Shown here: positions 1-64,000 of the stretch, piece after piece
Layout: each line of letters begins with the position of its first letter
Numbering within the stretch: the first letter of the stretch is position 1
From: Myxococcales bacterium
GTDB taxonomy: Bacteria; Myxococcota; UBA796; SXON01
Direction of reading: 5' to 3'
NCBI GenBank assembly: GCA_009692585.1
Contig: SHYX01000012.1
Span: forward strand, 1-64,000
Length of the DNA: 64,000 bases
The notes under the pieces: model-generated
The model's database searches: none
What the model saw: the letters and a program-made list of their open reading frames with translations, nothing else
Told to the model about the DNA's origin: nothing
Program-made: the position numbers and the translations under genes

Positions 1-344
1 GCAAGACGATCGGTCCACAACCAACGCGTCGGCGCCGTGCTCTGCGCGAACTCAGGGGCTGGCGCCCCGATTCCGAAGCGGCGCGCCGTGCTCTGGAGGC
101 GGCAGGCCTCGGCAGGGTGGCACCAGGGCTCGACCAGCTTCTCCGGCGCGGCGAGGGCGTCGTCCAGCGCGTCGTCCCACGGCCGCCCGACCACGCCGGG
201 GCAGGCGGGACGGAGCGCGCACCTGGCACAGGGCGGGCCGAAATTGCCAGGTGGAGAATGCAGAACTGGGCGACTCACCACGGGAGCGCCGGGAACGTAG
301 CCCAGACAGGCTGGGAGCTCGAGCGCGGTTGCCGTTGCGGTCAC
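1..344 (-). CDS. Partial Cys-rich protein running off the left edge
   Basis: An open minus-strand frame enters from the left edge and can be read back to a GTG at 344. The product has a first part with 'ELPACLGYVPGAP', then a compact cysteine group (CARCALRPACPG) and further cysteines (WCHPAEACR). CxxC-x5-C clusters of this kind occur in auxiliary iron-sulfur regions of radical SAM enzymes and in zinc ribbons, but no catalytic motif is inside the window, so no function is assigned. The GTG was chosen because a TATGTT hexamer lies exactly six bases upstream, as at eight other genes here. The frame stays open further upstream, antisense to the histidine kinase, so the start is not certain. Confidence 0.4.
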   Translation of the reverse strand, partial: MTATATALELPACLGYVPGAPVVSRPVLHSPPGNFGPPCARCALRPACPGVVGRPWDDALDDALAAPEKLVEPWCHPAEACRLQSTARRFGIGAPAPEFAQSTAPTRWLWTDRL

Positions 345-350
345 GGCGAC

Positions 351-356
351 AACATA
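351..356 (-). promoter_or_regulatory. Putative -10 hexamer of a leaderless gene
   Basis: TATGTT on the minus strand is followed by six bases and the GTG at 344. The same TA-hexamer/6-nt/start spacing recurs elsewhere in the window. No convincing -35 was seen. Confidence 0.4.
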
Positions 357-361
357 GCGGC

Positions 362-367
362 TATACT
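362..367 (+). promoter_or_regulatory. Putative -10 hexamer for the kinase operon
   Basis: TATACT lies 19 bases before the kinase ATG at 387 and would give a leader of about 12 nt. It sits only five bases from the divergent minus-strand hexamer at 351-356, so the two genes would share this short region. Confidence 0.4.
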
Positions 368-386
368 CGGCACCAGACGACGGAAC

Positions 387-1451
387 ATGCGCCGACCCGG
401 CCTCGCGCTGAAGCTCAGTGTCCTCTTGATGCTCGGCGTCGTCGGCGCGATGCTGGTGGACTACGGCCTCACCTCGGGCTCCCCGCTGGACCGGGCGCGG
501 GTGCTGGTCTTCGTGGCGTTGTCGCTGGGAATGGCGCTGGCGGCCGCCGTGGTGGTGGACGTCCTGGTCATTCGCCCGCTGGTGCGCCTGTCGGCGCAGG
601 CCCGCCGGATGGAGGCGCTCGACTACGCCGAGCCGTTTCTGCCCACCGGGATGGACGAGCCGCGCGAGCTCGGCCTCGCTCTCGAACACCTCCGTCAGCG
701 CGTCGTGGCCGAGCGGGAAGACCTGCGCCGACTCAACGCCGAGTTGGAGGCGCGCGTCGAGGAGCGGTCGGCGGCGCTCGCCGAGGCCCAACGGGAACTG
801 CTGGCGCGGGAGCGGCTGGTGTCGGTGGGGCGCCTCGCCGCGGGCGTGGCCCACGAGGTGAACAACCCCGCGGGGGTCATCCTCGGTCGGGTCGGGCTCA
901 TCCTCGACGATCCCGCGGCACTTCCGGCAGAGCTGGCCGACGATCTTCGGGTCGTGGCCCGCCAGGCGGAGCGCATCCGCGAGATCACCAGCGGCCTGCT
1001 GCGGCTGGGGCGACCGAGCCGCGGGGAGCGAGGCCCCGTCGACCTCGAAGCGGTGGTGCGCTGCGCCGCGGACCTCGCGCGTCTCGAAGCACAGCGCCGG
1101 GGGGTGTCGCTCGCCGTCGAGGGCGCGTCTGGTCCGATCACCGGGGACGCCGCGGCGCTGCAGCAGGTGGTCTACAACCTCATCCGGAATGCCGTACAGG
1201 CCTCGCCGGACGGGGCGCAGGTGAGGATGACCGTCTCCGCGCAACAGGTCGTCGTCGAGGATCGGGGCGCCGGACTCAGTCCCGAGGCCATGGTCCACCT
1301 CTTCGAGCCGTTCTTCACCACCAAGCCGCTCGGCGAAGGCACGGGTCTCGGCCTGGCAGTCGCGCACGGGATCGTCCGGGACCACGGCGGGACGCTGGTC
1401 GCAGAGGCACGATCCGGCGGAGGCGCCCGGTTCGTCGTGCGCCTGGGTTAG
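387..1451 (+). CDS. Membrane sensor histidine kinase, NtrB-type
   Basis: A 354-aa inner-membrane kinase, probably the partner of the NtrC-type regulator at 1847. Two hydrophobic segments lie at about residues 9-28 and 38-62 with a very short periplasmic loop, followed by a HAMP-like and coiled-coil linker (about 63-143). The H-box 'VAHEVNNP' puts the phosphoacceptor at His156. The ATPase domain shows the N box (NLIRNAVQ), G1 (DRGAGLS), F box (FEPFFTTK) and G2 (GEGTGLGLA). With almost no extracytoplasmic domain, the signal probably comes through the membrane or from a partner. The ATG at 387 was chosen because the open frame upstream has no membrane or domain character. Nine bases separate it from the next gene, suggesting one operon. 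Confidence 0.9.
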   Translation: MRRPGLALKLSVLLMLGVVGAMLVDYGLTSGSPLDRARVLVFVALSLGMALAAAVVVDVLVIRPLVRLSAQARRMEALDYAEPFLPTGMDEPRELGLALEHLRQRVVAEREDLRRLNAELEARVEERSAALAEAQRELLARERLVSVGRLAAGVAHEVNNPAGVILGRVGLILDDPAALPAELADDLRVVARQAERIREITSGLLRLGRPSRGERGPVDLEAVVRCAADLARLEAQRRGVSLAVEGASGPITGDAAALQQVVYNLIRNAVQASPDGAQVRMTVSAQQVVVEDRGAGLSPEAMVHLFEPFFTTKPLGEGTGLGLAVAHGIVRDHGGTLVAEARSGGGARFVVRLG

Positions 1452-1459
1452 CAGGTCGG

Positions 1460-1837
1460 ATGCTCTTCGTCTTTGCCCTCGCCTGCTCCTCCGCCCCGCT
1501 CGTTCCCGCCGCCCACGCCAACTCGTGCGGCAGCATCAGCAACAGCGACATGCGCTACTACTGCCAGTCCAGTTGCGGCAGCATCAGCAACAACGACCTC
1601 CGCTACTACTGCGACGGCCGCTACGGCAGCATCAGCAACAGCGACCTCCGCTACTACGGCCAGGGCAACTGCGGCAGCATCAGCAACAGCGACCTCCGCT
1701 ACTACTGCGACGGCCGCTACGGCAGCATCAGCAACAGCGACCTCCGCTACTACAGCCAGGGCAACTGCGGCAGCATCGGCAACAGGGACATGCGCTACCT
1801 GTGCGGGTCCGGTCGGAAGTGGCCTGGACCGTTCTGA
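1460..1837 (+). CDS. Secreted Cys/Tyr-rich 16-residue repeat protein
   Basis: A 125-aa protein with a signal peptide (about residues 1-21, ending AAHA-N) and then six tandem 16-residue units of the pattern (C/Y)GSISNSDLRYY(C/G/S), closing with RYLCGSGRKWPGPF. Units alternate between Cys-rich and Tyr-starting forms, so the cysteines could pair within or between units after export. I recognise no named family beyond a resemblance to small C..I.N.D.R..C repeats in proteobacterial secreted peptides. It lies 8 bp after the kinase stop and 9 bp before the response-regulator start, so it is almost certainly co-transcribed. A role as ligand or sensor accessory for the kinase is inference from position only. 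Confidence 0.7.
   Translation: MLFVFALACSSAPLVPAAHANSCGSISNSDMRYYCQSSCGSISNNDLRYYCDGRYGSISNSDLRYYGQGNCGSISNSDLRYYCDGRYGSISNSDLRYYSQGNCGSIGNRDMRYLCGSGRKWPGPF
1526..1813 (+). repeat. Six tandem 48-bp coding repeats
   Basis: Units begin at 1526, 1574, 1622, 1670, 1718 and 1766 and are nearly identical at the DNA level, especially the 'agcatcagcaacagcgac' core. Near-identity of codons as well as residues points to recent tandem duplication. Unit gain or loss would keep the reading frame. Confidence 0.9.
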
Positions 1838-1846
1838 GCCATCCGC

Positions 1847-3220
1847 ATGGCGCGCATCCTCGTCGTCGATGACGAACCCGATCTGTTGGAGACGGTGCGC
1901 CGAATCCTGGCACGGAGCGGCCACGACGTCCTGACCGCCCCGAGCGGCGCCGAGGGTCTGCACGTCCTGGAACGGGGCGGGATCGAGCTGGTGCTTACCG
2001 ACTTGATGATGCCGGGCATCGACGGCCTGGGTGTGGTGGCCGGCGCGGCGGCGCATGATCCGCTGACGCCGGTGGTGCTGATGACCGCCTACGCCACCGT
2101 CGAGACCGCGGTTTCAGCGCTCCGGGCGGGCGCCTGGGACTACCTCGCCAAGCCCTTCGGCCCCGATGCGCTCCGGGTGGTGGTGGATCGCGCCCTCGGG
2201 CATCGCGCCCTGGGCACGGAGAATCGTCGTCTTCGCGCTGCGCTCGTCGGGCCCCCGCTCCTGGGCGCCAGCGCCGCGCTCACCGCGGTCATCGAGACCA
2301 TCGAACGCGTCGCGCCGACCGAGCTCAGCGTGCTGATCACCGGGGAGTCGGGCACCGGGAAGGAGGTCGTCGCGCGGGCGCTCCACTCATCCAGCCGCCG
2401 CGCCTCCCGACCGTTCGTCCCCGTGGACTGCGGCGCGATCCCGCCGAACCTGGTGGAGAGCGAGCTCTTCGGCCACGAACGCGGCGCCTTCACCGGTGCC
2501 GAGTCCGAGCGGCGGGGGCTCGTCGAGGAGGCCGACAGCGGGACCTTCTTCCTTGACGAGATTGGCGATCTGGACGCGACGGCGCAGACGCGGCTTCTGC
2601 GCCTTCTCCAAGAGGGGGAGTTCCGCCGCGTGGGCAGCAATCGCCTCCGGAAGGTCGATCTCCGCGTGGTCGCGGCGACGAACCGGCCCCTGGAGGACGC
2701 CGTCGCCGCGGGGCGCTTTCGGGCCGACCTGTTCCACCGCCTCAACGTCGTGCGCATCCACCTGCCACCGCTGCGGGAACGGTTGACCGACGTGCCGGTG
2801 CTGGTCCGGCACTTCGTGGCACGTTTCCGTGCCGAGGGGGGACGCGCACCGATGGCCGTGGGCGAACCGCTTCTGGCCCGGTTCGCCGGGCACACCTGGC
2901 CCGGCAACGTGCGTGAGTTGGCCAATGTCTGTCGGTACCTCGCGGGGCTGGCGTCGGGGCCCGAAGCGCTGATCTCGGACCTGCCGCCTGGGTTCGGTGG
3001 CGACGTCGAACGGGGTGCGAACGCACCGACGGCGACGACTCCGCCCGCAGGCGTGCGGCACGATCTCCCCTACGCCGAAGCCAAGCGCCTGTGGCTCGAT
3101 CCCTTCGACGAGGCCTACTTCCACGCGCTCCTCGCCGCGCACGACGGCAACATCTCGGCGGCGGCGCGCGCGGCCGACATCGATCGGAAAACGGTGCAGC
3201 GGTTCTTGAAGCGGGAGTGA
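1847..3220 (+). CDS. Sigma-54-dependent response regulator, NtrC family
   Basis: A 457-aa transcription activator with the canonical three domains. The receiver (about 1-120) has the acidic pair Asp8-Asp9, phosphoacceptor Asp52 in 'LVLTDLMMPG' and the Lys of 'YLAKPF'. The AAA+ domain (about 140-370) has Walker A (GESGTGKE), the sigma-54 contact loop GAFTGA near residue 214, and Walker B (FFLDEIGD). The C-terminus carries a Fis-type helix-turn-helix (AAARAADIDRKTVQRFLKR). The preceding kinase gene and the repeat-protein gene are probably in the same operon. I did not find a clear -24/-12 promoter in the window, so its targets are probably elsewhere. Confidence 0.95.
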   Translation: MARILVVDDEPDLLETVRRILARSGHDVLTAPSGAEGLHVLERGGIELVLTDLMMPGIDGLGVVAGAAAHDPLTPVVLMTAYATVETAVSALRAGAWDYLAKPFGPDALRVVVDRALGHRALGTENRRLRAALVGPPLLGASAALTAVIETIERVAPTELSVLITGESGTGKEVVARALHSSSRRASRPFVPVDCGAIPPNLVESELFGHERGAFTGAESERRGLVEEADSGTFFLDEIGDLDATAQTRLLRLLQEGEFRRVGSNRLRKVDLRVVAATNRPLEDAVAAGRFRADLFHRLNVVRIHLPPLRERLTDVPVLVRHFVARFRAEGGRAPMAVGEPLLARFAGHTWPGNVRELANVCRYLAGLASGPEALISDLPPGFGGDVERGANAPTATTPPAGVRHDLPYAEAKRLWLDPFDEAYFHALLAAHDGNISAAARAADIDRKTVQRFLKRE

Positions 3221-3229
3221 CTGGCGCGC

Positions 3230-4594
3230 TCAGGTCGCCGCCTGCTCGCTCACCCTCCGGATGTGGTCGAGCACCCTCGAGTGGATCGCGTGGATCGCCG
3301 CCTCGCTCCACAACGTCCACCACCACTCGGGCGCCATCGCGAAGGTGTAGCCGGTGCGTCCTTCGAGGCGGGTGCCCCCGCCCGGGAGCGGGGTGAGGAG
3401 GAACTCCCCCCGGCGCGACACGAGGATGCCGTCGAGGTGGGGCGCATAGACCACCGCATAGGGGCTCCATTCGTGCATGGTGGGCGGGCTCTCGGTCACG
3501 CGGAAGGCGAGGCGGCGCGGCTCGTCCCACACGGTGATCGGCTCCACGAACGGGCCCGTCGAAAACTCACAGTACCGCACCGCCCCCACCCCGGCGCCGT
3601 CGATATGGGCGCGAACGGGGTACGCGATGCCCAACTGAAAATACCACTCCGCCGGGGGTGGCAACTCCACCCCGCCGAAGCCGACCACGTTGGCCCACAC
3701 CACCGCCGGCGACGCAGCGATGTCCACGGTGGTCACCACCTCGTGCACCGTGTCGTGTCGGGGCGGCGGCTCGACCGAGAAGCTCAACGGCAACGGCAGC
3801 GCCGCCGCAAGCACGCCGCGCGTGCCCCCGACGAGCGCCATGGCACGGCCCAACGAAACCCCGAGGAGCGACATCACCGTGGCGATCGGTGCGGCCATCG
3901 CCACGCAGATCACGCCCTCCAGGGCGAAGAGCAGGAGCATCCCCGCGCTCAGCACGACGGTCAGCACGCCAACACCCACGTTCGGAAAGAAGCCCCGCGC
4001 CACCTGTCGGTTCAGCAGGAAGCCGCTGACCGCCCCCATCACGAACGGGGTGCCGATGAACAGGGAACTGCCGTAACTTCCGAACGCGAACACCCCGAGA
4101 AGCGTCATCGCGAGTCCGATCAGGGTGCCAGCCGCGGTGCCTGCCATGGCGGCTCTGAGCAGGGACTCGCCCCGCGCCAGCGTCGGCACCAACGGCTGAT
4201 CGGGACGAGACGGAAGCGCGCACAGCCCCAGCATCACGAGGTAGTTCACAAACGGAACGAAAAAGAGGAGGCCGAGCCACGGCGGCAGACCCGCGTCACG
4301 AGCACGGCGCACGGTCATCGACACGCCGACCCACGCGAAGGGAAGCGTCCACAGCGCGGCGGCAACCGACGGCCAGGCCGAACCGCTGGGATAGGCCTCG
4401 AGGCGGGTCGTCAACAGCGGCGAGAAGAATGCCACAGGTGCGAGCAGCGTGCCCCCTGCAAACCAGGCGATGGCCGCGTCTCCGGCGTACTTCACGGCCA
4501 TGCCACCGAAGCCCAGCGCAGCGTAGAGGCGTGCGCTCACCGGAGCGCGCAGCCCGAAGACGCGGGCGAGGAAGGGCCACGGGGGAGCGCTCAT
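3230..4594 (-). CDS. DUF805-like multi-pass membrane protein fused to an SRPBCC domain
   Basis: A 454-aa protein. The first third resembles DUF805: several hydrophobic helices and the motif 'RRARDAGLPPWLGLLFFVPF' near residues 95-115. A second hydrophobic block follows (about 155-275). The last 160 residues form a soluble domain with the START/SRPBCC pattern: 'VDIAASPAVVWANV' start, 'EPRRLAFRV' mid-strand, and a long C-terminal helix with conserved Trp/His (WWWTLWSEAAIHAIHSRVL). SRPBCC domains bind hydrophobic ligands in a helix-grip pocket. Start set at the ATG at 4594, just before the first hydrophobic helix; the frame continues upstream without membrane character. It converges on the response regulator with a 9-bp gap. 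Ligand and role are unknown. Confidence 0.75.
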   Translation of the reverse strand: MSAPPWPFLARVFGLRAPVSARLYAALGFGGMAVKYAGDAAIAWFAGGTLLAPVAFFSPLLTTRLEAYPSGSAWPSVAAALWTLPFAWVGVSMTVRRARDAGLPPWLGLLFFVPFVNYLVMLGLCALPSRPDQPLVPTLARGESLLRAAMAGTAAGTLIGLAMTLLGVFAFGSYGSSLFIGTPFVMGAVSGFLLNRQVARGFFPNVGVGVLTVVLSAGMLLLFALEGVICVAMAAPIATVMSLLGVSLGRAMALVGGTRGVLAAALPLPLSFSVEPPPRHDTVHEVVTTVDIAASPAVVWANVVGFGGVELPPPAEWYFQLGIAYPVRAHIDGAGVGAVRYCEFSTGPFVEPITVWDEPRRLAFRVTESPPTMHEWSPYAVVYAPHLDGILVSRRGEFLLTPLPGGGTRLEGRTGYTFAMAPEWWWTLWSEAAIHAIHSRVLDHIRRVSEQAAT

Positions 4595-4905
4595 CGCGTG
4601 AGCGTATGCCGACGGACGTGGCGGTTCACGAGACCAAGGACAGCATCCGCGTGGACCCGGGCCAGACGCGGAGCGGGCCATCCGTCGCCCGGTGCCCGGA
4701 GGAGCCCGCGGCCAGGTCGCCGTCGCCGCCCTTGACGCCCACCCCCCGACGAACGTCGGCGCGGGAATCCCCAGTCGCAACACCCCGATCCGCGACCCGG
4801 CGCTCGCAGCCACCGTCCGCGTGGTCGGCGACGGACGCTTCGGCCCGCTCATGCCCAGCGATCTGCTGCGCACCCCGGGGTGGGGGCCGTACCGCCGGCC
4901 CGCCC
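4595..4905. other. Intergenic region, no supported gene
   Basis: About 310 bp between a start and a stop of minus-strand genes. Open frames exist on both strands (for example a plus frame reading 'VGAGIPSRNTPIRDP', whose antisense is equally open), but there is no start/ribosome-site/domain combination to support a gene. It may be a decayed gene. Confidence 0.4.
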
Positions 4906-6324
4906 CTACAGCGCCCCCCGCAACCGTTCCAGCTCGACCAGCGCCACGAGCCAGTCGGTGCGGGCCTTCTCCGCGTCGGCGCGCGCCTGATCGACGTCCT
5001 TCTGCGCGGTGATCAGGTCGCGCTGGAGGCTGCGCCCCTCCACCAGCCGCGCCTTCTCGGCGGCGAAGGTTTCTTCGGCGAGGCGCTGGTTCAGCTCCGC
5101 CAACTCAAGGAGCTGTCTGGCACCGTCGAGGCTGCGCAGTTGGGCCCGCGCGGCGGTCTCGACGGTCGCCTCCGCGGCGGCGAGTGACAACTTCGCCCGG
5201 GCGAGGGCGGCGTGGGACTGGGCAAGGCTGCCTCGATCAAGCCGATTCAGGAGCGGCATGGTCAGCGTTGCCCCCACGCTCCACTGTGGCAACTTCGCGT
5301 CGCCGATCTCGGCGAGGCTGCCCGAGAGGGTCGGGTCGTACCCGCGGAGGGCCACGCCGCCGTTGGCGTCCAACTGAGGCAGGAGTCCGTGGCGGGCGTC
5401 TCGGACGTCCTGGGTACGCGTGTCGACCTCGAGCCGGGCCAGGCGGAGCGAGGGGTTTCCTTGCGCCACCGCGTCGAGGATGGCACGGTCGTCACCGGTG
5501 ACATCTATCGGCGGAGCCGGACGGCTGCTCAGGGTCAGGCTCGCCTCCAACGACACCCCGATGAGCACGGCAAGCTGGTCCTCCGCGGCCTCGGCCGCGG
5601 CTTCGGCATCGAGCGTGGCCCGCTCGGCCTGGGCCAGCGCCGCGGCGATCCGCGTGGCCTCGACCTGGGCGAGCTTGCCCGCCCCGACCAGGGCGCGGGT
5701 GATGCGGGCCTGTTCGGCGGTGGCCGCGCGCGACTGGGCGGCGATCTCGACGAGGCGCCGGGCGGTGTGGAGACCCCAGTAGCCACGCGCGGCGGCGGCC
5801 ACGGCGTCCTGGCGGGCAATCTCGAGGGCCAGCTCGGCGGACGAGACGGCGCCCTGGGCGGCATGGACACCACGCAGATTCCACGCGAGGCGGTGCCCCT
5901 GCAGCAGACTCTGCGAGAGACCGAGGGTCAATTTGCTGCCCCAGGCCGGCTCGCCGAACTCGGCGTCGAACTGCTCGATGGTGAAGGTGGAGTCGGACTG
6001 GTCGGCGTCGAAGTCCAACGACAGGCCGGTGCCGGTGGCGAAGGCCTGGGTGAGGCCGGCGTTGATGGTGTAGCCGGTGGTGTCGCTGGTGTAGGCGCCG
6101 AACTGCGCCTGTCCTTCGTCGGTCGAGGCGAAGGTGGTGCCACCGAGACTGAGCATCGGCTCGAACGGCGCGCGGGCGACCAGCAGGGCGCCCAGCGCCG
6201 CCGCGTGATCGGTCTGGGCAAGGGCGACGCCCGACGCGGACGCCGACGCGCGCGCCAGGGCGTCGGCGTAGCTCACCGAGACCGGGTCCGCGGCGCGGGC
6301 GGCAAGGACGAAAACAAGGATCAT
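4906..6324 (-). CDS. TolC-family outer-membrane efflux channel
   Basis: A 472-aa outer-membrane protein with signal peptide (MILVFVLAARA) and two long alpha-helical repeats typical of outer-membrane efflux proteins: alternating Ala-rich coiled coil and short beta segments, with the second repeat containing 'GNPSLRLARLEVDTRTQDV' and a C-terminal coiled coil ending 'VALVELERLRGAL'. It would form the trimeric exit duct for the RND pumps. Its ATG overlaps the stop of the upstream RND gene by four bases, so translation is coupled. Substrate unknown. Confidence 0.9.
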   Translation of the reverse strand: MILVFVLAARAADPVSVSYADALARASASASGVALAQTDHAAALGALLVARAPFEPMLSLGGTTFASTDEGQAQFGAYTSDTTGYTINAGLTQAFATGTGLSLDFDADQSDSTFTIEQFDAEFGEPAWGSKLTLGLSQSLLQGHRLAWNLRGVHAAQGAVSSAELALEIARQDAVAAAARGYWGLHTARRLVEIAAQSRAATAEQARITRALVGAGKLAQVEATRIAAALAQAERATLDAEAAAEAAEDQLAVLIGVSLEASLTLSSRPAPPIDVTGDDRAILDAVAQGNPSLRLARLEVDTRTQDVRDARHGLLPQLDANGGVALRGYDPTLSGSLAEIGDAKLPQWSVGATLTMPLLNRLDRGSLAQSHAALARAKLSLAAAEATVETAARAQLRSLDGARQLLELAELNQRLAEETFAAEKARLVEGRSLQRDLITAQKDVDQARADAEKARTDWLVALVELERLRGAL

Positions 6325-9300
6325 GGTACCTCGGTGGTGGGCCAGGCGAACGCGAGCCAGCGACGCCCGCTGTCCCGCAGATCGTCGAGGAACGCGTACA
6401 GGAAGGGGACGAAGAACAGGGTGAGCACGGTCGCCGCGGTCATTCCGAACGCGACCACGCGGCCGAGCGGGGCGTAGGGAATGCCGACAAAGGTCTCGGT
6501 GCCGAGCGCCATGGGGAGTATTCCGACAATCGCGGTGAGCGCGGTCATCAGGATCGGCCGGAGACGTTGGCGGACCGCCTCGACCAGAGCCCGCTCACGC
6601 GGCATGTGACGGCGCAGCTCGGTGACCCGGTCGATGAGCACGATGCCGTTGTTGACGACGATGCCCATGAGGATGATCATCCCGATGCCGCCCATCGCAT
6701 CGAAGGGGGTGTCGGTCAGGTACAGACCCCAATACACCCCGAAGCTGGCCATGGGGATGGTCATGATGACGGTGAGCGGGAGCAAGAAACTCTCGAAGAG
6801 CACCCCCATGATCAGGAACACGAAGACGACACTCAGCAGGAACGCTGAGTTGCGCGCCTGGTCACTCTCCAACTGTTCTTGCCACTCGTCGCCGCGCTCC
6901 GGACCGTAGCCCGAGGGCCAGTCCATCTGCGCCAGTTCGGCCATCGCCTGGGCGTAGACCGCTTCTTTGCTGGCGCCCTCCTCGAGCTCCATCTGGATGC
7001 CCAGCTGCGTCTTGCGATCATGTCGCCGAATCGAGCCCCAACTCGAGCCCGGCTCGGGGGTGACCAGCCCCCGGAGCGCCACCCCGCCGGTCCGATTGCC
7101 GATCTGAAAGTCGAGCAGGCGGTCGACGCTGACGCGGTCGTCGTCAGCGAAGCGGGTGAACATCCGCACTTCCCGCTCCCCCACGATCCAGGGCGACAAC
7201 GGCGCCCCCCGCATGGCGAACGACACCACCCGACCGATCGTCGACGCGCTGACGCCGTACCGGGCGGCCGCGGTGCGATCGACCCGCAGGCGGATCTCTT
7301 CTTCGCCGCCTTCGTCGGCTCCGTCCTCCACGTTGAGCACGCCGGGGATGCCCTGCAGCCGTCGGCTGGCCTCCTTGCCGATGGCGGCGAGCGTCTCGCT
7401 GTCTTCGCCGACCAGCGCCACACCGATGCTCTTCGATTTTCCTTCACTGTCGCCCCAACCGATCTGCGCCGACACCCCCGGGATGTCGGGCAGCTTCTTC
7501 TTCGCATCGGCGAGCATCTCCTCGCGCGGCATGACCTCGTCCTTGTCACCATCCAGGTAGATCGACAGGTTTCCACGCGTACTGTCCGAACTCAGCCGCG
7601 ATCGGTAGGTGCGCACCCCCCACGCATCACGATTGTCTTCGGCGAGCTTCTCGAAGGCCTCCACCACGCGCAGGCGCTCGTAGTAGGTGTAGGCGCGGGG
7701 CACCTCGAAGCGGACACTGAAGTCGTCGATGTTCCCCTCGGCTTCGTCCTCGCACGAGACCGCCTGCACCGGCACCACCACCGTCAGCACGATCCCGGCC
7801 ACGACCGCCACGAAGCTGTCCATGGGGTGCCGCAACACCCGCCTCAACACGGTCACGACGGTATCGGAGAGCCACACCATCCACCGCGCGTCGGCGACGA
7901 TCCGGCCCGAACTGAGCCAGACGGTGGAGAGCGGGGTGAACACCAGGGTGATGAGCAGGCTCGCCACGTGCACCCAGACCACCGGCATGCCCAACGCGCC
8001 GAGGAAGAAGCTGAAGTCGGCGTCGCCGCTCATGAGGATGACGGGTAAGAATACAATCGAGCTGGTGGCCGTGCACAAGACCACTGGCAACAACACCTCG
8101 GCGGTACCGTCGATCGCCGCGGAGACCGCCTCCTGACCAAGCTGTCGTCGTCGGAAAATGGCCTCCACCACCACCACGGCGTTGTCGATCGCGATGCCCA
8201 CCGCGATCATCAGGCCGAGCATGGAGAGCAGATTGAGGGAGGTGCCCCCGAAGTACATGACGATGACGGTCAACAACAACGAGGAGGGGATGGTCGACGC
8301 GATCAGCGCGGTGATGCGCCACTCACGGAGGAACAGGCCCAACACGATGACCGCGAGCACCCCGCCTTCGAGCGCGGCCCGGTACAGCGCCAGGAGGCTC
8401 TTCTCGATGAGCTCGCCCTGATCGAAGAAGGAGTGGAAGTGGAAGCCCTTCAGCCGGGGGTCCGCCGCCAGCTCGGCGAAGGCGGCCTGGGTCGCCGCGC
8501 AGACCTCGACGGTGTTGGCGGTCGACTCCTTGTTGATGGCGAGCGCAGCGGCCTCGCGACCCTCGATGCGGTTGATGCTCGTGGTGGAGGCGGGCGCGTA
8601 CCGGACCTCGGCGATGTCGGTGAGCACGAGCCCGTTGCCGATCGGCCAGCGCCGGATCTCGTCGAGTCCTTCGTAGCGCGCGAGCGAGCGCACGTACCGG
8701 ACCTCTCCGCGATCCTCGACCCGCCCGGCCGCCATCTGGATGTTGTCCCCGCCCAGACCGGTGACCACCGCCATGAGGTCCACGCGGTGCGCCATCAGTC
8801 GTTCGCGGTCGAAGTCGATCCACACCACCGGCTCGTCCACGCCCCACACATCGACGCGGCCGACCCCCTCGATGCGCTCCAGCCGCGTCTGGATGATGCG
8901 GGTGGTCAGGAAGTGCAGGTCTTCGAGGCTGATGTTCTCCGGCGCCGAGATCCCCGCCCACACCACCGGTTCGTCGCTGGGGTCGAACCGCCAGATCCAC
9001 ACCTTCTCCACGTCGTCGGGGAGGTCGGCCATGGCGCGCTCGACGCGGTCACCGACGGCGTTGTAGGCCTCGTCCATGTCGACGTCGCCGTGAAATTCGA
9101 GGGACAGGTTGGCCCCGTCGCTGCGCGCGCGCGAATCGAGCGATTTCAGCCCGGCGACGGTGCTGATCTGCTCTTCCAGCGGGCGCAGGACCCGCGATTC
9201 GGTCTCGATCGGGGTGCTGTCTTCGTAGTCGACCCACAACCACAACTGCGGCGAAATCCACCCCGACGGCATCATCTGTACCGGGATGCGCATCCAGGCC

Positions 9301-9386
9301 AACAGCCCGATCACCATCACCACCGAAAACAGCGTCAACACGGTGACGGGCCGGCTCACCGAGAAGCGGGGGATCCACTCGTTCAC
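6321..9386 (-). CDS. RND-family efflux transporter (pump 1)
   Basis: A 1021-aa inner-membrane RND protein of normal family length. TM1 follows 'RFSVSRPVTVLTLFSVV'; the paired porter domains and 12-TM layout are present. The TM4 relay region reads 'GIAIDNAVVVVEA', keeping the first of the two Asp found in AcrB-type pumps. The C-terminal half has the usual 'MGGIGMIILMGIVVNNGIVLID'. A GTG start at 9386 fits RND N-termini; upstream codons are not hydrophobic. It is translationally coupled to the TolC-type gene. No adaptor is adjacent: the only membrane-fusion protein is upstream of pump 2 at 14174, so the two pumps may share it or form a mixed complex as MdtB and MdtC do. Substrate unknown. Confidence 0.9.
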   Translation of the reverse strand: MNEWIPRFSVSRPVTVLTLFSVVMVIGLLAWMRIPVQMMPSGWISPQLWLWVDYEDSTPIETESRVLRPLEEQISTVAGLKSLDSRARSDGANLSLEFHGDVDMDEAYNAVGDRVERAMADLPDDVEKVWIWRFDPSDEPVVWAGISAPENISLEDLHFLTTRIIQTRLERIEGVGRVDVWGVDEPVVWIDFDRERLMAHRVDLMAVVTGLGGDNIQMAAGRVEDRGEVRYVRSLARYEGLDEIRRWPIGNGLVLTDIAEVRYAPASTTSINRIEGREAAALAINKESTANTVEVCAATQAAFAELAADPRLKGFHFHSFFDQGELIEKSLLALYRAALEGGVLAVIVLGLFLREWRITALIASTIPSSLLLTVIVMYFGGTSLNLLSMLGLMIAVGIAIDNAVVVVEAIFRRRQLGQEAVSAAIDGTAEVLLPVVLCTATSSIVFLPVILMSGDADFSFFLGALGMPVVWVHVASLLITLVFTPLSTVWLSSGRIVADARWMVWLSDTVVTVLRRVLRHPMDSFVAVVAGIVLTVVVPVQAVSCEDEAEGNIDDFSVRFEVPRAYTYYERLRVVEAFEKLAEDNRDAWGVRTYRSRLSSDSTRGNLSIYLDGDKDEVMPREEMLADAKKKLPDIPGVSAQIGWGDSEGKSKSIGVALVGEDSETLAAIGKEASRRLQGIPGVLNVEDGADEGGEEEIRLRVDRTAAARYGVSASTIGRVVSFAMRGAPLSPWIVGEREVRMFTRFADDDRVSVDRLLDFQIGNRTGGVALRGLVTPEPGSSWGSIRRHDRKTQLGIQMELEEGASKEAVYAQAMAELAQMDWPSGYGPERGDEWQEQLESDQARNSAFLLSVVFVFLIMGVLFESFLLPLTVIMTIPMASFGVYWGLYLTDTPFDAMGGIGMIILMGIVVNNGIVLIDRVTELRRHMPRERALVEAVRQRLRPILMTALTAIVGILPMALGTETFVGIPYAPLGRVVAFGMTAATVLTLFFVPFLYAFLDDLRDSGRRWLAFAWPTTEVP

Positions 9387-9477
9387 GCGGGCTATCCTCG
9401 CGGGCGCGGATAACCTGCAAGGGGGAAGGACCCGCGGCGCTCTCCCCATCCCGCCCAGCCGCAGAATAGGCCGGGGC

Positions 9478-10851
9478 GTGACCCCGCCTCTGCTCGCTCT
9501 GGTCGCCGCCTGCACCGCCGAACCGGGCAGCCCGGCCGCCGATGCGGACACCCTCGTGCTGGTGGTCGGGGCAGGGATGGCCGGCCTCACCGCGGGGCGA
9601 GTTCTGCACGATGCTGGCGTGGAGGTGGTCGTGCTGGAAGCGCGGAGCCGCCTCGGCGGACGCACCGTGACCGCGGAAATCGGCGGGGCGGACATCGACC
9701 TCGGCGCGGCCTGGTACCACGGCACCACCGACAACCCCGCCGCCACGTTCGCCGCCGCGCACGGACTCGAGTGGGTGCCCGACCGGATCCCCTACCGGAC
9801 CCTCTACGACGAGGCGAGCGACAGCCGGTTGGGCGATAGCGGCTGGGCGGCCCTCGACGCGCATCACGAGCGCTTCATCGACGCGCTCCCCGCCCTCCAG
9901 GACGAACTGGGCGCCCCCGCATCCCTGGCGGACGGAATCGACGCCTGGGTGTCGAACCACGGCCTCGCCGGGCTTGACGAGCGACTGGCACGGTTTGCGA
10001 CCGAACAATGGATCGGAGATTTGGAGTACGCCTCCCCGATCACCGAGCAGTCGTTCGCCGCGGTATGGGCCGAACCAAGCCTTGGGGGAGGAGACCAGTT
10101 TCCGGTCGGGGGCTACGCCCGACTCGTCGATGAGCTGGCCGACGGACTCGACGTGGTGCTGGAACACCCCGTCACCCGCGTCGAGGTCGCCGACGACGGG
10201 GTCACGCTGACCGCCGGCGGCGAGTCGTTCGAGGGTACCCACGTGATCATCACCGTGCCGGTGGGCGTGCTGCGCTCCGGCGCCATCACGTTTGCGCCGC
10301 CCCTCTCCTCGACGCGCCGGGACGCCCTGCAGCGGCTCGGCATGGGCAACCTGGAAAAGGTCGTGCTGGTGTGGGACGAGGCCTGGTGGACCGGCTCGAC
10401 CGCCTTCGTCTCGGCCGGCGGTGACGGTCGGTTCCCCGAGTTCCTCGACATGCGCGAGGTGGCGGGCGCCAACGTGCTGGTCGGCCTGTACGGCGGCAGC
10501 TTCGCACGCACGGTGCAGGCGGAGTGGAGCGACGAAGACCTCGTCGCCGGCGCGGTCGCAGCGCTGCAGACCGCCCAGGGCAGCGCGATTCCCGCGCCGA
10601 GCGCGTCCACGGTCACCCGTTGGACCACCGACCCGTACGCCGGCGGCTCGTACTCCTTTTTACCCGTCGGCGCATCGCGAGACGACCTGGTGACGCTGTC
10701 CGAACCCGAAGGGACGCGGCTCCTCTTCGCCGGGGAGGCGACGGAGCCCGACTACTACGGAAACGTCCACGCGGCGGTGATGACCGGACTTCGTGAGGCG
10801 GCGAGGCTCGGGGTGACCCACCCGTCGACGCCCGGCTTCGAGATGCCATGA
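9478..10851 (+). CDS. Lipoprotein FAD-dependent amine oxidase
   Basis: A 457-aa flavin monoamine oxidase-family protein with an N-terminal lipobox (LVAAC, about residues 8-12), predicting a membrane-anchored extracytoplasmic enzyme. The FAD-binding Rossmann motif is 'VVGAGMAGLTAGRVL' followed by 'LEARSRLGGRT'; the second flavin contact 'LGAAWYHG' and the C-terminal 'LLFAGEATEPDYYGNVHAAV' are intact. It should oxidise an amine, possibly a polyamine, giving H2O2. Start is the GTG at 9478 because it places the lipobox correctly. It is divergent from pump 1 (91-bp gap) and convergent with pump 2, so it sits inside the efflux locus on the opposite strand. Export by Tat would be expected if FAD is bound first, but no twin-Arg is seen. 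Confidence 0.85.
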   Translation: MTPPLLALVAACTAEPGSPAADADTLVLVVGAGMAGLTAGRVLHDAGVEVVVLEARSRLGGRTVTAEIGGADIDLGAAWYHGTTDNPAATFAAAHGLEWVPDRIPYRTLYDEASDSRLGDSGWAALDAHHERFIDALPALQDELGAPASLADGIDAWVSNHGLAGLDERLARFATEQWIGDLEYASPITEQSFAAVWAEPSLGGGDQFPVGGYARLVDELADGLDVVLEHPVTRVEVADDGVTLTAGGESFEGTHVIITVPVGVLRSGAITFAPPLSSTRRDALQRLGMGNLEKVVLVWDEAWWTGSTAFVSAGGDGRFPEFLDMREVAGANVLVGLYGGSFARTVQAEWSDEDLVAGAVAALQTAQGSAIPAPSASTVTRWTTDPYAGGSYSFLPVGASRDDLVTLSEPEGTRLLFAGEATEPDYYGNVHAAVMTGLREAARLGVTHPSTPGFEMP

Positions 10852-10873
10852 GCCACGATGCCGCGTTGGCCCG

Positions 10874-13800
10874 CTACGCCGTCCCCGGGCTCTGGACCGG
10901 CCCGCCGCCGCCCTCGGTCACTCGCACCGCCAGTCGATAGATCACCGGCACCACCACCAGCGTCAAAAAGGTCGAGCTGGCCAGACCGAAGATGATGGTG
11001 ATCGCCAGCGGTCGCTGCATCTCCTGGCCCTGCCCGAAGCCGAGGGCGAGGGGCACGAGGCCCAGCACCGAGTTGAGCGCGGTGATGAGGATCGGCCGCA
11101 ACCGGAGCGCCGCCGCCGCACGAATGGCGTCGTCCAGGGGCCGGCCTTCCTTCCGCAGCCGGGCGATCGCGTCCACGAGCACGATTGCGTTGGCGACGAC
11201 CACCCCCGCAAGCACGATGAGGCCGATGAAGACGACGACGCTGACCGGCGTGCCCGTCAGCCACAAGCCGGCCGAGACCCCCACCAGCGCCAGCGGCACC
11301 GAGAACAGGATGACCAGCGGGTCGCGGAGCGACTCGAACGTGCTGGCCATGATCACGTAGACCAGGAAGATCGCCAGGGCCAAGGCCAGCGCCAGCGACC
11401 GGAGCGAGGTTTCGAGCTCCCGATTCTGGCCGGCCACCTCGATTTCCATCCCGGCCGGAAGCCCCGCCCCCCGCAGCGCCGACTCCGCCGCCTTCGCCGC
11501 ACCCGCCAGATCGAAGCCGGCGACGTCCGCCGACAGCACCACCGCCCGCCTCTGGTCGATGCGCCGCACCTCGGAGGGGCCCTCGCCCTCCTCTACGGTC
11601 GCGACCGTATCCAGGCGGACCTCGGGGGTGAGGGCCGGGTTCACGTTGATGGCGCCCAGCGCTTCGACGCTGTTGCGGTCGCGCTCCTGGAGGCGCACGA
11701 GCAGATCGATGCGGCGTTCGCCGTCGGCGATCCGGGTCGGCCGTTCGCCCTGGATCTTGGCCCGGACCGCGCGGGCGACGTCGCCCACGCCGATACCCAA
11801 CGCGGCGAGCCGCTGCCGATCGTAGCGGACGCGGACCTCGGGGTAGCCAGCGGTCATCGACGAGTGCACCTCGCGGAGCTGCGGCACCGCACCGAGCGCC
11901 GCCAGTCCCAGCTCGGAAGCGGCGCGCAGCGTGCTCAACTCGGAGTCGTAGAGCACCACCTCGACCGGGGTGTGAAAACTGAAGAGGGCGGGCCGGGCGA
12001 AGCGGGAGCGCATCCTGGGAAAGGCCTCCAGCTCCCGGCGGATGGCGGCCATCGCGGCGTCCTCGCGCCGTTCGAGATCGCCGCCAGGGGCCAGCTCCAC
12101 CAGGACGCGCGCGGTGTTCTCCCCCTCGTCGGGCTTGGCGTCCGCGCGGCGCTCGGTGCCGACGACGGCGTAGACGGCCCCGACGCCATCGAGCTGACGG
12201 AGTCGCGCCTCCAACTGCTGGACCAGCGCCTCGGTGCGCGCGAGGGGCGTGCCCACGGGCATGGCCAGCTCCACCGTGAAGCGCCCCTGGTGCACGTCGG
12301 GGATGAGCTGCGCGCCCACGTCGGCAAAGGCGATCGCCGCCGCGAGCGTGCCCGCGATGGCGACGACGAGCACCCGCGTGGGGCGATGGAGCCAGCGATC
12401 GAGCAGGCGCGCGAACGCCGCCTCGGCGACGGCGTACTGGTCCAGGAACCGGTCGGCGAGCCATACGGTGCCCCGGTTGAGGGTGCCGAGGACCACGAAC
12501 AGCACACGCAGCCCCAGCCGCGTGGCCCAGCCGGCGAGCACGGCGAACATGACCGCGAAAGACGCGAGGATGCCGTGGGTGACGAAGCGCACCAGGGCCC
12601 ATGGCCAACGCCAGAAGGCGCGGCGTTGCCGCATCGTCGCCCAGGCGTCGCGGGGCGTGCTCGCCGCGATGTCACGGGCCCGTGCCGGTGGCAACTGGAG
12701 CGTCAACTGCCGCGCCGCGAGCATCGGAATCACGATGAGCGCGACTCCCAGCGAGGCGAGCAGCGAAAAGACCACGGTCAACGCGAGGTCGCCAAAAATC
12801 TGACCGGCGACCCCCTCCACGAAGACGATCGGCAAGAACACCGCGATGGCGGTGAGTACCGAGGCGAAAACGGCGGTGGCCACCTCGGCTGTACCCGCTA
12901 TCGCCGCTTCCTTTCTACTCTTTCCGGCGTCGATGTGATTCTGCACCGACTCCAGCACCACCGTGCCCGAGTCGATGACCATGCTGACCCCCAGCGCCAG
13001 CCCGCCGAGCGACATCAGGTTGAGACTCAGGTCGCCGACGTACATCACGCCGAAGGTGGCGAAGAGACAGATGGGGATCGCGGTGGAGATGATCGCGGTG
13101 GTGACCCAGTCGCGGAGGAACACGAAGGTGACCAGGATCGCGAGCAGGCCGCCGAGGATGCCGTCGCCGGTGAGGTTGTCGAGCGCCCCTTCGACGAAGT
13201 GGGCCTGGTCGTCGAGCACCCGCGCCTCCATGCCCTCGGGCAGAAGCCGACCCTCGCCCTCGAGGCTCAGCGCCGCCTTCACCTGTCGCGCCACCTGGAC
13301 CAGATTGGCGTCGGCCTCCTTGTAGACCTCGATCTCCACCGCCTCCACGCCGTCGAGGCGAGCCACCACCTCCCGGTCGGCGTGCCCCTCGGAGACGTCG
13401 GCCACGTCGCCGATGCGGACGCGCGCGCCGTCGGGACGCACGACCTGCAGCTCGCGCACGTCGTCGATCGAGCGGAACTCGTTGAGCGTACGGATGAGGT
13501 ACTCGTTTTCCCCCTCGCGCACGAGCCCACCGGCGACGTTCACGTTCTCGGCGCTCAAGGTCGCGCGCACCTGGTCCAGGCTGACCCCACGCGCCACCAG
13601 CCAGTCCTCCCGTGGCTCGACGAGGACCAGGCGCTCCAGGCCGCCGCGCACGCTCACCGCGGCCACGCCGTCAAGCGCCTCCAACCGCCGCTTCACCTCC
13701 TTCTCGGCGACCTCGCGCTGCTGAAGCTGCGAGCCGCCGCCGGTCAGCGCAACCCGCAGGATCGGCTGGAGCGAGGGGTCGTAGCGCAGGATCAGCGGCC

Positions 13801-14167
13801 GCTCGATGCCGTCCGGCAGCCAGGTGGTCTGCAGGCGTTCGCGCACGTCCTGCATGGCCGCGCCCATCGGCGTGTCCCAGTCGAACTCCAAGACCACGTC
13901 GGACAGGCCGGCGCGGCTACGGGACTCGATCGAGACCACGCCCTCGACCGTCGAGAGCGCCTCCTCCACCGGGCGGCTGACCTGCGCCTCGACCTCTTCC
14001 GGCGCGGCGCCGCCATAGGCGGTGCGCACGGTGAGCGTGGGGTACGAGATGTCGGGCATCAGGTCCAAGGGCAGCTGCCCGAACGAGACCCAGCCGAACA
14101 CGAAGACCGCCACCGTCACCATCAACACGGTGACCGGGTGCTCGACGACCCAGCGGTAGAAGCCCAT
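10874..14167 (-). CDS. RND-family efflux transporter (pump 2)
   Basis: A 1097-aa RND transporter, slightly long because of an extra hydrophobic/linker region in the middle (about residues 515-590). It begins MGFYRWVVEHPVTVL, the classic cytoplasmic helix and TM1, with 'LPLDLMPDISYPTLTV' in the first porter loop. TM4 carries 'VSMVIDSGTVVLESV' with one acidic relay residue. The C-terminal half has 'VFIGLIVLAGVVVANAIVLVDAI'. Six bases after the adaptor stop make an adaptor-RND operon. Overall closest in style to MdtB/HAE1-type drug exporters rather than metal CusA pumps (no methionine relay seen). Substrate unknown. Confidence 0.9.
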   Translation of the reverse strand: MGFYRWVVEHPVTVLMVTVAVFVFGWVSFGQLPLDLMPDISYPTLTVRTAYGGAAPEEVEAQVSRPVEEALSTVEGVVSIESRSRAGLSDVVLEFDWDTPMGAAMQDVRERLQTTWLPDGIERPLILRYDPSLQPILRVALTGGGSQLQQREVAEKEVKRRLEALDGVAAVSVRGGLERLVLVEPREDWLVARGVSLDQVRATLSAENVNVAGGLVREGENEYLIRTLNEFRSIDDVRELQVVRPDGARVRIGDVADVSEGHADREVVARLDGVEAVEIEVYKEADANLVQVARQVKAALSLEGEGRLLPEGMEARVLDDQAHFVEGALDNLTGDGILGGLLAILVTFVFLRDWVTTAIISTAIPICLFATFGVMYVGDLSLNLMSLGGLALGVSMVIDSGTVVLESVQNHIDAGKSRKEAAIAGTAEVATAVFASVLTAIAVFLPIVFVEGVAGQIFGDLALTVVFSLLASLGVALIVIPMLAARQLTLQLPPARARDIAASTPRDAWATMRQRRAFWRWPWALVRFVTHGILASFAVMFAVLAGWATRLGLRVLFVVLGTLNRGTVWLADRFLDQYAVAEAAFARLLDRWLHRPTRVLVVAIAGTLAAAIAFADVGAQLIPDVHQGRFTVELAMPVGTPLARTEALVQQLEARLRQLDGVGAVYAVVGTERRADAKPDEGENTARVLVELAPGGDLERREDAAMAAIRRELEAFPRMRSRFARPALFSFHTPVEVVLYDSELSTLRAASELGLAALGAVPQLREVHSSMTAGYPEVRVRYDRQRLAALGIGVGDVARAVRAKIQGERPTRIADGERRIDLLVRLQERDRNSVEALGAINVNPALTPEVRLDTVATVEEGEGPSEVRRIDQRRAVVLSADVAGFDLAGAAKAAESALRGAGLPAGMEIEVAGQNRELETSLRSLALALALAIFLVYVIMASTFESLRDPLVILFSVPLALVGVSAGLWLTGTPVSVVVFIGLIVLAGVVVANAIVLVDAIARLRKEGRPLDDAIRAAAALRLRPILITALNSVLGLVPLALGFGQGQEMQRPLAITIIFGLASSTFLTLVVVPVIYRLAVRVTEGGGGPVQSPGTA

Positions 14168-14173
14168 GGGGAA

Positions 14174-15418
14174 CTAACCCGCCTCCTTGTCGCCCGTGTC
14201 CTTGTCGGTGTCGATGAGCGGGTCGCCCGGGAGTCGCACGCGGGCATCGTCGCGGAGAGATTGGTTGCCCACGGTGACGACGAGGTCGCCGGCCCCCAGA
14301 CCGCTCTTCAGCTCGGCGATGGTGCCGTCGTCGAAACCGAGCTCCACCTGGACCTTGTGGGCGCGCCGCCACACGCCGGGAATCTCGGGCTCCTTCTCCT
14401 TTTCCTCGGCGCCACCGAAGAGCCCCGCGAACCAGCCGCCGTCGGCTTCGTCATCGCCATCGTTGTCGGCGCCCTTCTTCTTTTTCTTGTCGTCGTCGTC
14501 GTTCTCGGGCGGCGGCCCCTCCAGGAGCTGGTACACGTAGGAGCGACCCTCTTCCCAGACGACGCCGCGGCGGGGGATGGTGACCACGCCGTCGTGCCGG
14601 GCAACCTCGATCGCCACGGTGACGTACTGCCCGGGGCGGAGAGCGGCCTGGCCCGGATCCATCGTGACTGTAACCCGCACGGTGCCGGTGGCCGTGTCGA
14701 CGATCGGCGCGACGCGGACCACCTTTCCGGTGGCCGCCACCGCGTCGTCGTAGGCGCTGACGATGCGCGCGGGCTGGTCGACGGCGACGCGCGCGAGGTC
14801 ACGTTCCGGCAGCGAGACCACCACCCGGAGCCGGTCGAGGTCGACCACGGTGAACGCCGGCTTGCCGCCGGCGATCTCCCCGAAGTGGACGTTTCGGGCG
14901 GCGAGCACGCCGTCGATCGGGCTCTCCAGGCGGGTGAAGCCCCGGGTGGCGCTGGCCTCCTGGTGAGCGGTCCGCGCCGCGCCCAACGCGCGCTGGGCGC
15001 CCTCGTACTCGGACCGACTGAGCGCCCCCTGGTCGAAGAGCCGCTGCGCGGCCGCGGCCTCGGCTTCGGTGCGCTCCAGCTCGGCGGAGGCGCGCTGGTA
15101 GGCCGCATCGAGCTGGGGCGAGGCGATCACCGCGAGGAGCTGCCCGCGGGTGATGCGGTCGCCCTCCTCGACGTAGATTCCGGTGACAACGCCGGTCGCC
15201 TCCGGAACCAGGATCGCCTGCCCCTCGCTCTCGACCGCCGCGCTGGCCAGGACGTGATCTCCCACCGCGCCCAGCGCCGCCGGCTGGACGTCCACGAGGA
15301 TGCGCGGGTCGACGACGGGCTCGTCCTCCTCGTCTCCGCCTTTGCCGCCGCCCTTGCCGCCGTCACCGCCAACCGAACACGCCAGCGAAAGGAGCAGCAG
15401 CAGCATCAACGGGTGCAT
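14174..15418 (-). CDS. RND membrane-fusion (adaptor) lipoprotein
   Basis: A 414-aa periplasmic adaptor linking the RND pump to the outer-membrane channel. Signal peptide and lipobox (LLSLAC) at residues 6-15, a Gly/Lys/acidic linker, then the lipoyl half-motifs (GVVTGIYVEEGD... and FTRLESPIDGVLAARNV) flanking an alpha-hairpin (about 110-165), followed by beta-barrel and membrane-proximal domains. Odd feature: between 'YQLLEGPPPEN' and '[11 protein letters not shown]' there is a roughly 45-residue insert with runs of Asp, five Lys, and a WFAGLFGG segment, placed in the beta-barrel/membrane-proximal region that contacts the pump. The start ATG at 15418 gives the lipoprotein signal; upstream frame is antisense to the HEAT gene. 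Confidence 0.9.
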   Translation of the reverse strand: MHPLMLLLLLSLACSVGGDGGKGGGKGGDEEDEPVVDPRILVDVQPAALGAVGDHVLASAAVESEGQAILVPEATGVVTGIYVEEGDRITRGQLLAVIASPQLDAAYQRASAELERTEAEAAAAQRLFDQGALSRSEYEGAQRALGAARTAHQEASATRGFTRLESPIDGVLAARNVHFGEIAGGKPAFTVVDLDRLRVVVSLPERDLARVAVDQPARIVSAYDDAVAATGKVVRVAPIVDTATGTVRVTVTMDPGQAALRPGQYVTVAIEVARHDGVVTIPRRGVVWEEGRSYVYQLLEGPPPENDDDDKKKKKGADNDGDDEADGGWFAGLFGGAEEKEKEPEIPGVWRRAHKVQVELGFDDGTIAELKSGLGAGDLVVTVGNQSLRDDARVRLPGDPLIDTDKDTGDKEAG

Positions 15419-15515
15419 GGGCCGCTCACCGTAATCGCGGCGAGGCACCATCGGGGACGCTCCCTGACGATCGCTTACATCACGGGCTCCAGGCCCCACG
15501 CTACGATCCGAGTCC

Positions 15516-16364
15516 GTGCTGACGATGATCGAAGTGCTCGCGTTCTTGCCGCTGGCCACCGCCGCCCCCGATCCGTCCTGGGTCAGCGCCCGAGAGGCGC
15601 TGGTGCGAGACGCGGGAGACTCGAAGCTCCGCGGCTGGGAAAACAGCAACGACTGGCGCCAGCGAGTGCTCGCCATGGACGTACGCGCCTGGCAATCCGA
15701 TCGGGCGGCGGCGATGCTCGCGTGGTCGGCGGCGCCCTCGGCGTTCCGGGGTGCGCTGCTCCGGTTCGGGGACCCGAGCCTGCAGACGCCCGCGGCAGCC
15801 GGCCCGCTCCTGGCGCGCCTGGCGTGGGGCGGCGACGGCGAGCCCGTCCGCATCGCACTCGCGGAGGCGATCGTGCACACCGGCGGCGACTGGGCCGGTG
15901 CCGTGGTCCTGATGCTCCCCGACGAGCCGAGCGTCGCCGTTCGCAAGGTGCTGGTCGAGGACGGCCGGGTGGCACCACGCCCCTTCGCGGCGGCGCTGGT
16001 CGCCGCGGGCTTTGCCGACGCGGCCGACCCGGTCCGCGCCGCCGCCGCCCGCACCGCGCCATGGGTCACCCCGGTGAGCACGGTGGGACCGCTGTTGTTG
16101 GCGGCACTCGCCGACGTAGACGCCGACGTCCGCAGCGAGGCGGCGCGGTCGGTGGGGCTGCTCGACGTCGAAGGGGCGTGGCGCCCTTTGGTTTCGCTCC
16201 TTGCCGATCCCGAGGCGCGGGTGCGGTTGCAGGCGCTCAGGGCCCTGCAACGGCTCGACTCGGTCAATGCCGCCGCGCTCCCGCAGCTGGAGAGTCTGCG
16301 CAACGACAGCGACGGCCGCGTGCAGCGCGCGGCGGCGGGCGCGGCGGGCGCGGCGGGCGAGTAA
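15516..16364 (+). CDS. Secreted or anchored HEAT-repeat protein
   Basis: A 282-aa protein with a short hydrophobic N-terminus (IEVLAFLPLATAAP) suggesting a signal peptide, then helical repeats of PBS-lyase/HEAT type; clearest copies are 'VRSEAARSVGLLDVEGAW' and 'VRLQALRALQRLDS' near the C-terminus. Such solenoids are protein-binding scaffolds. Two starts are possible: GTG 15516, or ATG 15525, which would trim three residues. TACGAT at 15502-15507 is a candidate -10. Divergent from the adaptor gene; no functional link shown. Confidence 0.7.
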   Translation: MLTMIEVLAFLPLATAAPDPSWVSAREALVRDAGDSKLRGWENSNDWRQRVLAMDVRAWQSDRAAAMLAWSAAPSAFRGALLRFGDPSLQTPAAAGPLLARLAWGGDGEPVRIALAEAIVHTGGDWAGAVVLMLPDEPSVAVRKVLVEDGRVAPRPFAAALVAAGFADAADPVRAAAARTAPWVTPVSTVGPLLLAALADVDADVRSEAARSVGLLDVEGAWRPLVSLLADPEARVRLQALRALQRLDSVNAAALPQLESLRNDSDGRVQRAAAGAAGAAGE

Positions 16365-16381
16365 GCACCCGGGGCGCGGTA

Positions 16382-16885
16382 TCAGTACTGCGCCGTCAGT
16401 TCCACGCTTTCGATCTGGGCGTGATCGCCGGCGGCGCGCACGCGGGCCACCTGCACCCGCCCGTCCATGACCGCCATGACCACCAGCGCCTCCGGACCGA
16501 GCACCGAGCCCGGCGAGACCACGATCTCGGAGCCATCGGGCAGGCCGAGCACGGCCCGCGGCGGCTGAGCCTGCGCCATGGTGCTGACCAGCCGGACCGG
16601 GAACAGGGCGACGCCTGTCGCACCGGACGACGGGACCGGCGCCGGCGCCACCGGGCGCGCGGCGACCGCCGCATCGACCGGGCCGAGCGCATCCTCGCCT
16701 TCGCCGCCCGACGTCTCCCCCGCCATCTCCTCGCTGCTGATCCGAAACGGATCCGGCGCCACGAAGCGCGGATCGGCAGCGCCTGTCGCGACCACGGGCT
16801 GGGCAGAGGCCGCGACGGATGCCGGCGAGAACACCCGACCGGAGGTTGGCATCGACTCGCAGGCAACCAGGAGTAGCCAGAACAT
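16382..16885 (-). CDS. PilP-like lipoprotein
   Basis: A 167-aa lipoprotein with a lipobox (LLLVAC) within the first ten residues, a long Ala/Pro/Ser-rich linker, and a C-terminal beta domain of about 60 residues ('AVLGLPDGSEIVVSPGSVLG ... GRVQVARV'). That layout resembles PilP of the type IV pilus alignment complex, but the domain is short and no pil genes are near, so this is tentative. Start taken at ATG 16885 because it gives a typical lipoprotein signal and has a TACATG hexamer six bases upstream; an ATG nine bases further upstream is possible. Convergent with the HEAT gene (17 bp) and divergent from the HD-GYP gene. Confidence 0.6.
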   Translation of the reverse strand: MFWLLLVACESMPTSGRVFSPASVAASAQPVVATGAADPRFVAPDPFRISSEEMAGETSGGEGEDALGPVDAAVAARPVAPAPVPSSGATGVALFPVRLVSTMAQAQPPRAVLGLPDGSEIVVSPGSVLGPEALVVMAVMDGRVQVARVRAAGDHAQIESVELTAQY

Positions 16886-16891
16886 GGCGGT

Positions 16892-16897
16892 CATGTA
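16892..16897 (-). promoter_or_regulatory. Putative -10 hexamer of a leaderless gene
   Basis: TACATG on the minus strand, six bases before the ATG at 16885. Faces the plus-strand hexamer at 16915-16920. Confidence 0.4.
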
Positions 16898-16914
16898 ATC
16901 TGCCGCGGGGGTGT

Positions 16915-16920
16915 TAGAGG
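16915..16920 (+). promoter_or_regulatory. Putative -10 hexamer of a leaderless gene
   Basis: TAGAGG, six bases before the ATG at 16927. With 16892-16897 it makes a back-to-back promoter pair in a 41-bp intergenic gap. Confidence 0.4.
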
Positions 16921-16926
16921 CTGGGC

Positions 16927-18801
16927 ATGCCGGGAATAGGACGGGACATCACCGTCAGCGCCAACGAGGGGCCCGCCGTCGAGGTGGCGCTGATGCCGCC
17001 GGACTCGCCATTTGCGGCGACAGTCGGGCAGATCGCGCTGAGCCTCGGCGCGGTGCTGGTGCGGCCGGACTGCGTGACGTCTCCCGAAAGTGCCGTGCGC
17101 ATCGTGGTGGTCGACCTCACGCGCATCACCACCCCCGCACGGCTGAACAATCGGTGCATCGTCATCTCGGACAACGCCGGGTTCACCGCGTGGGACGTCA
17201 TCCCTCCGGACGAGGTGTCCACCCGCCTGCCCCGAGCGCTGCGCAACCTCATGGATATGGAGGTTCTCCGCAGGCGGGCGGAGGGCGAGCGGGAGACCAT
17301 CGCCGTCCTCAACCAGATCGGGTACGCGCTGTCCGCCGTCACCGATCGCACCCGGCTGCTGGACGAGCTGCTCACCCACAGTCGCCGCGCGGTGCGCGCC
17401 GATGGCGCCAGCGTCTACCTCATCGACGAGACCTCGGCGGGTTCGGATGCGACGCTCGGCGGCGCTCGGGCGGGACGCACCATCCGCTTCTTGGCGGCGC
17501 AGAACGACACCGTTCCCTTCTTCCCGCCGGACGCCGTGCTCCCGGTCGACGACTCGAGCCTCGTCGGTTTTGTCGCCAACCGGGCGCTGGCGATGAACAT
17601 CCCCGACATCCGGGCGCTCCCCGAGGAGGTGCCGTATCGGCCGTCCGGCGACTTCGACCGGGCCACCGGCTACCAGACCCGTTCGGTCATGCTGGTGCCG
17701 ATGATGAATCGGGACGGGGGGGTCATCGGCGTACTGCTCTTCGTCAACCACAAGCCGGTCGCCGGCATCCCGCTGGCCACCTTCCACCGGGTAAGTGCCT
17801 TCTCCGACCGCCACCTCGCGCTGGCGCGCTCGGTCGCCTCGCAAGCCGCCGTCGCGCTCGAGAACTACCGGCTCTATCGTGAGATCAGCGCGCTCTTCGA
17901 TGGCTTTGTCGAGGCCTCGGTCACCGCCATCGAGGCCCGGGACCCCACCACCGGTGGCCACTCCCATCGCGTCGCGCAGCTGACCGGACTCCTGGCGCGC
18001 GAGGTCAGCGAAAGCACCGAAAAACCCTTCGCGCAGGTGCGCTTCAACGCGCGCGAGCTCACCGAGTTGCACTACGCGGCGATGTTGCACGACTTCGGCA
18101 AGGTCGGCGTCCGCGAAGAGGTCCTGCTCAAGGCGGCGCGCCTGTACCCTTGGGAGCTGGCGCAGATTGAGCAACGGTTCCGCGTCGCGTCGCTGCAAGC
18201 CCAGCTCGAAGCCATCAAGGAGCACTGGCCCCCGGACATGCTTCCGGGGCTTCTGGCCGAGCACAAAAAAGACCTCGCGCTGGTCCGGCGGCTGAATCGT
18301 CTCGGCCGCGTCGGGGAGCCGGAAGGGGTGGCCATCCGCGCGGTGGTCGAACGCTGGCGCCTGAGCGAGACGGAGCCCGTGCTGCACCCGCGCGAGGCGC
18401 GTCGGCTGTGCATTCCACACGGAACGCTCGACCCGGAGGAGCGCCTGGAGATCGAGCGCCACGTCGATCACACCTACCGCTTCCTGCGGGTGATCCCGTG
18501 GACGCGCGAGCTTCGGGGCGTGCCGACGCTGGCCTACGCCCACCACGAAAAGCTCGACGGCACCGGCTACCCTCGGGGCTTGCGGGGCGAAGCGATCCCC
18601 TACGGCGCGCGCCTGATGACCATCGCCGACATCTTCGACGCGCTGACCGCCAGTGATCGGCCGTACAAAGGCGCGATGTCGCACGAAAAGGCCATCCACA
18701 TCCTCCGCACCGAAGCCAGCGCCGGCAAGGTGATGTCCGAGGTGGTGGAGCTGCTCAACGCGCGGCGGTTGTGGACGCAGATCGTGGAGCCGGGAAGCTG
18801 A
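16927..18801 (+). CDS. GAF / HD-GYP cyclic-di-GMP phosphodiesterase
   Basis: A 624-aa cytoplasmic signalling protein. An N-terminal region (about 1-115) of unknown fold is followed by a GAF domain (about 130-310, 'LLDELLTHSRRAVRADGASVYLIDE') and an HD-GYP domain. The metal motif is 'HDFGKVGV' and the signature 'HHEKLDGTGYPRGL' is complete, followed by 'RLMTIADIFDALTASDRPYK', so c-di-GMP hydrolysis is expected. A roughly 120-residue helical insert lies between the HD and GYP motifs, longer than usual. The GAF domain presumably gates activity by a small ligand. Confidence 0.92.
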   Translation: MPGIGRDITVSANEGPAVEVALMPPDSPFAATVGQIALSLGAVLVRPDCVTSPESAVRIVVVDLTRITTPARLNNRCIVISDNAGFTAWDVIPPDEVSTRLPRALRNLMDMEVLRRRAEGERETIAVLNQIGYALSAVTDRTRLLDELLTHSRRAVRADGASVYLIDETSAGSDATLGGARAGRTIRFLAAQNDTVPFFPPDAVLPVDDSSLVGFVANRALAMNIPDIRALPEEVPYRPSGDFDRATGYQTRSVMLVPMMNRDGGVIGVLLFVNHKPVAGIPLATFHRVSAFSDRHLALARSVASQAAVALENYRLYREISALFDGFVEASVTAIEARDPTTGGHSHRVAQLTGLLAREVSESTEKPFAQVRFNARELTELHYAAMLHDFGKVGVREEVLLKAARLYPWELAQIEQRFRVASLQAQLEAIKEHWPPDMLPGLLAEHKKDLALVRRLNRLGRVGEPEGVAIRAVVERWRLSETEPVLHPREARRLCIPHGTLDPEERLEIERHVDHTYRFLRVIPWTRELRGVPTLAYAHHEKLDGTGYPRGLRGEAIPYGARLMTIADIFDALTASDRPYKGAMSHEKAIHILRTEASAGKVMSEVVELLNARRLWTQIVEPGS

Positions 18802-18816
18802 TTCCCGCCGGCGCGG

Positions 18817-21800
18817 CTAGACGTTGCGCCGGTACTCGCCGCCCACCTCGTACAACGCGTGGCTGATCTGTCCGAGCGAGGCGACGCGGACGGTGTGCAT
18901 CAGCTCGGCGAAGAGGTTGCCGCCGTCCAACGCCACCTGAGTCAGCCGGGCGAGCGCCGCGGGTGCATCGGCCGCGTATTTTTCTTTGAATGCCGCTACG
19001 GCATCGACCTGCGCCTGCTTTTCAGCGGCACTGCTCCGGCGGAGTTCGATGGTCGGGGGCTCCCACCCGTCGCCGAGGGTCGCCGGGTCCTGGAAGGTGT
19101 TGATGCCGACGATCGGCAGGGTACCGTCGTGCTTCTGCTCCTCGTAGAACAAAGACTCTTCCTGGATCTTTCCCCGCTGGTACTGCGTCTCCATCGCCCC
19201 GAGCACCCCACCGCGGCTGTCGATGCGCTCGAACTCGGCCAGCACCGCCTCCTCCACGAGGTCGGTGAGCTCGTCGACGATGAAGCTACCCTGGAGAGGG
19301 TTCTCGTTCTTGGCCCAGCCCAGCTCTTTGTTGATGATGAGCTGAATCGCCATCGCACGGCGCACGGACTCCTCCGTCGGCGTGGTGACGGCCTCGTCGT
19401 AGGCGTTGGTGTGCAGCGAGTTGCAGTTGTCGAACAGCGCCAGAAGCGCCTGGAGGCTGGTGCGGATGTCGTTGAACTGAATCTCGCGCGCGTGCAGGGA
19501 CCGGCCGCTGGTCTGGATGTGGTACTTCAGCTTCTGGCTGCGTTGGTCGGCGCCGTAGCGCTCCTTCATCGCGACCGACCAGATGCGCCGGGCCACCCGC
19601 CCGATGACCGTGTATTCGGGATCGAGGCCATTACTGAAGAAGAAGCTGAGGTTTGGTGCGAAGTCGTCGATCGACATCCCGCGCGCCAAGTAGTACTCGA
19701 CGAAGGTGAAGCCGTTGGAGAGCGTGAACGCCAACTGGCTGATCGGATTGGCCCCGGCCTCGGCGATGTGGTACCCCGAGATGCTGACGCTATAGTAGTT
19801 GCGAACATCGTTTTCCACGAAGTAGCTCTGGATGTCGCCCATCATCCGCAGCGCGAATTCCGTCGAGAAGATGCAGGTGTTCTGGGCCTGATCCTCCTTG
19901 AGGATGTCGGCTTGCACCGTTCCCCTCACCGTCCGCAGCACGTGTGCCCGGATCGCGACGTTCTCCGCATCATGAGGGGCGCGGCCATGCGTCGCGGCGA
20001 AGGCGTCGGCCTGCTGGTCGATCGCCGTGTTCATGTACATGGCGAGCAGGATGGGCGCCGGCCCGTTGATGGTCATGCTGACGCTGGTGTTCGCCGCGCA
20101 CAGGTCGAAGCCTGCGTACAGGACCTTCATGTCGTCAAGCGTGGGAACGCTGACGCCGGACTCCCCGATCTTGCCGTAGATGTCGGGCCGGAGCGCAGGG
20201 TCCTCACCGTAGAGGGTGACGCTGTCGAAGGCCGTGGACAGTCGCTTCGCAGGTTCCCCCTGACACAGGTAGTGGAAGCGGGCGTTGGTCTTGCCCGGGC
20301 CTCCCTCGCCCGCGAACATGCGTTTGGGGTCCTCGTTGGTCCGCTTCAGGGGGAAAACGCCGGCGGTGTACGGAAAGAAGCCCGGGAAGTTCTCCAGCAT
20401 CGACCACAGGACGATGTCGCCGTCATCGGCGAATCGCGGTGTAGCGATGCGGGGCACCTTGAGCCCGCTGAGCGAGAGGCTGACCAGGGGCTGGGTGATG
20501 TCCTTCCCGCGCACCTGATAGGTGTAGGTCTCCTGCCGGTAACGGGCGACGAGCGGGGAGAACGCCTGCAGGACGGTCTCGGCGTCGGCATCGAGCGCGA
20601 TGGAATCGCGCTTCTGGAGCAGGGTGGGCGACAACTCGGGTGCCTCGTGCGCGACGCGGACAAGGGCCTGACGGCGCCGGGCGCGATCGGCGTTGTCGTG
20701 GGCCCGGCGCCGGTAGCGGCGGCAGGTGTCACTGATCTCGCCGAGATAGCGCTGCCGATCGGGCGGGACGATGCGCCGGCGGGGCGGACTGGCGCGGGTG
20801 CCGGGGTCGGGAACCCGGCTCGGGAACGCGCGGCCGGTGCGGTCGGCGAGCAGACCGAGGAGCGCAAGGTAGGCGGCGTTGACGCCCGGGTCGTTGAACT
20901 GCGAGGCGATCGTGCCGAAGACCGGCAGCGCCTCGTCGGGAGTGGTGAACAGCTCGCGGTTGCGCTTGACCTGCTTGCGTACGTCTCGCAGGGCGTCCTC
21001 GCCGCCGCGGCGCTCGAACTTGTTGACCACCACAAGGTCAGCGTGATCGAGCATGTCGATCTTCTCGAGCTGGCTGGGCGCGCCGAACTCGGGGGTCATC
21101 ACGTAGACGGCAATGTCGGCCAGTTCGACGATTCCAGCGTCCGACTGACCGATGCCGCTCGTCTCCACGAAGATGACGTCCACGCCCGAGGCCCGACAGA
21201 TCTCGACCGCCTCGGTCGTGGCCGCGCTCAGCTCTCCCTTCTCGCCACGCGTCGCCAGCGACCGCATGAACACTCCGGCGCCATGAATCGCGTTCATACG
21301 GATGCGGTCCCCGAGCAAGGCGCCGCCGCTCTTTTTGCGGGTGGGGTCGATGCTGAGGACGGCCAGGCGATGAAGAGGGAAGTCGCGCCGGTAGCGCCGC
21401 ACCAGCTCGTCGCAGAAGCTCGATTTTCCGGCGCCGCCGGTTCCGGTGAGTCCGATGACCGGGGCGGGGTTCTTCAGGGCCTGCGCCGCGATCTGTGCGG
21501 CCGAGTCCCTGGGAATGCGGTCGTTTTCCGCCAGGGAGATCGCCCGAGCGATGCTGCCGGCGCGGCCGGCCGTCAGGCCCGCGAGCACCTCCGTCCCCAC
21601 GCCGGGATCGAAATCGGCGCGCCGCATCAGGTCCTCGATCATCCCCACCAGACCCAACCGGCGGCCGTCCTCGGGGCTGTAGATGCGCTCTACGCCATAC
21701 GCCTGGAGCGCTCGGATCTCCTCCGGGACGATGACCCCGCCCCCCCCGCCGAAGACCTTGATGTGCCCGGCCCCGAGCTCACGAAAAAGGTCCACCATGT

Positions 21801-22041
21801 AACGAAAATACTCGTTGTGTCCGCCCTGGTAGGAGCTGACCGCCACGGCCTGGGCGTCCTCCATGATCGCGGCATCCACGATCTCGCGCACCGAGCGGTT
21901 GTGCCCCAGGTGGATCACTTCGGCGCCGAGCCCCTGCAAGATGCGTCGCATCACGTTGATCGAGGCATCGTGCCCGTCGAAGAGCGATGCCGCGGTCACG
22001 ATGCGGACCGGGTTCACAGGATGGAAGCGCTCACTGACCAC
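18817..22041 (-). CDS. icmF: Fused isobutyryl-CoA mutase, IcmF
   Basis: A 1074-aa natural fusion: B12-binding domain first (DGHD with cobalamin-ligand His24), a MeaB-type G-protein chaperone in the middle (Walker A 'GTGGAGKSS' about 199-208), and the large substrate-binding mutase domain at the C-terminus. It interconverts isobutyryl-CoA and n-butyryl-CoA using adenosylcobalamin. Specificity marks fit IcmF rather than methylmalonyl-CoA mutase: 'FPYTAGVFP' has Phe-Pro-Tyr where MCM has the Tyr of 'PTMY', and 'AQNTCIFS' has Gln where MCM has the carboxylate-binding Arg. Start is GTG 22041; a frame-open ATG at 22095 lies inside the upstream gene. It lies directly behind the lipoprotein gene, overlapping no codons. 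Confidence 0.92.
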
Positions 22042-22043
22042 GG

Positions 22044-23237
22044 CTACGGGGGCGGCTCTTCGCCGGTATCGGGGATCATCGGCGGCGGCAGGCAAGCGGC
22101 CATGGCGTAGATGGTGCTCCCGATGTCGATGGGGGTGCCCACGGTCCCCGTGGTCACCTCGTACGGAACGACCGACGTTCCCTCACCGGACCACAAGTTC
22201 GGCGGGGCGATGGCCAGCAAGTCGCCGCTGGTCCCGGTGGTGATGGTGCTGACGGCGCTGCCGTCCGCGAGGTGATGGGTCACGGTGACGACGCCGCTGG
22301 CCTTGGTGGCGATCCAGACCGTGCCATCGTTGTCGCCGGTGGTCATGCCCACGTAGGTGGCGCCGGTGAGGTCGAGCACTTCGCCGCCGCTGGCCAGCGT
22401 GCTGGTGTCGAAGATCTCCAGCGTGACGCCCGTGCCGCCGTGGGGTTCAAGCGCCATCAGCACGCCGTCCGGCGTCCCCACGCTGTCACGACCGGCATTG
22501 CCGCCGGAGATGAAGCCGCTGCTGGCGATCGAACCGGTTCCGGTGAAGTCGAGCAGCGCCACGCCGCTCGGCTCGTACGTGCCAGAGGTACGGTTCACCC
22601 TGGCCAGGACGGCAGCCACGCCGGTGGGACCGGAGACGAAGCCCATCACGTCGGGCTTGCCGTCCCCGTCGGCCAGCGACACCAGATCGATGCTGGCCGA
22701 CGCGGCCCCCGCCTCGTCAAAGGCGACCACCGAAGCGCTCCCCGTGCCGCCGAACCAGGTGTTCGGCGCTTGGTAGGCGACGGCCTGCGGTCCGAATCCG
22801 ACGTCCAGCGCCAGGGTCCTGGCGACCGCCTGCATCCGCGCGCTGATGCCGATGGCAGAGTCACTCATCACCCAGGCGTACTGCCCCGCGCAGCCGAGCG
22901 TCGCGGCCGGTGAGGCCACGACTCCGCTGACGACGGTCGCGGTGGCGGTGCTCGGGTCGATCAGGTGGACCTCCGCACCGCCGGATCCGTCGTCGGCGAG
23001 CACCAACACCACGGGCGGGCCGAAGTACCCGCTCTCGGGAAGGGGGGGATCGGTGTCCGCGGTGTCCCCGGTGTCGTTGCCGGTGTCGGTCCCCGTGTCG
23101 GTCCCCGTGTCGGCGGTGTCGGCCGTGTCCGAGGTGTCGGCCGGGTCCGCCGAGTCCTTTCCCGCGGTGTCCGTACCCCCGCCGTCACAGGCGAGCACGA
23201 GCAGCAGGGGAAGAATCAAGAGCTTGTTTCGGTGCAT
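22044..23237 (-). CDS. Thr/Asp-linker lipoprotein, propeller-like
   Basis: A 397-aa lipoprotein: lipobox LLVLAC near residue 16, then about 45 residues of repeated TDTG/DTAD linker, then a beta-rich domain of repeated 'GxxG(V)VAVLA...' strands with scattered SG/TG turns, consistent with a beta-propeller, ending '[11 protein letters not shown]'. The acidic Thr linker is a common spacer in myxobacterial surface lipoproteins. A ribosome site (gggag) precedes the ATG at 23237. It lies 2 bp upstream of icmF on the same strand, but no functional link is evident. Confidence 0.75.
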
Positions 23238-23370
23238 GTCAACTCCCACGGCCACGACGCTAACCTGGATCTCGCCAGACCCGCATCTCGATCCGTCAAG
23301 GATGTGCTGGAACCGGGGCAGGCTGGCTCGGCACCGCCATTCGGGGTAAGGCCGCGGCCCGGGAGGGTGG

Positions 23371-24264
23371 ATGGTCCAGAGCCGTCCGGACTGGCTCAAG
23401 GTCAAGATGCCTGGCGGCGACCGGTACACCCGGATCAAGGCCCGGGCTCGCGAGTTGCGCCTGCACACCGTCTGCGAAGAAGCCCGCTGCCCGAACGTCG
23501 GGGAGTGCTGGGGCGGCGGCACTGCCACCTTCATGGTGCTGGGCGACACCTGCACGCGAGGCTGCCGCTTCTGCGCGGTGATGACGGCCCGCAACCCCGC
23601 TCCGCCCGACGCGGCCGAGCCCGCGAACCTGGCCGATGCCATCGCGGAGATGGAGCTCGACTTCGTGGTGGTGACCAGCGTCAATCGCGACGACCTGCCC
23701 GATCAGGGCGCGGGACACTTCGCGGCGTGCATCACCGCCTCGCGGGAGCGCAGCCCGCAGACGCTGGTCGAGGTCCTGATCCCCGATCTGCGCGGTGACA
23801 CCGCCCTGTTGGACGTGATCCTCGCAGCGCGACCCGACGTCCTGGCCCACAATGTCGAGACGATCCCTCGCCTGCAGGCGCCGGTTCGCGACCCGCGGGC
23901 CAGCTGGGCGCAGTCGCTCGCCATCCTGGCGCACGCCAAGTCGCGCGGCGCCCTGACCAAGACGTCCATCCAGATTGGCCACGGCGAGTCCGAGGCCGAG
24001 GTGATCGCGGCGATGACGCAGCTCCGCACCATCGACGTCGACTTCCTCACCCTCGGTCAGTACCTGAGGCCTACGCCCGCCCACCTCGCGGTCACCGAGT
24101 TCGTGACGCCCGAGGTCTTCGCCCGCTATGAGGCCGCAGGGCTGGCCATGGGGTTCAGGTACGTCGCGAGTGGCCCCCTCGTTCGATCCTCCTACAAGGC
24201 CGGTGAATACTTCATGCTTGAAACCATCCGCGCCCGCGCCGCGGCCCCCCAGGGGAAGGCATGA
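23371..24264 (+). CDS. lipA: Lipoyl synthase
   Basis: A 297-aa radical SAM enzyme that inserts two sulfurs into octanoyl groups on E2/GcvH lipoyl domains. The auxiliary cluster motif 'CEEARCPNVGEC' and radical SAM motif 'CTRGCRFC' are intact, as is the C-terminal 'RSSYKAGEYF' (serine ligand of the auxiliary cluster). A ribosome site gggagg precedes ATG 23371. Its TGA overlaps the next ATG by four bases, tying lipoate synthesis to the E1/E2-like genes downstream. Confidence 0.95.
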   Translation: MVQSRPDWLKVKMPGGDRYTRIKARARELRLHTVCEEARCPNVGECWGGGTATFMVLGDTCTRGCRFCAVMTARNPAPPDAAEPANLADAIAEMELDFVVVTSVNRDDLPDQGAGHFAACITASRERSPQTLVEVLIPDLRGDTALLDVILAARPDVLAHNVETIPRLQAPVRDPRASWAQSLAILAHAKSRGALTKTSIQIGHGESEAEVIAAMTQLRTIDVDFLTLGQYLRPTPAHLAVTEFVTPEVFARYEAAGLAMGFRYVASGPLVRSSYKAGEYFMLETIRARAAAPQGKA

Positions 24265-25061
24265 CGCTCGGGCGCGACGCCCTGCGGGCCGCCCTGGCCG
24301 CGCACGCCGGCACGCCGGCCGGGCTGCTCGTGGGCGAAGGCGTCGGCGTCGCCGGATTGTGCGCCGGGCTGGGGGGAAACCAGCTCCGGACGCCGTTGTC
24401 CGAGGCGGGCTCGGTGGGCGTCGCCGTGGGGCTGGCGCTCGCGGGCCGGGCGCCGGTGGTCGAGCTCATCGACATTGCGGGCCTCGAGCGTGCGGGCGAG
24501 GCGCTCGCGGAAGCGGCTGGCGTGAGCCAGCGCAGCGGGGGCGCGTTTGCCGCCGCCGTCGTGGTGGTGGCGACCCTCCCGGACTCCGGGGTGATTCCTA
24601 AGCTTCCGCCCGGTGTTGCGCTCGGGGTCGCGGGCGTGCCCGAGGACGCCGCCGGCCTGCTGGCCGCCGCATTTGCGGCGGGTGGGCCCGTGGTCCTCTT
24701 GATCGCGGACGCCGCGCTGGACGAACGCGGGGGCGGCCCTGTCGAGCCACTCGGGGTGCCGGTCGTGCGTCGCGCCGGGGCCGGTGCCACCCTGCTCGCG
24801 GAGGGGGCGGGCGTCGCCCTGGCGCTCGCGGTGACCCGCGACACCGAGGTCATCGACCTGCGTGGCTGTCGCGACCCGGACAGGCTGGCCGCACTCTTCG
24901 GTCGCACTGGCCGGGTCGTCCTCGTCGGCCACGGGAACGAGCCTCTGGTCGCCGCGTTGGGCGACAGCTTCTGGCGCCTCGAGACTCGGCCCGTCTTCGT
25001 CCCCGTCACCGCGGGCGCGGACGCGCTCGAGGCGGCCCTCTCCCACTCGTTCTCTCCATGA
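24261..25061 (+). CDS. Degenerate 2-oxoacid dehydrogenase E1 beta-like subunit
   Basis: A 266-aa protein that follows the E1-beta plan: 'PLSEAGSVGVAVGLALAGRAP' matches the catalytic-Glu region (canonical SEAGFVGVAVGAALAG), and 'EVIDLRG' matches the start of the C-terminal domain. It is about 60 residues shorter than usual, and the stretch that normally carries the HSQSPEA histidine/serine motif after the pyrimidine domain is missing; only 'VVVVATLPDSG' is left there. The ATG overlaps the lipA stop. Followed after 10 bp by an intact E2. It is clearly of this family, but whether it is catalytic is doubtful. Confidence 0.7.
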   Translation: MTLGRDALRAALAAHAGTPAGLLVGEGVGVAGLCAGLGGNQLRTPLSEAGSVGVAVGLALAGRAPVVELIDIAGLERAGEALAEAAGVSQRSGGAFAAAVVVVATLPDSGVIPKLPPGVALGVAGVPEDAAGLLAAAFAAGGPVVLLIADAALDERGGGPVEPLGVPVVRRAGAGATLLAEGAGVALALAVTRDTEVIDLRGCRDPDRLAALFGRTGRVVLVGHGNEPLVAALGDSFWRLETRPVFVPVTAGADALEAALSHSFSP

Positions 25062-25071
25062 GGAAGCCCTG

Positions 25072-26343
25072 ATGTTCGTTTTCGAGCTGCCGGAGATCGG
25101 CGAAGGTGTCGTCGAGGGTGAGATCGTCAGCTGGAAGATCGCCGCCGGCGAGATGGTGGCCATCGATCAGCCGATCTGCGAGATCATGACCGACAAGGCG
25201 ACGGTGGAGATCAGCTCGCCGAAGTCGGGTCGCGTCCTGAAGTTGCACGGTGTCCCGGGCGACGTCGTGAAGGTGCACAGCGCCCTGATGGAGCTCGATC
25301 TCGCGGGCGGCGGTGCGGCCGTCGCGCCGGTGGTCACGCTACCGGTCGCCGCCGCCCCGACGGCGCCTGCCGCACGTCCCGTCGCGACGACCGCGGCCCA
25401 GCCGCCGGAGCGCCCCCACCCCGCGGTTGCCGCGCGCATGCCGCCCCCCCCTCGCGCCGCCGGGGAAAGGGCGCTCGCCAGCCCCGCCGTCCGTCACGAA
25501 GCCAGCGCGCGCGGGCTCGACGTCGATCGGGTCCCCGGCTCGGGGAAGGGCGGCCGGGTCACCCGCGACGACCTCGCCAGCTTCAATCAAGGCGCCGTGC
25601 CCATCGCCCCGGCGGCGCTCGCGGCGCCGGCCGTCACCCAGGGCGACCAGCGGGTGCGCATCATCGGGCTGCGCCGCAAGATCAGCGAGAAGATGGTGCA
25701 CGCGTGGCAGACCGCACCGCATTTCACGTATGTCGACGAGATCGACGCCAGCCGCCTCGTCGATCTCCGGAAGTCCCTGGCCCCCCTGGCCGAAGCCCGC
25801 GGGGTGAAGCTCAGCTACCTTCCGTTCGTGATGAAGGCGTTGGTGCTTGTCTTTCGCGAGTTCCCCACGCTGAACGCGGTCATGGACGAGGCGAATTTCG
25901 ACCTCATCGTCCGGGGCAACGTCAACATCGGCATCGCCACCGACACGCCCGCCGGCCTCTTCGTCCCGGTGATCAAGGACGTCCAGGCCAAGCCGCTCCT
26001 GCAACTGGCCGCCGAGATCGCCGATGTCACCCAACGCACGCGCGAGGGAAAGGCCAGGCTGGACGAGCTTGGCGGAGGCACCTTCACCATCACCTCGGTC
26101 GGCAACATCGGCGGGCGCTTCGCCACGCCGATCCTGAACACTCCTGAGGTGGCGATCCTCGGTCTCAACCAGATCCACGACCGCCCGGTGGCGGTCGACG
26201 GCCAGGTGGTGATCCGGCCGATGATGTACCTGTCACCGAGCTTCGATCACCGGGTGATCGACGGTGCCGTCGCGGCGCGCGCGGTGAGCGCGCTCAAGGC
26301 GATCCTGGAGAATCCAGCGCGACTCTTCGCGGACATCCTGTGA
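25072..26343 (+). CDS. Dihydrolipoamide acyltransferase (E2)
   Basis: A 423-aa E2 with one lipoyl domain (Lys of 'IMTDKATVEI', about residue 43), an Ala/Pro-rich swinging linker, a peripheral-subunit-binding domain (about 140-180, 'ASPAVRHEASARGLDVDRV') and the acyltransferase core (about 200-423) ending with the catalytic 'FDHRVIDG'. All key residues are present, so it should be lipoylated by the upstream lipA product. The ATG at 25072 starts right at the lipoyl domain. Flanked by E1-beta-like and E1-alpha-like genes. Whether it serves pyruvate, branched-chain or another oxoacid cannot be told from the sequence. Confidence 0.92.
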   Translation: MFVFELPEIGEGVVEGEIVSWKIAAGEMVAIDQPICEIMTDKATVEISSPKSGRVLKLHGVPGDVVKVHSALMELDLAGGGAAVAPVVTLPVAAAPTAPAARPVATTAAQPPERPHPAVAARMPPPPRAAGERALASPAVRHEASARGLDVDRVPGSGKGGRVTRDDLASFNQGAVPIAPAALAAPAVTQGDQRVRIIGLRRKISEKMVHAWQTAPHFTYVDEIDASRLVDLRKSLAPLAEARGVKLSYLPFVMKALVLVFREFPTLNAVMDEANFDLIVRGNVNIGIATDTPAGLFVPVIKDVQAKPLLQLAAEIADVTQRTREGKARLDELGGGTFTITSVGNIGGRFATPILNTPEVAILGLNQIHDRPVAVDGQVVIRPMMYLSPSFDHRVIDGAVAARAVSALKAILENPARLFADIL

Positions 26344-26900
26344 ACGGAGACAGCCCCAGCCGCTTTCGCAGTTGGTGTGACGCCCAGCCCGCGGCGTCCG
26401 GCGTGCACGGGGTGGCGGCCCTGGTCGAAGGCGTCGTCGCCGCCGTGCCGAAGCGCGCCTGGCTGTTTCCTGGGCGTCGGGAGCGCGGGGCGGCAATCCT
26501 CCGCGGGGCCGACCCCGAGCGCATCGCGGCGGCGCGGCCCTACAAGGTGGTCCCCCCCGGAGAGTCTCCGTCGGTGCGGGCGCTGACGGCCGTCGGCGTC
26601 GCGCTCAGCGGCGAGCCCGCCGTGTGCTTCCTCGGCACCGGATCGGTCAGCTACGGGAACGTCACCGAAGCGCTGAACCTCGCCGCGCTCCACCAGGCGC
26701 CGGTGCTCTTCGTCGTCGCCTGGTACGGCGACGAGGGCCCGTTCGCGCCGCAGTTGGCGGTGTCGCCTGCGGTCCTGGCGGCAGCCCTCGGCCTGGCGAC
26801 CGCAACCTGTGACGGCGCGGACGTGGAGAGCGTGCGCGGCGCGGTGAAGAAGGTGGGTGCCGGCCCCGCGTTGGTGGTCGCGACGATGCCGCATGGGTGA
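26340..26900 (+). CDS. Truncated, degenerate 2-oxoacid dehydrogenase E1 alpha-like subunit
   Basis: A 186-aa protein, roughly half normal E1-alpha length. Its middle, 'GNVTEALNLAALHQAPVLFV', is a clear E1-alpha match (canonical G.F.EALN.AA...LPV.FV). But the thiamine-diphosphate signature is lost: GDG is GTG, and the NN pair 26 residues later is WY, so both Mg-ligand positions are replaced. The N-terminal third is short and atypical. GTG start at 26340 overlaps the E2 TGA by four bases, so it is translationally coupled. The reading frame is clean, arguing against a decaying pseudogene. Confidence 0.7.
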   Translation: MNGDSPSRFRSWCDAQPAASGVHGVAALVEGVVAAVPKRAWLFPGRRERGAAILRGADPERIAAARPYKVVPPGESPSVRALTAVGVALSGEPAVCFLGTGSVSYGNVTEALNLAALHQAPVLFVVAWYGDEGPFAPQLAVSPAVLAAALGLATATCDGADVESVRGAVKKVGAGPALVVATMPHG

Positions 26901-26977
26901 GGACCGGTGGGAGGTCTTCGACGAGGCAATCTGACGCCTTTGGGGCGTGCTCATTCGGTTCGGCTTTCTGGGCTACA

Positions 26978-27640
26978 ATGGCGCGACGGACCACGTGCTG
27001 CTTGGCATCGCGGTGGGCGGCTATCTGGACATCCATTCGTGCTGAGGCGGCCGCGCTGGCGGCGCTGATCGGCTGCCCGGCGCCGACGGTTCCGGCGCCG
27101 GGCGACGCTGACACTGGGGAGTCCTGCTACGGGCTCTCTTGCCCCTGCACACCCGGGGTCAACTGCGAGTTCTATGCGGGCAGCGCGACCGACGTGCTCG
27201 GTACCGGACCTCCGGCGCGCTGGCTTCCAACGACCTTTCCGACGACGACGTGCCCGATTTCGCCGTTCTCACCTGGGAGTGGGACGGCGGTCCCGTGCGA
27301 CAAGACCTGTCCGTGTTCCATGACCCGACACCCGGTGCGTACACCCTTGCGGACGCGGACGCCTGGTGGCGCAACGATTCGCCGCTCACGGCGTACATCC
27401 CGTTCGCCGGCGACGTCGATGGCGACGGGAACTCCGCGGATAGGCTGTTCCAGGGTCCGGGCGCGGGGCCGCTCGTCGCGGACGAGGACTTGTTCTTCGA
27501 GGGCGCTGATGGGCCGGCACCCGTCAGCCTCCGGCGATCCCGGCCTTCCCGATCGTCCGGGTGGCTTCAACGCTTCAACGAAGCTGATGTCGCCCACGTC
27601 AGCCACCCGCGCTCGCCTGACCCGCGGAGCCGAAGCCGCC
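26978..27640 (+). pseudogene. Frameshifted FG-GAP-type lipoprotein remnant
   Basis: Two coding-like pieces in different frames. First, a lipoprotein-like start ('ALAALIGCPAP' then a Cys-rich stretch 'CYGLSCPCTPGVNC'). Then from about 27210, one frame shifted, 'SNDLSDDDVPDFAVLTW' and 'FAGDVDGDGNSADRLF', which are Ca-binding FG-GAP-type repeats. Neither frame alone gives a whole protein, so a frameshift near 27210 is likely. Coding character fades after about 27520. TACAAT at 26974-26979 may be the old promoter. Confidence 0.5.
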
Positions 27641-27791
27641 CTTCGATCGTGGTGTACGCGGGCGCCTCCGCAGCGTCAGAAGGGCGCTGGGCGGACGGCG
27701 GGTCACGGCCACGGCCGGCGCAGCGGGCCACGAGAACCCCCGGCGTCCCAAGCCAACGCGATCTGCGCTATCCTCTGCTTGAGGCTCCATC

Positions 27792-28298
27792 GTGTCACCC
27801 CCGAGCCAAGAGACCCTCCTTCTCTTCGTCGCGGTGCTCCTGGCGCTGTGGTTGTTGACGCGATCGGAACAGCGGCGCGCCGCGGTCCCGCATCGTCGCA
27901 AGCCGATGACCGAAGACGAACTGGGCCGGGTCCTGTACGAAATCGGCCGGGCCGAGGACCTCGAGGCCTTCCGCCATCTGTACCTCAGCGGCGCCGACGC
28001 GCAGAGGGTGTTGGGATGGCAGGCAAAGGCGTACCTGAAGGATCGACATAAGACCTGGTTAGCTGAGGAGTTTCTTGAGATTTCCGTCCGAATCGGTCCG
28101 CTCAGCCATTACGAGGCGCTCCGCGTGGATCCCCGGGGCCACGCCTTCCTTCGGGTGCGGACGGACGGGGTCGGCTCGTACGAAATCCCCGTCGGCTCGG
28201 TACTCAGGGTGGGGCGCATCTGGCGCCTCCGCGATCCGGTGGGGGACTGGACTCCGTACCGATGGGTCGGCGCAAGCCGGACCGCGCCGCCGCCCTGA
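27792..28298 (+). CDS. Single-pass membrane protein of unknown function
   Basis: A 168-aa protein with an N-terminal TM helix (about residues 8-22, LLLFVAVLLALWLL) followed by a basic cytoplasmic region and a charged soluble domain ('MTEDELGRVLYEIGRAEDLEAF...'). No known motif. GTG start; the C-terminal part 'FLRVRTDGVGSYEIPVGSVLRVGRIW' looks like a small beta domain. Convergent with the SDR gene (24-bp gap). TATCCT 17 bases before the GTG may be its -10. Confidence 0.6.
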   Translation: MSPPSQETLLLFVAVLLALWLLTRSEQRRAAVPHRRKPMTEDELGRVLYEIGRAEDLEAFRHLYLSGADAQRVLGWQAKAYLKDRHKTWLAEEFLEISVRIGPLSHYEALRVDPRGHAFLRVRTDGVGSYEIPVGSVLRVGRIWRLRDPVGDWTPYRWVGASRTAPPP

Positions 28299-28322
28299 CG
28301 GCGACGCCACCACGCGGCCGCT

Positions 28323-29216
28323 CTACTCCTCCCACCACTCCCGGGGCAGGCGCACCTCGGCCTCGCCCTCGGGCTCGGGGATGGGCCAGATGTCGCCCCA
28401 GAGCGACTGCCCGCCGTCCATGGTCAGCACCTGCCCGGTGACGAACGCCGCCGCCGGCGACAACAGGAACGCGATGCCCGCAGCGATCTCCTCCGCCGTC
28501 GCGAATCGTTTCAGCGGCACCCGCCGCTGGAACGCCTGGAGGTCCACCACGCCCTCCGGGTAGTTTCGGAAGCCGGAGCTGGCGACGAGGCCCGGAGCCA
28601 CGCAGTTGACACGGACGCCGCGCCCCGCCCACTCCACCGCGAGCGTGCGCGAGAGCGCCTCGATGCCCGCCCGCGCCGCGACGCTGTGCGCCATCCCCGG
28701 GAAACCCCGGCGGGACAACATCGTCACGTTGCAGATCGCACCGCCGTGGTCCAACATCCACGCCTTGGCGACGGCCTGCGTCACGCCCCACTGCCCGGTG
28801 AGGTTCGTCGCGACCACCGCATCCCACCCACGGGGCGTGATCGTTTCCGCCGGGGAGAAGAACTGACCCCCGCCGTTGTTCACCAGCAGATCGACCCGGC
28901 CGAAGCGCGCAAGGGTGGCGGCCACGAGCGCATCGATCGCGCCGCGATCGCGTACATCGCACACCACGCCGAGCACCTCCCGGCCGAGCTCCGCCGACAG
29001 CCCCTTCGCCGCGGGGCCGATGTTGCTGTCCTTCCGGGAGGCGATGACGAGGTCCGCCCCCATCCTCCCGAGCTGCCTTGCCGTCGCGACACCGATGCCG
29101 GTGCCACCCCCGGTGACCAGCGCCACCTTGCCGATGAACACGTCGTCCCGGAGCACCGAGGCGGCGGCGATCGCCTGGTGCCCCCGCCCGGCCAGCGGGT
29201 CGTTCGCATCAGCCAC
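28323..29216 (-). CDS. SDR-family enoyl-CoA reductase-like protein (PECR/DECR type)
   Basis: A 297-aa short-chain dehydrogenase with cofactor motif 'VTGGGTGIGVATA', 'NNGGG' and the C-terminal 'LLSPAAAFVTGQVLTMDGG'. The segment 'AHSVAARAGIEALSRTLAVEWA' and a long C-terminal tail match peroxisomal trans-2-enoyl-CoA and 2,4-dienoyl-CoA reductases better than ordinary SDRs; the usual Tyr-x3-Lys pair is not at the normal place. An NADPH-dependent step in unsaturated acyl-CoA metabolism is the best guess. Its start overlaps the hisS stop by 8 bp, so the two are co-transcribed although functionally unrelated. Confidence 0.75.
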   Translation of the reverse strand: MADANDPLAGRGHQAIAAASVLRDDVFIGKVALVTGGGTGIGVATARQLGRMGADLVIASRKDSNIGPAAKGLSAELGREVLGVVCDVRDRGAIDALVAATLARFGRVDLLVNNGGGQFFSPAETITPRGWDAVVATNLTGQWGVTQAVAKAWMLDHGGAICNVTMLSRRGFPGMAHSVAARAGIEALSRTLAVEWAGRGVRVNCVAPGLVASSGFRNYPEGVVDLQAFQRRVPLKRFATAEEIAAGIAFLLSPAAAFVTGQVLTMDGGQSLWGDIWPIPEPEGEAEVRLPREWWEE

Positions 29217-30501
29217 GGACGGCGGCCGCCAGCTCGCCCAACGGCACCGCCCGTTGCTGGCCGTCCCGAAGGTCCTTCAGCGCCACCGCGCCGGCCGCCA
29301 CCTCGTCGGGCCCCAGCACCACCGCGAAGGGGATCCCACGCCCCGCCGCGTACTTGAACTGCTTGCCGAGTCCGCCCGGCTCACCCAGCCAGCACTCGGC
29401 CTCGACCCCGGCCGCGCGCAGCGCCGTGGCCACTTTCAGCGAGGCACCATCGAACTCGTGGGCGAACCGGGTCACCAGAACACGCGTCCGCGTGCCCCCG
29501 CCGGGGAGCATGCCGCGCTCGTCCATGACCACCAGGAGCCGCTCCAGGCCCAGTGAGATGCCCACCGCGGGCACGCTGCGGCCGCTGAACATCCCGACCA
29601 GCCCGTCGTACCGGCCCCCGCCCGCGACCGAGCCGACGCCGCCGTCGGTGATGATCGCCTCGAAGACGGGGCCGGTGTAGTAGCCGAGCCCCCGGGCCAA
29701 GGTCGCGTCGAAGACGACGTTCTGCGCACCCATCGCCGCCGCGTGGGCGAGCACCTGCCGCAGCTCACCCGCCGGCGCCGCCGCGGCCTCGCCCACCGCG
29801 GTCTCGACGGCAGTGAGGTCGCCAGGGGCCGCCAGGATGGCCCAGAGGCGGGAAACGACCGCGTCATCGAAACCACGGGCACTCAGCTCCTTGCTCACCC
29901 CGTCGACGCCGATCTTGTCGAGCTTGTCGACGGCGACGAGCACTTCGCCCTCGCGCTCGGCCGCACCGGAGGCGGCGACGATCGCGCTGAGCAGCGTGCG
30001 GTGGTTGAGCTTCAACACGAAGTCGGTGAACCCCAGGGCCCGCAGCGCGTCGCTGGCCACCGCCAGGCACTCGGCGTCGGCCACGCGGGAGTTGACCCCG
30101 ACGATGTCGGCGTCGCACTGGTAGAACTCACGGAAACGTCCCTTCTGCGGCCGGTCCGCACGCCAGACCGGCTGCACCTGATACCGCTTGAAGGGCATCG
30201 GCAACGCCGCGTTCTGCGCGACCACCCGCGCCAGCGGCACCGTGAGATCGTACCGCAAGGCCAGGTCGGCCTTGCCCTCGCGCCCACCCTCGCCGCGCTC
30301 GAGGATGCGGAAGATGAGTTTTTCGCCTTCGTCGCCGTATTTTCCGGTCAGGGTCTCGACACGCTCGAAGGCGGGCGTCTCCAGGGGCTCGAACCCGTAG
30401 CGGGCAAAGACCTCGCGGATGACCCCGATGACGTGCAGGCGGGCATGCATCTGCGCGGGCAGCAGGTCTCGGGTGCCGCGGGCGTTCTGGACGGTGGACA
30501 T
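29209..30501 (-). CDS. hisS: Histidyl-tRNA synthetase
   Basis: A 430-aa class II synthetase. Motif 2 'GRFREFYQCDADIVG', the His-specific 'GGGRYDGL' and motif 3 'AVGISLGLERLL' are all present, with a C-terminal anticodon-binding domain (VLVTRF start, about 335-430). Normal length. It is the middle gene of a minus-strand run cphA-hisS-SDR, 21 bp after cphA. A TAGGCC hexamer seven bases before its ATG may give it its own transcript. Confidence 0.97.
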   Translation of the reverse strand: MSTVQNARGTRDLLPAQMHARLHVIGVIREVFARYGFEPLETPAFERVETLTGKYGDEGEKLIFRILERGEGGREGKADLALRYDLTVPLARVVAQNAALPMPFKRYQVQPVWRADRPQKGRFREFYQCDADIVGVNSRVADAECLAVASDALRALGFTDFVLKLNHRTLLSAIVAASGAAEREGEVLVAVDKLDKIGVDGVSKELSARGFDDAVVSRLWAILAAPGDLTAVETAVGEAAAAPAGELRQVLAHAAAMGAQNVVFDATLARGLGYYTGPVFEAIITDGGVGSVAGGGRYDGLVGMFSGRSVPAVGISLGLERLLVVMDERGMLPGGGTRTRVLVTRFAHEFDGASLKVATALRAAGVEAECWLGEPGGLGKQFKYAAGRGIPFAVVLGPDEVAAGAVALKDLRDGQQRAVPLGELAAAVRG

Positions 30502-30522
30502 CGGGACGGGCCTAACGCGGCC

Positions 30523-33420
30523 TCAGTCGCCGCCCTCGTCCGGGACCGGCCGCACCCCACGTTCGTCCCGCACGAAGTTCGCGCTCGGACCGGGCTCGAT
30601 CGGCACGATCGGCAACTGCACGTGGCCGTGGGCGGCGCGCTCGTCGCTGGCCGACAGGTGCGCGTCGGCCTTGGGGCGAACCCGCGCCACCGCCGAGGTC
30701 GGCGACGTGGTGGCGTACGCCGGCCCGGTGGGCGTTGTCGTGGCCTCCGCCGGTCGTCGCCCGCCGAAGTAGATGATCTGCTTCCACGAGCGGGTGATCT
30801 CGTCGCCGAAGACCAACACGATGTCGCCTGGCGCGGCCCGGCCGAGCGCGTGCTCGATGGCCGCCACCTCGGACTCGAGTCGTACGATCTGCTCGCTGCG
30901 GACGCCATTGCGGAGCAGCTCGCCCTCCAGCATTCCGGTGATCTCGCCCTCGGCGCGGCCCCGTCGATCGTCGTCAGCCTTGCACACGAAGACGTCGAAG
31001 CTCGCGGCGATGCGACGCGCGATTCCAAATACATCCTCATCGCGACGATCGCCGGGAGCGCTCGCCACCACGATACGTTTGCCTCCAGGGCGCAGCCCGT
31101 TGTCGGCGGCCAGGCGATCGACCAGGGTGCACATGGCGTCGATGGCGGCGGGATTGTGTCCGTAGTCCAGGATGACCTTGAAGCCGAGTTGGTCGTACAC
31201 GTTGCCTCGACCCGGCGCCTGGAAGAACGTGCTGTCGAAGGTGCGCAGCCCCTGCCGGATGTCTTCCAACGGAACGCCCATGGACCAGGCCATCGCGGCC
31301 GCGAACATCGCGTTCTGGACGTTGTGCAGTGCCTTGCCTTCGAGGGTGGCCGGGATCAGGTGGGTCCACAACAACGGCATGTGCGCCCCGTTGTCGTAGA
31401 TGGCGATCATCTGACCGTTAATGCCGGCTTCCAGCGCCACCGCCCGCCCGCCGGCCCGGATGTGCTCTCGCACCAGGGCGCTGTCGCCGCACATCGTCAC
31501 CCAACAGATCGTCTTTGCCACCGACGCCTCCGCCATCTGGAGGCAATGCGCATCGTCGGCGTTGAGCACGATGGTGCCGCGGGCCACGTCGATCGGGATG
31601 CGCTTGACCTCCGCGAGCTGCTCCAGGGTGTGTACGCCTCCGACCCCGAGGTGGTCGGCGGCCACGTTGAGGCAGGCGGCGACGTCCGGATGGCGGTAGC
31701 CCAGGCCGGCCCGCAGCAGGCCCCCGCGGGCCGTCTCCAAGACCGCGACCGTGACGTGCGGATCGGTCAACACCATACGGGCGGCGACCGGCCCGGTCAT
31801 GTCGCCCGACACGGTCAGGCGCCCGTCGATGTAGACGCCGTCGGTCGTGGTCATCCCCACGGTCTCGCCGCGGAGCTTGTGGATGTGGGCCAGCATGCGG
31901 GTGGTCGTGGTCTTGCCGTTGGTGCCGGTCACCGCGGCGATCGGGATGCGGCTCTTGCTGCCCACGGGGAACAACATGTCCAGGACCTTACCCGCCACAT
32001 CCCGACTCTTTCCTTCGCTCGGGTACACGTGCATGCGGAACCCCGGCGCCGCATTGACCTCGCAGATGGCGCCCCCCACGTCCGTCCAGCTTCGGGCGAT
32101 GTCAAGAGAGATAAAATCCACGCCGCACACGTCGAGGCCCACCGCAGCCGCGGCGCGAATGGCCATCTCACGGTTGTCGGAATGGCAGACATCGGTCTGA
32201 TCGATGGCGGTGCCGCCGGTTGACAGGTTCGCCGTGCTGCGCAGGTAGAAGAGCTCGCCGGCGGGCAGCACCGTGCTGACGGTATGGCCGGCCTTCTCCA
32301 GCAGGCGCGTCGCCTGCGCGTCGAGTTCGATGCGGGTCAGCTCCTTTTCGTGACCGATCCCCCGGCGTGGATCGCGGTTGACCTGCTCCACCAGCGCGGC
32401 AATGTCCTGCTCTCCGTCACCGACGACGTGACCGGGAACCCGTTTGGAGACCGCGACCAGCTCACCGTTGACGACGAGCATTCGGTGGTCGAAGCCGGCG
32501 ATGAAGCTCTCCACCAGCACGGTGTTGGAGTGCTCTTCCGCACCGACGTAGGCCAGGCGGACCTGCTCCGGCGTCGTGAGCCCAATAGACACGCCGCGGC
32601 CGTGGTTGGCGTCGAGTGGCTTGACCACGACGGGGTACCCGATGCCGAGGGCCGCCTCCACCGCTTCCTCGACCGCGGTCACCTGCTCCTGCCGGGGCAC
32701 GGGCAGCCCGAGATCCCCGAGAATACGATTGGTGAGTTCCTTGTCCCCGGCGATGTCGACGGCGATGTGCCGGGTGTCGCTGGTGATCGTGGCCTGGATG
32801 CGCTTCTGCCGATGTCCGTGGCCGAACTGCACCAACGAGCCGGAGCTCAGCCGCACCCAGGGGATGTCGCGCGCCTCCGCCGCGCGGACCAGGGAGGCGG
32901 TGCTCGGGCCGAACGCCCGGGTTTCGGCGCCGCGAATCAGGGCGTGCAGCTCGGTGACGAAATCGAAGAGCGGGTCGGGCTCGGCGTCCCCCCGGAGCGA
33001 CGCCGGCAGGATGGCGTGCAGGAGCCGGAGTGCCAGCTGACCGGCGCGCTCTCCGACCCAGGCGTCCTCGTACTCATAGACCATGGTGTACTGGCCTACG
33101 ACACCGTTGCCGCGCGTCTTTCCGAAGCTCACCTGAGCGCCGGCCAGGTTCTGCAATTCGATGGCGACGTGCTCCATCACGTGCCCCATCCACGTGCCCC
33201 CGTCCTCGCGCAGGCGCCGCACGAAGCCGCCCGCGTCACCGAAGGAGCAGCCGTGTTCGTGCAGCGAGGGCAGCGCCAGGAGCAGCCGCTCGACGAAGCC
33301 GGGGATGGCAGCCGAGGGCGCATCTTCCAGAGGACCAAGCTCCAAGGTCATGCGAATGACCTTGAAGTTCGCGTACAGGTTCGGACCGACGTAGACGCGC
33401 TTGTCGAGTACCTTCATCAA
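30523..33420 (-). CDS. cphA: Cyanophycin synthetase
   Basis: A 965-aa enzyme that builds the Asp/Arg storage polymer cyanophycin. It shows an N-terminal domain (about 1-170), an ATP-grasp domain (about 215-480; 'PVVVKPLDANHGRGVSIG') that adds Asp, and a Mur-ligase-like domain (about 490-880; Walker-type 'VTGTNGKTTTTRML', 'LDYGHNPAAI') that adds Arg. The C-terminal tail past about 890 is a low-complexity extension (TTTPTGPAYATT...). Starts at ATG 33420 or the adjoining ATG 33417. No cyanophycinase (cphB) is in this window. Cyanophycin would serve as a nitrogen and carbon reserve. Confidence 0.93.
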   Translation of the reverse strand: MMKVLDKRVYVGPNLYANFKVIRMTLELGPLEDAPSAAIPGFVERLLLALPSLHEHGCSFGDAGGFVRRLREDGGTWMGHVMEHVAIELQNLAGAQVSFGKTRGNGVVGQYTMVYEYEDAWVGERAGQLALRLLHAILPASLRGDAEPDPLFDFVTELHALIRGAETRAFGPSTASLVRAAEARDIPWVRLSSGSLVQFGHGHRQKRIQATITSDTRHIAVDIAGDKELTNRILGDLGLPVPRQEQVTAVEEAVEAALGIGYPVVVKPLDANHGRGVSIGLTTPEQVRLAYVGAEEHSNTVLVESFIAGFDHRMLVVNGELVAVSKRVPGHVVGDGEQDIAALVEQVNRDPRRGIGHEKELTRIELDAQATRLLEKAGHTVSTVLPAGELFYLRSTANLSTGGTAIDQTDVCHSDNREMAIRAAAAVGLDVCGVDFISLDIARSWTDVGGAICEVNAAPGFRMHVYPSEGKSRDVAGKVLDMLFPVGSKSRIPIAAVTGTNGKTTTTRMLAHIHKLRGETVGMTTTDGVYIDGRLTVSGDMTGPVAARMVLTDPHVTVAVLETARGGLLRAGLGYRHPDVAACLNVAADHLGVGGVHTLEQLAEVKRIPIDVARGTIVLNADDAHCLQMAEASVAKTICWVTMCGDSALVREHIRAGGRAVALEAGINGQMIAIYDNGAHMPLLWTHLIPATLEGKALHNVQNAMFAAAMAWSMGVPLEDIRQGLRTFDSTFFQAPGRGNVYDQLGFKVILDYGHNPAAIDAMCTLVDRLAADNGLRPGGKRIVVASAPGDRRDEDVFGIARRIAASFDVFVCKADDDRRGRAEGEITGMLEGELLRNGVRSEQIVRLESEVAAIEHALGRAAPGDIVLVFGDEITRSWKQIIYFGGRRPAEATTTPTGPAYATTSPTSAVARVRPKADAHLSASDERAAHGHVQLPIVPIEPGPSANFVRDERGVRPVPDEGGD

Positions 33421-33536
33421 ACCCCCAGGGGGGCTCAGTTAACCGTGTAGGTGTAGTCCACGCTGGTCGTGCCGCCAGGGCAGGTGACCGCGCCCCACCC
33501 CGGCCGACCTCCGCCCCACGAGCTATCCCGGCGCGA

Positions 33537-33542
33537 TAGAGG
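33537..33542 (+). promoter_or_regulatory. Putative -10 hexamer of a leaderless gene
   Basis: TAGAGG, six bases before the second of two tandem GTG codons (33549), which is the reason for choosing that start. Confidence 0.35.
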
Positions 33543-33548
33543 CGCGTG

Positions 33549-34016
33549 GTGAAGGAGCCCCTCCGACGTGAATTCGCCTCGCCGGTCGGGCCGCTCCTGG
33601 CCGTCCTGGATGACGACGGCGCGCTGGTCGGGCTCGAGCGGGCGCGCGTCGAGATGCACGGCCGCCCGCGACAGCATCCGACCTTCGACCAGTTGGCGAC
33701 CGAGCTGCAGCGCTACTGGGCCGGGGAAGCCGTGCGGTTCACGGTGCCCGTGAACCCGCGCGGCTCGCCCTTTCAGCAACGGGTGTGGGCCGCGCTCCGC
33801 GAAACGGAGTGGGGCCGGACGCTCTCCTACAGCGAGCTTGCGGCCCGGGTGGGGAGCAATCCCCGCGCCGTGGGGCAGGCCAACGGCGCCAACCCGGTGG
33901 CCATCGTCATCCCCTGCCATCGGGTGATCGGAAAGGACGGAAGCCTGGTCGGCTACGCGGGTGGGCTCGACATGAAGCGGGCCCTGTTGCGGCTGGAGCG
34001 CTGCCTCCTTCTCTGA
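33549..34016 (+). CDS. ogt: Methylated-DNA-protein cysteine methyltransferase
   Basis: A 155-aa suicide repair protein that moves methyl groups from O6-methylguanine to its own cysteine. The active site 'IPCHRVIG' is intact, preceded by the helix-turn-helix Arg finger region ('YSELAARVGSNPRAVGQANGANP'). Start chosen at the second GTG by hexamer spacing; the first GTG at 33546 adds one residue. Divergent from cphA, followed by ftsQ on the same strand after about 120 bp with its own promoter. Confidence 0.93.
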   Translation: MKEPLRREFASPVGPLLAVLDDDGALVGLERARVEMHGRPRQHPTFDQLATELQRYWAGEAVRFTVPVNPRGSPFQQRVWAALRETEWGRTLSYSELAARVGSNPRAVGQANGANPVAIVIPCHRVIGKDGSLVGYAGGLDMKRALLRLERCLLL

Positions 34017-34085
34017 GCGCCGTCGGCGCCGCCATGGCTCGCGGCGTGATGATGCCGCAAAGAGAAAAAAAGTTCTCCTCTTGGC

Positions 34086-34114
34086 TTGTCAAGAGAATCG
34101 CAATCCTGTATCCA
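34086..34114 (+). promoter_or_regulatory. Sigma-70-type promoter for ftsQ
   Basis: TTGTCA (34086-34091), 17-bp spacer, TATCCA (34109-34114), in an AT-rich island that is unusual here. Predicted start of transcription is near 34121, giving a 15-nt leader before the ftsQ ATG. Confidence 0.6.
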
Positions 34115-34135
34115 ACGGGTTGCAGGCTTACCTCC

Positions 34136-34846
34136 ATGCGACGCTACGTCCGGATCACCGCTGCCGTCGTCGGCACCCTCGCGCTCCTCGGCGCGGTGGG
34201 GTGGCTTGCCGTCGGCTCGCCGTGGCTCCGGTACCAGCGCCTGGAGGTGGTGGGCAACCACCGCGCCGACGTCGTCCAGCTTCGGCACCTGGCCAAGCTT
34301 CCTGAGGGTGAACCGCTGGTGATGCTCGACCTCACGGCGGCGGTGGCCGGGGTCCAACGGCACCCGTGGGTAAAGAGCGCCCGCGCCGCACGTCGCTTCC
34401 CGAACGCAGTGGTCATCGACGTCGTGGAGCGTTCTCCTGCGGCCCTCTTGAACCTCGACGGGCTCTACCTCGTCGATGCGGACGGGACGCTCTTTGCGCG
34501 CGCCGGCGCCGGGGACCTGGACCATCCGATCCTCTCCGGCCTCGATCCGGCCCTGGTCACCGCGCAGCCCGAGCTGGCCCGGCGGCTGGTGCGCACCGGG
34601 CTCGACTGGCTGGCGGCCGGCAAGGCGCAGGGCGGCCTGGCCGAGGCCGAGATCTCCGAGCTGCACTTCGACGCAAAGACCGGGTACACACTCTATCTTC
34701 GCAACGGTGGCGAGGTCCTTCTCGGCTTCACCGGACAACAACGTGTCGCTCGCCTGAGCATGCTCACCGCCCGAGGCCTCGACCTTCGGGCCCCCCACCG
34801 CGTGGACCTCGCCTCCGACCGCGTCGCGGTCGTCACGCCCCTGTAG
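34136..34846 (+). CDS. ftsQ: Cell-division protein FtsQ
   Basis: A 236-aa single-pass inner-membrane protein: short basic N-terminus, TM helix about 6-26, POTRA domain starting '[17 protein letters not shown]' (about 36-105), then the FtsQ beta domain ('[27 protein letters not shown]'). In the divisome FtsQ bridges early and late proteins with FtsB and FtsL. Placed 85 bp before ftsZ, with no ftsA gene between, unlike the usual ftsQ-ftsA-ftsZ order. Confidence 0.9.
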
Positions 34847-34931
34847 TCTCCCCCCCTTTCCTTCGTCCGTCTCTCTCACCCCGCTCCCCCTCCCCGGCAT
34901 GCAGGCCGGACAAATCCCCGCAGAGGTTCCC

Positions 34932-36053
34932 ATGATCGACATTGTTGAAAACGAACTCGTAGGCGCACGCATCAAGGTTGTCGGTGTCGGCGGCGGCGGC
35001 GGCAACGCCGTGAACCACATGGTCCGGGCCGGGCTCCACGGCGTGGAGTTCATCGCGATGAACACCGATGCCCAGGACCTCAAGCGCTCGCTCGCGCCGC
35101 GCCGCTTCCAGCTTGGCGCTCAGCTCACCAAGGGTCTCGGCGCCGGCGCCGACCCCGAGGTGGGCCGCGAAGGCGCGCTGGAAGACCGCGACCGGATCGC
35201 GGAGCTCCTTGCTGGCGCCGACATGGTCTTTGTCACCGCCGGCATGGGCGGCGGCACCGGCACCGGCGCGGCCCCCGTCGTCTGCGAGGTCGCCCGCGAG
35301 ATCGGCGCGCTCACCGTGGCGGTCATCACCCGGCCCTTCGCCTTCGAGGGGCGTCGCCGTCGCCGCCAGGCCGAAGAGGGCATGGAAGCGATGATGCAAC
35401 ACGTCGACACGCTCATCAGCATCCCCAACCAGCGCCTGCTCGCGATGAGCACCGAACGCACCCTGATGACCGAAGCCTTCGGGATGGCCGACGACGTCCT
35501 GTTCCAGGCCGTCAAGGGCATCAGCGACCTCATCAACGACCAGGGTGTCATCAACGTCGACTTCGCCGACGTACGCACGATCATGGCCAACAAGGGTCGC
35601 GCCTTGATGGGCGTCGGGAAGGGCGCCGGCCAGCACCGCGCGGTCGACGCGGCCCAGCGCGCGATCAGCTCCCCGCTGCTCGACGACCTGAGCATCTCCG
35701 GCGCGACCAGCGTGCTGCTGAACTTCACGGGCGGGCCGAGCCTCTCGCTCTACGAAGTCAACGAAGCGGCGCAGATGGTCGCGGAGGAGACGGCCGAGGA
35801 CGAGAACGTCATCTTCGGCCTCGTCATCGACGAGACCATGGGCGACGAGGTCCGGGTGACCGTGGTCGCGACAGGATTCCAGGAGGCACGCCAGCGCGGC
35901 GCGCCGCCGGTGCCGGCCGAAGTGCGCATCGCCAAGGCGGTCAATGCGAACACGTCGCCCTCGCGGGGCGGGGGTCGCGGCATGAGCAGCGGCTTCGACA
36001 CCCTGCGCAGCGAAGACTACGACATCCCGACCTTCTTCCGCGGTAGGGACTGA
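34932..36053 (+). CDS. ftsZ: Cell-division GTPase FtsZ
   Basis: A 373-aa tubulin homologue that forms the Z-ring. The tubulin signature '[11 protein letters not shown]' and the N-terminal '[15 protein letters not shown]' are complete, the T7/catalytic loop 'VNVDFADV' is present as '[12 protein letters not shown]', and the conserved C-terminal peptide is '[10 protein letters not shown]', used to bind partner proteins. The linker between core and tail is short (about 40 residues). ATG 34932 chosen because an upstream in-frame ATG lies in a non-conserved stretch. Confidence 0.97.
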
Positions 36054-36059
36054 GAGGGA

Positions 36060-36079
36060 GCCCGCGCGCAGCGGCGGGC
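36060..36079. terminator. Bidirectional hairpin between convergent ends
   Basis: GCCCGC (36060-36065), 8-nt loop, GCGGGC (36074-36079), lying between the ftsZ stop and the stop of the convergent lipoprotein gene. No U-run follows, so it may only slow RNA polymerase or protect 3' ends. Confidence 0.4.
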
Positions 36080-36083
36080 GGGT

Positions 36084-36686
36084 TCAGAGCTCCTCACACC
36101 CCATCCCCATGACGTAGTAGTCGGGGGCCTGCCCCCAGGTCACGCAGGTGCCGTCCTCGTTCTTCACCATGTAGGTGATGTCCGCCACGAGCGTTTCCGC
36201 GAACAGTGTGGTCTGGTTGGCGGACACGTCGGCCGGATGGGCCACCACGTCCAGGCTCAAGCCGCGGTTCCCGACCTCGTCGTGGCATATCCCCCATTCC
36301 CAACAGTCCTCGCCGCGCCACCCTGCGCCACCCTGCTCGACCATGCCAAAGCCGGTGCTCCCGCCGACGTTGTCGATCGCCAGTTCGAGGGTCTCGCCGC
36401 TCCACGTCACCTCGTAGCTCGGGTCCGAGTCCGAGTCCGAGTCCGAGTCCGAGTCCGAGTCCGAGTCCGAGTCCGAGTCCGAGTCCGAGTCCGAGTCGGC
36501 GTCGGCATCGCCGAAGTCGCCGCAGGTGGCCTGGGCGGCACAGTCGGTGTCGTCGCAATCGAAGAGGCCGTCCCCATCGTTGTCGAGGCCATCGGCGCAT
36601 TCAGCGGGGGTGGCGCCTTCGGTGCCGCCGAACAGCCCCGCACAGCCGAAGAGGAGGGCGGTACACACAAACAGACTCACACGCAT
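36084..36686 (-). CDS. Lipoprotein with an Asp-Ser repeat linker
   Basis: A 200-aa lipoprotein. Lipobox LLFGC at residue 15, then a MopE-like Asp/Cys motif ('CADGLDNDGDGLFDCDDTDC') that probably binds Ca, then about 13 Asp-Ser dipeptides, then an approximately 110-residue beta domain (about 92-200) with several Trp and Cys ('GWRGEDCWEWGICHDEVGN'). The Asp-Ser run is a flexible acidic spacer like SD repeats of surface proteins. ATG 36686 gives the signal; the frame upstream is not signal-like. Function unknown; surface-exposed is likely. Confidence 0.75.
   Translation of the reverse strand: MRVSLFVCTALLFGCAGLFGGTEGATPAECADGLDNDGDGLFDCDDTDCAAQATCGDFGDADADSDSDSDSDSDSDSDSDSDSDSDSDPSYEVTWSGETLELAIDNVGGSTGFGMVEQGGAGWRGEDCWEWGICHDEVGNRGLSLDVVAHPADVSANQTTLFAETLVADITYMVKNEDGTCVTWGQAPDYYVMGMGCEEL
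36422..36498 (-). repeat. Hexanucleotide microsatellite encoding Asp-Ser
   Basis: About 12.8 perfect copies of the hexamer tccgag (plus strand) encode (Asp-Ser)n in the lipoprotein. Slippage in six-base steps would change linker length without frameshift. Confidence 0.9.
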
Positions 36687-36748
36687 CGGAGTTCCAATCG
36701 GCCGGTAGGCTAATCCCCGAACCGCCCCGCGGCCACGCCCGGCAGCGG

Positions 36749-37180
36749 TCACCCCCCCTGCAAAAACCCGGCCGCCGCCCCCGAGACGTTCCCTGCCGCG
36801 TCGATCACCCACAACTCGACGGTGTAATCGTTGGTCGTGATCACCTCCGGAATCTCGATGATGAGGGTGGGAGCGGTCCAGCAGGCGCCGCGAACGTCGG
36901 CGCACGCGCGGATCGGGTACTCGAACCCCATCGGCTGGCCGGCGCCCGTGGCCACGTCGAACTTCGCGACACCGTCGACGAGATCGCCCTCGGCGTCCGA
37001 GACGGTCGCGTCGGCATACATCTGGAACTCCCCCGGCGAAAGCTCGTCCCAGATGACCACCAGGGCGTCGATGACCGGCGCCTCCCCGAGGCTGGCCGCG
37101 GTGTGGGCGGTGTCGTCGCTGCCCTCGGGGGCGGCGGTGTCGATATCGGCACCGGTACAGGCGAAAAGGAGGATCAGCAT
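36749..37180 (-). CDS. Small Thr/Asp-rich lipoprotein
   Basis: A 143-aa lipoprotein: signal MLILLFAC with an unusually short lead before the lipobox Cys, a linker (DIDTAAPEGSDDTAHT), and an Ig-like beta domain ('PVIDALVVIWDELSPGEFQMYADATVSD') ending 'GNVSGAAAGFLQGG'. The start codon is set by the TAAAAT hexamer six bases upstream. The gene begins just after the end of a group II intron remnant, so its promoter may lie in intron tail sequence. Function unknown. Confidence 0.7.
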   Translation of the reverse strand: MLILLFACTGADIDTAAPEGSDDTAHTAASLGEAPVIDALVVIWDELSPGEFQMYADATVSDAEGDLVDGVAKFDVATGAGQPMGFEYPIRACADVRGACWTAPTLIIEIPEVITTNDYTVELWVIDAAGNVSGAAAGFLQGG

Positions 37181-37186
37181 TGGTAG

Positions 37187-37192
37187 ATTTTA
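37187..37192 (-). promoter_or_regulatory. Putative -10 hexamer of a leaderless gene
   Basis: TAAAAT on the minus strand, six bases before ATG 37180, at or just beyond the 3' boundary of the intron remnant. Confidence 0.45.
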
Positions 37193-37240
37193 CCTCGTTT
37201 CCGGCGGCAAGCCGCCGGCTTGTGAGTCAAAACCCCCTTT

Positions 37241-37274
37241 CAAACCGTGCATGCGGATTTCCCGCACACGGCTT
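37241..37274 (-). ncRNA. Group II intron domain V
   Basis: A 34-nt hairpin of the canonical size: 5' AAGCCGTGTGCGG, GAAA tetraloop, TCCGCATGCACGGTTTG 3'. The AGC catalytic triad is in the lower stem, and the GNRA loop and bulge are in place. The rest of the intron is deleted. Confidence 0.8.
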
Positions 37275-37305
37275 ACCGGCGGTCTGTCGGAGGGCGGCAT
37301 TGTGC

Positions 37306-37561
37306 TCTTGCCGGGGTAGCGGACGGCTCCGTGCAGGCGATGCAACCCGTGCTCATGGAAGAAGTCTTGGTTCCACTTGGAGGCTTGTCCGGGACGGAGG
37401 ATTCGGCGCTTGCGCTTCACGAGGAAGCCCGGGAGCCGCTCCGCCACGTACTCGTCCACCCGGTTGAACTTCTTCGCCGCATTCCCCGTGCGAAAGTAGC
37501 CGCCCCAGCCGCGCTTGTGCAGGTGACAGCCAAGGAAGTCGAAGCCCTGCTCCCGCCCTTT
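37306..37561 (-). pseudogene. C-terminal fragment of a group II intron reverse transcriptase/maturase
   Basis: About 85 codons match the maturase end: 'GFDFLGCHLHKR', 'YFRTGNAAKKFNRVDEYV' and 'HEHGLHRLHGAVRYP'. The polymerase domains (including YADD) are absent; the frame runs into domain-I-like sequence instead. Non-functional. Confidence 0.8.
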
Positions 37562-37851
37562 AGACGGCTCTTCACGCCCCGCTCGGGCCGGACGGGTCTC
37601 CCCCTCCGCCTGGGGCCTGCTACGGGGCTCTCCGGCGATTACCCCGACGGGACTTACACCCGTTGATTCGGCGCAAAATCGCTTCAACCGCTCGCCGGCT
37701 CGCGCCTCGTCGGGATCGGAGTGTTCAGGACGCACCATCGGCGGAGTGTACCTCGCGCGAGGGAGATAGTCGGCGTACGAGCCGAGCGGCCGCGCGGATC
37801 GGGCGGGGCGGTCGCAAAGTCCGCGGGCCCACTGGTCGATGACCGCGGCTC

Positions 37852-37880
37852 GAACCTCGACCGGTCGATGATCGAGGTTC
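37852..37880. repeat. Inverted repeat, 9-bp arms
   Basis: GAACCTCGA, 11-nt spacer, TCGAGGTTC, in an otherwise gene-free stretch (37671-38009) between the intron remnant and the four-helix-bundle fragment. Could be an old element end or a protein-binding site; nothing else is recognisable there. Confidence 0.4.
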
Positions 37881-38009
37881 CAGGTACGAATGCTCCGTGG
37901 ACTCCGTCAGACCACGGGTTGGTTCGGCTGCGGCAGCGCTTGGGCGGGGGCCGCACCTCCTTCAACCCGCGGCTGCCCGGCTCTGAGAATCGCCACCGGG
38001 CGGGCCCCG

Positions 38010-38165
38010 CTGGGTGATCAGCTTCAGCGCTCCGCCGACTCGGCGGTGCTCAACATCGCGGAGGGGCGGTCCCGCGGCGGGGATGCGGGTCGCAACCATT
38101 ACAGAATCGCCCATGTCTCCTTTGAGAGTCCTGTTCGTTGCCTTCGGGCATGCGCACACCGGATA
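38010..38165 (+). pseudogene. Fragment of a four-helix-bundle (23S rRNA intervening-sequence) protein gene
   Basis: The frame reads 'QLQRSADSAVLNIAEGRSRG' then 'GRNHYRIAH', the conserved centre of the IVP/four-helix-bundle family (canonical QLRRAA.S..LNIAEG.GR...YRIA). The N-terminal helix is not recognisable and the end degenerates after about 38115. These small proteins often travel with rRNA insertions or accessory DNA. The 65-bp direct repeat lies inside this fragment. Confidence 0.65.
38073..38137 (+). repeat. 65-bp perfect direct repeat, left copy
   Basis: Identical over 65 bp to 42934-42998. It starts cgcggcggggatgcgggtcg and ends gagtcctgttcg, and lies within four-helix-bundle coding sequence. 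The two copies bracket the three-gene block 38207-42701. Confidence 0.95.
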
Positions 38166-38206
38166 GCCGGAACGCGAGGCGTCAGACTCCGACGCCTAGC
38201 ACAACG

Positions 38207-40315
38207 CTACTCGACGGGCCTTCCAAGCCCGCGGTCTGCCATCGCACGCAGACGACGCGCCAGATCCGCGGTAGCGAGGCCTGTCACCTGTGAGACGAGC
38301 GCCGCCGTGTCCTCGGGAGCGAACCCGGGTGCATACTGGCCGTCACGGACGGCGGCGGACCACGACTGCTCTAGCGAACACGAGGCGCTCGTCTTCTCCT
38401 CTCCCTTGGATGTGATCAACTTCACGGGTTCACCCGTGGCGACGTCAACGAGCGTTCCGACGAGCGTCACCTTGACCTTGCGCTCGTAGACCTGCTTCTT
38501 GCCGGCCGTCTTAACCGTCGAAGCAGGGGCCTCCACGCTGACGGCGATGTCGAGGCGGTGGGTGGCCACCTTGCCGTCGGCGATCGTGGAGCCCGGCTCG
38601 AAGGCACCGCTGTCCGCAAGCACCTTCTGGAACGCTCGTACGGCATCCCGCTCGGAGCCCGTGACCGCCGCGCGGAGCTTGTCGCTGAGGTAGAGGCTGG
38701 CGCGCGCAGCGCCCTCGTAGTCCACACCGGACGGCGCGCTGTCCACGCGCACGGTTCCGAGTTGGACGGTACGGTCGTCCGTGCTGGAGCCTCCCGCCAC
38801 CGCACGCACACGCATGGCGCCGGAGACCGGTTTCGACGAGGCTATGACCGAAGCCACCTCCAGCTTCGCATCGGCCCGCACGACGCGCGCCGTACCGACG
38901 ACCGCGTCCAGCGTTCCAAGGTCGGCGCCGCCCGCGGACCGATAGGACGGACCTCTATCCAGCACCTCGACGAGGGTCCCTGGTCCGAACCCACCGACGT
39001 CGAGCCGCCACTCGATCTCCTTCGCCCCCCCGCTCTGGAGCGGAGCCACTCGTTCGCGCGGCTTGAACCGCTGGGACACGGTCTCCGCGAGCGTGAGCGT
39101 GGCGTCCTTGACGAGCGCCGGGATCCGATCCTCTTCCGCGATCTGGCGCCCGCCCTCCTGGACATAGTCCTGTCTCTTCTGGAGGCCTTCCGCGCTGTAG
39201 AGCACGCTTCCGGACCGCACATCGATGAACGTGGCCTGAACGACCGCCTCGTAGTCGAGCGTCGTGGAGCGTGTCGCTTCATCGTACGTCCTCGTCACAC
39301 GGACGCTACGGACGGAGGGAACGACAAGGATATCCGGCACCGCCTGAGCGCCCACGAGCGCCTCGTACGCCACGTCGACCGTCCGGCTCTCCGCGAGCTG
39401 TGCGGCGAGGAGCTCGACACCGGACGGCAACATGATGTAGCCCTTTCGCGCAAGCGCGTCGCCGACCCAACCGTTCAGGTTGGCACCCGTCACCCCTGAA
39501 GCGAGGACCGCGTCCGCGGCGCCCGACGTGACGAGTAGGCGCGGCGCATCGCCGCCCTGCAGCACGGTACCGAGGCGCTCGACGCGCGCGCCGACGGCGG
39601 GAGCGGTCTTGCCGCTGACCCGCGCTCGGCTGACGCCGTCGGAAACGGAGGCGATGCGCACGGTCGTTCCGTCGTCCGCACGAAGGGTCTCTCCAACGTA
39701 GGCACCGTCCTTGCGCCCCCGGGCAAGCACGACGTCGTCACCGACGCGACCGACGACCTCCGCCTGCACGATGCCCGGCTTCAGTCCGTCCTTGAGCTCA
39801 CCGACCGACTGCTCGGCGAGAACCGCGGCACCACGCTTAACCATGTCATCGAGCGTCGAGGCATCCGGTCGGTCCGGCGCCGACCCCAGCTTCTCGACGG
39901 GCACCACCGCCGTGAGGGAGCGAGCCGCCACCGTCTCCCCGGTCCCGAGGTTGAGTACGAACACGGTGCCGGTGAGGTACAGCGTCCAGGATGTCTTCTC
40001 GGTCCCGTAGCGGGTCGTCACCACCTGCGCCCGCGACACGGACGCGCCTACGTAAAGCAGATCCTTGAGCTCCCGCTCCATGGTGGAACCGCCGGCGCGG
40101 ACATTTCCCGCCGTCATAGCCTCCGGAAAAGCGACTCGAAGCGCGGCATCAAGCCGCGCCATCGCCTCCACGTCGAACGCTTCCACGGACGACGACGGCA
40201 GAGCGCTCCGCGCCTGCGGAACCCAGAGGACACGCGGAAGCGGACGCAACGCGAAGTCGGACGCCTCCGCCACGGACGCCCAGAGAACCAGGAACGCCCA
40301 CAGCGCGAGCCGCAT
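38207..40315 (-). CDS. Secreted FlgT-like multidomain protein
   Basis: A 702-aa protein with a signal peptide (about 1-18, LALWAFLVLWASVAEA). It has repeated alpha/beta segments: a module around 170-245 ('VVGRVGDDVVLARGRKDGAYVGETL') like the SH3-like C-domain of flagellar protein FlgT, a CsgG/FlgT-middle-type region at about 280-400 ('PDILVVPSVRSVRVTRTYDE'), and a similar alpha/beta region at about 530-700. No flagellar genes are nearby. Third gene of the operon; its ATG is 4 bp after the preceding stop. Probably periplasmic or outer-membrane associated. Function unknown. Confidence 0.65.
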   Translation of the reverse strand: MRLALWAFLVLWASVAEASDFALRPLPRVLWVPQARSALPSSSVEAFDVEAMARLDAALRVAFPEAMTAGNVRAGGSTMERELKDLLYVGASVSRAQVVTTRYGTEKTSWTLYLTGTVFVLNLGTGETVAARSLTAVVPVEKLGSAPDRPDASTLDDMVKRGAAVLAEQSVGELKDGLKPGIVQAEVVGRVGDDVVLARGRKDGAYVGETLRADDGTTVRIASVSDGVSRARVSGKTAPAVGARVERLGTVLQGGDAPRLLVTSGAADAVLASGVTGANLNGWVGDALARKGYIMLPSGVELLAAQLAESRTVDVAYEALVGAQAVPDILVVPSVRSVRVTRTYDEATRSTTLDYEAVVQATFIDVRSGSVLYSAEGLQKRQDYVQEGGRQIAEEDRIPALVKDATLTLAETVSQRFKPRERVAPLQSGGAKEIEWRLDVGGFGPGTLVEVLDRGPSYRSAGGADLGTLDAVVGTARVVRADAKLEVASVIASSKPVSGAMRVRAVAGGSSTDDRTVQLGTVRVDSAPSGVDYEGAARASLYLSDKLRAAVTGSERDAVRAFQKVLADSGAFEPGSTIADGKVATHRLDIAVSVEAPASTVKTAGKKQVYERKVKVTLVGTLVDVATGEPVKLITSKGEEKTSASCSLEQSWSAAVRDGQYAPGFAPEDTAALVSQVTGLATADLARRLRAMADRGLGRPVE

Positions 40316-40319
40316 CCTC

Positions 40320-41819
40320 CTACTGCTCCAGCTTCAGATTGACGTTCGCGCCCATGGACATCTCTTCCTCGAGCTTCTTGAACTCGTCCTCGCGGTAGAG
40401 CCCACGGAGCAGGTCCGACTTGAACTCGTTCAGCGGACGCTTCGTCGTGACCACGAACTCGAGCACGCCGTTGGCGCGGTCGAACACGCGCTCCGCCACG
40501 CCCTCGGCCCCCTTCGTCGCCGACAGGACGTCCGAAGCGGCGAGCTTGACCGCGGTGGAGGTCACGCCGACAATGCGGACCGTCACCTCGATGCCCTTCT
40601 CGTCGCGCTTCTTCCAGTAGGTGAAGAGCTGGTCGCCGAGGTCCTGACCGAGGAGATCTCCGAGGCGGCGACCGGCCTCGCTGGCGGCGGTCTGGGAGTC
40701 GGGTCCGGTGCCGGACTGGGAGCGAACGGCGGACGCCACGATGTCGCCGGTGACGGTATCTACGATCCGGATCGCCAGCGTGGCGGTCGCGGTGTGCGCT
40801 CCATCCTGCTCACCGTTGTAGACGATCGCGGTCACGCCGAGCATGATGGCGTCGCTCGCGTACTTCGAGCCGAGTTCCATGGCCTTCTTGGCGGAAGCCG
40901 ACGGGTCGGCGATCCCGGTCATGAACAGACCGTCGGCGCCGACGAACTGCTGACGCATCTCGCTCACCACCTTGGCGTCGGCAAGGCGAGCGTCACGCGC
41001 GATCAGGCGCTTGGTGATGGCCGCAGCGGACGACGGATCGGGCCGCGGCTGCTTGAGCGCCTCAGGGGGGAAGTACTTCTTGATGGAGAGGTTCATCGAA
41101 CTGAACGCCTCGCTGTCGTTGGAGCTCACGGTGCTCTTGTCCGACATCGAAGCCTTCGCCGAGGAGTTCGAGCTGCTGCTGGAGCGGCTCGCCGCGGCGG
41201 CGGCACCGCTGTACCCCACCGCATAGGCGGCCTCACGAGACGACGAGTCGTTCGCGGACTTCGACGATGCCGAGGCAGACACGTCATTCTTCTGGTCGTA
41301 GCTGGAGTCCTTGCTGTAGTCGACGGTGCTGAGCGAGACCTCCTCGGCCACGACCGGACCCGTCGCGGGCTTGGCGTCACCCGCGAAGTACTCCTCGATG
41401 AGTACCGCGATGGTCCGACGCGACGCGACATCCATCGAGAACCCGGAGGACTCCAGGTTGCTCTTGAGCGTGTCCTCGTCGACGTAGGCCTTGAGGATGA
41501 CGGAATACTTCTTCCCGTCGTCGTCCTCCTTCACGATCTCGGTGCGCTTGACCATGGCGACCGCCGTCTCGAGGAACTCCTCGACGTCGTCCGCCTTGGC
41601 GCTCAACACCTCGGGAGTCACGTACTGCGTCAAGGACTTGCGGACAGCCTGCTTCGTGGCCTCCTCGATCGCATCCTCACGCGCGTTCATCGCATCCTTC
41701 TTCCTGGTGTAGCTGGCTTCGCCCTTGCCGGTGAGCGCGACCTCCGCTGCCCAGACGGGCGAGGGAGCGGCGAGCAGAAGAGAGATCACCGAAAGCACGA
41801 TGGAAGAGATGCGGACCAT
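40320..41819 (-). CDS. Secreted protein with FlgT N-terminal-type domain
   Basis: A 499-aa protein: signal peptide ending SPVWA-A (about residue 24); then 'EVALTGKGEASY...AREDAIEEATKQAVRKSL', which matches the FlgT_N/LPP20-type alpha-beta domain (AR..AI..A...A pattern); then an approximately 60-residue Ser/Ala-rich disordered linker (about 170-235); then a CsgG/FlgT-middle-like domain ('ARDARLADAKVVSEM' to 'IVDTVTGDIVASAV') and a further alpha/beta repeat. ATG 41819 has a GGAG ribosome site. Middle gene of the three-gene operon. Confidence 0.7.
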   Translation of the reverse strand: MVRISSIVLSVISLLLAAPSPVWAAEVALTGKGEASYTRKKDAMNAREDAIEEATKQAVRKSLTQYVTPEVLSAKADDVEEFLETAVAMVKRTEIVKEDDDGKKYSVILKAYVDEDTLKSNLESSGFSMDVASRRTIAVLIEEYFAGDAKPATGPVVAEEVSLSTVDYSKDSSYDQKNDVSASASSKSANDSSSREAAYAVGYSGAAAAASRSSSSSNSSAKASMSDKSTVSSNDSEAFSSMNLSIKKYFPPEALKQPRPDPSSAAAITKRLIARDARLADAKVVSEMRQQFVGADGLFMTGIADPSASAKKAMELGSKYASDAIMLGVTAIVYNGEQDGAHTATATLAIRIVDTVTGDIVASAVRSQSGTGPDSQTAASEAGRRLGDLLGQDLGDQLFTYWKKRDEKGIEVTVRIVGVTSTAVKLAASDVLSATKGAEGVAERVFDRANGVLEFVVTTKRPLNEFKSDLLRGLYREDEFKKLEEEMSMGANVNLKLEQ

Positions 41820-41900
41820 GGGGAGGCTCCAAATAGTGTCGTATGCGGGAACGTGCCGGTCCATCCGCGTTCCGGGCGGGCGGACCGGCGCGGGGGGGCG

Positions 41901-42701
41901 CTATTCGTCGCCGGAAGCGGCGAGGCTCTCCTGGATTTCCGCGGCCTTGGGCGGATCAATCTTGGCCTTCTTGTAGATTACCTTGACGACCTTGCCGGTC
42001 TCCTTGGCTGCCGATCCGAAGGACTTCGCGCTGGCCACGATGCCCTTGACCTGGTCCGGCCAGAGCACGATCGTCTCGATGCCGATCCGGTTCTTCAAGA
42101 GCTCCTCCAGGAGCGTCGGATCCTCGTCCTGCACCTTCTTTACGATCATGCCGATGTCCACGATCATGCGCCCCAGGTCCACGGCGAGCGTGCCGAGCGC
42201 GAGCGCTGCGGAGAGGCGCTTGAGATCGGCGGCACGAATGGCCTTCTTCTGCTCGTCAGACACCGCGCCGACGTTTGCAGCGGCTGCGGTCAGCGCCTCG
42301 TTGAGCGCTGGGTCGCTGGCGGCCACGAGTAGCGCGGCCTGACTCTCGGCGTTGAACGACGTGCCGGACAGGTTCGTCACCTTGGCGCTCCACGCTTCGC
42401 CAAGCTCCTTCAGGTCGAGCGCGATCATGAGGTCACGCTGTGCCGCGACCATGCAGATCGACGAACGGTACAACTGCGTGCGCGCGTTCTCGAGCGTCAC
42501 CGTGGTGGACAGAATGGCGCCGGCCCCGGGGAGGAGGACAATGTAGTCCGGAGCGGCGACCCCGCAGCCGATCTTCGGCATCTCGGGCGCCTTGGGGACA
42601 GACAGACCGCCAGCAGGCATTCCGGGCACCTGCGCGAACGCGAGATGGGTAGAGGTGAACAGTACGGCCGAGAGGGCGAACGAACGGACGACGATCTTCA
42701 T
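41901..42701 (-). CDS. Secreted alpha-helical protein, unknown
   Basis: A 266-aa protein with a clear signal peptide (cleavage after AFA-Q, about residue 23), a Pro-rich bit, a Cys-containing segment 'IGCGVAAPDYIVLLPGAGA', and long Ala/Leu/Lys helices through to the end. No known family recognised. First gene of the operon (ribosome site GGAG before ATG 42701), 81 bp ahead of the FlgT_N protein. Might be an accessory or shaft protein of the assembly formed by the two FlgT-like proteins; this is inference from co-location. Confidence 0.65.
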   Translation of the reverse strand: MKIVVRSFALSAVLFTSTHLAFAQVPGMPAGGLSVPKAPEMPKIGCGVAAPDYIVLLPGAGAILSTTVTLENARTQLYRSSICMVAAQRDLMIALDLKELGEAWSAKVTNLSGTSFNAESQAALLVAASDPALNEALTAAAANVGAVSDEQKKAIRAADLKRLSAALALGTLAVDLGRMIVDIGMIVKKVQDEDPTLLEELLKNRIGIETIVLWPDQVKGIVASAKSFGSAAKETGKVVKVIYKKAKIDPPKAAEIQESLAASGDE

Positions 42702-42933
42702 GGTTGGCTCCGGAAGCGATAGGTTGGAAGGCGACGCCCCCGCTAACCCAGTCCAATCGTCAGGTGGTGGTTTTTTTACTAGGCCAGCGTTGGCAGCGGT
42801 AGGCTGGCGTTGGCAGGGTGATGAGCGCCGTGCGCCGCGCCCCTACGAACGCGTCAACGACGCCCCGTCGTGGTGAAGCACCACGTCCTTGTCCTCCACG
42901 CGCGTGCCCAGGCGCACGGGTCGGCCCCACGCG
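42702..42933. other. Intergenic, with possible gene-end fragment
   Basis: Contains the leader of the secreted-protein operon (TATCGC about 15 bases before the ribosome site may be its -10) and, next to the right repeat copy, a minus-frame stretch reading 'GRPVRLGTRVEDKDVVLHHD' that looks like the tail of a lost gene. Nothing complete. Confidence 0.35.
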
Positions 42934-42998
42934 CGCGGCGGGGATGCGGGTCGCAACCATTACAGAATCGCCCATGTCTCCTTTGAGAGTCCTGTTCG
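42934..42998 (+). repeat. 65-bp perfect direct repeat, right copy
   Basis: Identical to 38073-38137. The four-helix-bundle frame (GRNHYRIAHVSFES) continues directly into the body of an unrelated lipoprotein-like frame, as if a recombination joined the two. Confidence 0.95.
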
Positions 42999-43182
42999 CG
43001 GTGTCGTCGGCCTGCCCCTCCTGGCCTGCTCGGGCTTCACCGAGGGGTTCAAGCAGGGCTTCGGCAAGTCCTTCCGACAGAGCTTCGTCGACTCATGCGC
43101 CGCGGAGCGCACGCCCGAGATCACCCCCACCGAGCTCATGAAGCTCTCCACCGAGAACCCCGATATCTTCTCACGCGTGTGA
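42999..43182 (+). pseudogene. Small lipoprotein gene with displaced N-terminus
   Basis: The frame after the repeat reads 'GVVGLPLLACSGFTEG', a lipobox, then an amphipathic 'FKQGFGKSFRQSFVDSCAAE' and 'ITPTELMKLSTENPDIFSRV' to a stop. There is no start codon between the repeat and the lipobox; in frame, the repeat supplies four-helix-bundle codons instead of a signal peptide start. So the gene looks cut by the repeat. It might still be translated from an upstream TTG, but without a proper signal. Confidence 0.5.
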
Positions 43183-43227
43183 CGGCGGCCGGGTCCATCG
43201 GGTGCGGCGGCAAGGAAACAGGGGTCA

Positions 43228-43353
43228 TGCGAGGGCCTCCTGGTTCTACTTCAGGGCGTCGGCAAGGCCCTGACGCCGCTGGTCTTTTCGACGGGCATGC
43301 TGATGGCACAGGCGCTCCTGATGGCGTTGGGGCTGCGTCGCCTCGGGGATTGA
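43228..43353 (+). pseudogene. Hydrophobic gene-end fragment
   Basis: In the same frame as the preceding stop there is a hydrophobic run 'EGLLVLLQGVGKALTPLVFS' and 'MLMAQALLMALGLRRLGD' to TGA. It has no start of its own and may be a leftover of a small membrane protein. Confidence 0.3.
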
Positions 43354-43355
43354 AG

Positions 43356-43361
43356 TACATT
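43356..43361 (+). promoter_or_regulatory. Putative -10 hexamer of leaderless phoU
   Basis: TACATT, six bases before the ATG at 43368. No ribosome site lies in the gap. Confidence 0.45.
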
Positions 43362-43367
43362 GTCAGG

Positions 43368-44051
43368 ATGCAGACACCGCATCTCGACGCCCAGTACGAA
43401 CGCGAGGTTCAGGCGATCGCGACCGGGCTCGCCCGGGTGGGGGCGCGCGCCGAACACATGGTCCGGGACGGTTCCCGGGCCCTGCTCGAGCGCGACCCCG
43501 CCCTCGCCCGCAACGTCATGCAGGTAGATCGGGAGCTTGACCGTGCGGAAGTCGAGCTCGACTACGAATGCGTGACGCTGCTCGCCCGTCGCGCGCCGGT
43601 CGGAGAGGACCTTCGCCTGGTGATGACCGCCCTCAAGAGTGTGGTCGACATGGAACGGATGGGTGACCTCGCGGGCCACGTGGCCGAGCGGTCGATCGAG
43701 CTCACCACGAGCGTCGGCATCGAGGTGCAGCCGGAGTGTGTGGAGATCGCTGCTGCGGTCGTGGCCAATGTCGAGCGGGTGATGCGCGCGCTCGGGAACA
43801 AGGATGGCGCCGAGGCGCGCGCGGTCATCACCGCGGACCACGCCATCGACACCCTCCACAACCAACACCTGCGGCGCTTGATCCAGCTCGCGAAGGATCA
43901 TCCAGACCAGCTCGAACGCACGCTCGCATGGGCGAGTGTGTCGCGACACCTGGAGCGCATCTCCGATCACGCGTGCAACATCGCCGAGATGGTGGTCTTC
44001 TTCGCGGAAGGGGAGATGCTGCGCCACGGTGGACCGCGCGCCCAGCCGTGA
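43368..44051 (+). CDS. phoU: Phosphate-transport regulator PhoU
   Basis: A 227-aa all-helical protein with the duplicated three-helix PhoU fold. The metal-binding helix motif appears twice, as 'VVDMERMGDLAGHVAE' and 'SRHLERISDHACNIAE'. PhoU tunes the PhoR/PhoB and Pst phosphate systems, but no pst or pho genes are next to it here. Start ATG 43368 fits the family N-terminus and the hexamer spacing; the longer open frame upstream is a gene fragment. Confidence 0.93.
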   Translation: MQTPHLDAQYEREVQAIATGLARVGARAEHMVRDGSRALLERDPALARNVMQVDRELDRAEVELDYECVTLLARRAPVGEDLRLVMTALKSVVDMERMGDLAGHVAERSIELTTSVGIEVQPECVEIAAAVVANVERVMRALGNKDGAEARAVITADHAIDTLHNQHLRRLIQLAKDHPDQLERTLAWASVSRHLERISDHACNIAEMVVFFAEGEMLRHGGPRAQP

Positions 44052-44134
44052 CCCGCGATATCGGACTACGTACTGGCGCGGACTCAACCCAAGGACGCCC
44101 GGTGCCGATCCGCTTGGTGCACCGCGAGCTCCCA

Positions 44135-44299
44135 ATGTCCCATCCTCCCTCACACTCCCTCCGTCGCCGGACCATCGGCATGCTCTACGTGGAGCTCGGC
44201 CTCATCACGCGCCCGCAGCTCAATCATGCGCTCGTGGAGTGTGCTCACCAACGCCTCGCGCTCCCGGACGCCCTCCGTCGCCTCGGCTACCTCGCTTGA
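44135..44299 (+). CDS. Small MshEN-like protein
   Basis: A 54-aa protein ending 'VELGLITRPQLNHALVECAH' and 'LPDALRRLGYLA'. This matches a single half-unit of the MshEN domain (LG..LVE.GLIT..QL..AL....G..LG..L..LGY) found at the N-terminus of PilB/MshE ATPases, where it can bind c-di-GMP. Here it stands alone with no ATPase behind it; a tRNA gene follows. It may be an independent small binder or the remnant of a larger gene. Confidence 0.45.
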   Translation: MSHPPSHSLRRRTIGMLYVELGLITRPQLNHALVECAHQRLALPDALRRLGYLA

Positions 44300-44302
44300 G
44301 CC

Positions 44303-44329
44303 TTGCCGGAGCCGGTAGCTGCGTATAGA
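44303..44329 (+). promoter_or_regulatory. tRNA promoter
   Basis: TTGCCG (44303-44308), 15-bp spacer, TATAGA (44324-44329), 12 bases before the tRNA 5' end. The spacer is short but both boxes are good. Confidence 0.5.
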
Positions 44330-44341
44330 AGGCGGCCCGCC

Positions 44342-44418
44342 GGCTTCGTAGCTCAGTTGGTTAGAGCACGCGGTTCATAACCGCGGTGTCGTAGGTTCAA
44401 GTCCCACCGAAGCCACCA
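44342..44418 (+). tRNA. tRNA-Met (CAU), elongator type
   Basis: Cloverleaf read by eye: acceptor GGCTTCG/CGAAGCC, D-arm 'GCTCAGTTGGTTAGAGC', anticodon arm cgcgg-ttCATaa-ccgcg, T-arm gtagg-ttcaagt-cccac, discriminator A and encoded CCA. The 5' half is nearly the same as elongator tRNA-Met of E. coli, and position 1 pairs, so it is not the initiator. The 3' end overlaps the stop of the convergent Rieske gene. Confidence 0.95.
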
Positions 44419-45440
44419 TCCTTTCCGGGCGACGCCAACAGCTCCGCAAGGCGCTGATGAAAGTGCCCCAGCCCGTCTTCCCAATTCGGAGCGTACCGAC
44501 CCGGACGCGCGAGGCGACTCCGCACCCCGCGCTGCACCCGCGCCACGATGGCGCCGTCCTCCGCTTCCACCTGGACCAGCGCGCCGCCGGCGCCCTTTTC
44601 GAGCAACGCCGCGTCGCGCACCCACCGGCGGTACCGGATGCGGGTGCGGCCGGGGCCGAGCGGCTCGACGATGTTGACGGAGAGCCCCCACGGGTAGTGG
44701 TTCAGCATCGTGGTGCAGAAGAGCCCGACCCACACCGCCGCGATCGGCCCCTCGGGGGCGCGAAGGGTCGGCCCGTCCGCCCGCGCGGTGCCAACCTGGA
44801 CACTCGACCAGCCGGCCGAGCGGACGCGGTAGTCGCCGAGGTCCAGCGCGGCCGTCAGCCCGGGGTGGACGAAGGGGACGTGGAGACCTTCCAGGTAGTT
44901 CTCCACGTACAGGAGGAAGTGCGCCTCGACCTCGAAGCTCGTTTCGCCGAGGGGGTCGGGCGGCGCGGGGAGCCGGGGCAACCACGCCAGGGTTTCCTCC
45001 GGAAACAGCGAAGCAAACGGCATCGCGGGGTCGACGGCCGCAAAAATGAGCGGCCCGAGCGTGGCGATGGACACCGGGCGCAGATGGTCCTGGGGACCCG
45101 GGCGCTCGAAGCCCGGCGCGCTCACGCAACGCCCGGCGTGGGTGAATCGGCGGCCATGGTACGGGCAGCGGGCCCCCTCGCCGTGCGGCTCCAGGATGGC
45201 CGCCCGATGGGTGCACACCCCCGACCAACCGCGCACCTGTCCGTCGACGAGACCGAGCAGGAGCGGCTCGTCGAGCACTCCGGGCAGGAGCGTTCGCGCC
45301 ATGAGTCGCCCCTCGGCGAGTTCGTCGAGCGACGCGACGACGTGCCACGAGCGGGCGAGGACCCGCTCGACGAGCCGGGACCAGTTCGCTTCGCCATACA
45401 GCGACAGGGCGGGTAGAGTCATCAAGGGTGGGCCGCTCAT
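44397..45440 (-). CDS. Rieske-type ring-hydroxylating oxygenase, large subunit
   Basis: A 347-aa non-heme iron oxygenase. The [2Fe-2S] Rieske motif is 'CTHRAA' then 'CPYHGRRF' (about 75-100), and the catalytic iron motif is 'NYLEGLHVPFVHPGL' (about 185-200), with both His and the bridging acid. Similar architecture occurs in choline monooxygenase, vanillate demethylase and related enzymes; substrate unknown. The reductase partner is not here. Its start overlaps the stop of the preceding small gene by four bases; its last seven codons and stop lie in the 3' part of tRNA-Met on the other strand. Confidence 0.88.
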   Translation of the reverse strand: MSGPPLMTLPALSLYGEANWSRLVERVLARSWHVVASLDELAEGRLMARTLLPGVLDEPLLLGLVDGQVRGWSGVCTHRAAILEPHGEGARCPYHGRRFTHAGRCVSAPGFERPGPQDHLRPVSIATLGPLIFAAVDPAMPFASLFPEETLAWLPRLPAPPDPLGETSFEVEAHFLLYVENYLEGLHVPFVHPGLTAALDLGDYRVRSAGWSSVQVGTARADGPTLRAPEGPIAAVWVGLFCTTMLNHYPWGLSVNIVEPLGPGRTRIRYRRWVRDAALLEKGAGGALVQVEAEDGAIVARVQRGVRSRLARPGRYAPNWEDGLGHFHQRLAELLASPGKDGGFGGT

Positions 45441-45754
45441 AGCGTCCTGACTCGCACCGGCGTCGGGGCATCGTCAGCGGGCTCCGCGCGGAGGCGCTTG
45501 AGTTCGTCGAGCTGCTTCTGGGCGCGGGCGACGGGGTCTTCCGCGTGCGCGGTCGCCGTGGGTTCGGCGGGTGCGACCCCGTAGTGCCGCCGGGCCCGAT
45601 CCAGCGCACTCTCCGCCTCGAGCTCACGGACCGCGTCTTCGGCTCCGCCGACCGCCCCGAACAGAATCCGCTCCACCCCATCGAGAGCGGCGTGGGCGGC
45701 GCTCTCCACCGCGCGCATGGCGCCGGCGGCGGGTGCTGGCTTGTCGTCGGGCAC
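45437..45754 (-). CDS. Small charged protein, unknown
   Basis: A 105-aa protein, helical and charged (ESAAHAALDGVERILFG, ...RARRHYGV..., QLDELKRLRAE). No motif or signal. GTG start at 45754 is supported by a TATGCT hexamer six bases upstream; ATG 45718 is the alternative. Couples by a four-base overlap into the Rieske gene, so it may be an accessory of that enzyme. Confidence 0.55.
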   Translation of the reverse strand: MPDDKPAPAAGAMRAVESAAHAALDGVERILFGAVGGAEDAVRELEAESALDRARRHYGVAPAEPTATAHAEDPVARAQKQLDELKRLRAEPADDAPTPVRVRTL

Positions 45755-45760
45755 CCACCA

Positions 45761-45766
45761 AGCATA
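45761..45766 (-). promoter_or_regulatory. Putative -10 hexamer of a leaderless gene
   Basis: TATGCT on the minus strand, six bases before GTG 45754. Only 13 bp from the divergent ruvB hexamer. Confidence 0.45.
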
Positions 45767-45779
45767 GCTCCTGTCGGGA

Positions 45780-45785
45780 TATGCC
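45780..45785 (+). promoter_or_regulatory. Putative -10 hexamer of leaderless ruvB
   Basis: TATGCC, six bases before the GTG start of ruvB at 45792; no ribosome site is seen. Confidence 0.45.
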
Positions 45786-45791
45786 GCCCGG

Positions 45792-46790
45792 GTGACCCGC
45801 TTTGTCGATCCCACCGAGACCGAGGCCCCGGACCCGGCGCTCCGGCCCCGACGCCTGGACGAGTACGTGGGCCAGGAGCGAATCAAGGAGAACCTCCGCA
45901 TCTACGTCCGCGCCGCGCTCCAACGCGGCGAGGCGCTCGATCACGTGCTGTTGAGCGGGCCGCCCGGGCTCGGCAAGACCTCGTTGGCCAACATCATCGC
46001 CGAAGAGCTCGGCGTCACGATGCGCACCGCCGCCGGCCCGACGCTCGAACGGGGCGGCGACCTCGCCGCGATCCTCACCAACCTCGGCCCCCGCGAGGTG
46101 CTGTTCATCGACGAGATCCACCGGCTCAACCGCGCCGTCGAGGAGATCCTCTACCCCGCGCTGGAGGACTTCCACCTCGACATCGTCATGGGCTCCGGCC
46201 CCGGGGCGTCCAGCGTGCGGATTCCGCTCCAGCGCTTCACGCTCATCGGCGCCACCACCCGCTCAGGAATGCTGACGAGCCCGCTGCGCGCTCGCTTCGG
46301 CATCGCCGCGGTGCTCGACTTCTATACCCCCGAAGAGCTCAAGCGCATCGTGCTTCGCAGCGCCGAGCGCATGAGCCTGAACATCGACGACGACGCCGCG
46401 ACCGAGCTGTCCTGCCGCTCGCGCGGCACGCCCCGCATCGCCAACCGGCTGTTGCGACGGCTCCGCGACTTCGCCCAGATCGAGTCGGAGGGGCAGATCA
46501 CCATGGCCCTCACCCGGCACGCGCTGGAGCGGCTCGAGGTCGACCAACGCGGGCTCGACGCGATGGATCGGCGCATCCTCCACAGCATCGCCTTCCGCTT
46601 CGACGGCGGTCCCGTCGGGCTCAGCAACCTGGCGGCCGCCATCGGGGAAGAGCAGGACACCATCGAGGAGGTCTACGAGCCCTTCCTCATCCGCGAGGGC
46701 CTGCTCCAGCGCACACCCCAGGGGCGCGTGCTCACCAGCGGCGGCGCCGCGGTCGTCGGCTTTACCGGCAAGGGACTCTTCGCGCGATGA
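45792..46790 (+). CDS. ruvB: Holliday-junction branch-migration ATPase RuvB
   Basis: A 332-aa AAA+ motor. The N-terminal '[19 protein letters not shown]' is typical, Walker A is 'GPPGLGKTS' (about 56-64), Walker B '[11 protein letters not shown]', sensor I '[20 protein letters not shown]', with the C-terminal winged helix ('[22 protein letters not shown]'). Works with RuvA and RuvC, which are not here. GTG start supported by hexamer spacing. Overlaps the next gene by four bases. Confidence 0.97.
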
Positions 46791-47200
46791 CCGCGCTGTT
46801 TCTGCTCGGCTGCGCCGGGGCCCATCCGGCCGAAACCCGCGACCTCAACTTCGGCACGCACGTGCTGCATGTCCGGGTGGCCGATGCCCCGAAGGAGCGC
46901 GCCGCCGGCCTGATGGGGGTCACCGACCTCGCCCCCGACGCCGGGATGGTCTTCGCGTACCCGGCGGCGTCGCCTCGGTTTTTTTGGATGAAGGACACGC
47001 CGACCCCGCTGTCGATCGCCTTCTGCGACGCCAAGGGCGTCATCGTCACCATCGCCGACCTCGAGCCGCTCGACACCACGCTGACCCCGTCGCACCAGCC
47101 GGCGATGTACGCAGTCGAGGCCAACAAGGGTTGGTTCGCGGCACATGGCGTCGCGGTCGGCGACCTCGTCGGCGGCCTCCCCGGACCCGCACCGAAATGA
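46787..47200 (+). CDS. DUF192 lipoprotein
   Basis: A 137-aa protein with a lipobox (LFLLGC) at residues 4-9 and a DUF192 core: '[19 protein letters not shown]' then '[29 protein letters not shown]', the family hallmark (G.MF.F......FWMK.T...LD..F.D). DUF192 proteins are small extracytoplasmic beta proteins of unclear role. ATG overlaps the ruvB stop, and its stop overlaps the lpxC start: a tightly packed three-gene operon. Confidence 0.85.
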
Positions 47201-48021
47201 TCGAGCAGGCGACGGTGGCACGACCGGTCGAGGTCTCGGGGACCGCGCTTCGCAGCGGCGCGCCGGCGCGGGCGCGGCTGCGGCCCGGAGCTCCCGACAG
47301 CGGAGTGGTCTTCCTACTCGACGGTATCGAGCTTCCAGCGACGATCGCGCATGTGATCGACACGACGCTGGCCACCACCCTCGGCGGCGGCGGCGTGCGC
47401 GTGGTCCTGGTGGAGCACCTCCTCGCGGCGACCCTCGCCGCCGGCGTCGACAACCTGCGGGTCGAGCTCGATGGCGACGAGCTTCCCATCCTCGACGGGG
47501 GTGCCCTGCAATGGCTCGGCGCGCTGGCACGGGCAGGGCGCACGGCGCAGCCGGTGCCCGCCCGCTGGTGGAGTGTGTCGGAGCCCGTGCGCATCGAAAC
47601 CCCGGCCGCCTTCGCGATGCTCGAGCCGGCCACCACACTGACGCTCGACGTGTCGGTGTCGTTCTCGCACCCCCAGATCGGCGCCCAACGCTGGGCGGGC
47701 GACCCGCTGTCCCGCTTCGGGTCAGAGCTCGCGTGGGCGCGGACCTTCGGCTTCCAGGCCGACGCCGAGCGTTTTCGCGCCGCGGGAATGGTGCGCGGCG
47801 TCAGCCTGGACAACACCCTGGTCTTCGACGACGTGGGCGCGCTCAACGAGGGCGGTCAGCGTGCGCCCGACGAGGTGGTCCGCCACAAGGCCCTGGACGC
47901 GCTGGGCGACCTCGCGCTCCTGCCCGGCCGGCCCCGGGCGCGGATGACCGCGTCGCGAGGCGGACATGCGGTGCACCATGCGCTGTTGCGCGCGGCCGAG
48001 CGGGTGTTGGTGCGAGGGTAG
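47197..48021 (+). CDS. lpxC: UDP-3-O-acyl-N-acetylglucosamine deacetylase
   Basis: A 274-aa zinc deacetylase catalysing the committed step of lipid A synthesis, showing that the organism has an LPS outer membrane. The Zn ligand His of 'VEHLLAA', the pair in 'RHKALDALGDL' (His and Asp), and the catalytic His of 'GGHAVHHAL' are present, as is 'NTLVFDD'. About 25-30 residues shorter than E. coli LpxC, mostly at the ends and inserts. Third gene of the ruvB operon. It ends just before the shared promoter block of the surface genes. Confidence 0.92.
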   Translation: MIEQATVARPVEVSGTALRSGAPARARLRPGAPDSGVVFLLDGIELPATIAHVIDTTLATTLGGGGVRVVLVEHLLAATLAAGVDNLRVELDGDELPILDGGALQWLGALARAGRTAQPVPARWWSVSEPVRIETPAAFAMLEPATTLTLDVSVSFSHPQIGAQRWAGDPLSRFGSELAWARTFGFQADAERFRAAGMVRGVSLDNTLVFDDVGALNEGGQRAPDEVVRHKALDALGDLALLPGRPRARMTASRGGHAVHHALLRAAERVLVRG

Positions 48022-48028
48022 GGTGCCG

Positions 48029-48062
48029 CTCAAGCTTTCCGGCCGGTGACCGATGGGCGGCC
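48029..48062 (+). promoter_or_regulatory. Shared surface-gene promoter block, copy A
   Basis: Thirty-four bases that align without gaps, to the start codon, with copies at 49575 and 53095. Common core: CTCAA(G/C)CTTTC, then about ten variable bases ending in TG or GTG, then ACCGAT, one variable base, GGC(G/C)G(C/T)C and the ATG. The CTCAAG and CCGAT boxes recall sigma-28/FliA promoters (TCAAG.T ... GCCGATA). Confidence 0.75.
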
Positions 48063-49595
48063 ATGCTCTTTCTCGTCTCGGCCGCCGTCGCCGCGTCTTC
48101 CGCCAGCTCCTTCGCCACCGACGGCGGCGATTGGGTCGGCGGCACGGTGGAGGGTGGCGTGCTCGTCCTGGAGGACACGGCGGCCGACCTCGACCTCGGT
48201 GACGTACTGACCTTCGAGCTGACCGCACGCGCCCGGCTCGCGACCGGCGACCGATTCGAAGTGTCTCTGTCCGACACGTGCACGCTGAGCGTGGACTACA
48301 CCGGCGCGCGTAGCATCGGCTTCGGCACCGACGCGGCGCCCTTCGCCGCCGCCGAGCTGGAGATGGTGCCGGACGCCGCGCCGCTGCTGAGCCCGATGAG
48401 CGACGAGTCGGGGGGCATCCGTGACCCCGACGTCGTCGAGTTCGACGGTGAGTGGTGGATGCTGTACGGGGCTGTGGACAGCGCCGGCGCCTCGGCGGTC
48501 CACGCGGCACGGTCGTCGGACCTCAGGACCTGGACCCGAGTGGAGGGTCTCTCCCTCCCCGGCGCGAACGAGCCCACCGCCATCGTCGAGGCCACGTCCC
48601 TGGTGCTCTACTACACCGACGGGGGCTCGATCTGGCGCACCCAGTCGGACGACGGCGTGTCCTTCGACTTCCCGACCGTGGCGCTGGCCCCGGGCCCGGG
48701 CTTCGACGCGCCGGGGCTCGGCGACCCGTCGATGCTCTTCGAGGGCGACGGGCTCTGGCGCCTCTGGTACAGCGTGCCGACGACCGGCGCGTCTGGCTCC
48801 GCGACCAGCGCCGACGGACTCACCTTCACGCGCGAGGCGGAGCTCTCCCCGGACGCGACCCGGCTCAGCGGCCTCGACGTGAGCCTTGGGCCGCTCGGAT
48901 TCGAGGCGGTGTACACGATGCTCGACAGCGTCGGCTTCGCGTCGAGCGTCGACGACAGCACGCTGGCCGACGCGTCGACCGACGTGCACCCGGCGCTGGT
49001 GATGAACGAAGCGGCGTGGTCTGATGGCGGCTTCGGTACCGCCGCGCTGGTGCGCGACGGGGTCGATCTGACGGTGTTCGTCGACGCGCTGGATGACGGC
49101 GCCTCGGTGATCGGTCGTGTCGCGACACGGCCAGAACCAGGCACCTGGGGCTCTCTCTCCATGACCTGGGACGGGACCAAGGTCCTCGCCTCCTGGAACG
49201 GCGGCCCCGAGCAGAGCTGCGCGCTCGGCGCGTTCCAGGGCATCTCGATCGTGGGGGTCGGCCGCGCCGAAGTCGACGAGGTCCGCGTGGACTACTCGAC
49301 GAACGCGGGCGGCGACACCGCGGATACCGGCGCCGGCGACACCGCCAACTCGGTCGACACCGCGGACAGCGCCGATCCCGGCGACACCGCCTCCGACACC
49401 GCCGACACCGGGATCGCCGCCTACAACGCCGGCGAGTGGCTCGGCGAGCCGGGTGGATGTGGGTGCCAGGCCGGGAGCTCCGGCGGCGGCGGCGGCCTGA
49501 TCATCGCGAGTGTCCTGGCGCGGGGCCGGCGGGGGAGCCCTCGGCCGCACTCCCGAGCTATGGGGTCGGGCGCTCTCAAGCTTTCTCCCCCTTGA
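48063..49595 (+). CDS. Secreted five-bladed beta-propeller protein with a MYXO-CTERM-like tail
   Basis: A 510-aa protein. Signal peptide (about 1-20); an N-terminal beta module (about 30-95); then a propeller of the GH43/arabinanase-like fold with repeated 'IRDPDVVEFDGEWWMLYG' and 'LGDPSMLFEGDGLWRLWYS' blades (about 110-320); another beta module; a Thr/Asp linker ('GGDTADTGAGDTANS...'); and a tail 'GGCGCQAGSSGGGGGLIIAS' with hydrophobic stretch and 'RGRRGS' cluster, like MYXO-CTERM sorting tails. It continues about 20 residues beyond the Arg cluster, which is unusual. No catalytic triad is evident, so enzyme or lectin cannot be decided. Confidence 0.7.
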   Translation: MLFLVSAAVAASSASSFATDGGDWVGGTVEGGVLVLEDTAADLDLGDVLTFELTARARLATGDRFEVSLSDTCTLSVDYTGARSIGFGTDAAPFAAAELEMVPDAAPLLSPMSDESGGIRDPDVVEFDGEWWMLYGAVDSAGASAVHAARSSDLRTWTRVEGLSLPGANEPTAIVEATSLVLYYTDGGSIWRTQSDDGVSFDFPTVALAPGPGFDAPGLGDPSMLFEGDGLWRLWYSVPTTGASGSATSADGLTFTREAELSPDATRLSGLDVSLGPLGFEAVYTMLDSVGFASSVDDSTLADASTDVHPALVMNEAAWSDGGFGTAALVRDGVDLTVFVDALDDGASVIGRVATRPEPGTWGSLSMTWDGTKVLASWNGGPEQSCALGAFQGISIVGVGRAEVDEVRVDYSTNAGGDTADTGAGDTANSVDTADSADPGDTASDTADTGIAAYNAGEWLGEPGGCGCQAGSSGGGGGLIIASVLARGRRGSPRPHSRAMGSGALKLSPP

Positions 49596-49608
49596 CCGAT
49601 TGGCCGTC
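49575..49608 (+). promoter_or_regulatory. Shared surface-gene promoter block, copy B
   Basis: Same 34-base layout ending at ATG 49609. Its first part overlaps the last seven codons and stop of the preceding gene, so the extra C-terminus there is partly promoter sequence. Confidence 0.75.
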
Positions 49609-52600
49609 ATGCTCCTGCTCATCTACGCCCGCGCCACGGCCGCCACTCTCGTCGTCGGGGTTGACGCGGACACCATCCAGGACACCATCGATCTGGCCGT
49701 CGACGGCGACGTAATCGAGATTCCGGCGGGCACGTGGACCGAGGCGATCGACTTCGGCACACGATCGATCACCATCCGCGGTGTCGGCGTGGGCTCGGGA
49801 GGGACCGTGTTGGCGCCCGGAAGCTCGGACGACGTGGTCACGATGAGCAGCGGCCGCGTGTGTCACCTGGAGGACCTGGAGATCCAGCCCTACGGGGCCA
49901 CGGGCGTGCACCTGGAAAACGGTGAGCTGAACCTGCTCGGGGTCACCATCGTGTCGGCCGGGAACTCCACGGCGCGAGGCGGCGCGATCTACGTCGACGG
50001 CGGCGAGCTTGATCTCGACAGCGTGGTCATCACCGGCTCCAGCGCGGCCTATGGCGCCCACCTTTACGCCACCGGCGGCGCCGCGGTCTCGGCGAGCGAC
50101 CTGACCCTCACCGGCGGCAGCGCGACGTACGGCGGCGCGATCTACGCCGAGGATGGCAGCAGCCTGACCCTCTTGAGCGTGACCGCGACCGGGCCGTCGG
50201 CCAGCGCCCACGGCGGTTTCGCGTACCTGGACAACGCCGACTTCACCGCCACCGACCTGGTGCTGGCCGATCCCGCCGGCCGCAACAGCTACGGCGTCGG
50301 CTTCTACCTTACCGATCACAGCAACCTGGCCCTGATGTCGAGTTCGGTGAGCGGCGCGGTGGCCAGCGGTCGCTCCGGCGGCTTCGGGGGCGGCGCGGCG
50401 TGGCTGGGCGATGGTTCGACGGCGAGCGTCGACGACTCGACCTTCTCCGAAAACGTGGCCTGGGACGGGGGGGTCTTCGCGCTGTCCGGCGCCTCCAGCG
50501 CCGCGTTCACCTCGGTACGCTTCGAGGACAACCTCGCCGACACCAAGGGCGGGGCGCTGAACCTCACCGACGGCGCCTCCGCCACCTGCGACGCCTGCGT
50601 CTTCACCGGCAACGACGCGGCCGACGGCGGCGCGCTCGCGCTCGGCAGCGCCACCACCTTCACCGACGACGGCGGCGCCTGGACCAACAACGACGCCTCC
50701 ACCAGCGGCGGCGGCGTCTTCATGGCGGGCTCGGCCGAGTTCGACGCGTCGGGAAGCAGCTTCTCGGCCAATGGCGCCGACACCGACGGCGGCGCGATCT
50801 TCGGGGCCGGACAGCTTCAGCTCGATGGGGGCACCTTCTCCTCGAACCTCTCCCGCGGGGGCGATGGCGGCGCCATTGCCGGCGATGCGGAGCTCACCGT
50901 GACCGGCACCGTCTTCGAGGACAACAGCGCGCAGCTCGGCAACGGAGGCGCGATGGCGCTTCAGGGTGAGTCCTCGATCAGCTCCTGCCGCTTCGACGCC
51001 AACGACGCCGACGAGTCGGGTGGAGGCGTGTGGGCGACCGGCGCCAGCATCGCGCTGTGGGAGACCCACTTCTTCCGCAACACGGCCGGCGGCTACGGCG
51101 GTGGGGTCGCGACCAGCGGCACCCAGGTCGTGAGCATCGCCCGGTCCTATCTCCACGGCAACCAGGCCCGGAACGGCGGCGGAATCGCGCTGATCGACGC
51201 CGACATAAGCGCCGTGCTCACCAATCTGCGCGTGACCGACAACGTCGCCACGCAGGACGGGGGCGGCGCCTATCTGCACGGCGCGGCCGATCTGGAAGTG
51301 GTGAACAACAGCTTCGCCGGAAACGACGGAGCCCGCAACGGAGGGCACCTCTACACCGCCGCCACCCTGTCGCTTGTGAACAACATCTTCTCCAGCGCCG
51401 TGGACGGCGGCGCAACCTATGGCACGGCCGCGACCACCGACCGGTACAACAACCTCGTCTGGGACAACTCGGGCGGTGACTGGAATGGCTGGAGCGACCC
51501 CACTGGTACCAGCGGCAACGTCAGCGCCGACCCGCTCTTTCTGTCCTATTCGGCCGACGGCGATGAGGCCGACGACAGCCTGTTTCTGGCCGAGGGCAGC
51601 CCGGCGATCGACACTGGCAGCGCCAGCATCTTCGATCCCGACGGCAGCCGCTCGGACATCGGCGCGTTCGGCGGTCCCGACGCGGATGTGGCCGACGACG
51701 ATGGCGACGGCTTCTTCGACAACGTCGATTGCGACGACTCCGACCCGGCCATCAACCCCGCCGAGACCGACATCCCCTACGACGGGATCGATCAGGACTG
51801 CCTCGCCGGCGACATCGTCGACGTCGATGGCGACGGCTACAGCGCCAGCGTGACCGGCGGAGGCGACTGCGACGACGCCGACCCCGCGGTCCACCCCGGC
51901 GCCACCGAGCGCTGGTACGACGGCATCGACGCCGACTGCTCCAACTCCAGCGACTACGACCAGGACGGCGACCACCACAACGCGGCCTTCGAGCCGGGCG
52001 GTGACGACTGCAACGACGAGGACGTGACCATTCATGGCGGCGCGCTGGAGATCTGGTACGATGGAATCGATCAAGACTGCGACGGTCGCAACGACTACGA
52101 CCGCGACAAGGACGGGTTCATCGCCTGGGATCACGGCGGCTCGGACTGCGACGACTACAACGCCGCGCGCCACCCCGGCAACGAGGAGATCCCGTACGAC
52201 GGCATCGACGCCGATTGCGACGGAGCCGACGTCGTGGACGTCGACGGCGACGGCTGGGTGGCCGAAGAGGCCGGCGGCACCGACTGCAACGACGCCCAGG
52301 CCACGGTGTACCCGGGCGCGGTCGAGGACCCCGTCGACGGCTTCGACACCGACTGCGACGGCTTCTCCGAGTGGGATCGGGATGGCGACGGATACGACGA
52401 CGAGGTCTACGGCGGCGGCGACTGCGCCGACTTCGACGCCGACATCCATCCCGACGCCCGCGAGGTCTGGTACGACGGCTACGATCAGGACTGCGACGGC
52501 CGCGACGACGACCAGGACGCCGACGGCTACGCCATCGCCGACGACTGCGACGACACCAATCCGGCCACCCACCCCGACGCGCTCGAGCGCTGGGACGGCG

Positions 52601-53082
52601 AAGACAACGACTGCGACGGCTACAACGAGCACGACGATCGGGACAACGACGGCCTGAGCGACCTCCAGGAGTGGATGCTCGGCAGTGATCCTGAGGACCC
52701 CGACACCGACGGCGACACCCTCGTCGACGGCGGGGAGTTCGACGCCGGCCCGGACCTCGACGGCGACTACGTCCTGGACCTGCTCGACACCGACGACGAC
52801 AACGACGGCATCGCCTCACGCACGGAGCTGACCACAGACGTGGATGGCGACGGCGTGGCGGACGTGGACATCGACGGCGACGGCATCAACAACGCACGCG
52901 ACGACGATGCCGACGGCGACGGGCTGAGCGACCGGGACGAGGGCGCGGTCGACCTCGACTTCGACGGTGTCGGCGACTGGCTCGACTACCAGGGCTCGCT
53001 GGTCGGCGGCGGCTGCGGCACCGGCTGGGCGGGCGCGATGACGCCGGGGCTGTTGCTGCTGGCGATGCGGCGGCGACCGTAA
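49609..53082 (+). CDS. Giant surface protein: beta-helix plus MopE-type repeats, MYXO-CTERM
   Basis: A 1157-aa secreted protein. Signal-like start (LLLIYARATAATLVV). From about 30 to 640 a right-handed beta-helix with many 'GGAIY', 'NGGAMAL' and 'GGGVW' rungs, as in polymorphic outer-membrane/parallel-beta-helix proteins. From about 690 to 1010 about nine MopE-like metal-binding repeats (DDDGDG..DCDD.DPAI.P.A.E..YDGIDQDC). Then thrombospondin type-3-like Asp repeats, and a C-terminal 'GGGCGTGWAGAMTPGLLLLAMRRRP' anchoring/sorting tail. Ca-rich Asp repeats suggest a rigid stalk that needs calcium. Surface adhesin or sheath component is a reasonable guess; no function is shown. Confidence 0.85.
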   Translation: MLLLIYARATAATLVVGVDADTIQDTIDLAVDGDVIEIPAGTWTEAIDFGTRSITIRGVGVGSGGTVLAPGSSDDVVTMSSGRVCHLEDLEIQPYGATGVHLENGELNLLGVTIVSAGNSTARGGAIYVDGGELDLDSVVITGSSAAYGAHLYATGGAAVSASDLTLTGGSATYGGAIYAEDGSSLTLLSVTATGPSASAHGGFAYLDNADFTATDLVLADPAGRNSYGVGFYLTDHSNLALMSSSVSGAVASGRSGGFGGGAAWLGDGSTASVDDSTFSENVAWDGGVFALSGASSAAFTSVRFEDNLADTKGGALNLTDGASATCDACVFTGNDAADGGALALGSATTFTDDGGAWTNNDASTSGGGVFMAGSAEFDASGSSFSANGADTDGGAIFGAGQLQLDGGTFSSNLSRGGDGGAIAGDAELTVTGTVFEDNSAQLGNGGAMALQGESSISSCRFDANDADESGGGVWATGASIALWETHFFRNTAGGYGGGVATSGTQVVSIARSYLHGNQARNGGGIALIDADISAVLTNLRVTDNVATQDGGGAYLHGAADLEVVNNSFAGNDGARNGGHLYTAATLSLVNNIFSSAVDGGATYGTAATTDRYNNLVWDNSGGDWNGWSDPTGTSGNVSADPLFLSYSADGDEADDSLFLAEGSPAIDTGSASIFDPDGSRSDIGAFGGPDADVADDDGDGFFDNVDCDDSDPAINPAETDIPYDGIDQDCLAGDIVDVDGDGYSASVTGGGDCDDADPAVHPGATERWYDGIDADCSNSSDYDQDGDHHNAAFEPGGDDCNDEDVTIHGGALEIWYDGIDQDCDGRNDYDRDKDGFIAWDHGGSDCDDYNAARHPGNEEIPYDGIDADCDGADVVDVDGDGWVAEEAGGTDCNDAQATVYPGAVEDPVDGFDTDCDGFSEWDRDGDGYDDEVYGGGDCADFDADIHPDAREVWYDGYDQDCDGRDDDQDADGYAIADDCDDTNPATHPDALERWDGEDNDCDGYNEHDDRDNDGLSDLQEWMLGSDPEDPDTDGDTLVDGGEFDAGPDLDGDYVLDLLDTDDDNDGIASRTELTTDVDGDGVADVDIDGDGINNARDDDADGDGLSDRDEGAVDLDFDGVGDWLDYQGSLVGGGCGTGWAGAMTPGLLLLAMRRRP

Positions 53083-53094
53083 GGGTACATGCTA

Positions 53095-53128
53095 CTCAAC
53101 CTTTCCCGGGTGTGACCGATAGGCGGTC
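53095..53128 (+). promoter_or_regulatory. Shared surface-gene promoter block, copy C
   Basis: Same 34-base layout ending at ATG 53129 with CTCAAC in place of CTCAAG and ACCGATA, the closest of the three to a GCCGATA -10. Confidence 0.75.
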
Positions 53129-54592
53129 ATGCTGCTGCTCCTCGCCACCACTGCGTTTGCGCTCGAGGCCCATGGCTTCGAGCTCCTCGGCACCTCGGGC
53201 GACCCGGCCGTCTTCACACGAATCGGCTCAGCCGACGCCGGTCGCTCGGGTAGCTGGGACGCGCTGCTGGCGGTGGACTACGCCCAGAACCCGCTCGCCG
53301 AGAGCTTTCCTTGGGGCCGCGAGCCGGTGATGTCGTCGCTGGGTACGATCTACCTGGGCGGCGGGTACAGTTTCGGTGGGCTGCGCCTGGACGGGGCGCT
53401 GCCGATTCACGCGATGGGGGAAGATCAGACGGGCAGCTTCGTGGCGCCCGGCGATGCCCGCGTCGGCATCCTGGTCCCCACCTTCGCCGAGAAGGGCCTG
53501 CGCCCGGCCGTCGGCGTCCAGGCCAACCTGTGGCTCCCGACCGGAGACGAGACCCACCACGTCGGAGGGCTTGGACCCCGGGCCAGCGCCGCGGCGGTGG
53601 TCGAGAAGGACCTCGGTTACCTTGGCCTGATCGCGATGCTCGGCGCCCAGGTCGGGTTTCCGGAGCAGGACCGGAACCTGGTCGCAGGCATCGGCCCGAT
53701 GCTCGCACTCGGCGGTCGTTACCGCATCACCGACGCCGCCAGCGCCGCCCTGGAAGTGACCTCGCAGTCCGACCTGGGGCTCACCACCTGGCCGGTCGAG
53801 GCGACGCTCAGCGGACGCTACCGCCTGCCAGCCGGTGCCTGGGCGTCGGTTGGCGGCGCCGCGGGGCTTACTGAGGGCGCGGGCGCCGCGTCCTGGCGCG
53901 CGTTCGTGACCGTCGGCTGGTCCTACATCAAGCCGGCACCGCCGCCGCCCCCGCCGCAGATCGACCCCCATCTCGACACCGACGCCGACGGCATCGTCGA
54001 CGTCATCGACCGCTGCGACGACATGGCCGAGACCTACGACGGCGTCGAGGACGACGACGGTTGCCCCGAGTTCGACGGCGACCAGGACGGCGTGGCCTTC
54101 GACAAAGACGCCTGCCCCCGGGACCCCATCCGCCCCGAGCAGGATCCTCGCTACAGCGACGGCTGCCCCAAGGTCGCGGAGTTCGCCGGCGATCGCATCG
54201 TCATCACCGAGGCCATCTTCTTCGCCGAGGGCCGCTCCGAGCTGATGCCCAGCGCCATCCCGGTGCTCGAGGCCGTCCTCGGCGTCATCGAGAAGCACCC
54301 CGAGATTCCGTACTTCCTCGTCGAGGGTCACACCAACGACAACGGCTCCGACCTGTTCAACCTCCGCCTCTCCGACGCCCGCGCCTTTGCGGTGATGACA
54401 TGGTTCGGCGCACGCGGCGTGCCCAGCGAGCGCCTGCTGAGCAAGGGCTTCGGTGAGGGCCGCCCCCTGCTGCCGTTCGGGGAGCCCGACGCCGAGTCGG
54501 TGAATCGCCGCGTCGAGGTCCGGGTGGTGAAAATTGAGGAGATTCCTCGGGATGCCCGACGCCTGACGGTGCCGGTGGACGTGACGCGCTAG
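53129..54592 (+). CDS. OmpA-family outer-membrane protein
   Basis: A 487-aa protein. Signal peptide (LLLLATTAFA), an N-terminal membrane beta-barrel of about 250 residues, a Pro-rich hinge (PAPPPPPPQID), two thrombospondin type-3-like Ca motifs ('DTDADGIVDVIDRCDD', 'DGDQDGVAFDKDACPRD'), and a C-terminal OmpA peptidoglycan-binding domain ('VEGHTNDNGSDLFNLRLSDA' to 'GEGRPLLPFGEPDAESVNRRVEV'). It tethers the outer membrane to peptidoglycan. It shares the upstream block with the two previous surface genes. Confidence 0.9.
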   Translation: MLLLLATTAFALEAHGFELLGTSGDPAVFTRIGSADAGRSGSWDALLAVDYAQNPLAESFPWGREPVMSSLGTIYLGGGYSFGGLRLDGALPIHAMGEDQTGSFVAPGDARVGILVPTFAEKGLRPAVGVQANLWLPTGDETHHVGGLGPRASAAAVVEKDLGYLGLIAMLGAQVGFPEQDRNLVAGIGPMLALGGRYRITDAASAALEVTSQSDLGLTTWPVEATLSGRYRLPAGAWASVGGAAGLTEGAGAASWRAFVTVGWSYIKPAPPPPPPQIDPHLDTDADGIVDVIDRCDDMAETYDGVEDDDGCPEFDGDQDGVAFDKDACPRDPIRPEQDPRYSDGCPKVAEFAGDRIVITEAIFFAEGRSELMPSAIPVLEAVLGVIEKHPEIPYFLVEGHTNDNGSDLFNLRLSDARAFAVMTWFGARGVPSERLLSKGFGEGRPLLPFGEPDAESVNRRVEVRVVKIEEIPRDARRLTVPVDVTR

Positions 54593-54955
54593 TACGCGGT
54601 CCAGAGCGCGAACTTGCCCTCTCGCCGCGCGATCACCGCCAAAACAGAGCAGGACCTCGTCGAGCAGCTCCGCCAGGGGCGGCACCACCGTCTGGGGGTA
54701 GCCATCCTCGGTCACGTAGGGGACGACGATGCGACGCGATTCGAGTCCCTCGTTCGCCCCGACCCGCGTCGCGGCACTCCTCGAGCGGCGCCGCGCCGAT
54801 CGTCGTCGTCGACAGCGTGCGAGCGACAGCGGGCGCCGGCGTTGACGAACGGCTGGTTCACGACAAGTTTCTTGCGGCCGGCTCTGTTACCCTGGCGCTG
54901 ACCGGTGCTTTGATGCTGGCTCAACCGACTCCCGACCTCCGCGCGGAGCCCTGAG
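54593..54955. other. Gap with gene remnants
   Basis: No intact gene. On the minus strand two pieces in different frames ('VVPYVTEDGYPQTVVPPLAE' and 'VIARREGKFALWTAY' to a stop at about 54591) look like the end of a decayed gene. On the plus strand a short open frame, possibly from GTG 54817 to the stop at 54954, reads 'VDERLVHDKFLAAGSVTLAL' and may encode a 45-aa hydrophobic peptide just before the next gene; the evidence for it is weak. Confidence 0.35.
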
Positions 54956-56500
54956 ATGCCCGGTCCGCTCGCCGACAACCCGAGACTGCACCCCCAGGTG
55001 GCGACCGTTCTTCGGGAGCAAGCCGCCGAAGCGGTGCTGTTGTGTCGGGAGCTGCGTCGCGACCAAGACCTTGCACGGGCGGTCAGCGCGATGGTCGAGC
55101 GCATCCGCGACGCTGCCCGGGTGATGGGGCTCATCCACGTCGAACGCGCCGCGTTGCGCGCGCTGCGCGGCATGCGCACGCCCAACCGGCTCGAGCTGCT
55201 CGAAGAGCTGCTGGAGGCCTGCTCGGGCGGGATCCGGGTCGCGGCCATGCTGCGGCCGATCGTGGTGGTGTCCGGGGGGGACGACACGGCCGCGCTCCAC
55301 CGTGCCGCGCAGCTGACGGCCGCGGCCGTGCGCATCGTCCCTGACCTCAACGTGGCGCGCGACGTCGTGGACCGCGAGGACGCGGCCGCGGTGGTGGTGC
55401 CGGTCGCGGCGTTGTCCTCGGCCGCGACGGAGGGCTGGCTGCGCGAGCGGCTGCTCCTGGCCTACGGAAGCGAACAGGACCTCCCCTCGCGCGTCGCCGC
55501 CGCCCGGTTGGGCGCGGCGCTGTACCTTCCCCAGCCGCTGGAGCTGCGGCAGGTCGTGCGGCTGGTGCGCGGCCGCCTTGCCGCCTGGCGCCGCAGCGCC
55601 TGGCGCGTCCTGGTGGCGCACAACTCCCGCGCCCACGTCGACGACCTCGCCGCCGCGCTGGCCGGCGAGGAGCTGCACATCATCGGGGCGGTCGGCGGGT
55701 ACCGTCTCCTCCAGGAGATCGACGCGACCGGGCCGGACCTCGTGGTCATCGCGGCCCCACTCGACGGTCTGCCGATGGGGGAACTCACCGCGATGCTGAT
55801 GTCACACCACCGTTTCGGGACGGTGCCGCACCTTTTCCTGTGTGAAGACGGCATCGTGCCGAGCGCGCTCACCGGTCACGACGTGGTGCACGGGCAGTTG
55901 GACATTCCGGCGCTGCGAGCCCGGGTGCTCGGGGTGCTCGACGGTCACCGTCGGGAGCGCGCCCTACGCGAGCACGACGAACTCACCGGCGTACTTTCGC
56001 CCGCGGCGGTGCTCAACGCCGCCGACCGGGAGATCGCCGCGGGCCGGCGGCGGTCGGAGACCCTCGTCGCCCTCCGCTTCGAGCTCGACGACGCCCCGGC
56101 GATCGAAGCGCGCGGCGGGCCCATGGCCCTGGCGGAGGCGCTCCGCCTGCTCGCGCAGGTGACACAGGCGGCGGTCCGCGAGACTGACAGCGTCGGCGTC
56201 ATCTCCCCGGCAGGCCTGCTCGTGGTGATGGCGCATTGCACCAGCGCGATGGCGAGAGAACGGGTGGTCGCGGTGCGACAACGCTTCGCGCAGCGGGTCG
56301 CCGGGGATCAGCGCCTCGTGGGCACGACGGTGACGGTCGGGATCGCCGACGGGCTGGACGATCCGCTCTACCGGGCCGAGCGGCAGCTTCTCCGCGCGCA
56401 GGGTGTCCTCAGCGAGCCGAACGCCCTGGCGCCGGCCGCCCAGCTGGGTCTCCGGCTGGGCGGAGCCTCCCTGCCGCCGGTGGGGCCGCGGTTGGACTGA
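54956..56500 (+). CDS. Degenerate receiver/GGDEF-type signalling protein
   Basis: A 514-aa cytoplasmic protein that keeps the fold of signalling domains but not their catalytic residues. An N-terminal helical bundle (about 1-85) suggests an Hpt-like domain. One or two receiver-like alpha/beta domains follow (about 100-330; 'RVLVAHNSRAHVDDLAAALA' has HN where DD is expected, 'DLVVIAAPLDGLP' lacks the phospho-Asp). A C-terminal GGDEF-like domain (about 345-490; 'HDELTGVLSPAAVLNAADRE') has 'SPAGLLVV' where GGDEF belongs. It is therefore likely a binding or scaffold protein rather than an enzyme. Starts 1 bp after a short open frame. Confidence 0.6.
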   Translation: MPGPLADNPRLHPQVATVLREQAAEAVLLCRELRRDQDLARAVSAMVERIRDAARVMGLIHVERAALRALRGMRTPNRLELLEELLEACSGGIRVAAMLRPIVVVSGGDDTAALHRAAQLTAAAVRIVPDLNVARDVVDREDAAAVVVPVAALSSAATEGWLRERLLLAYGSEQDLPSRVAAARLGAALYLPQPLELRQVVRLVRGRLAAWRRSAWRVLVAHNSRAHVDDLAAALAGEELHIIGAVGGYRLLQEIDATGPDLVVIAAPLDGLPMGELTAMLMSHHRFGTVPHLFLCEDGIVPSALTGHDVVHGQLDIPALRARVLGVLDGHRRERALREHDELTGVLSPAAVLNAADREIAAGRRRSETLVALRFELDDAPAIEARGGPMALAEALRLLAQVTQAAVRETDSVGVISPAGLLVVMAHCTSAMARERVVAVRQRFAQRVAGDQRLVGTTVTVGIADGLDDPLYRAERQLLRAQGVLSEPNALAPAAQLGLRLGGASLPPVGPRLD

Positions 56501-56564
56501 GGGGCTGGGAAGCCCCGACGGGGGTTGCGGTTAGTATGCGCGTCTGCCCACTTCCGGAGGCTGC

Positions 56565-57374
56565 ATGCTGCTCCTGCTCACGATCACCCTCGCCGACGCC
56601 AAAAAGCCGAAGGTGGTCCCGCTCCCCGTGAACGACTGGGGGCACGAAGTTGGGATGAAGGCGGATTGTTTCTATCCGGCGGACTTCGAGAAACTGCAGG
56701 ACGGCGACCGCAAGATGGCGCGCCAGCGCGCGTTGGAGGAGATGAAGAAGCAGTGGTCCGCCCAGCGCGAGGACGACGTGCAGATGGAAGAGGGGGTCAT
56801 CGACGACATCGAGACGGTGCTGCTCGGCCGCCCCGTGCTCATCGAGACCACCGCCCAGGCCAACCTCGACCAGTGTCGGGCGTTCATGAAGGGCGGCGAC
56901 CTGGGCGCGTGGAAGGGCTGGCTGGTTCCGCTGTCTGCCCAGCTGACGGCCGGCGAGTGTATGTCCCCGCTCATCGACACCATGTTCGACTACCTCGAGA
57001 TCACCACGTCCTGGTACCGCAGCGTCCCGGTGTGTTCGGGCGACCGCGTGCGCATCTCGGCGACCGTGAGTGACAGGTACCGCATCGCCGACAAGGGCGC
57101 GTGGATCACCGTGGCCGGCACCAGCGAAAAAGCCACCGGTGCCGACCTCCCGTGCAACATCGAAGGCTGCAACATCGGCATGCTGGTCGGCCGCTTCACC
57201 GGCGACGACGGCATCGTCACCACCTTCGGCATCGGCGCCGCGCACGAGTTCCGCGCGCCCAGCAACGGCCAACTCTCGTGGACCGTCAACGACTCCACGT
57301 GGTACGACAACAAGTACTTCAAGAGCGCGACGATCGAAGATCGCGTGGCCATCACCGTCGAACCGGCGAAGTAG
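56565..57374 (+). CDS. Secreted protein with LecA (PA-IL)-like domain
   Basis: A 269-aa protein: signal peptide (about 1-11, LLLLTITLADA), an N-terminal helical/basic region, and a C-terminal beta-sandwich with the PA-IL galactose-lectin pattern: 'SGDRVRISATVSDRYRI', 'IGMLVGRFTGDDG', 'SWTVNDSTWYDN'. In LecA, Asp/Asn near the 'VNDS.YDN' end bind Ca and sugar; similar residues are present here. A role in carbohydrate binding is likely. Ribosome site ggagg before the ATG. The stop is directly followed by the GTG of the SGNH gene, with no gap. Confidence 0.65.
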   Translation: MLLLLTITLADAKKPKVVPLPVNDWGHEVGMKADCFYPADFEKLQDGDRKMARQRALEEMKKQWSAQREDDVQMEEGVIDDIETVLLGRPVLIETTAQANLDQCRAFMKGGDLGAWKGWLVPLSAQLTAGECMSPLIDTMFDYLEITTSWYRSVPVCSGDRVRISATVSDRYRIADKGAWITVAGTSEKATGADLPCNIEGCNIGMLVGRFTGDDGIVTTFGIGAAHEFRAPSNGQLSWTVNDSTWYDNKYFKSATIEDRVAITVEPAK

Positions 57375-58367
57375 GTGGCGACGTCGCGGCAGCGGCCCTC
57401 TGCGGGCCGGCGGCTCATGTTCGCGCTTTTCCCCGTGGTGCTGCTCGTGGGTGGGCTGGAGGGGTACCTGCGGGGATCGGGGTGGCCGCAGATTCCGGCG
57501 GGTGCGGCGTTCACCCACAACCAGGTCTACTGGGTGGAGCCGGCCAACCTCATGCTCGAGGCGGTCCCCCACAAGGAGACGGGCGGCACCTTTCGCGTGA
57601 GCACCGACCAGAACGGACTCCGGACGCCGCTGCACACCGAGCAGAAGCCGGCCGGCACCTTCCGGGTGATGACGCTCGGCTGCTCCACCACCTTCGGCTG
57701 GGGGGTCGGCGACGCCGAAAGTTACCCCGCCCAACTCGAGTCGATCCTGACCACCGAGGGCCACGAGGTCGAGGTCATCAATGGGGGCCAGCCCGGCTAC
57801 ACCAGCTTCCAGGGACTCTGGTTGTGGGACAAGGTGCTGGCCCAGTACGCCCCCGACGTGGTGATCTTCGGGTACCTGGTCCAGGACTCGCGGACGGTGC
57901 CCTACAGCGACCACAGCCAGGCGCTCTTGCAGCAGAACGCCGACTTCCTGAAGCAGAACCTGTTGCACCGGCTCAAGGCCTACCTCTTCGTCAAGGAGGC
58001 GATCGACTCCTGGCGGACCGAGCGCAAAGACAGCGCCGGGGGCGATGGTCAGCGGAGCCCTCCCGACGAGTACGTGGCGAACATCCGCGCCTTCGCCTCC
58101 CGTGCCGAGGCGGTCGGCGCGCGCTTCATGCTGTTTGGTTTCCCGCTCGAGCGCAGCGGCTATACCGAGGGCCACCGCGCCATCCTCCACGCCGCCGCCG
58201 CCGAGCTGAACGTCCCCATCTACGATCCGCAGCCCGAGATCGAGCGCCGCACGGCCAGCGAGACGCTGTACTTCCCTCAGGATCGCGGTCATGCCAACGC
58301 CGACGGCAACCGCGCCATCGCCCAGGGCATGGCGCAATTCCTGGTCTCCGGGGGCTTGGTCAACTAG
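57375..58367 (+). CDS. Membrane-anchored SGNH/GDSL-type hydrolase
   Basis: A 330-aa protein with an N-terminal TM helix (about 15-30, LMFALFPVVLLVGGL). Block I nucleophile 'LGCSTTFGWGVG' (Ser), block II Gly in 'INGGQPGYTS', a block III region 'IFGYLVQDSR', and the catalytic Asp/His in 'DRGHANADGNRAIA'. It would deacylate esters, for example acetyl groups on polysaccharides, in the periplasm. GTG start right after the LecA-like stop suggests coupled expression and perhaps a shared glycan target. Confidence 0.78.
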   Translation: MATSRQRPSAGRRLMFALFPVVLLVGGLEGYLRGSGWPQIPAGAAFTHNQVYWVEPANLMLEAVPHKETGGTFRVSTDQNGLRTPLHTEQKPAGTFRVMTLGCSTTFGWGVGDAESYPAQLESILTTEGHEVEVINGGQPGYTSFQGLWLWDKVLAQYAPDVVIFGYLVQDSRTVPYSDHSQALLQQNADFLKQNLLHRLKAYLFVKEAIDSWRTERKDSAGGDGQRSPPDEYVANIRAFASRAEAVGARFMLFGFPLERSGYTEGHRAILHAAAAELNVPIYDPQPEIERRTASETLYFPQDRGHANADGNRAIAQGMAQFLVSGGLVN

Positions 58368-58575
58368 TCCCCATGCCGCCGTTTACGGCTCCCGGAGCCA
58401 TGAAACGCCAATGCGGCATGGGGGACGCCGTGAGGGGGAGAGCGTCCGCGCGAAGCGGGCGCGTTAGCAACGCGCCGGAGGCCGGAAAGCGGAGCTTGGA
58501 GGCCCGAGGTCGGATACCCGAGTTGCTGGCGCGGTAGGGGGAGAGGCCGGCGGGGTCTCCCCCCCCATTTTGGGA
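58368..58575. other. Intergenic, structured
   Basis: About 210 bp without a supported gene. It contains a perfect 8-bp-stem hairpin (58458-58476), several purine-rich blocks of 'gggggagag' type and 'ggaggc', and the promoter of the next gene at the end. Could be a small structured element; nothing recognisable by name. Confidence 0.4.
58458..58476. terminator. GC-rich hairpin without U-run
   Basis: ggcgcgtt, AGC loop, aacgcgcc. It lies about 90 bp after the SGNH stop. With no U-tract it may be a stem for RNA stability or a Rho-dependent end. Confidence 0.3.
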
Positions 58576-58581
58576 TAGACT
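58576..58581 (+). promoter_or_regulatory. Putative -10 hexamer of a leaderless gene
   Basis: TAGACT, six bases before ATG 58588, with no purine-rich site in the gap. Confidence 0.45.
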
Positions 58582-58587
58582 CCGCCC

Positions 58588-59283
58588 ATGCGCGACTCGG
58601 CCCTGATCCTCCTGACCCTCAACGAGATCGACGGGTGCCGTGCGCTCTGGGACCGGCTGCCCATCGGCCAGTTCCGCGAGGTGGTGGGTCTGGACGGGGG
58701 TAGCACCGACGGCACCCAGGAGTTCTTCCGCGAGCGCGGCATCCCGGTGGTAGTGCAGCCCATCCGCGGTCGGGGTGTCGCCTTCCGGTGCGCTGCCGAG
58801 GCCGTCTCCAGCGAACGACTGGTGTTCTTCAGTCCCGACGGCAACGAGGACCCCGACGACATCGTGCGACTGGACGACTGTCTCCTGGACGGGGCGGACG
58901 TCGCCATCGCACGGCGCTTCGGGCCCGGCGCCGTCAACGAAGAAGACGGCGAGACCCTCCGGCTGCGCGCGCGGGTGAATGACACCCTCTCCAGGGTGGC
59001 AAACGGCCTGTTCTATACCGGGCCGCGGGTTTATGACACCATCAACGGCTTCCGGGCGCTGCGCCGTAGCGCCCTTCTGGAGCTGGACACCACCGTCAAA
59101 CGTTTCCCCATCGAATACCAGATCACCATTCGTGCCATGCAGCGCGGCTGGCGCATCGACGAGGTCCCCACCAAAGAGGGCCAACGCATCGGCGGCGAGC
59201 GCAAAGCGGCGAGCTGGCCAGTGGGGATGGACCACCTGAAGGTCTTGATGACGGAGCTGCCGAGGGCCAGGATTTTTGGGTAG
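58588..59283 (+). CDS. Family 2 glycosyltransferase
   Basis: A 231-aa soluble GT-A glycosyltransferase, DPM1-like. 'LLTLNEIDG' start, nucleotide motif 'VGLDGGSTDGT' (about 34-44), 'GRGVAFRCAAE', and a DxD-like 'SPDGNEDP' (about 82-89) for metal/nucleotide-sugar. A typical 'NGFRALRRSALLELD' acceptor loop follows. No TM helix, so it acts on the cytoplasmic face of the membrane or on a soluble acceptor. Leaderless start. No other glycan genes are adjacent except the SGNH hydrolase upstream. Confidence 0.88.
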   Translation: MRDSALILLTLNEIDGCRALWDRLPIGQFREVVGLDGGSTDGTQEFFRERGIPVVVQPIRGRGVAFRCAAEAVSSERLVFFSPDGNEDPDDIVRLDDCLLDGADVAIARRFGPGAVNEEDGETLRLRARVNDTLSRVANGLFYTGPRVYDTINGFRALRRSALLELDTTVKRFPIEYQITIRAMQRGWRIDEVPTKEGQRIGGERKAASWPVGMDHLKVLMTELPRARIFG

Positions 59284-59346
59284 GGAACGAGTGAATGCCC
59301 CCGGCGGTCAGACGTACCACGCCGACCCCGGAGCCCCCGGAGCCCC

Positions 59347-59597
59347 ATGCGCCTCTTCGTCCTGCCTTTGTTCGGCACCCTGACCGCCACGGCCTTCGCC
59401 TCGCAGCCCGCGGTCGTCGAACATGGCCTTGAGTTGTTCACGCGGACGTGGGTACCTCACGATCCGCGCGCCGCCGAAGGCGGAGACGGGCTGGGCCCGA
59501 TGTACAACGCCAGTCCGCCGTGCGCCAGAGCGGCATCAAGGTCGACCTGATCGCGGGCCCCAAGCGCGACATGACCGCGCGGTGGCTGGAGCGTTGA
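59347..59597 (+). pseudogene. Remnant of a thiol oxidoreductase (di-heme-type)
   Basis: Starts as a normal secreted protein: signal peptide (LFVLPLFGTLTATAFA) then 'ELFTRTWVPHDPRAAEGGDG' and 'LGPMYNA', which in these proteins leads to a CxxCH heme site. Instead the frame breaks: after 'GPMYNA' the continuation is in another frame and reads 'SAVRQSGIKVDLIAGPKRDM' and 'TARWLER' to a stop. The heme site and all of the body are missing, so it has an internal deletion plus frameshift. Confidence 0.55.
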
Positions 59598-59625
59598 CGC
59601 TGCGAACGTGTCCACCGCCGTCGGG

Positions 59626-60447
59626 TCACACCGCGACGTCGGGCATCGCCTCGACACCGCCGGCCCCCACCATCGGCACCAGGTCGAGCTTGCCGTCCTG
59701 GAGCGCGGGGCACCAGTAGTAGCCGCCGGTGGCCGGACGCGACAGGCGGAAGAGCGCATCGACGACGCCGTCGTCCTGGCCCGCCATCTGCCGCATCACC
59801 CGCTCGAAGCGGTCCAGGTCGGCACCGTAGGCGACGAGGTACCGACCCTGCTCGCGGGCGCCGCCGTAGGGCATCGACCGGCGCCGCATGAACGCCGGCG
59901 GCTCGAATGGCTCCGGCGCGGAGAGAGCGCCCGACTCGTGCACCCAGCGCTGCGCCGCCACGAAACTGCCACCCGCGAGGGCGCCCTCCCCGATGAGCAT
60001 CGCCGCCGCCGCCGAGCTGCCGTGGGGGTTCTCGGTCCCGTCCTCGTCGCCGCTGAGGTCGGGCCCGCCGGGGTCGGTGAACGTCGCGACGTCCTCGACG
60101 ATGCCCAGGCCCCCGGGAAGCGAGCGCATCAGGGCCAGGACGCGCTCCAGCGCGCTCCCCGCATCCCCGGCGCGGACGTAGACCCAGACATCGGCCTGGG
60201 TGGCGGGAACGGCCGCGCCACCCGCCGACTCTGGGAGCGTCATCGCCGGGAAGCCGCGCAACCCGGGAACGTCCCCGCCCACCGCCTGCACGAAGTGCCA
60301 GCCGAAGCCGACGACGACCGACTCGTCGATCGGCAGCGCCGCGAAGACCCGCAGCAGCGGCTTGGCCTGCGTCGCGGAGGTCAGCCGGAGGGTCAGGACC
60401 TGTCCCACTGCCAGGGGCGGCAGCAGAATCGCCGGTTGCGACGTCAC
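59626..60447 (-). CDS. DyP-type heme peroxidase
   Basis: A 273-aa dye-decolorising peroxidase. The family motif GxxDG appears as 'GDEDGTENP' (about 140-148), and the proximal heme His is in 'VAAQRWVHE' (about 172-180). A little short for the family. GTG start at 60447 overlaps the stop of the cystathionine gamma-synthase/lyase gene by four bases, so it is the third gene of the CBS operon. It has no encapsulin target peptide that I can see. It oxidises substrates with H2O2; the link to sulfur metabolism is not obvious. Confidence 0.82.
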   Translation of the reverse strand: MTSQPAILLPPLAVGQVLTLRLTSATQAKPLLRVFAALPIDESVVVGFGWHFVQAVGGDVPGLRGFPAMTLPESAGGAAVPATQADVWVYVRAGDAGSALERVLALMRSLPGGLGIVEDVATFTDPGGPDLSGDEDGTENPHGSSAAAAMLIGEGALAGGSFVAAQRWVHESGALSAPEPFEPPAFMRRRSMPYGGAREQGRYLVAYGADLDRFERVMRQMAGQDDGVVDALFRLSRPATGGYYWCPALQDGKLDLVPMVGAGGVEAMPDVAV

Positions 60448-61589
60448 CGCGTGGACTCGAAGGCGTTGGCGAGGTCGGCGACGAGGTCCTCGACGGTCTC
60501 GATGCCGACGCTCAGGCGGATGAGCCCGTCCTGGATCCCGGCGGCGCGGCGCTTCTCGGGTTCGATGCTGGCGTGGGTCATGAGCGCCGGGGTTTCGATG
60601 AGGCTCTCGACGCCGCCGAGGCTCTCGGCCAGCGTGAACAACTTGGTGGCGGCGACGAAGCGCCGGGCGCGGTCGAGGTCGCCGCGCAGGTCGAAGCTGA
60701 TCATCCCGCCGAAGCCCGACATCTGCTTGCGGGCGACCGGGTTGTCCATGGGGTGGTAGACCCGCTCGACGTCGGAGTGGGCGCGCAGCCAGCCGAGGAT
60801 GCGCTCGGCGTTGGATTGATGGCGATCCATCCGCACCCCGAGGGTCTTGACGCCACGCAGGGTCAGCCACACGTCCTGCGGCCCCGGCACCGCCCCGGCC
60901 GCGTTCTGGAGGTACTTCATCTTGTCGTAGACGCCGTCGTCAGAGAGCGCGGCGAACCCGCCGACCACGTCGCTGTGGCCGTTGATGTACTTGGTGGTGC
61001 TGTGGACGACGATGTCCGCGCCCAGGGCCAGCGGGCGCTGGAAATAGGGCGTGGCGAAGGTGTTGTCGACGACGAGCAAGGCGCCGATGGCCTTGCAGCG
61101 CGCCGCTACCGCCGCGATGTCGGAGACCTTCAACAGCGGGTTGGTCGGGGTTTCCAACCACACGAGCTTCGTGCCCGCCGGGATCGCCGCCGCGGGCAGA
61201 ACGGTCGAGAAGTCGGCGTACTCGAAGCGCATCCCCCAGGGGCGGAGCACCTTGTCGAACAGCCGGTAGGTGCCACCATAGACGTCGTCTCCGCAGATGA
61301 CGAGGTCGCCCGGGGCCACCAGCGCCCGCAGCACCACGTCGGTCGCCGCGAGCCCCGACGCGAAGGACAGCCCGTACTTCGCCCCTTCCAGCGCGGCGAG
61401 ACAGGCCTGCAGCGCGGTGCGGGTGGGATTGTCGGTGCGGCTGTATTCGTAGCCCTTGTGGCCGCCGACGCCCTCCTGGGCGTACGTCGACACCTGGTAG
61501 ATGGGCGTCATCACCGCCCCGGTGGTGGGGTCGGGCGCCTGGCCGGCGTGAACCGCGAGGGTGTCGAAACCGTGACTGTCGTTTTTCAC
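60444..61589 (-). CDS. Cystathionine gamma-synthase/lyase
   Basis: A 381-aa PLP enzyme of the Cys/Met metabolism family. N-terminal 'DTLAVHAGQAPDPTTGAVMT', 'YEYSRTDNPTR' and the PLP lysine in 'VVHSTTKYINGHSDVVGG' (about residue 202) are intact. It could make cystathionine (MetB) or cleave it (CGL); with a CBS-type gene upstream, reverse transsulfuration is the likely use. ATG overlaps the upstream stop by four bases. Confidence 0.9.
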   Translation of the reverse strand: MKNDSHGFDTLAVHAGQAPDPTTGAVMTPIYQVSTYAQEGVGGHKGYEYSRTDNPTRTALQACLAALEGAKYGLSFASGLAATDVVLRALVAPGDLVICGDDVYGGTYRLFDKVLRPWGMRFEYADFSTVLPAAAIPAGTKLVWLETPTNPLLKVSDIAAVAARCKAIGALLVVDNTFATPYFQRPLALGADIVVHSTTKYINGHSDVVGGFAALSDDGVYDKMKYLQNAAGAVPGPQDVWLTLRGVKTLGVRMDRHQSNAERILGWLRAHSDVERVYHPMDNPVARKQMSGFGGMISFDLRGDLDRARRFVAATKLFTLAESLGGVESLIETPALMTHASIEPEKRRAAGIQDGLIRLSVGIETVEDLVADLANAFESTR

Positions 61590-62992
61590 GAGCGCTCCCG
61601 GGCGGCGGTGGTGACCGTGCTGATGTAGTCGATGAGATCGATGCGGGTGATGATGTCGAGGGGTTGGCCTTTGTCGTCAATCAGGAAGGCCACCTTGGCG
61701 CGCTTGAACAGCTCGGTGAGCACGCCCACGTCGGTCTCTGCGTCCACGGTGCAGAAGTTCGCCTCGGCCAGCGCGCGCACGTCGCCGCTGCCACGTTTGC
61801 TGCCCGCGGTGTCGAGCGCGCGCTCCAACAGTCGCGACTCGTGCAGCACGCCCACCACCTTGCCGTCATCCACGACCGGCACCTGCGACACGCCGTGCAG
61901 CTTCATCATCCCGATTACCTCGACCACCTTCTGTTGGGGGTCGGCGGCGATGAGGTCCCGTTGGACGCCCTTGTTCTCGATGAGGTCGCGCACCTGGCCC
62001 AGGCTGAGCTCCGGCTCCAGGAAGCCGTTCTCGCGCATCCAGTTGTCGTTGTAGACCCGCGAAAGGTAGCGGGCGCCGCCGTCGGGAAGGATCACCACCG
62101 CGCGTGTGGTCACGGTCGCGTTCTGGCGCATCCACTTGATCGCCCCGGCCACCGCGGCGCCGCTGGACGACCCGGCGAAGATGCCCTCTTCTCTCGCCAG
62201 CCGCCGGGTGGTGGTGAAGCTCTCCTTGTCGTTGACGCGCACGACGTCGTCCACGAACGAAAAGTCCATCGTCGCCGGCAGGAAGTCCTCGCCGATGCCC
62301 TCGACCTTGTAGGCGTAGGGCTTGGTGAGCTGACCGGTGTGGAAATAGTCGTAGTACAACGAGCCCACCGGGTCCACGCCCACCACCTTGAGTTTGGGGT
62401 TCTTCTCCTTGAGGAACCGACCCGCGCCCGAGATCGTGCCCCCGGTGGCCAATCCGCACACCAACACATCGAGCTTCCCGGCAAACTGTTCCCACAGCTC
62501 CGGGCCGGTGCTTCGATAGTGCCCTTCGGCGTTCTGGGGGTTGTTGTATTGGTCCGCGTAGACGGCGCCCGGCGTCTCTTCAACCACCCGCTTCGCCACC
62601 GAAAAGGAGCTCTTCGGGTCGTCGGCCGGGACGTCCGCGGGGGTGATGATCACCCGGGCACCGAACGCGCGGAGCACCGCTCGGTTCTCGTCCGATGGTT
62701 TCTCCGGCATGACGAACACGCTCTTGTACCCACGCACGGCCGCGATCATCGCCAGGCCGCCCCCGGTGTTGCCCGAGGTCGCCTCGACGATGGTGCCGCC
62801 CGCCTTGAGCCGGCCGCTCTGTTCCATCTCGTCGACCATGCGGACCGCCATCCGATCGCCCACCGACCCGCCCGGATTCAGCGCCTCAATCTTGGCATAG
62901 AGCGAGCCCGGCATGCCTGAGGCGACCCGGTTGAGCAGCACCGTCGGCGTGTTGCCGACCGCATCCAGCAGGGTGTCGTAGACGCGACGCAT
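61586..62992 (-). CDS. Cystathionine beta-synthase-type protein with CBS pair; PLP lysine replaced
   Basis: A 468-aa protein with a fold-type II PLP domain (about 1-330) and two CBS motifs at the C-terminus (about 345-460). 'VEATSGNTGGGLAM' (phosphate loop for substrate) and 'GLATGGTISGAGRFL' (PLP phosphate loop) are good. But the Schiff-base position, normally Lys in 'NPGGSVKDR', reads 'NPGGSVGDR', from codon GGC at 62858-62860. If this is really the only copy of that Lys, the enzyme cannot form the internal aldimine. Otherwise fit for condensing serine and homocysteine, or making cysteine. First gene of the operon. Starts at ATG 62992. Confidence 0.8.
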   Translation of the reverse strand: MRRVYDTLLDAVGNTPTVLLNRVASGMPGSLYAKIEALNPGGSVGDRMAVRMVDEMEQSGRLKAGGTIVEATSGNTGGGLAMIAAVRGYKSVFVMPEKPSDENRAVLRAFGARVIITPADVPADDPKSSFSVAKRVVEETPGAVYADQYNNPQNAEGHYRSTGPELWEQFAGKLDVLVCGLATGGTISGAGRFLKEKNPKLKVVGVDPVGSLYYDYFHTGQLTKPYAYKVEGIGEDFLPATMDFSFVDDVVRVNDKESFTTTRRLAREEGIFAGSSSGAAVAGAIKWMRQNATVTTRAVVILPDGGARYLSRVYNDNWMRENGFLEPELSLGQVRDLIENKGVQRDLIAADPQQKVVEVIGMMKLHGVSQVPVVDDGKVVGVLHESRLLERALDTAGSKRGSGDVRALAEANFCTVDAETDVGVLTELFKRAKVAFLIDDKGQPLDIITRIDLIDYISTVTTAARERS

Positions 62993-63104
62993 GGTGTTCC
63001 TGGCGAGGGACGGCGGATATCCCGAGCCCGGGGCGCCAGCGACCCGGAGTGCTCCGAGCCGGGGTGGCAGGCGCAACGATCCTCGGTGTGCCGCCGGCGC
63101 GCGT

Positions 63105-63672
63105 TCATTCGGCCGCCGTGGTCAGCCAGTCGCGACACCCGTCGAACATCCACACCGCGGCCCCGTTTTCCCCCGTGCCCTCCGTCGAGACGAGCACTTC
63201 GTCGGCGCCGTCACCATTCATGTCGGGGACCAGCATGGCGCCCTGGGCCGCCACGCCCGTCATGATCGGTCCAGCGCCATCCTTGCCCCGGAAGCCTTGA
63301 GAATCGTTCCCGTGGTCCTCCGAGTCGTAAAGGAGCGCGGGCGAGCAGCGGGCCGCGGACGAAGGCCACGTCGTCCCGTACCCGGCCGCGCTCGAACTGG
63401 CCGAACGGGCCGGTGGGGAACGGCGATCATCAGGTCGTCCAGGCCATCGCCGTCGAGATCCCTCGCGAGAACGGCCTCCACACGCCCTTCGAAGGTCAAC
63501 CGCACGGGTAGCTCCCACGCGTTGACGGGGGCCGAGGGCGTCGAGGGTACGAGCGTGAATACCCCAGCATCATCCCTGGACTCGCCGCCCAACCACAGCC
63601 CGTCCCCGGGGAAGGCTGGATCAACCGTCAACCCGCCGAATAGCCGGTTGAGATTCGCTAGTACCTCGCGTC
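63105..63672 (-). pseudogene. Frameshifted FG-GAP/integrin-like protein
   Basis: Three pieces in different frames on the minus strand. From about 63670: 'LANLNRLFGGLTVDPAFPGD' to 'ARDLDGDGLDDLMIAVP' (FG-GAP Ca loop); then 'FPTGPFGQFERGRVRDDVAF'; then 'DSEDHGNDSQGFRGKDG' to 'VPDMNGDGADEVLVSTEG' and a stop at 63105. An N-terminal signal is not seen; a stop codon precedes the first piece. A once-secreted propeller protein now broken, unless sequencing errors explain the frames. Confidence 0.5.
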
Positions 63673-63676
63673 AGGG

Positions 63677-64000
63677 GTGTTGATCGGCAACATCGTCGTC
63701 ACTCTATCTCCGGTAGCTCGGCTCGCGGCCAGCACGCGGCGGCTACGCGCGGCGCCGGGAGTCTTGGCGGCTGGAGCGCGCGCGCGATGTTGTCGGGCGC
63801 GTTGCACCGTCGGCCCTTACGGGGGGCGCGGGATCAGAGTTTGTGGTGAGCGTTTGGCAGCCGGGACCGAAAACGGGGAGAGCCGACTCTGGGTGCAGGG
63901 AATGGGGGCCCACCTCCTGTCCTATGACGACTTCTCGTCGCCCGTGCTCGACGCGGCCGCGCGACCGCGCCTGTGCTGCGAGTTCCCCGACGGTAAAACC
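63677..64000. other. Right edge; possible start of a plus-strand gene
   Basis: No complete gene. In the last 100-150 bp a plus frame is open to the edge, reading 'GMGAHLLSYDDFSSPVLDAA' from ATG 63902 (or an upstream GTG 63890) on; it may be the beginning of a gene outside the window. The stretch 63677-63880 shows nothing recognisable. Confidence 0.3.

Follow-up and report, generated by a model that had tools for sequence, protein, structure and literature searches.

The window analysed here, a stretch of 64,000 nucleotides, harbours on its forward strand three genes for surface proteins (hereafter the trio), each of them immediately preceded by a 34-base promoter-like block (Table 1). The first product is a predicted secreted protein of the five-bladed-propeller type, in which an Asp/Thr/Gly-rich linker and a GGCGC C-terminal tail (MYXO-CTERM-like by eye) were recognised; its structure model (mean pLDDT 81) matches in fold the GH62, GH130, GH43 and GH32 propellers, and 20 homologues were retrieved among 5.8 billion proteins (7,997 candidates scored), three of them named 'hypothetical protein' and the remainder nameless. 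The second combines a right-handed beta-helix with MopE metal-binding repeats and has, by eye, a Cys/hydrophobic/Arg C-terminus. The third is a predicted outer-membrane beta-barrel protein with Asp-rich repeats and an OmpA domain, whose model (mean pLDDT 69, pTM 0.51) is OmpA-like at the C-terminus and, with moderate confidence, resembles the FapF/COG4313 channels in the barrel.

Table 1. Trio genes and promoter-like blocks of the window.
Feature	Position	Strand	Description
Site 1	48029-48062	+	-35 TCAAGCTT 48030-48037, N11, -10 ACCGATGG 48049-48056, 6 nt, ATG 48063
Propeller gene, 510 aa	48063..49595	+	Pfam GH32N 4.8e-05; predicted structure; orthologues
Site 2	49575-49608	+	-35 TCAAGCTT 49576-49583, N11, -10 ACCGATTG 49595-49602, 6 nt, ATG 49609
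Helix gene, 1157 aa	49609..53082	+	PF13229 3e-21, PF11617 4.5e-53; orthologues
Site 3	53095-53128	+	-35 TCAACCTT 53096-53103, N11, -10 ACCGATAG 53115-53122, 6 nt, ATG 53129
OmpA gene, 487 aa	53129..54592	+	PF00691 9.5e-12; barrel model; orthologues

MYXO-CTERM proteins carry a GCGC signature (PMC11980579), together with a hydrophobic helix and an Arg-rich tail, and GGCGC is shared by 12 of the 15 propeller proteins aligned. Judged by their residues, the tails of the propeller and helix proteins resemble MYXO-CTERM; the model TIGR03901, applied at E 0.01, matched neither protein, and the window propeller displays, by eye, a weak hydrophobic stretch only. The placement of the lineage near the Myxococcota is deduced from this tail. 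In TraAB of Myxococcus (PMC3325183) a surface protein with a MYXO-CTERM tail is paired with an envelope protein that ends in an OmpA domain, a pairing which the trio, with its MYXO-CTERM-like tails, resembles. The OmpA protein was rejected as a TraB on its NF033763 score (138.3 bits against a cut-off of 700, over residues 270-468 only) and, unlike in TraAB, no PA14 domain was detected by Pfam in the window partners of the OmpA gene.

The three blocks align without gaps directly before their start codons, exactly as the sequence-only reading had described, and share the anatomy TCAASCTT-N11-ACCGATnG-N6-ATG. Allowing up to three mismatches, the pattern CTCAASCTTTC-N8-GACCGATNGGC matched the window at these three sites only, each with no mismatch, as compared to a mean of 0.01 matches, and never three, for the same 30-base pattern in dinucleotide shuffles of the window. 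A looser pattern (TCAASNTTT-N10-ACCGAT, three mismatches) found six places against 1.96 expected, the three additional ones carrying three mismatches each. Identity between the window sites extends outside both boxes (CTTTC, GGC), partly also in two relatives, G001 and G021. The in-frame TAG at 53120-53122, within site 3, leaves no start of the OmpA gene further upstream. The stop codon of the propeller gene (TGA, 49593-49595) overlaps site 2 and reaches its -10 element, a superposition of a promoter-like block on the 3' end of the preceding gene that had earlier been overlooked.

Promoters of sigma-28 (FliA) in E. coli have the consensus TAAAGTTT-n11-GCCGATAA (PMC2859248), and all three window sites have octamers 11 bp apart with a CCGAT core, so that the resemblance to FliA sites suspected from the sequence extends to the exact N11 spacing. 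Window and E. coli promoters have in common the octamer positions, this spacing, the core and, for the motif in relatives of the window, flagellar targets; they differ in the -35 element, which is TCAAS in the window, in the stop codon of an upstream gene that can sit inside the promoter, and in the three surface proteins among the targets. A further difference concerns the predicted transcript start. Transcription of E. coli aer begins 6 bp beyond the -10 octamer (PMC2859248), and at all three window sites, in agreement with the fixed distance proposed earlier, the ATG follows the octamer by 6 nt. By analogy with aer, the first transcribed base should be the A of the start codon or its immediate predecessor, and the transcripts should therefore be leaderless, with neither leader nor Shine-Dalgarno sequence, which lends support to the previous guess of absent or very short leaders. 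The blocks are thus probably leaderless promoters of the sigma-28 type. A search on FliA together with leaderless mRNA and flagellar genes returned PMC5243855 and PMC4376681, and one on FliA and flagella in Myxococcota returned no paper; within the literature searched, the promoter layout and the link of the three surface proteins to the flagellum appear new.

Which genes such sites precede was read in 22 genomes, namely the family of G001 (Deltaproteobacteria MAG TH-Jun18-28, locus L001), a genome found through an exact scan of genome contigs in which the match sits before the helix-gene orthologue; a second match of that scan (L002, Acidimicrobiales) was too distant to be used. G001 has four places that fit the pattern when three mismatches are allowed, against none for the control, and these precede flgB and the orthologue of each window gene of the trio. 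Across the family the strict pattern was found at 27 places in 11 genomes (two for the reversed control), and reading the downstream gene at each of them yielded 16 flagellar genes, two FliA-family sigma genes, nine trio orthologues (five propeller, two helix, two OmpA) and no unrelated gene. A Pfam scan of the 18 non-trio genes identified four as flgB-type (L006 and L018 exceed the Pfam cut-off; L020, which falls just short of it, and L035, with no Pfam hit, were assigned by likeness), two as flgD, four as flhA, two as FliA-family sigma genes and one each as fliF, flagellin, rod-binding/M23, fliH-type, fliJ-type (on a Pfam score under the cut-off) and fliN. The products of fliH-type, fliJ-type, fliN, flhA and sigma genes are cytoplasmic or inner-membrane proteins. 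The sequence-only reading had seen in the blocks a regulon for cell-surface proteins; its likeness to FliA, fixed spacing and leaderless guess hold, whereas a regulon restricted to surface proteins is rejected, given that 18 of the 27 strict sites in relatives precede flagellar or FliA-family sigma genes and that several targets are not at the surface. What had been taken for a surface-protein regulon is therefore better read as part of a flagellar one.

The distance to the start codon is less uniform in this wider set. The gap from GAT to the start measures 8-9 nt at the nine trio sites of the relatives and 8-11 nt at eight of the 18 flagellar and sigma sites (two flgD, four flhA, one rod-binding, one fliJ-type); at the remaining ten it ranges from 18 to 119 nt, hence leaderless starts would characterise only part of the regulon.

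Trio and flagellar sites were also scored against each other, with the reservation that all matrix sites were first found with the window-derived pattern and these cross-tests are consequently not wholly independent. A matrix built from 18 flagellar and sigma-gene sites of other genomes assigned 38.0, 29.4 and 34.6 to window sites 1, 2 and 3, the next best place on either strand of the window reaching only 10.5 (58689, minus strand), so that the neighbouring genes have no comparable block, as had been claimed. With the same matrix a site with the ATG at 8-9 nt was found at the trio propeller gene in 13 of 17 genomes and at none of ten paralogous propeller genes. Among the others, G004 and G006 have their first in-frame start 50 nt after the site, G007 has a weak site (score 3.4), and G010 has none within 110 nt upstream and one of 13.4 about 400 nt upstream. 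Over the trio and paralogue loci, 33 of 582,872 scored positions reached 10, corresponding to 29 distinct places: 21 trio gene starts, six flhA starts and two places with no recognised target (G015:C6:73968, minus strand, 19.1; G010:C181:33202, minus strand). The former of these lies on the opposite strand past the OmpA gene, the latter about 400 nt before the propeller gene.

Conversely, a matrix built from 18 distinct trio-gene sites found a site just before flhA in all 17 flhA loci of the family (scores 7.8-33.8; a 110-nt limit misses it in six, G015, G018, G019, G020, G021 and G022). It was not the best of its locus in three of the 17 (G002, G012, G004), where the better-scoring place lay near the flhA 3' end or beyond. 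Outside the family, nine of the 20 flhA loci examined, out of 28 genes listed, have a site scoring at least 8.7 no more than about 115 nt ahead of the HMM start, some of them, by eye, with a longer leader; the other 11 have no such site. In G001 and G021, as in the window, each of the three trio genes is preceded by a site of its own. Own sites at the helix start were found in three of 16 examined relatives (G001, G021 and, weak, G002), and also in G011, and at the OmpA start in two of 19 (G001, G021); beyond these two genomes, that is one of 14 further helix loci (the weak one) and none of 17 OmpA loci.

The distribution of the trio points in the same direction. With only the high-scoring matches counted as orthologues (458-1038 bits for OmpA and at least 718 bits for helix, the next matches scoring 175 and 536; at the search thresholds themselves all 22 genomes match one or the other, mostly through paralogues or shared domains), helix and OmpA orthologues occur in 19 of the 22 genomes and are absent from G003, G005 and G008. 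Flagellin occurs in the identical 19 and is absent from the identical three (Fisher p 0.00065, uncorrected for kinship). The trio propeller gene is found in 17 of the 19, not in G002 and G012. Two irregularities were observed: G008 has a distant propeller copy only, and in G020 the helix gene is split in two pieces on two contigs. FlhA was matched in 17 of the 22 genomes, each of which also has OmpA and helix. In G001 and G013, OmpA, helix, flagellin and flgB are present with no FlhA match. HisS gave no hit in G002 and G008 and a divergent copy (37%) in G009 and G010. On the HisS tree, a single-gene tree that leaves out G008, G005 groups with the flagellated G007 and apart from G003, making it likely that helix/OmpA and flagellin were jointly lost at least twice. 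Flagella and sigma factor of the window organism itself are deduced from relatives with 91-93% HisS identity.

Gene order adds a physical link. In G006 the trio lies inside a flagellar cluster (fliP-fliR-flhB-propeller-helix-OmpA-flhA-fliF-fliG-fliH-fliI), and the FlhB NPTH motif is also encoded upstream of the propeller gene in G004 and G007, amounting to three of the 17 loci in which 1,500 nt were inspected. The gene ahead of the propeller gene is instead lpxC in the window and in the relatives G001 and G021, and in these two relatives the propeller and helix genes are separated.

As for the sigma factor, TIGR02479 (FliA/WhiG) exceeded its cut-off in 20 of the 22 genomes among the matches listed, and the family has up to three kinds of FliA-like sigma. 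A tree of 41 such sequences separated 12 of the kind encoded next to flhA, a clade of 12 (type A) and 17 others, the latter called type B for convenience as the remaining sequences, not a supported clade. Among the matches listed, 18 of the 19 trio genomes encode the flhA-linked kind and the remaining three genomes do not; 12 of these sigmas were placed by the tree and those of G002, G004, G006, G007, G013 and G014 by score band. The one exception, G001, lacks both this sigma and flhA, a gap perhaps due to an incomplete assembly. A TGACCGA whose TGA terminates flhA was found in ten of 17 genomes, preceded by CTCAAG in eight and by CTGAAG or CTAAAG in two. This arrangement suggests that the flhA-linked sigma may direct transcription of its own gene, using a promoter overlapping flhA, much as site 2 overlaps the propeller gene.

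It appears highly probable from these comparisons that the blocks are FliA-type promoters of the flagellar regulon in a flagellated, Myxococcota-like lineage, which would make the trio together with its flagellum. RNA polymerase with a FliA-family sigma factor, most probably the kind whose gene adjoins flhA, would read the -35 (TCAAS) and -10 (CCGAT) elements and initiate either at the first base of the start codon or at the base preceding it, so that the mRNA would be leaderless. The surface propeller, the surface beta-helix/MopE protein and the OmpA-anchored outer-membrane barrel would thereby be produced along with the flagellum, in most relatives probably from one promoter before the propeller gene serving the whole trio, and in the window organism and its two nearest relatives from one promoter per gene.

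The role of the trio would be either that of a flagellar accessory or that of surface proteins of the swimmer phase. The latter possibility, in which the same FliA-type promoters control adhesion or glycan-binding proteins of swimming cells that form no part of the flagellum, shares the promoter interpretation and differs only in what the trio does; we give it close to an even chance. The propeller model indeed resembles glycan-active propellers, the helix protein has MopE repeats, and FliA sites in Bdellovibrio are reported before many non-flagellar genes, including cell-surface anchors (PMC3627812). It accounts less readily for the position of the trio within the flhB-flhA block of G006 and downstream of FlhB in G004 and G007, and for helix and OmpA being present or absent with flagellin in all 22 genomes. 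A more specific and more doubtful proposal is that the trio constitutes a new outer-membrane flagellar accessory, namely a barrel anchored to the peptidoglycan and two large proteins anchored at the surface, placed around or along the flagellum at its exit from the cell, made from leaderless sigma-28 transcripts and lost with the flagellum.

Another FliA-family sigma, of type A or B, could read the sites and leave other promoters to the flhA-linked one. Type A genes themselves carry an upstream strict-pattern site in G015 and G022, and genomes bearing type A account for most of the strongest trio sites, yet G004, G006 and G009 have no type A and nonetheless show sites upstream of both the propeller gene and flhA, G008 has type B with neither flagellin nor a full trio, and the flhA-linked kind follows the trio as described above. 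We therefore regard a different reader as rather unlikely. Much less probable still is that a recent local duplication of site 1 left sites 2 and 3 as inert copies: besides the window, helix and OmpA starts seldom have sites of their own (the counts given above, G011 helix included), but three species retain the two boxes and a distance of 8 nt between GAT and ATG, even with the propeller and helix genes at separate places (G001, G021). That the block is a transcription-factor site or a scattered repeat, for which the identity beyond the boxes and the two strong matches with no recognised target could be cited, is hardly credible in view of its single orientation to the gene, near-fixed start distance, exact sigma-28 spacing and drifting centre, and of all 27 strict sites lying at flagellar, sigma or trio genes.

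With the promoter reading preferred here, three surface proteins of unknown role become predicted members of a flagellar regulon, in a lineage where most known members move by gliding. The sites also offer a testable leaderless sigma-28 promoter layout, and a gene set with one promoter per member in species where, in two relatives, the members lie apart. Flagellar genes have been described in a myxobacterium, Anaeromyxobacter (PMC2330069). The closest parallel for the targets is the FliA regulon proposed for the attack phase of Bdellovibrio, which includes cell-surface genes (PMC3627812) and, as here, has FliA-type promoters before non-flagellar surface genes. It is presented there as a broad life-phase programme, whereas some relatives have the trio within the flagellar locus, and its occurrence parallels that of flagellin. 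The motif printed for Bdellovibrio, TTAAG-N16-CCGATA (PMC3627812), differs by one base in spacing from the window sites, which have N15 between TCAAS and CCGAT.

The FliA-like sites in relatives extend to genes for sigma factors. In 10 of 17 genomes the TGA of the motif TGACCGA is the stop codon of flhA, and the motif forms a second FliA-like site, preceding the sigma gene. The type A FliA-family sigma gene, belonging to a clade distinct from the sigma encoded beside flhA, carries in G015 and G022 (L026, L030) a site matching the strict pattern of the three window blocks about 120 nt upstream of its start.

The site G015:C6:73968 (L097, minus strand), which lies beyond OmpA and on the other strand from the trio of surface-protein genes, scored 19.1 with the flagellar matrix; no target gene was recognised for it. 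An exact strict-pattern match was also found in an Acidimicrobiales MAG (L002:709-736, minus strand), upstream of an open reading frame.

The window propeller protein has a C-terminal extension (49530-49595) that reads into promoter 2, the block before the helix gene, and terminates ALKLSPP-stop, whereas the G001 propeller protein is shorter at this end in the alignment. An in-frame TAG 9 nt upstream of 53129 excludes an earlier start for the OmpA gene. The signal-like sequences of the secreted-looking window proteins are very short (e.g., MLLLLATTAFA), with basic residues mostly absent from their N-termini.

Positions of the listed features
Feature	Position	Strand	Remark
TGACCGA with flhA stop	L155, L156, L157, L158, L160, L161, L163, L164, L167, L170		3' end of flhA
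Short signal-like N-terminus	genes starting 48063, 49609, 53129, 56565	+	secreted-looking proteins
Short signal-like N-terminus	4906-6324, 36749-37180	-	secreted-looking proteins
Protein with sub-threshold FlgT_N match	40320-41864	-	E 0.00035, 21.5 of 28.8 bits

Elsewhere in the window, repeated QHQQQRPPLL-like units in the reading frame 1525-1872 suggest a tandem repeat.
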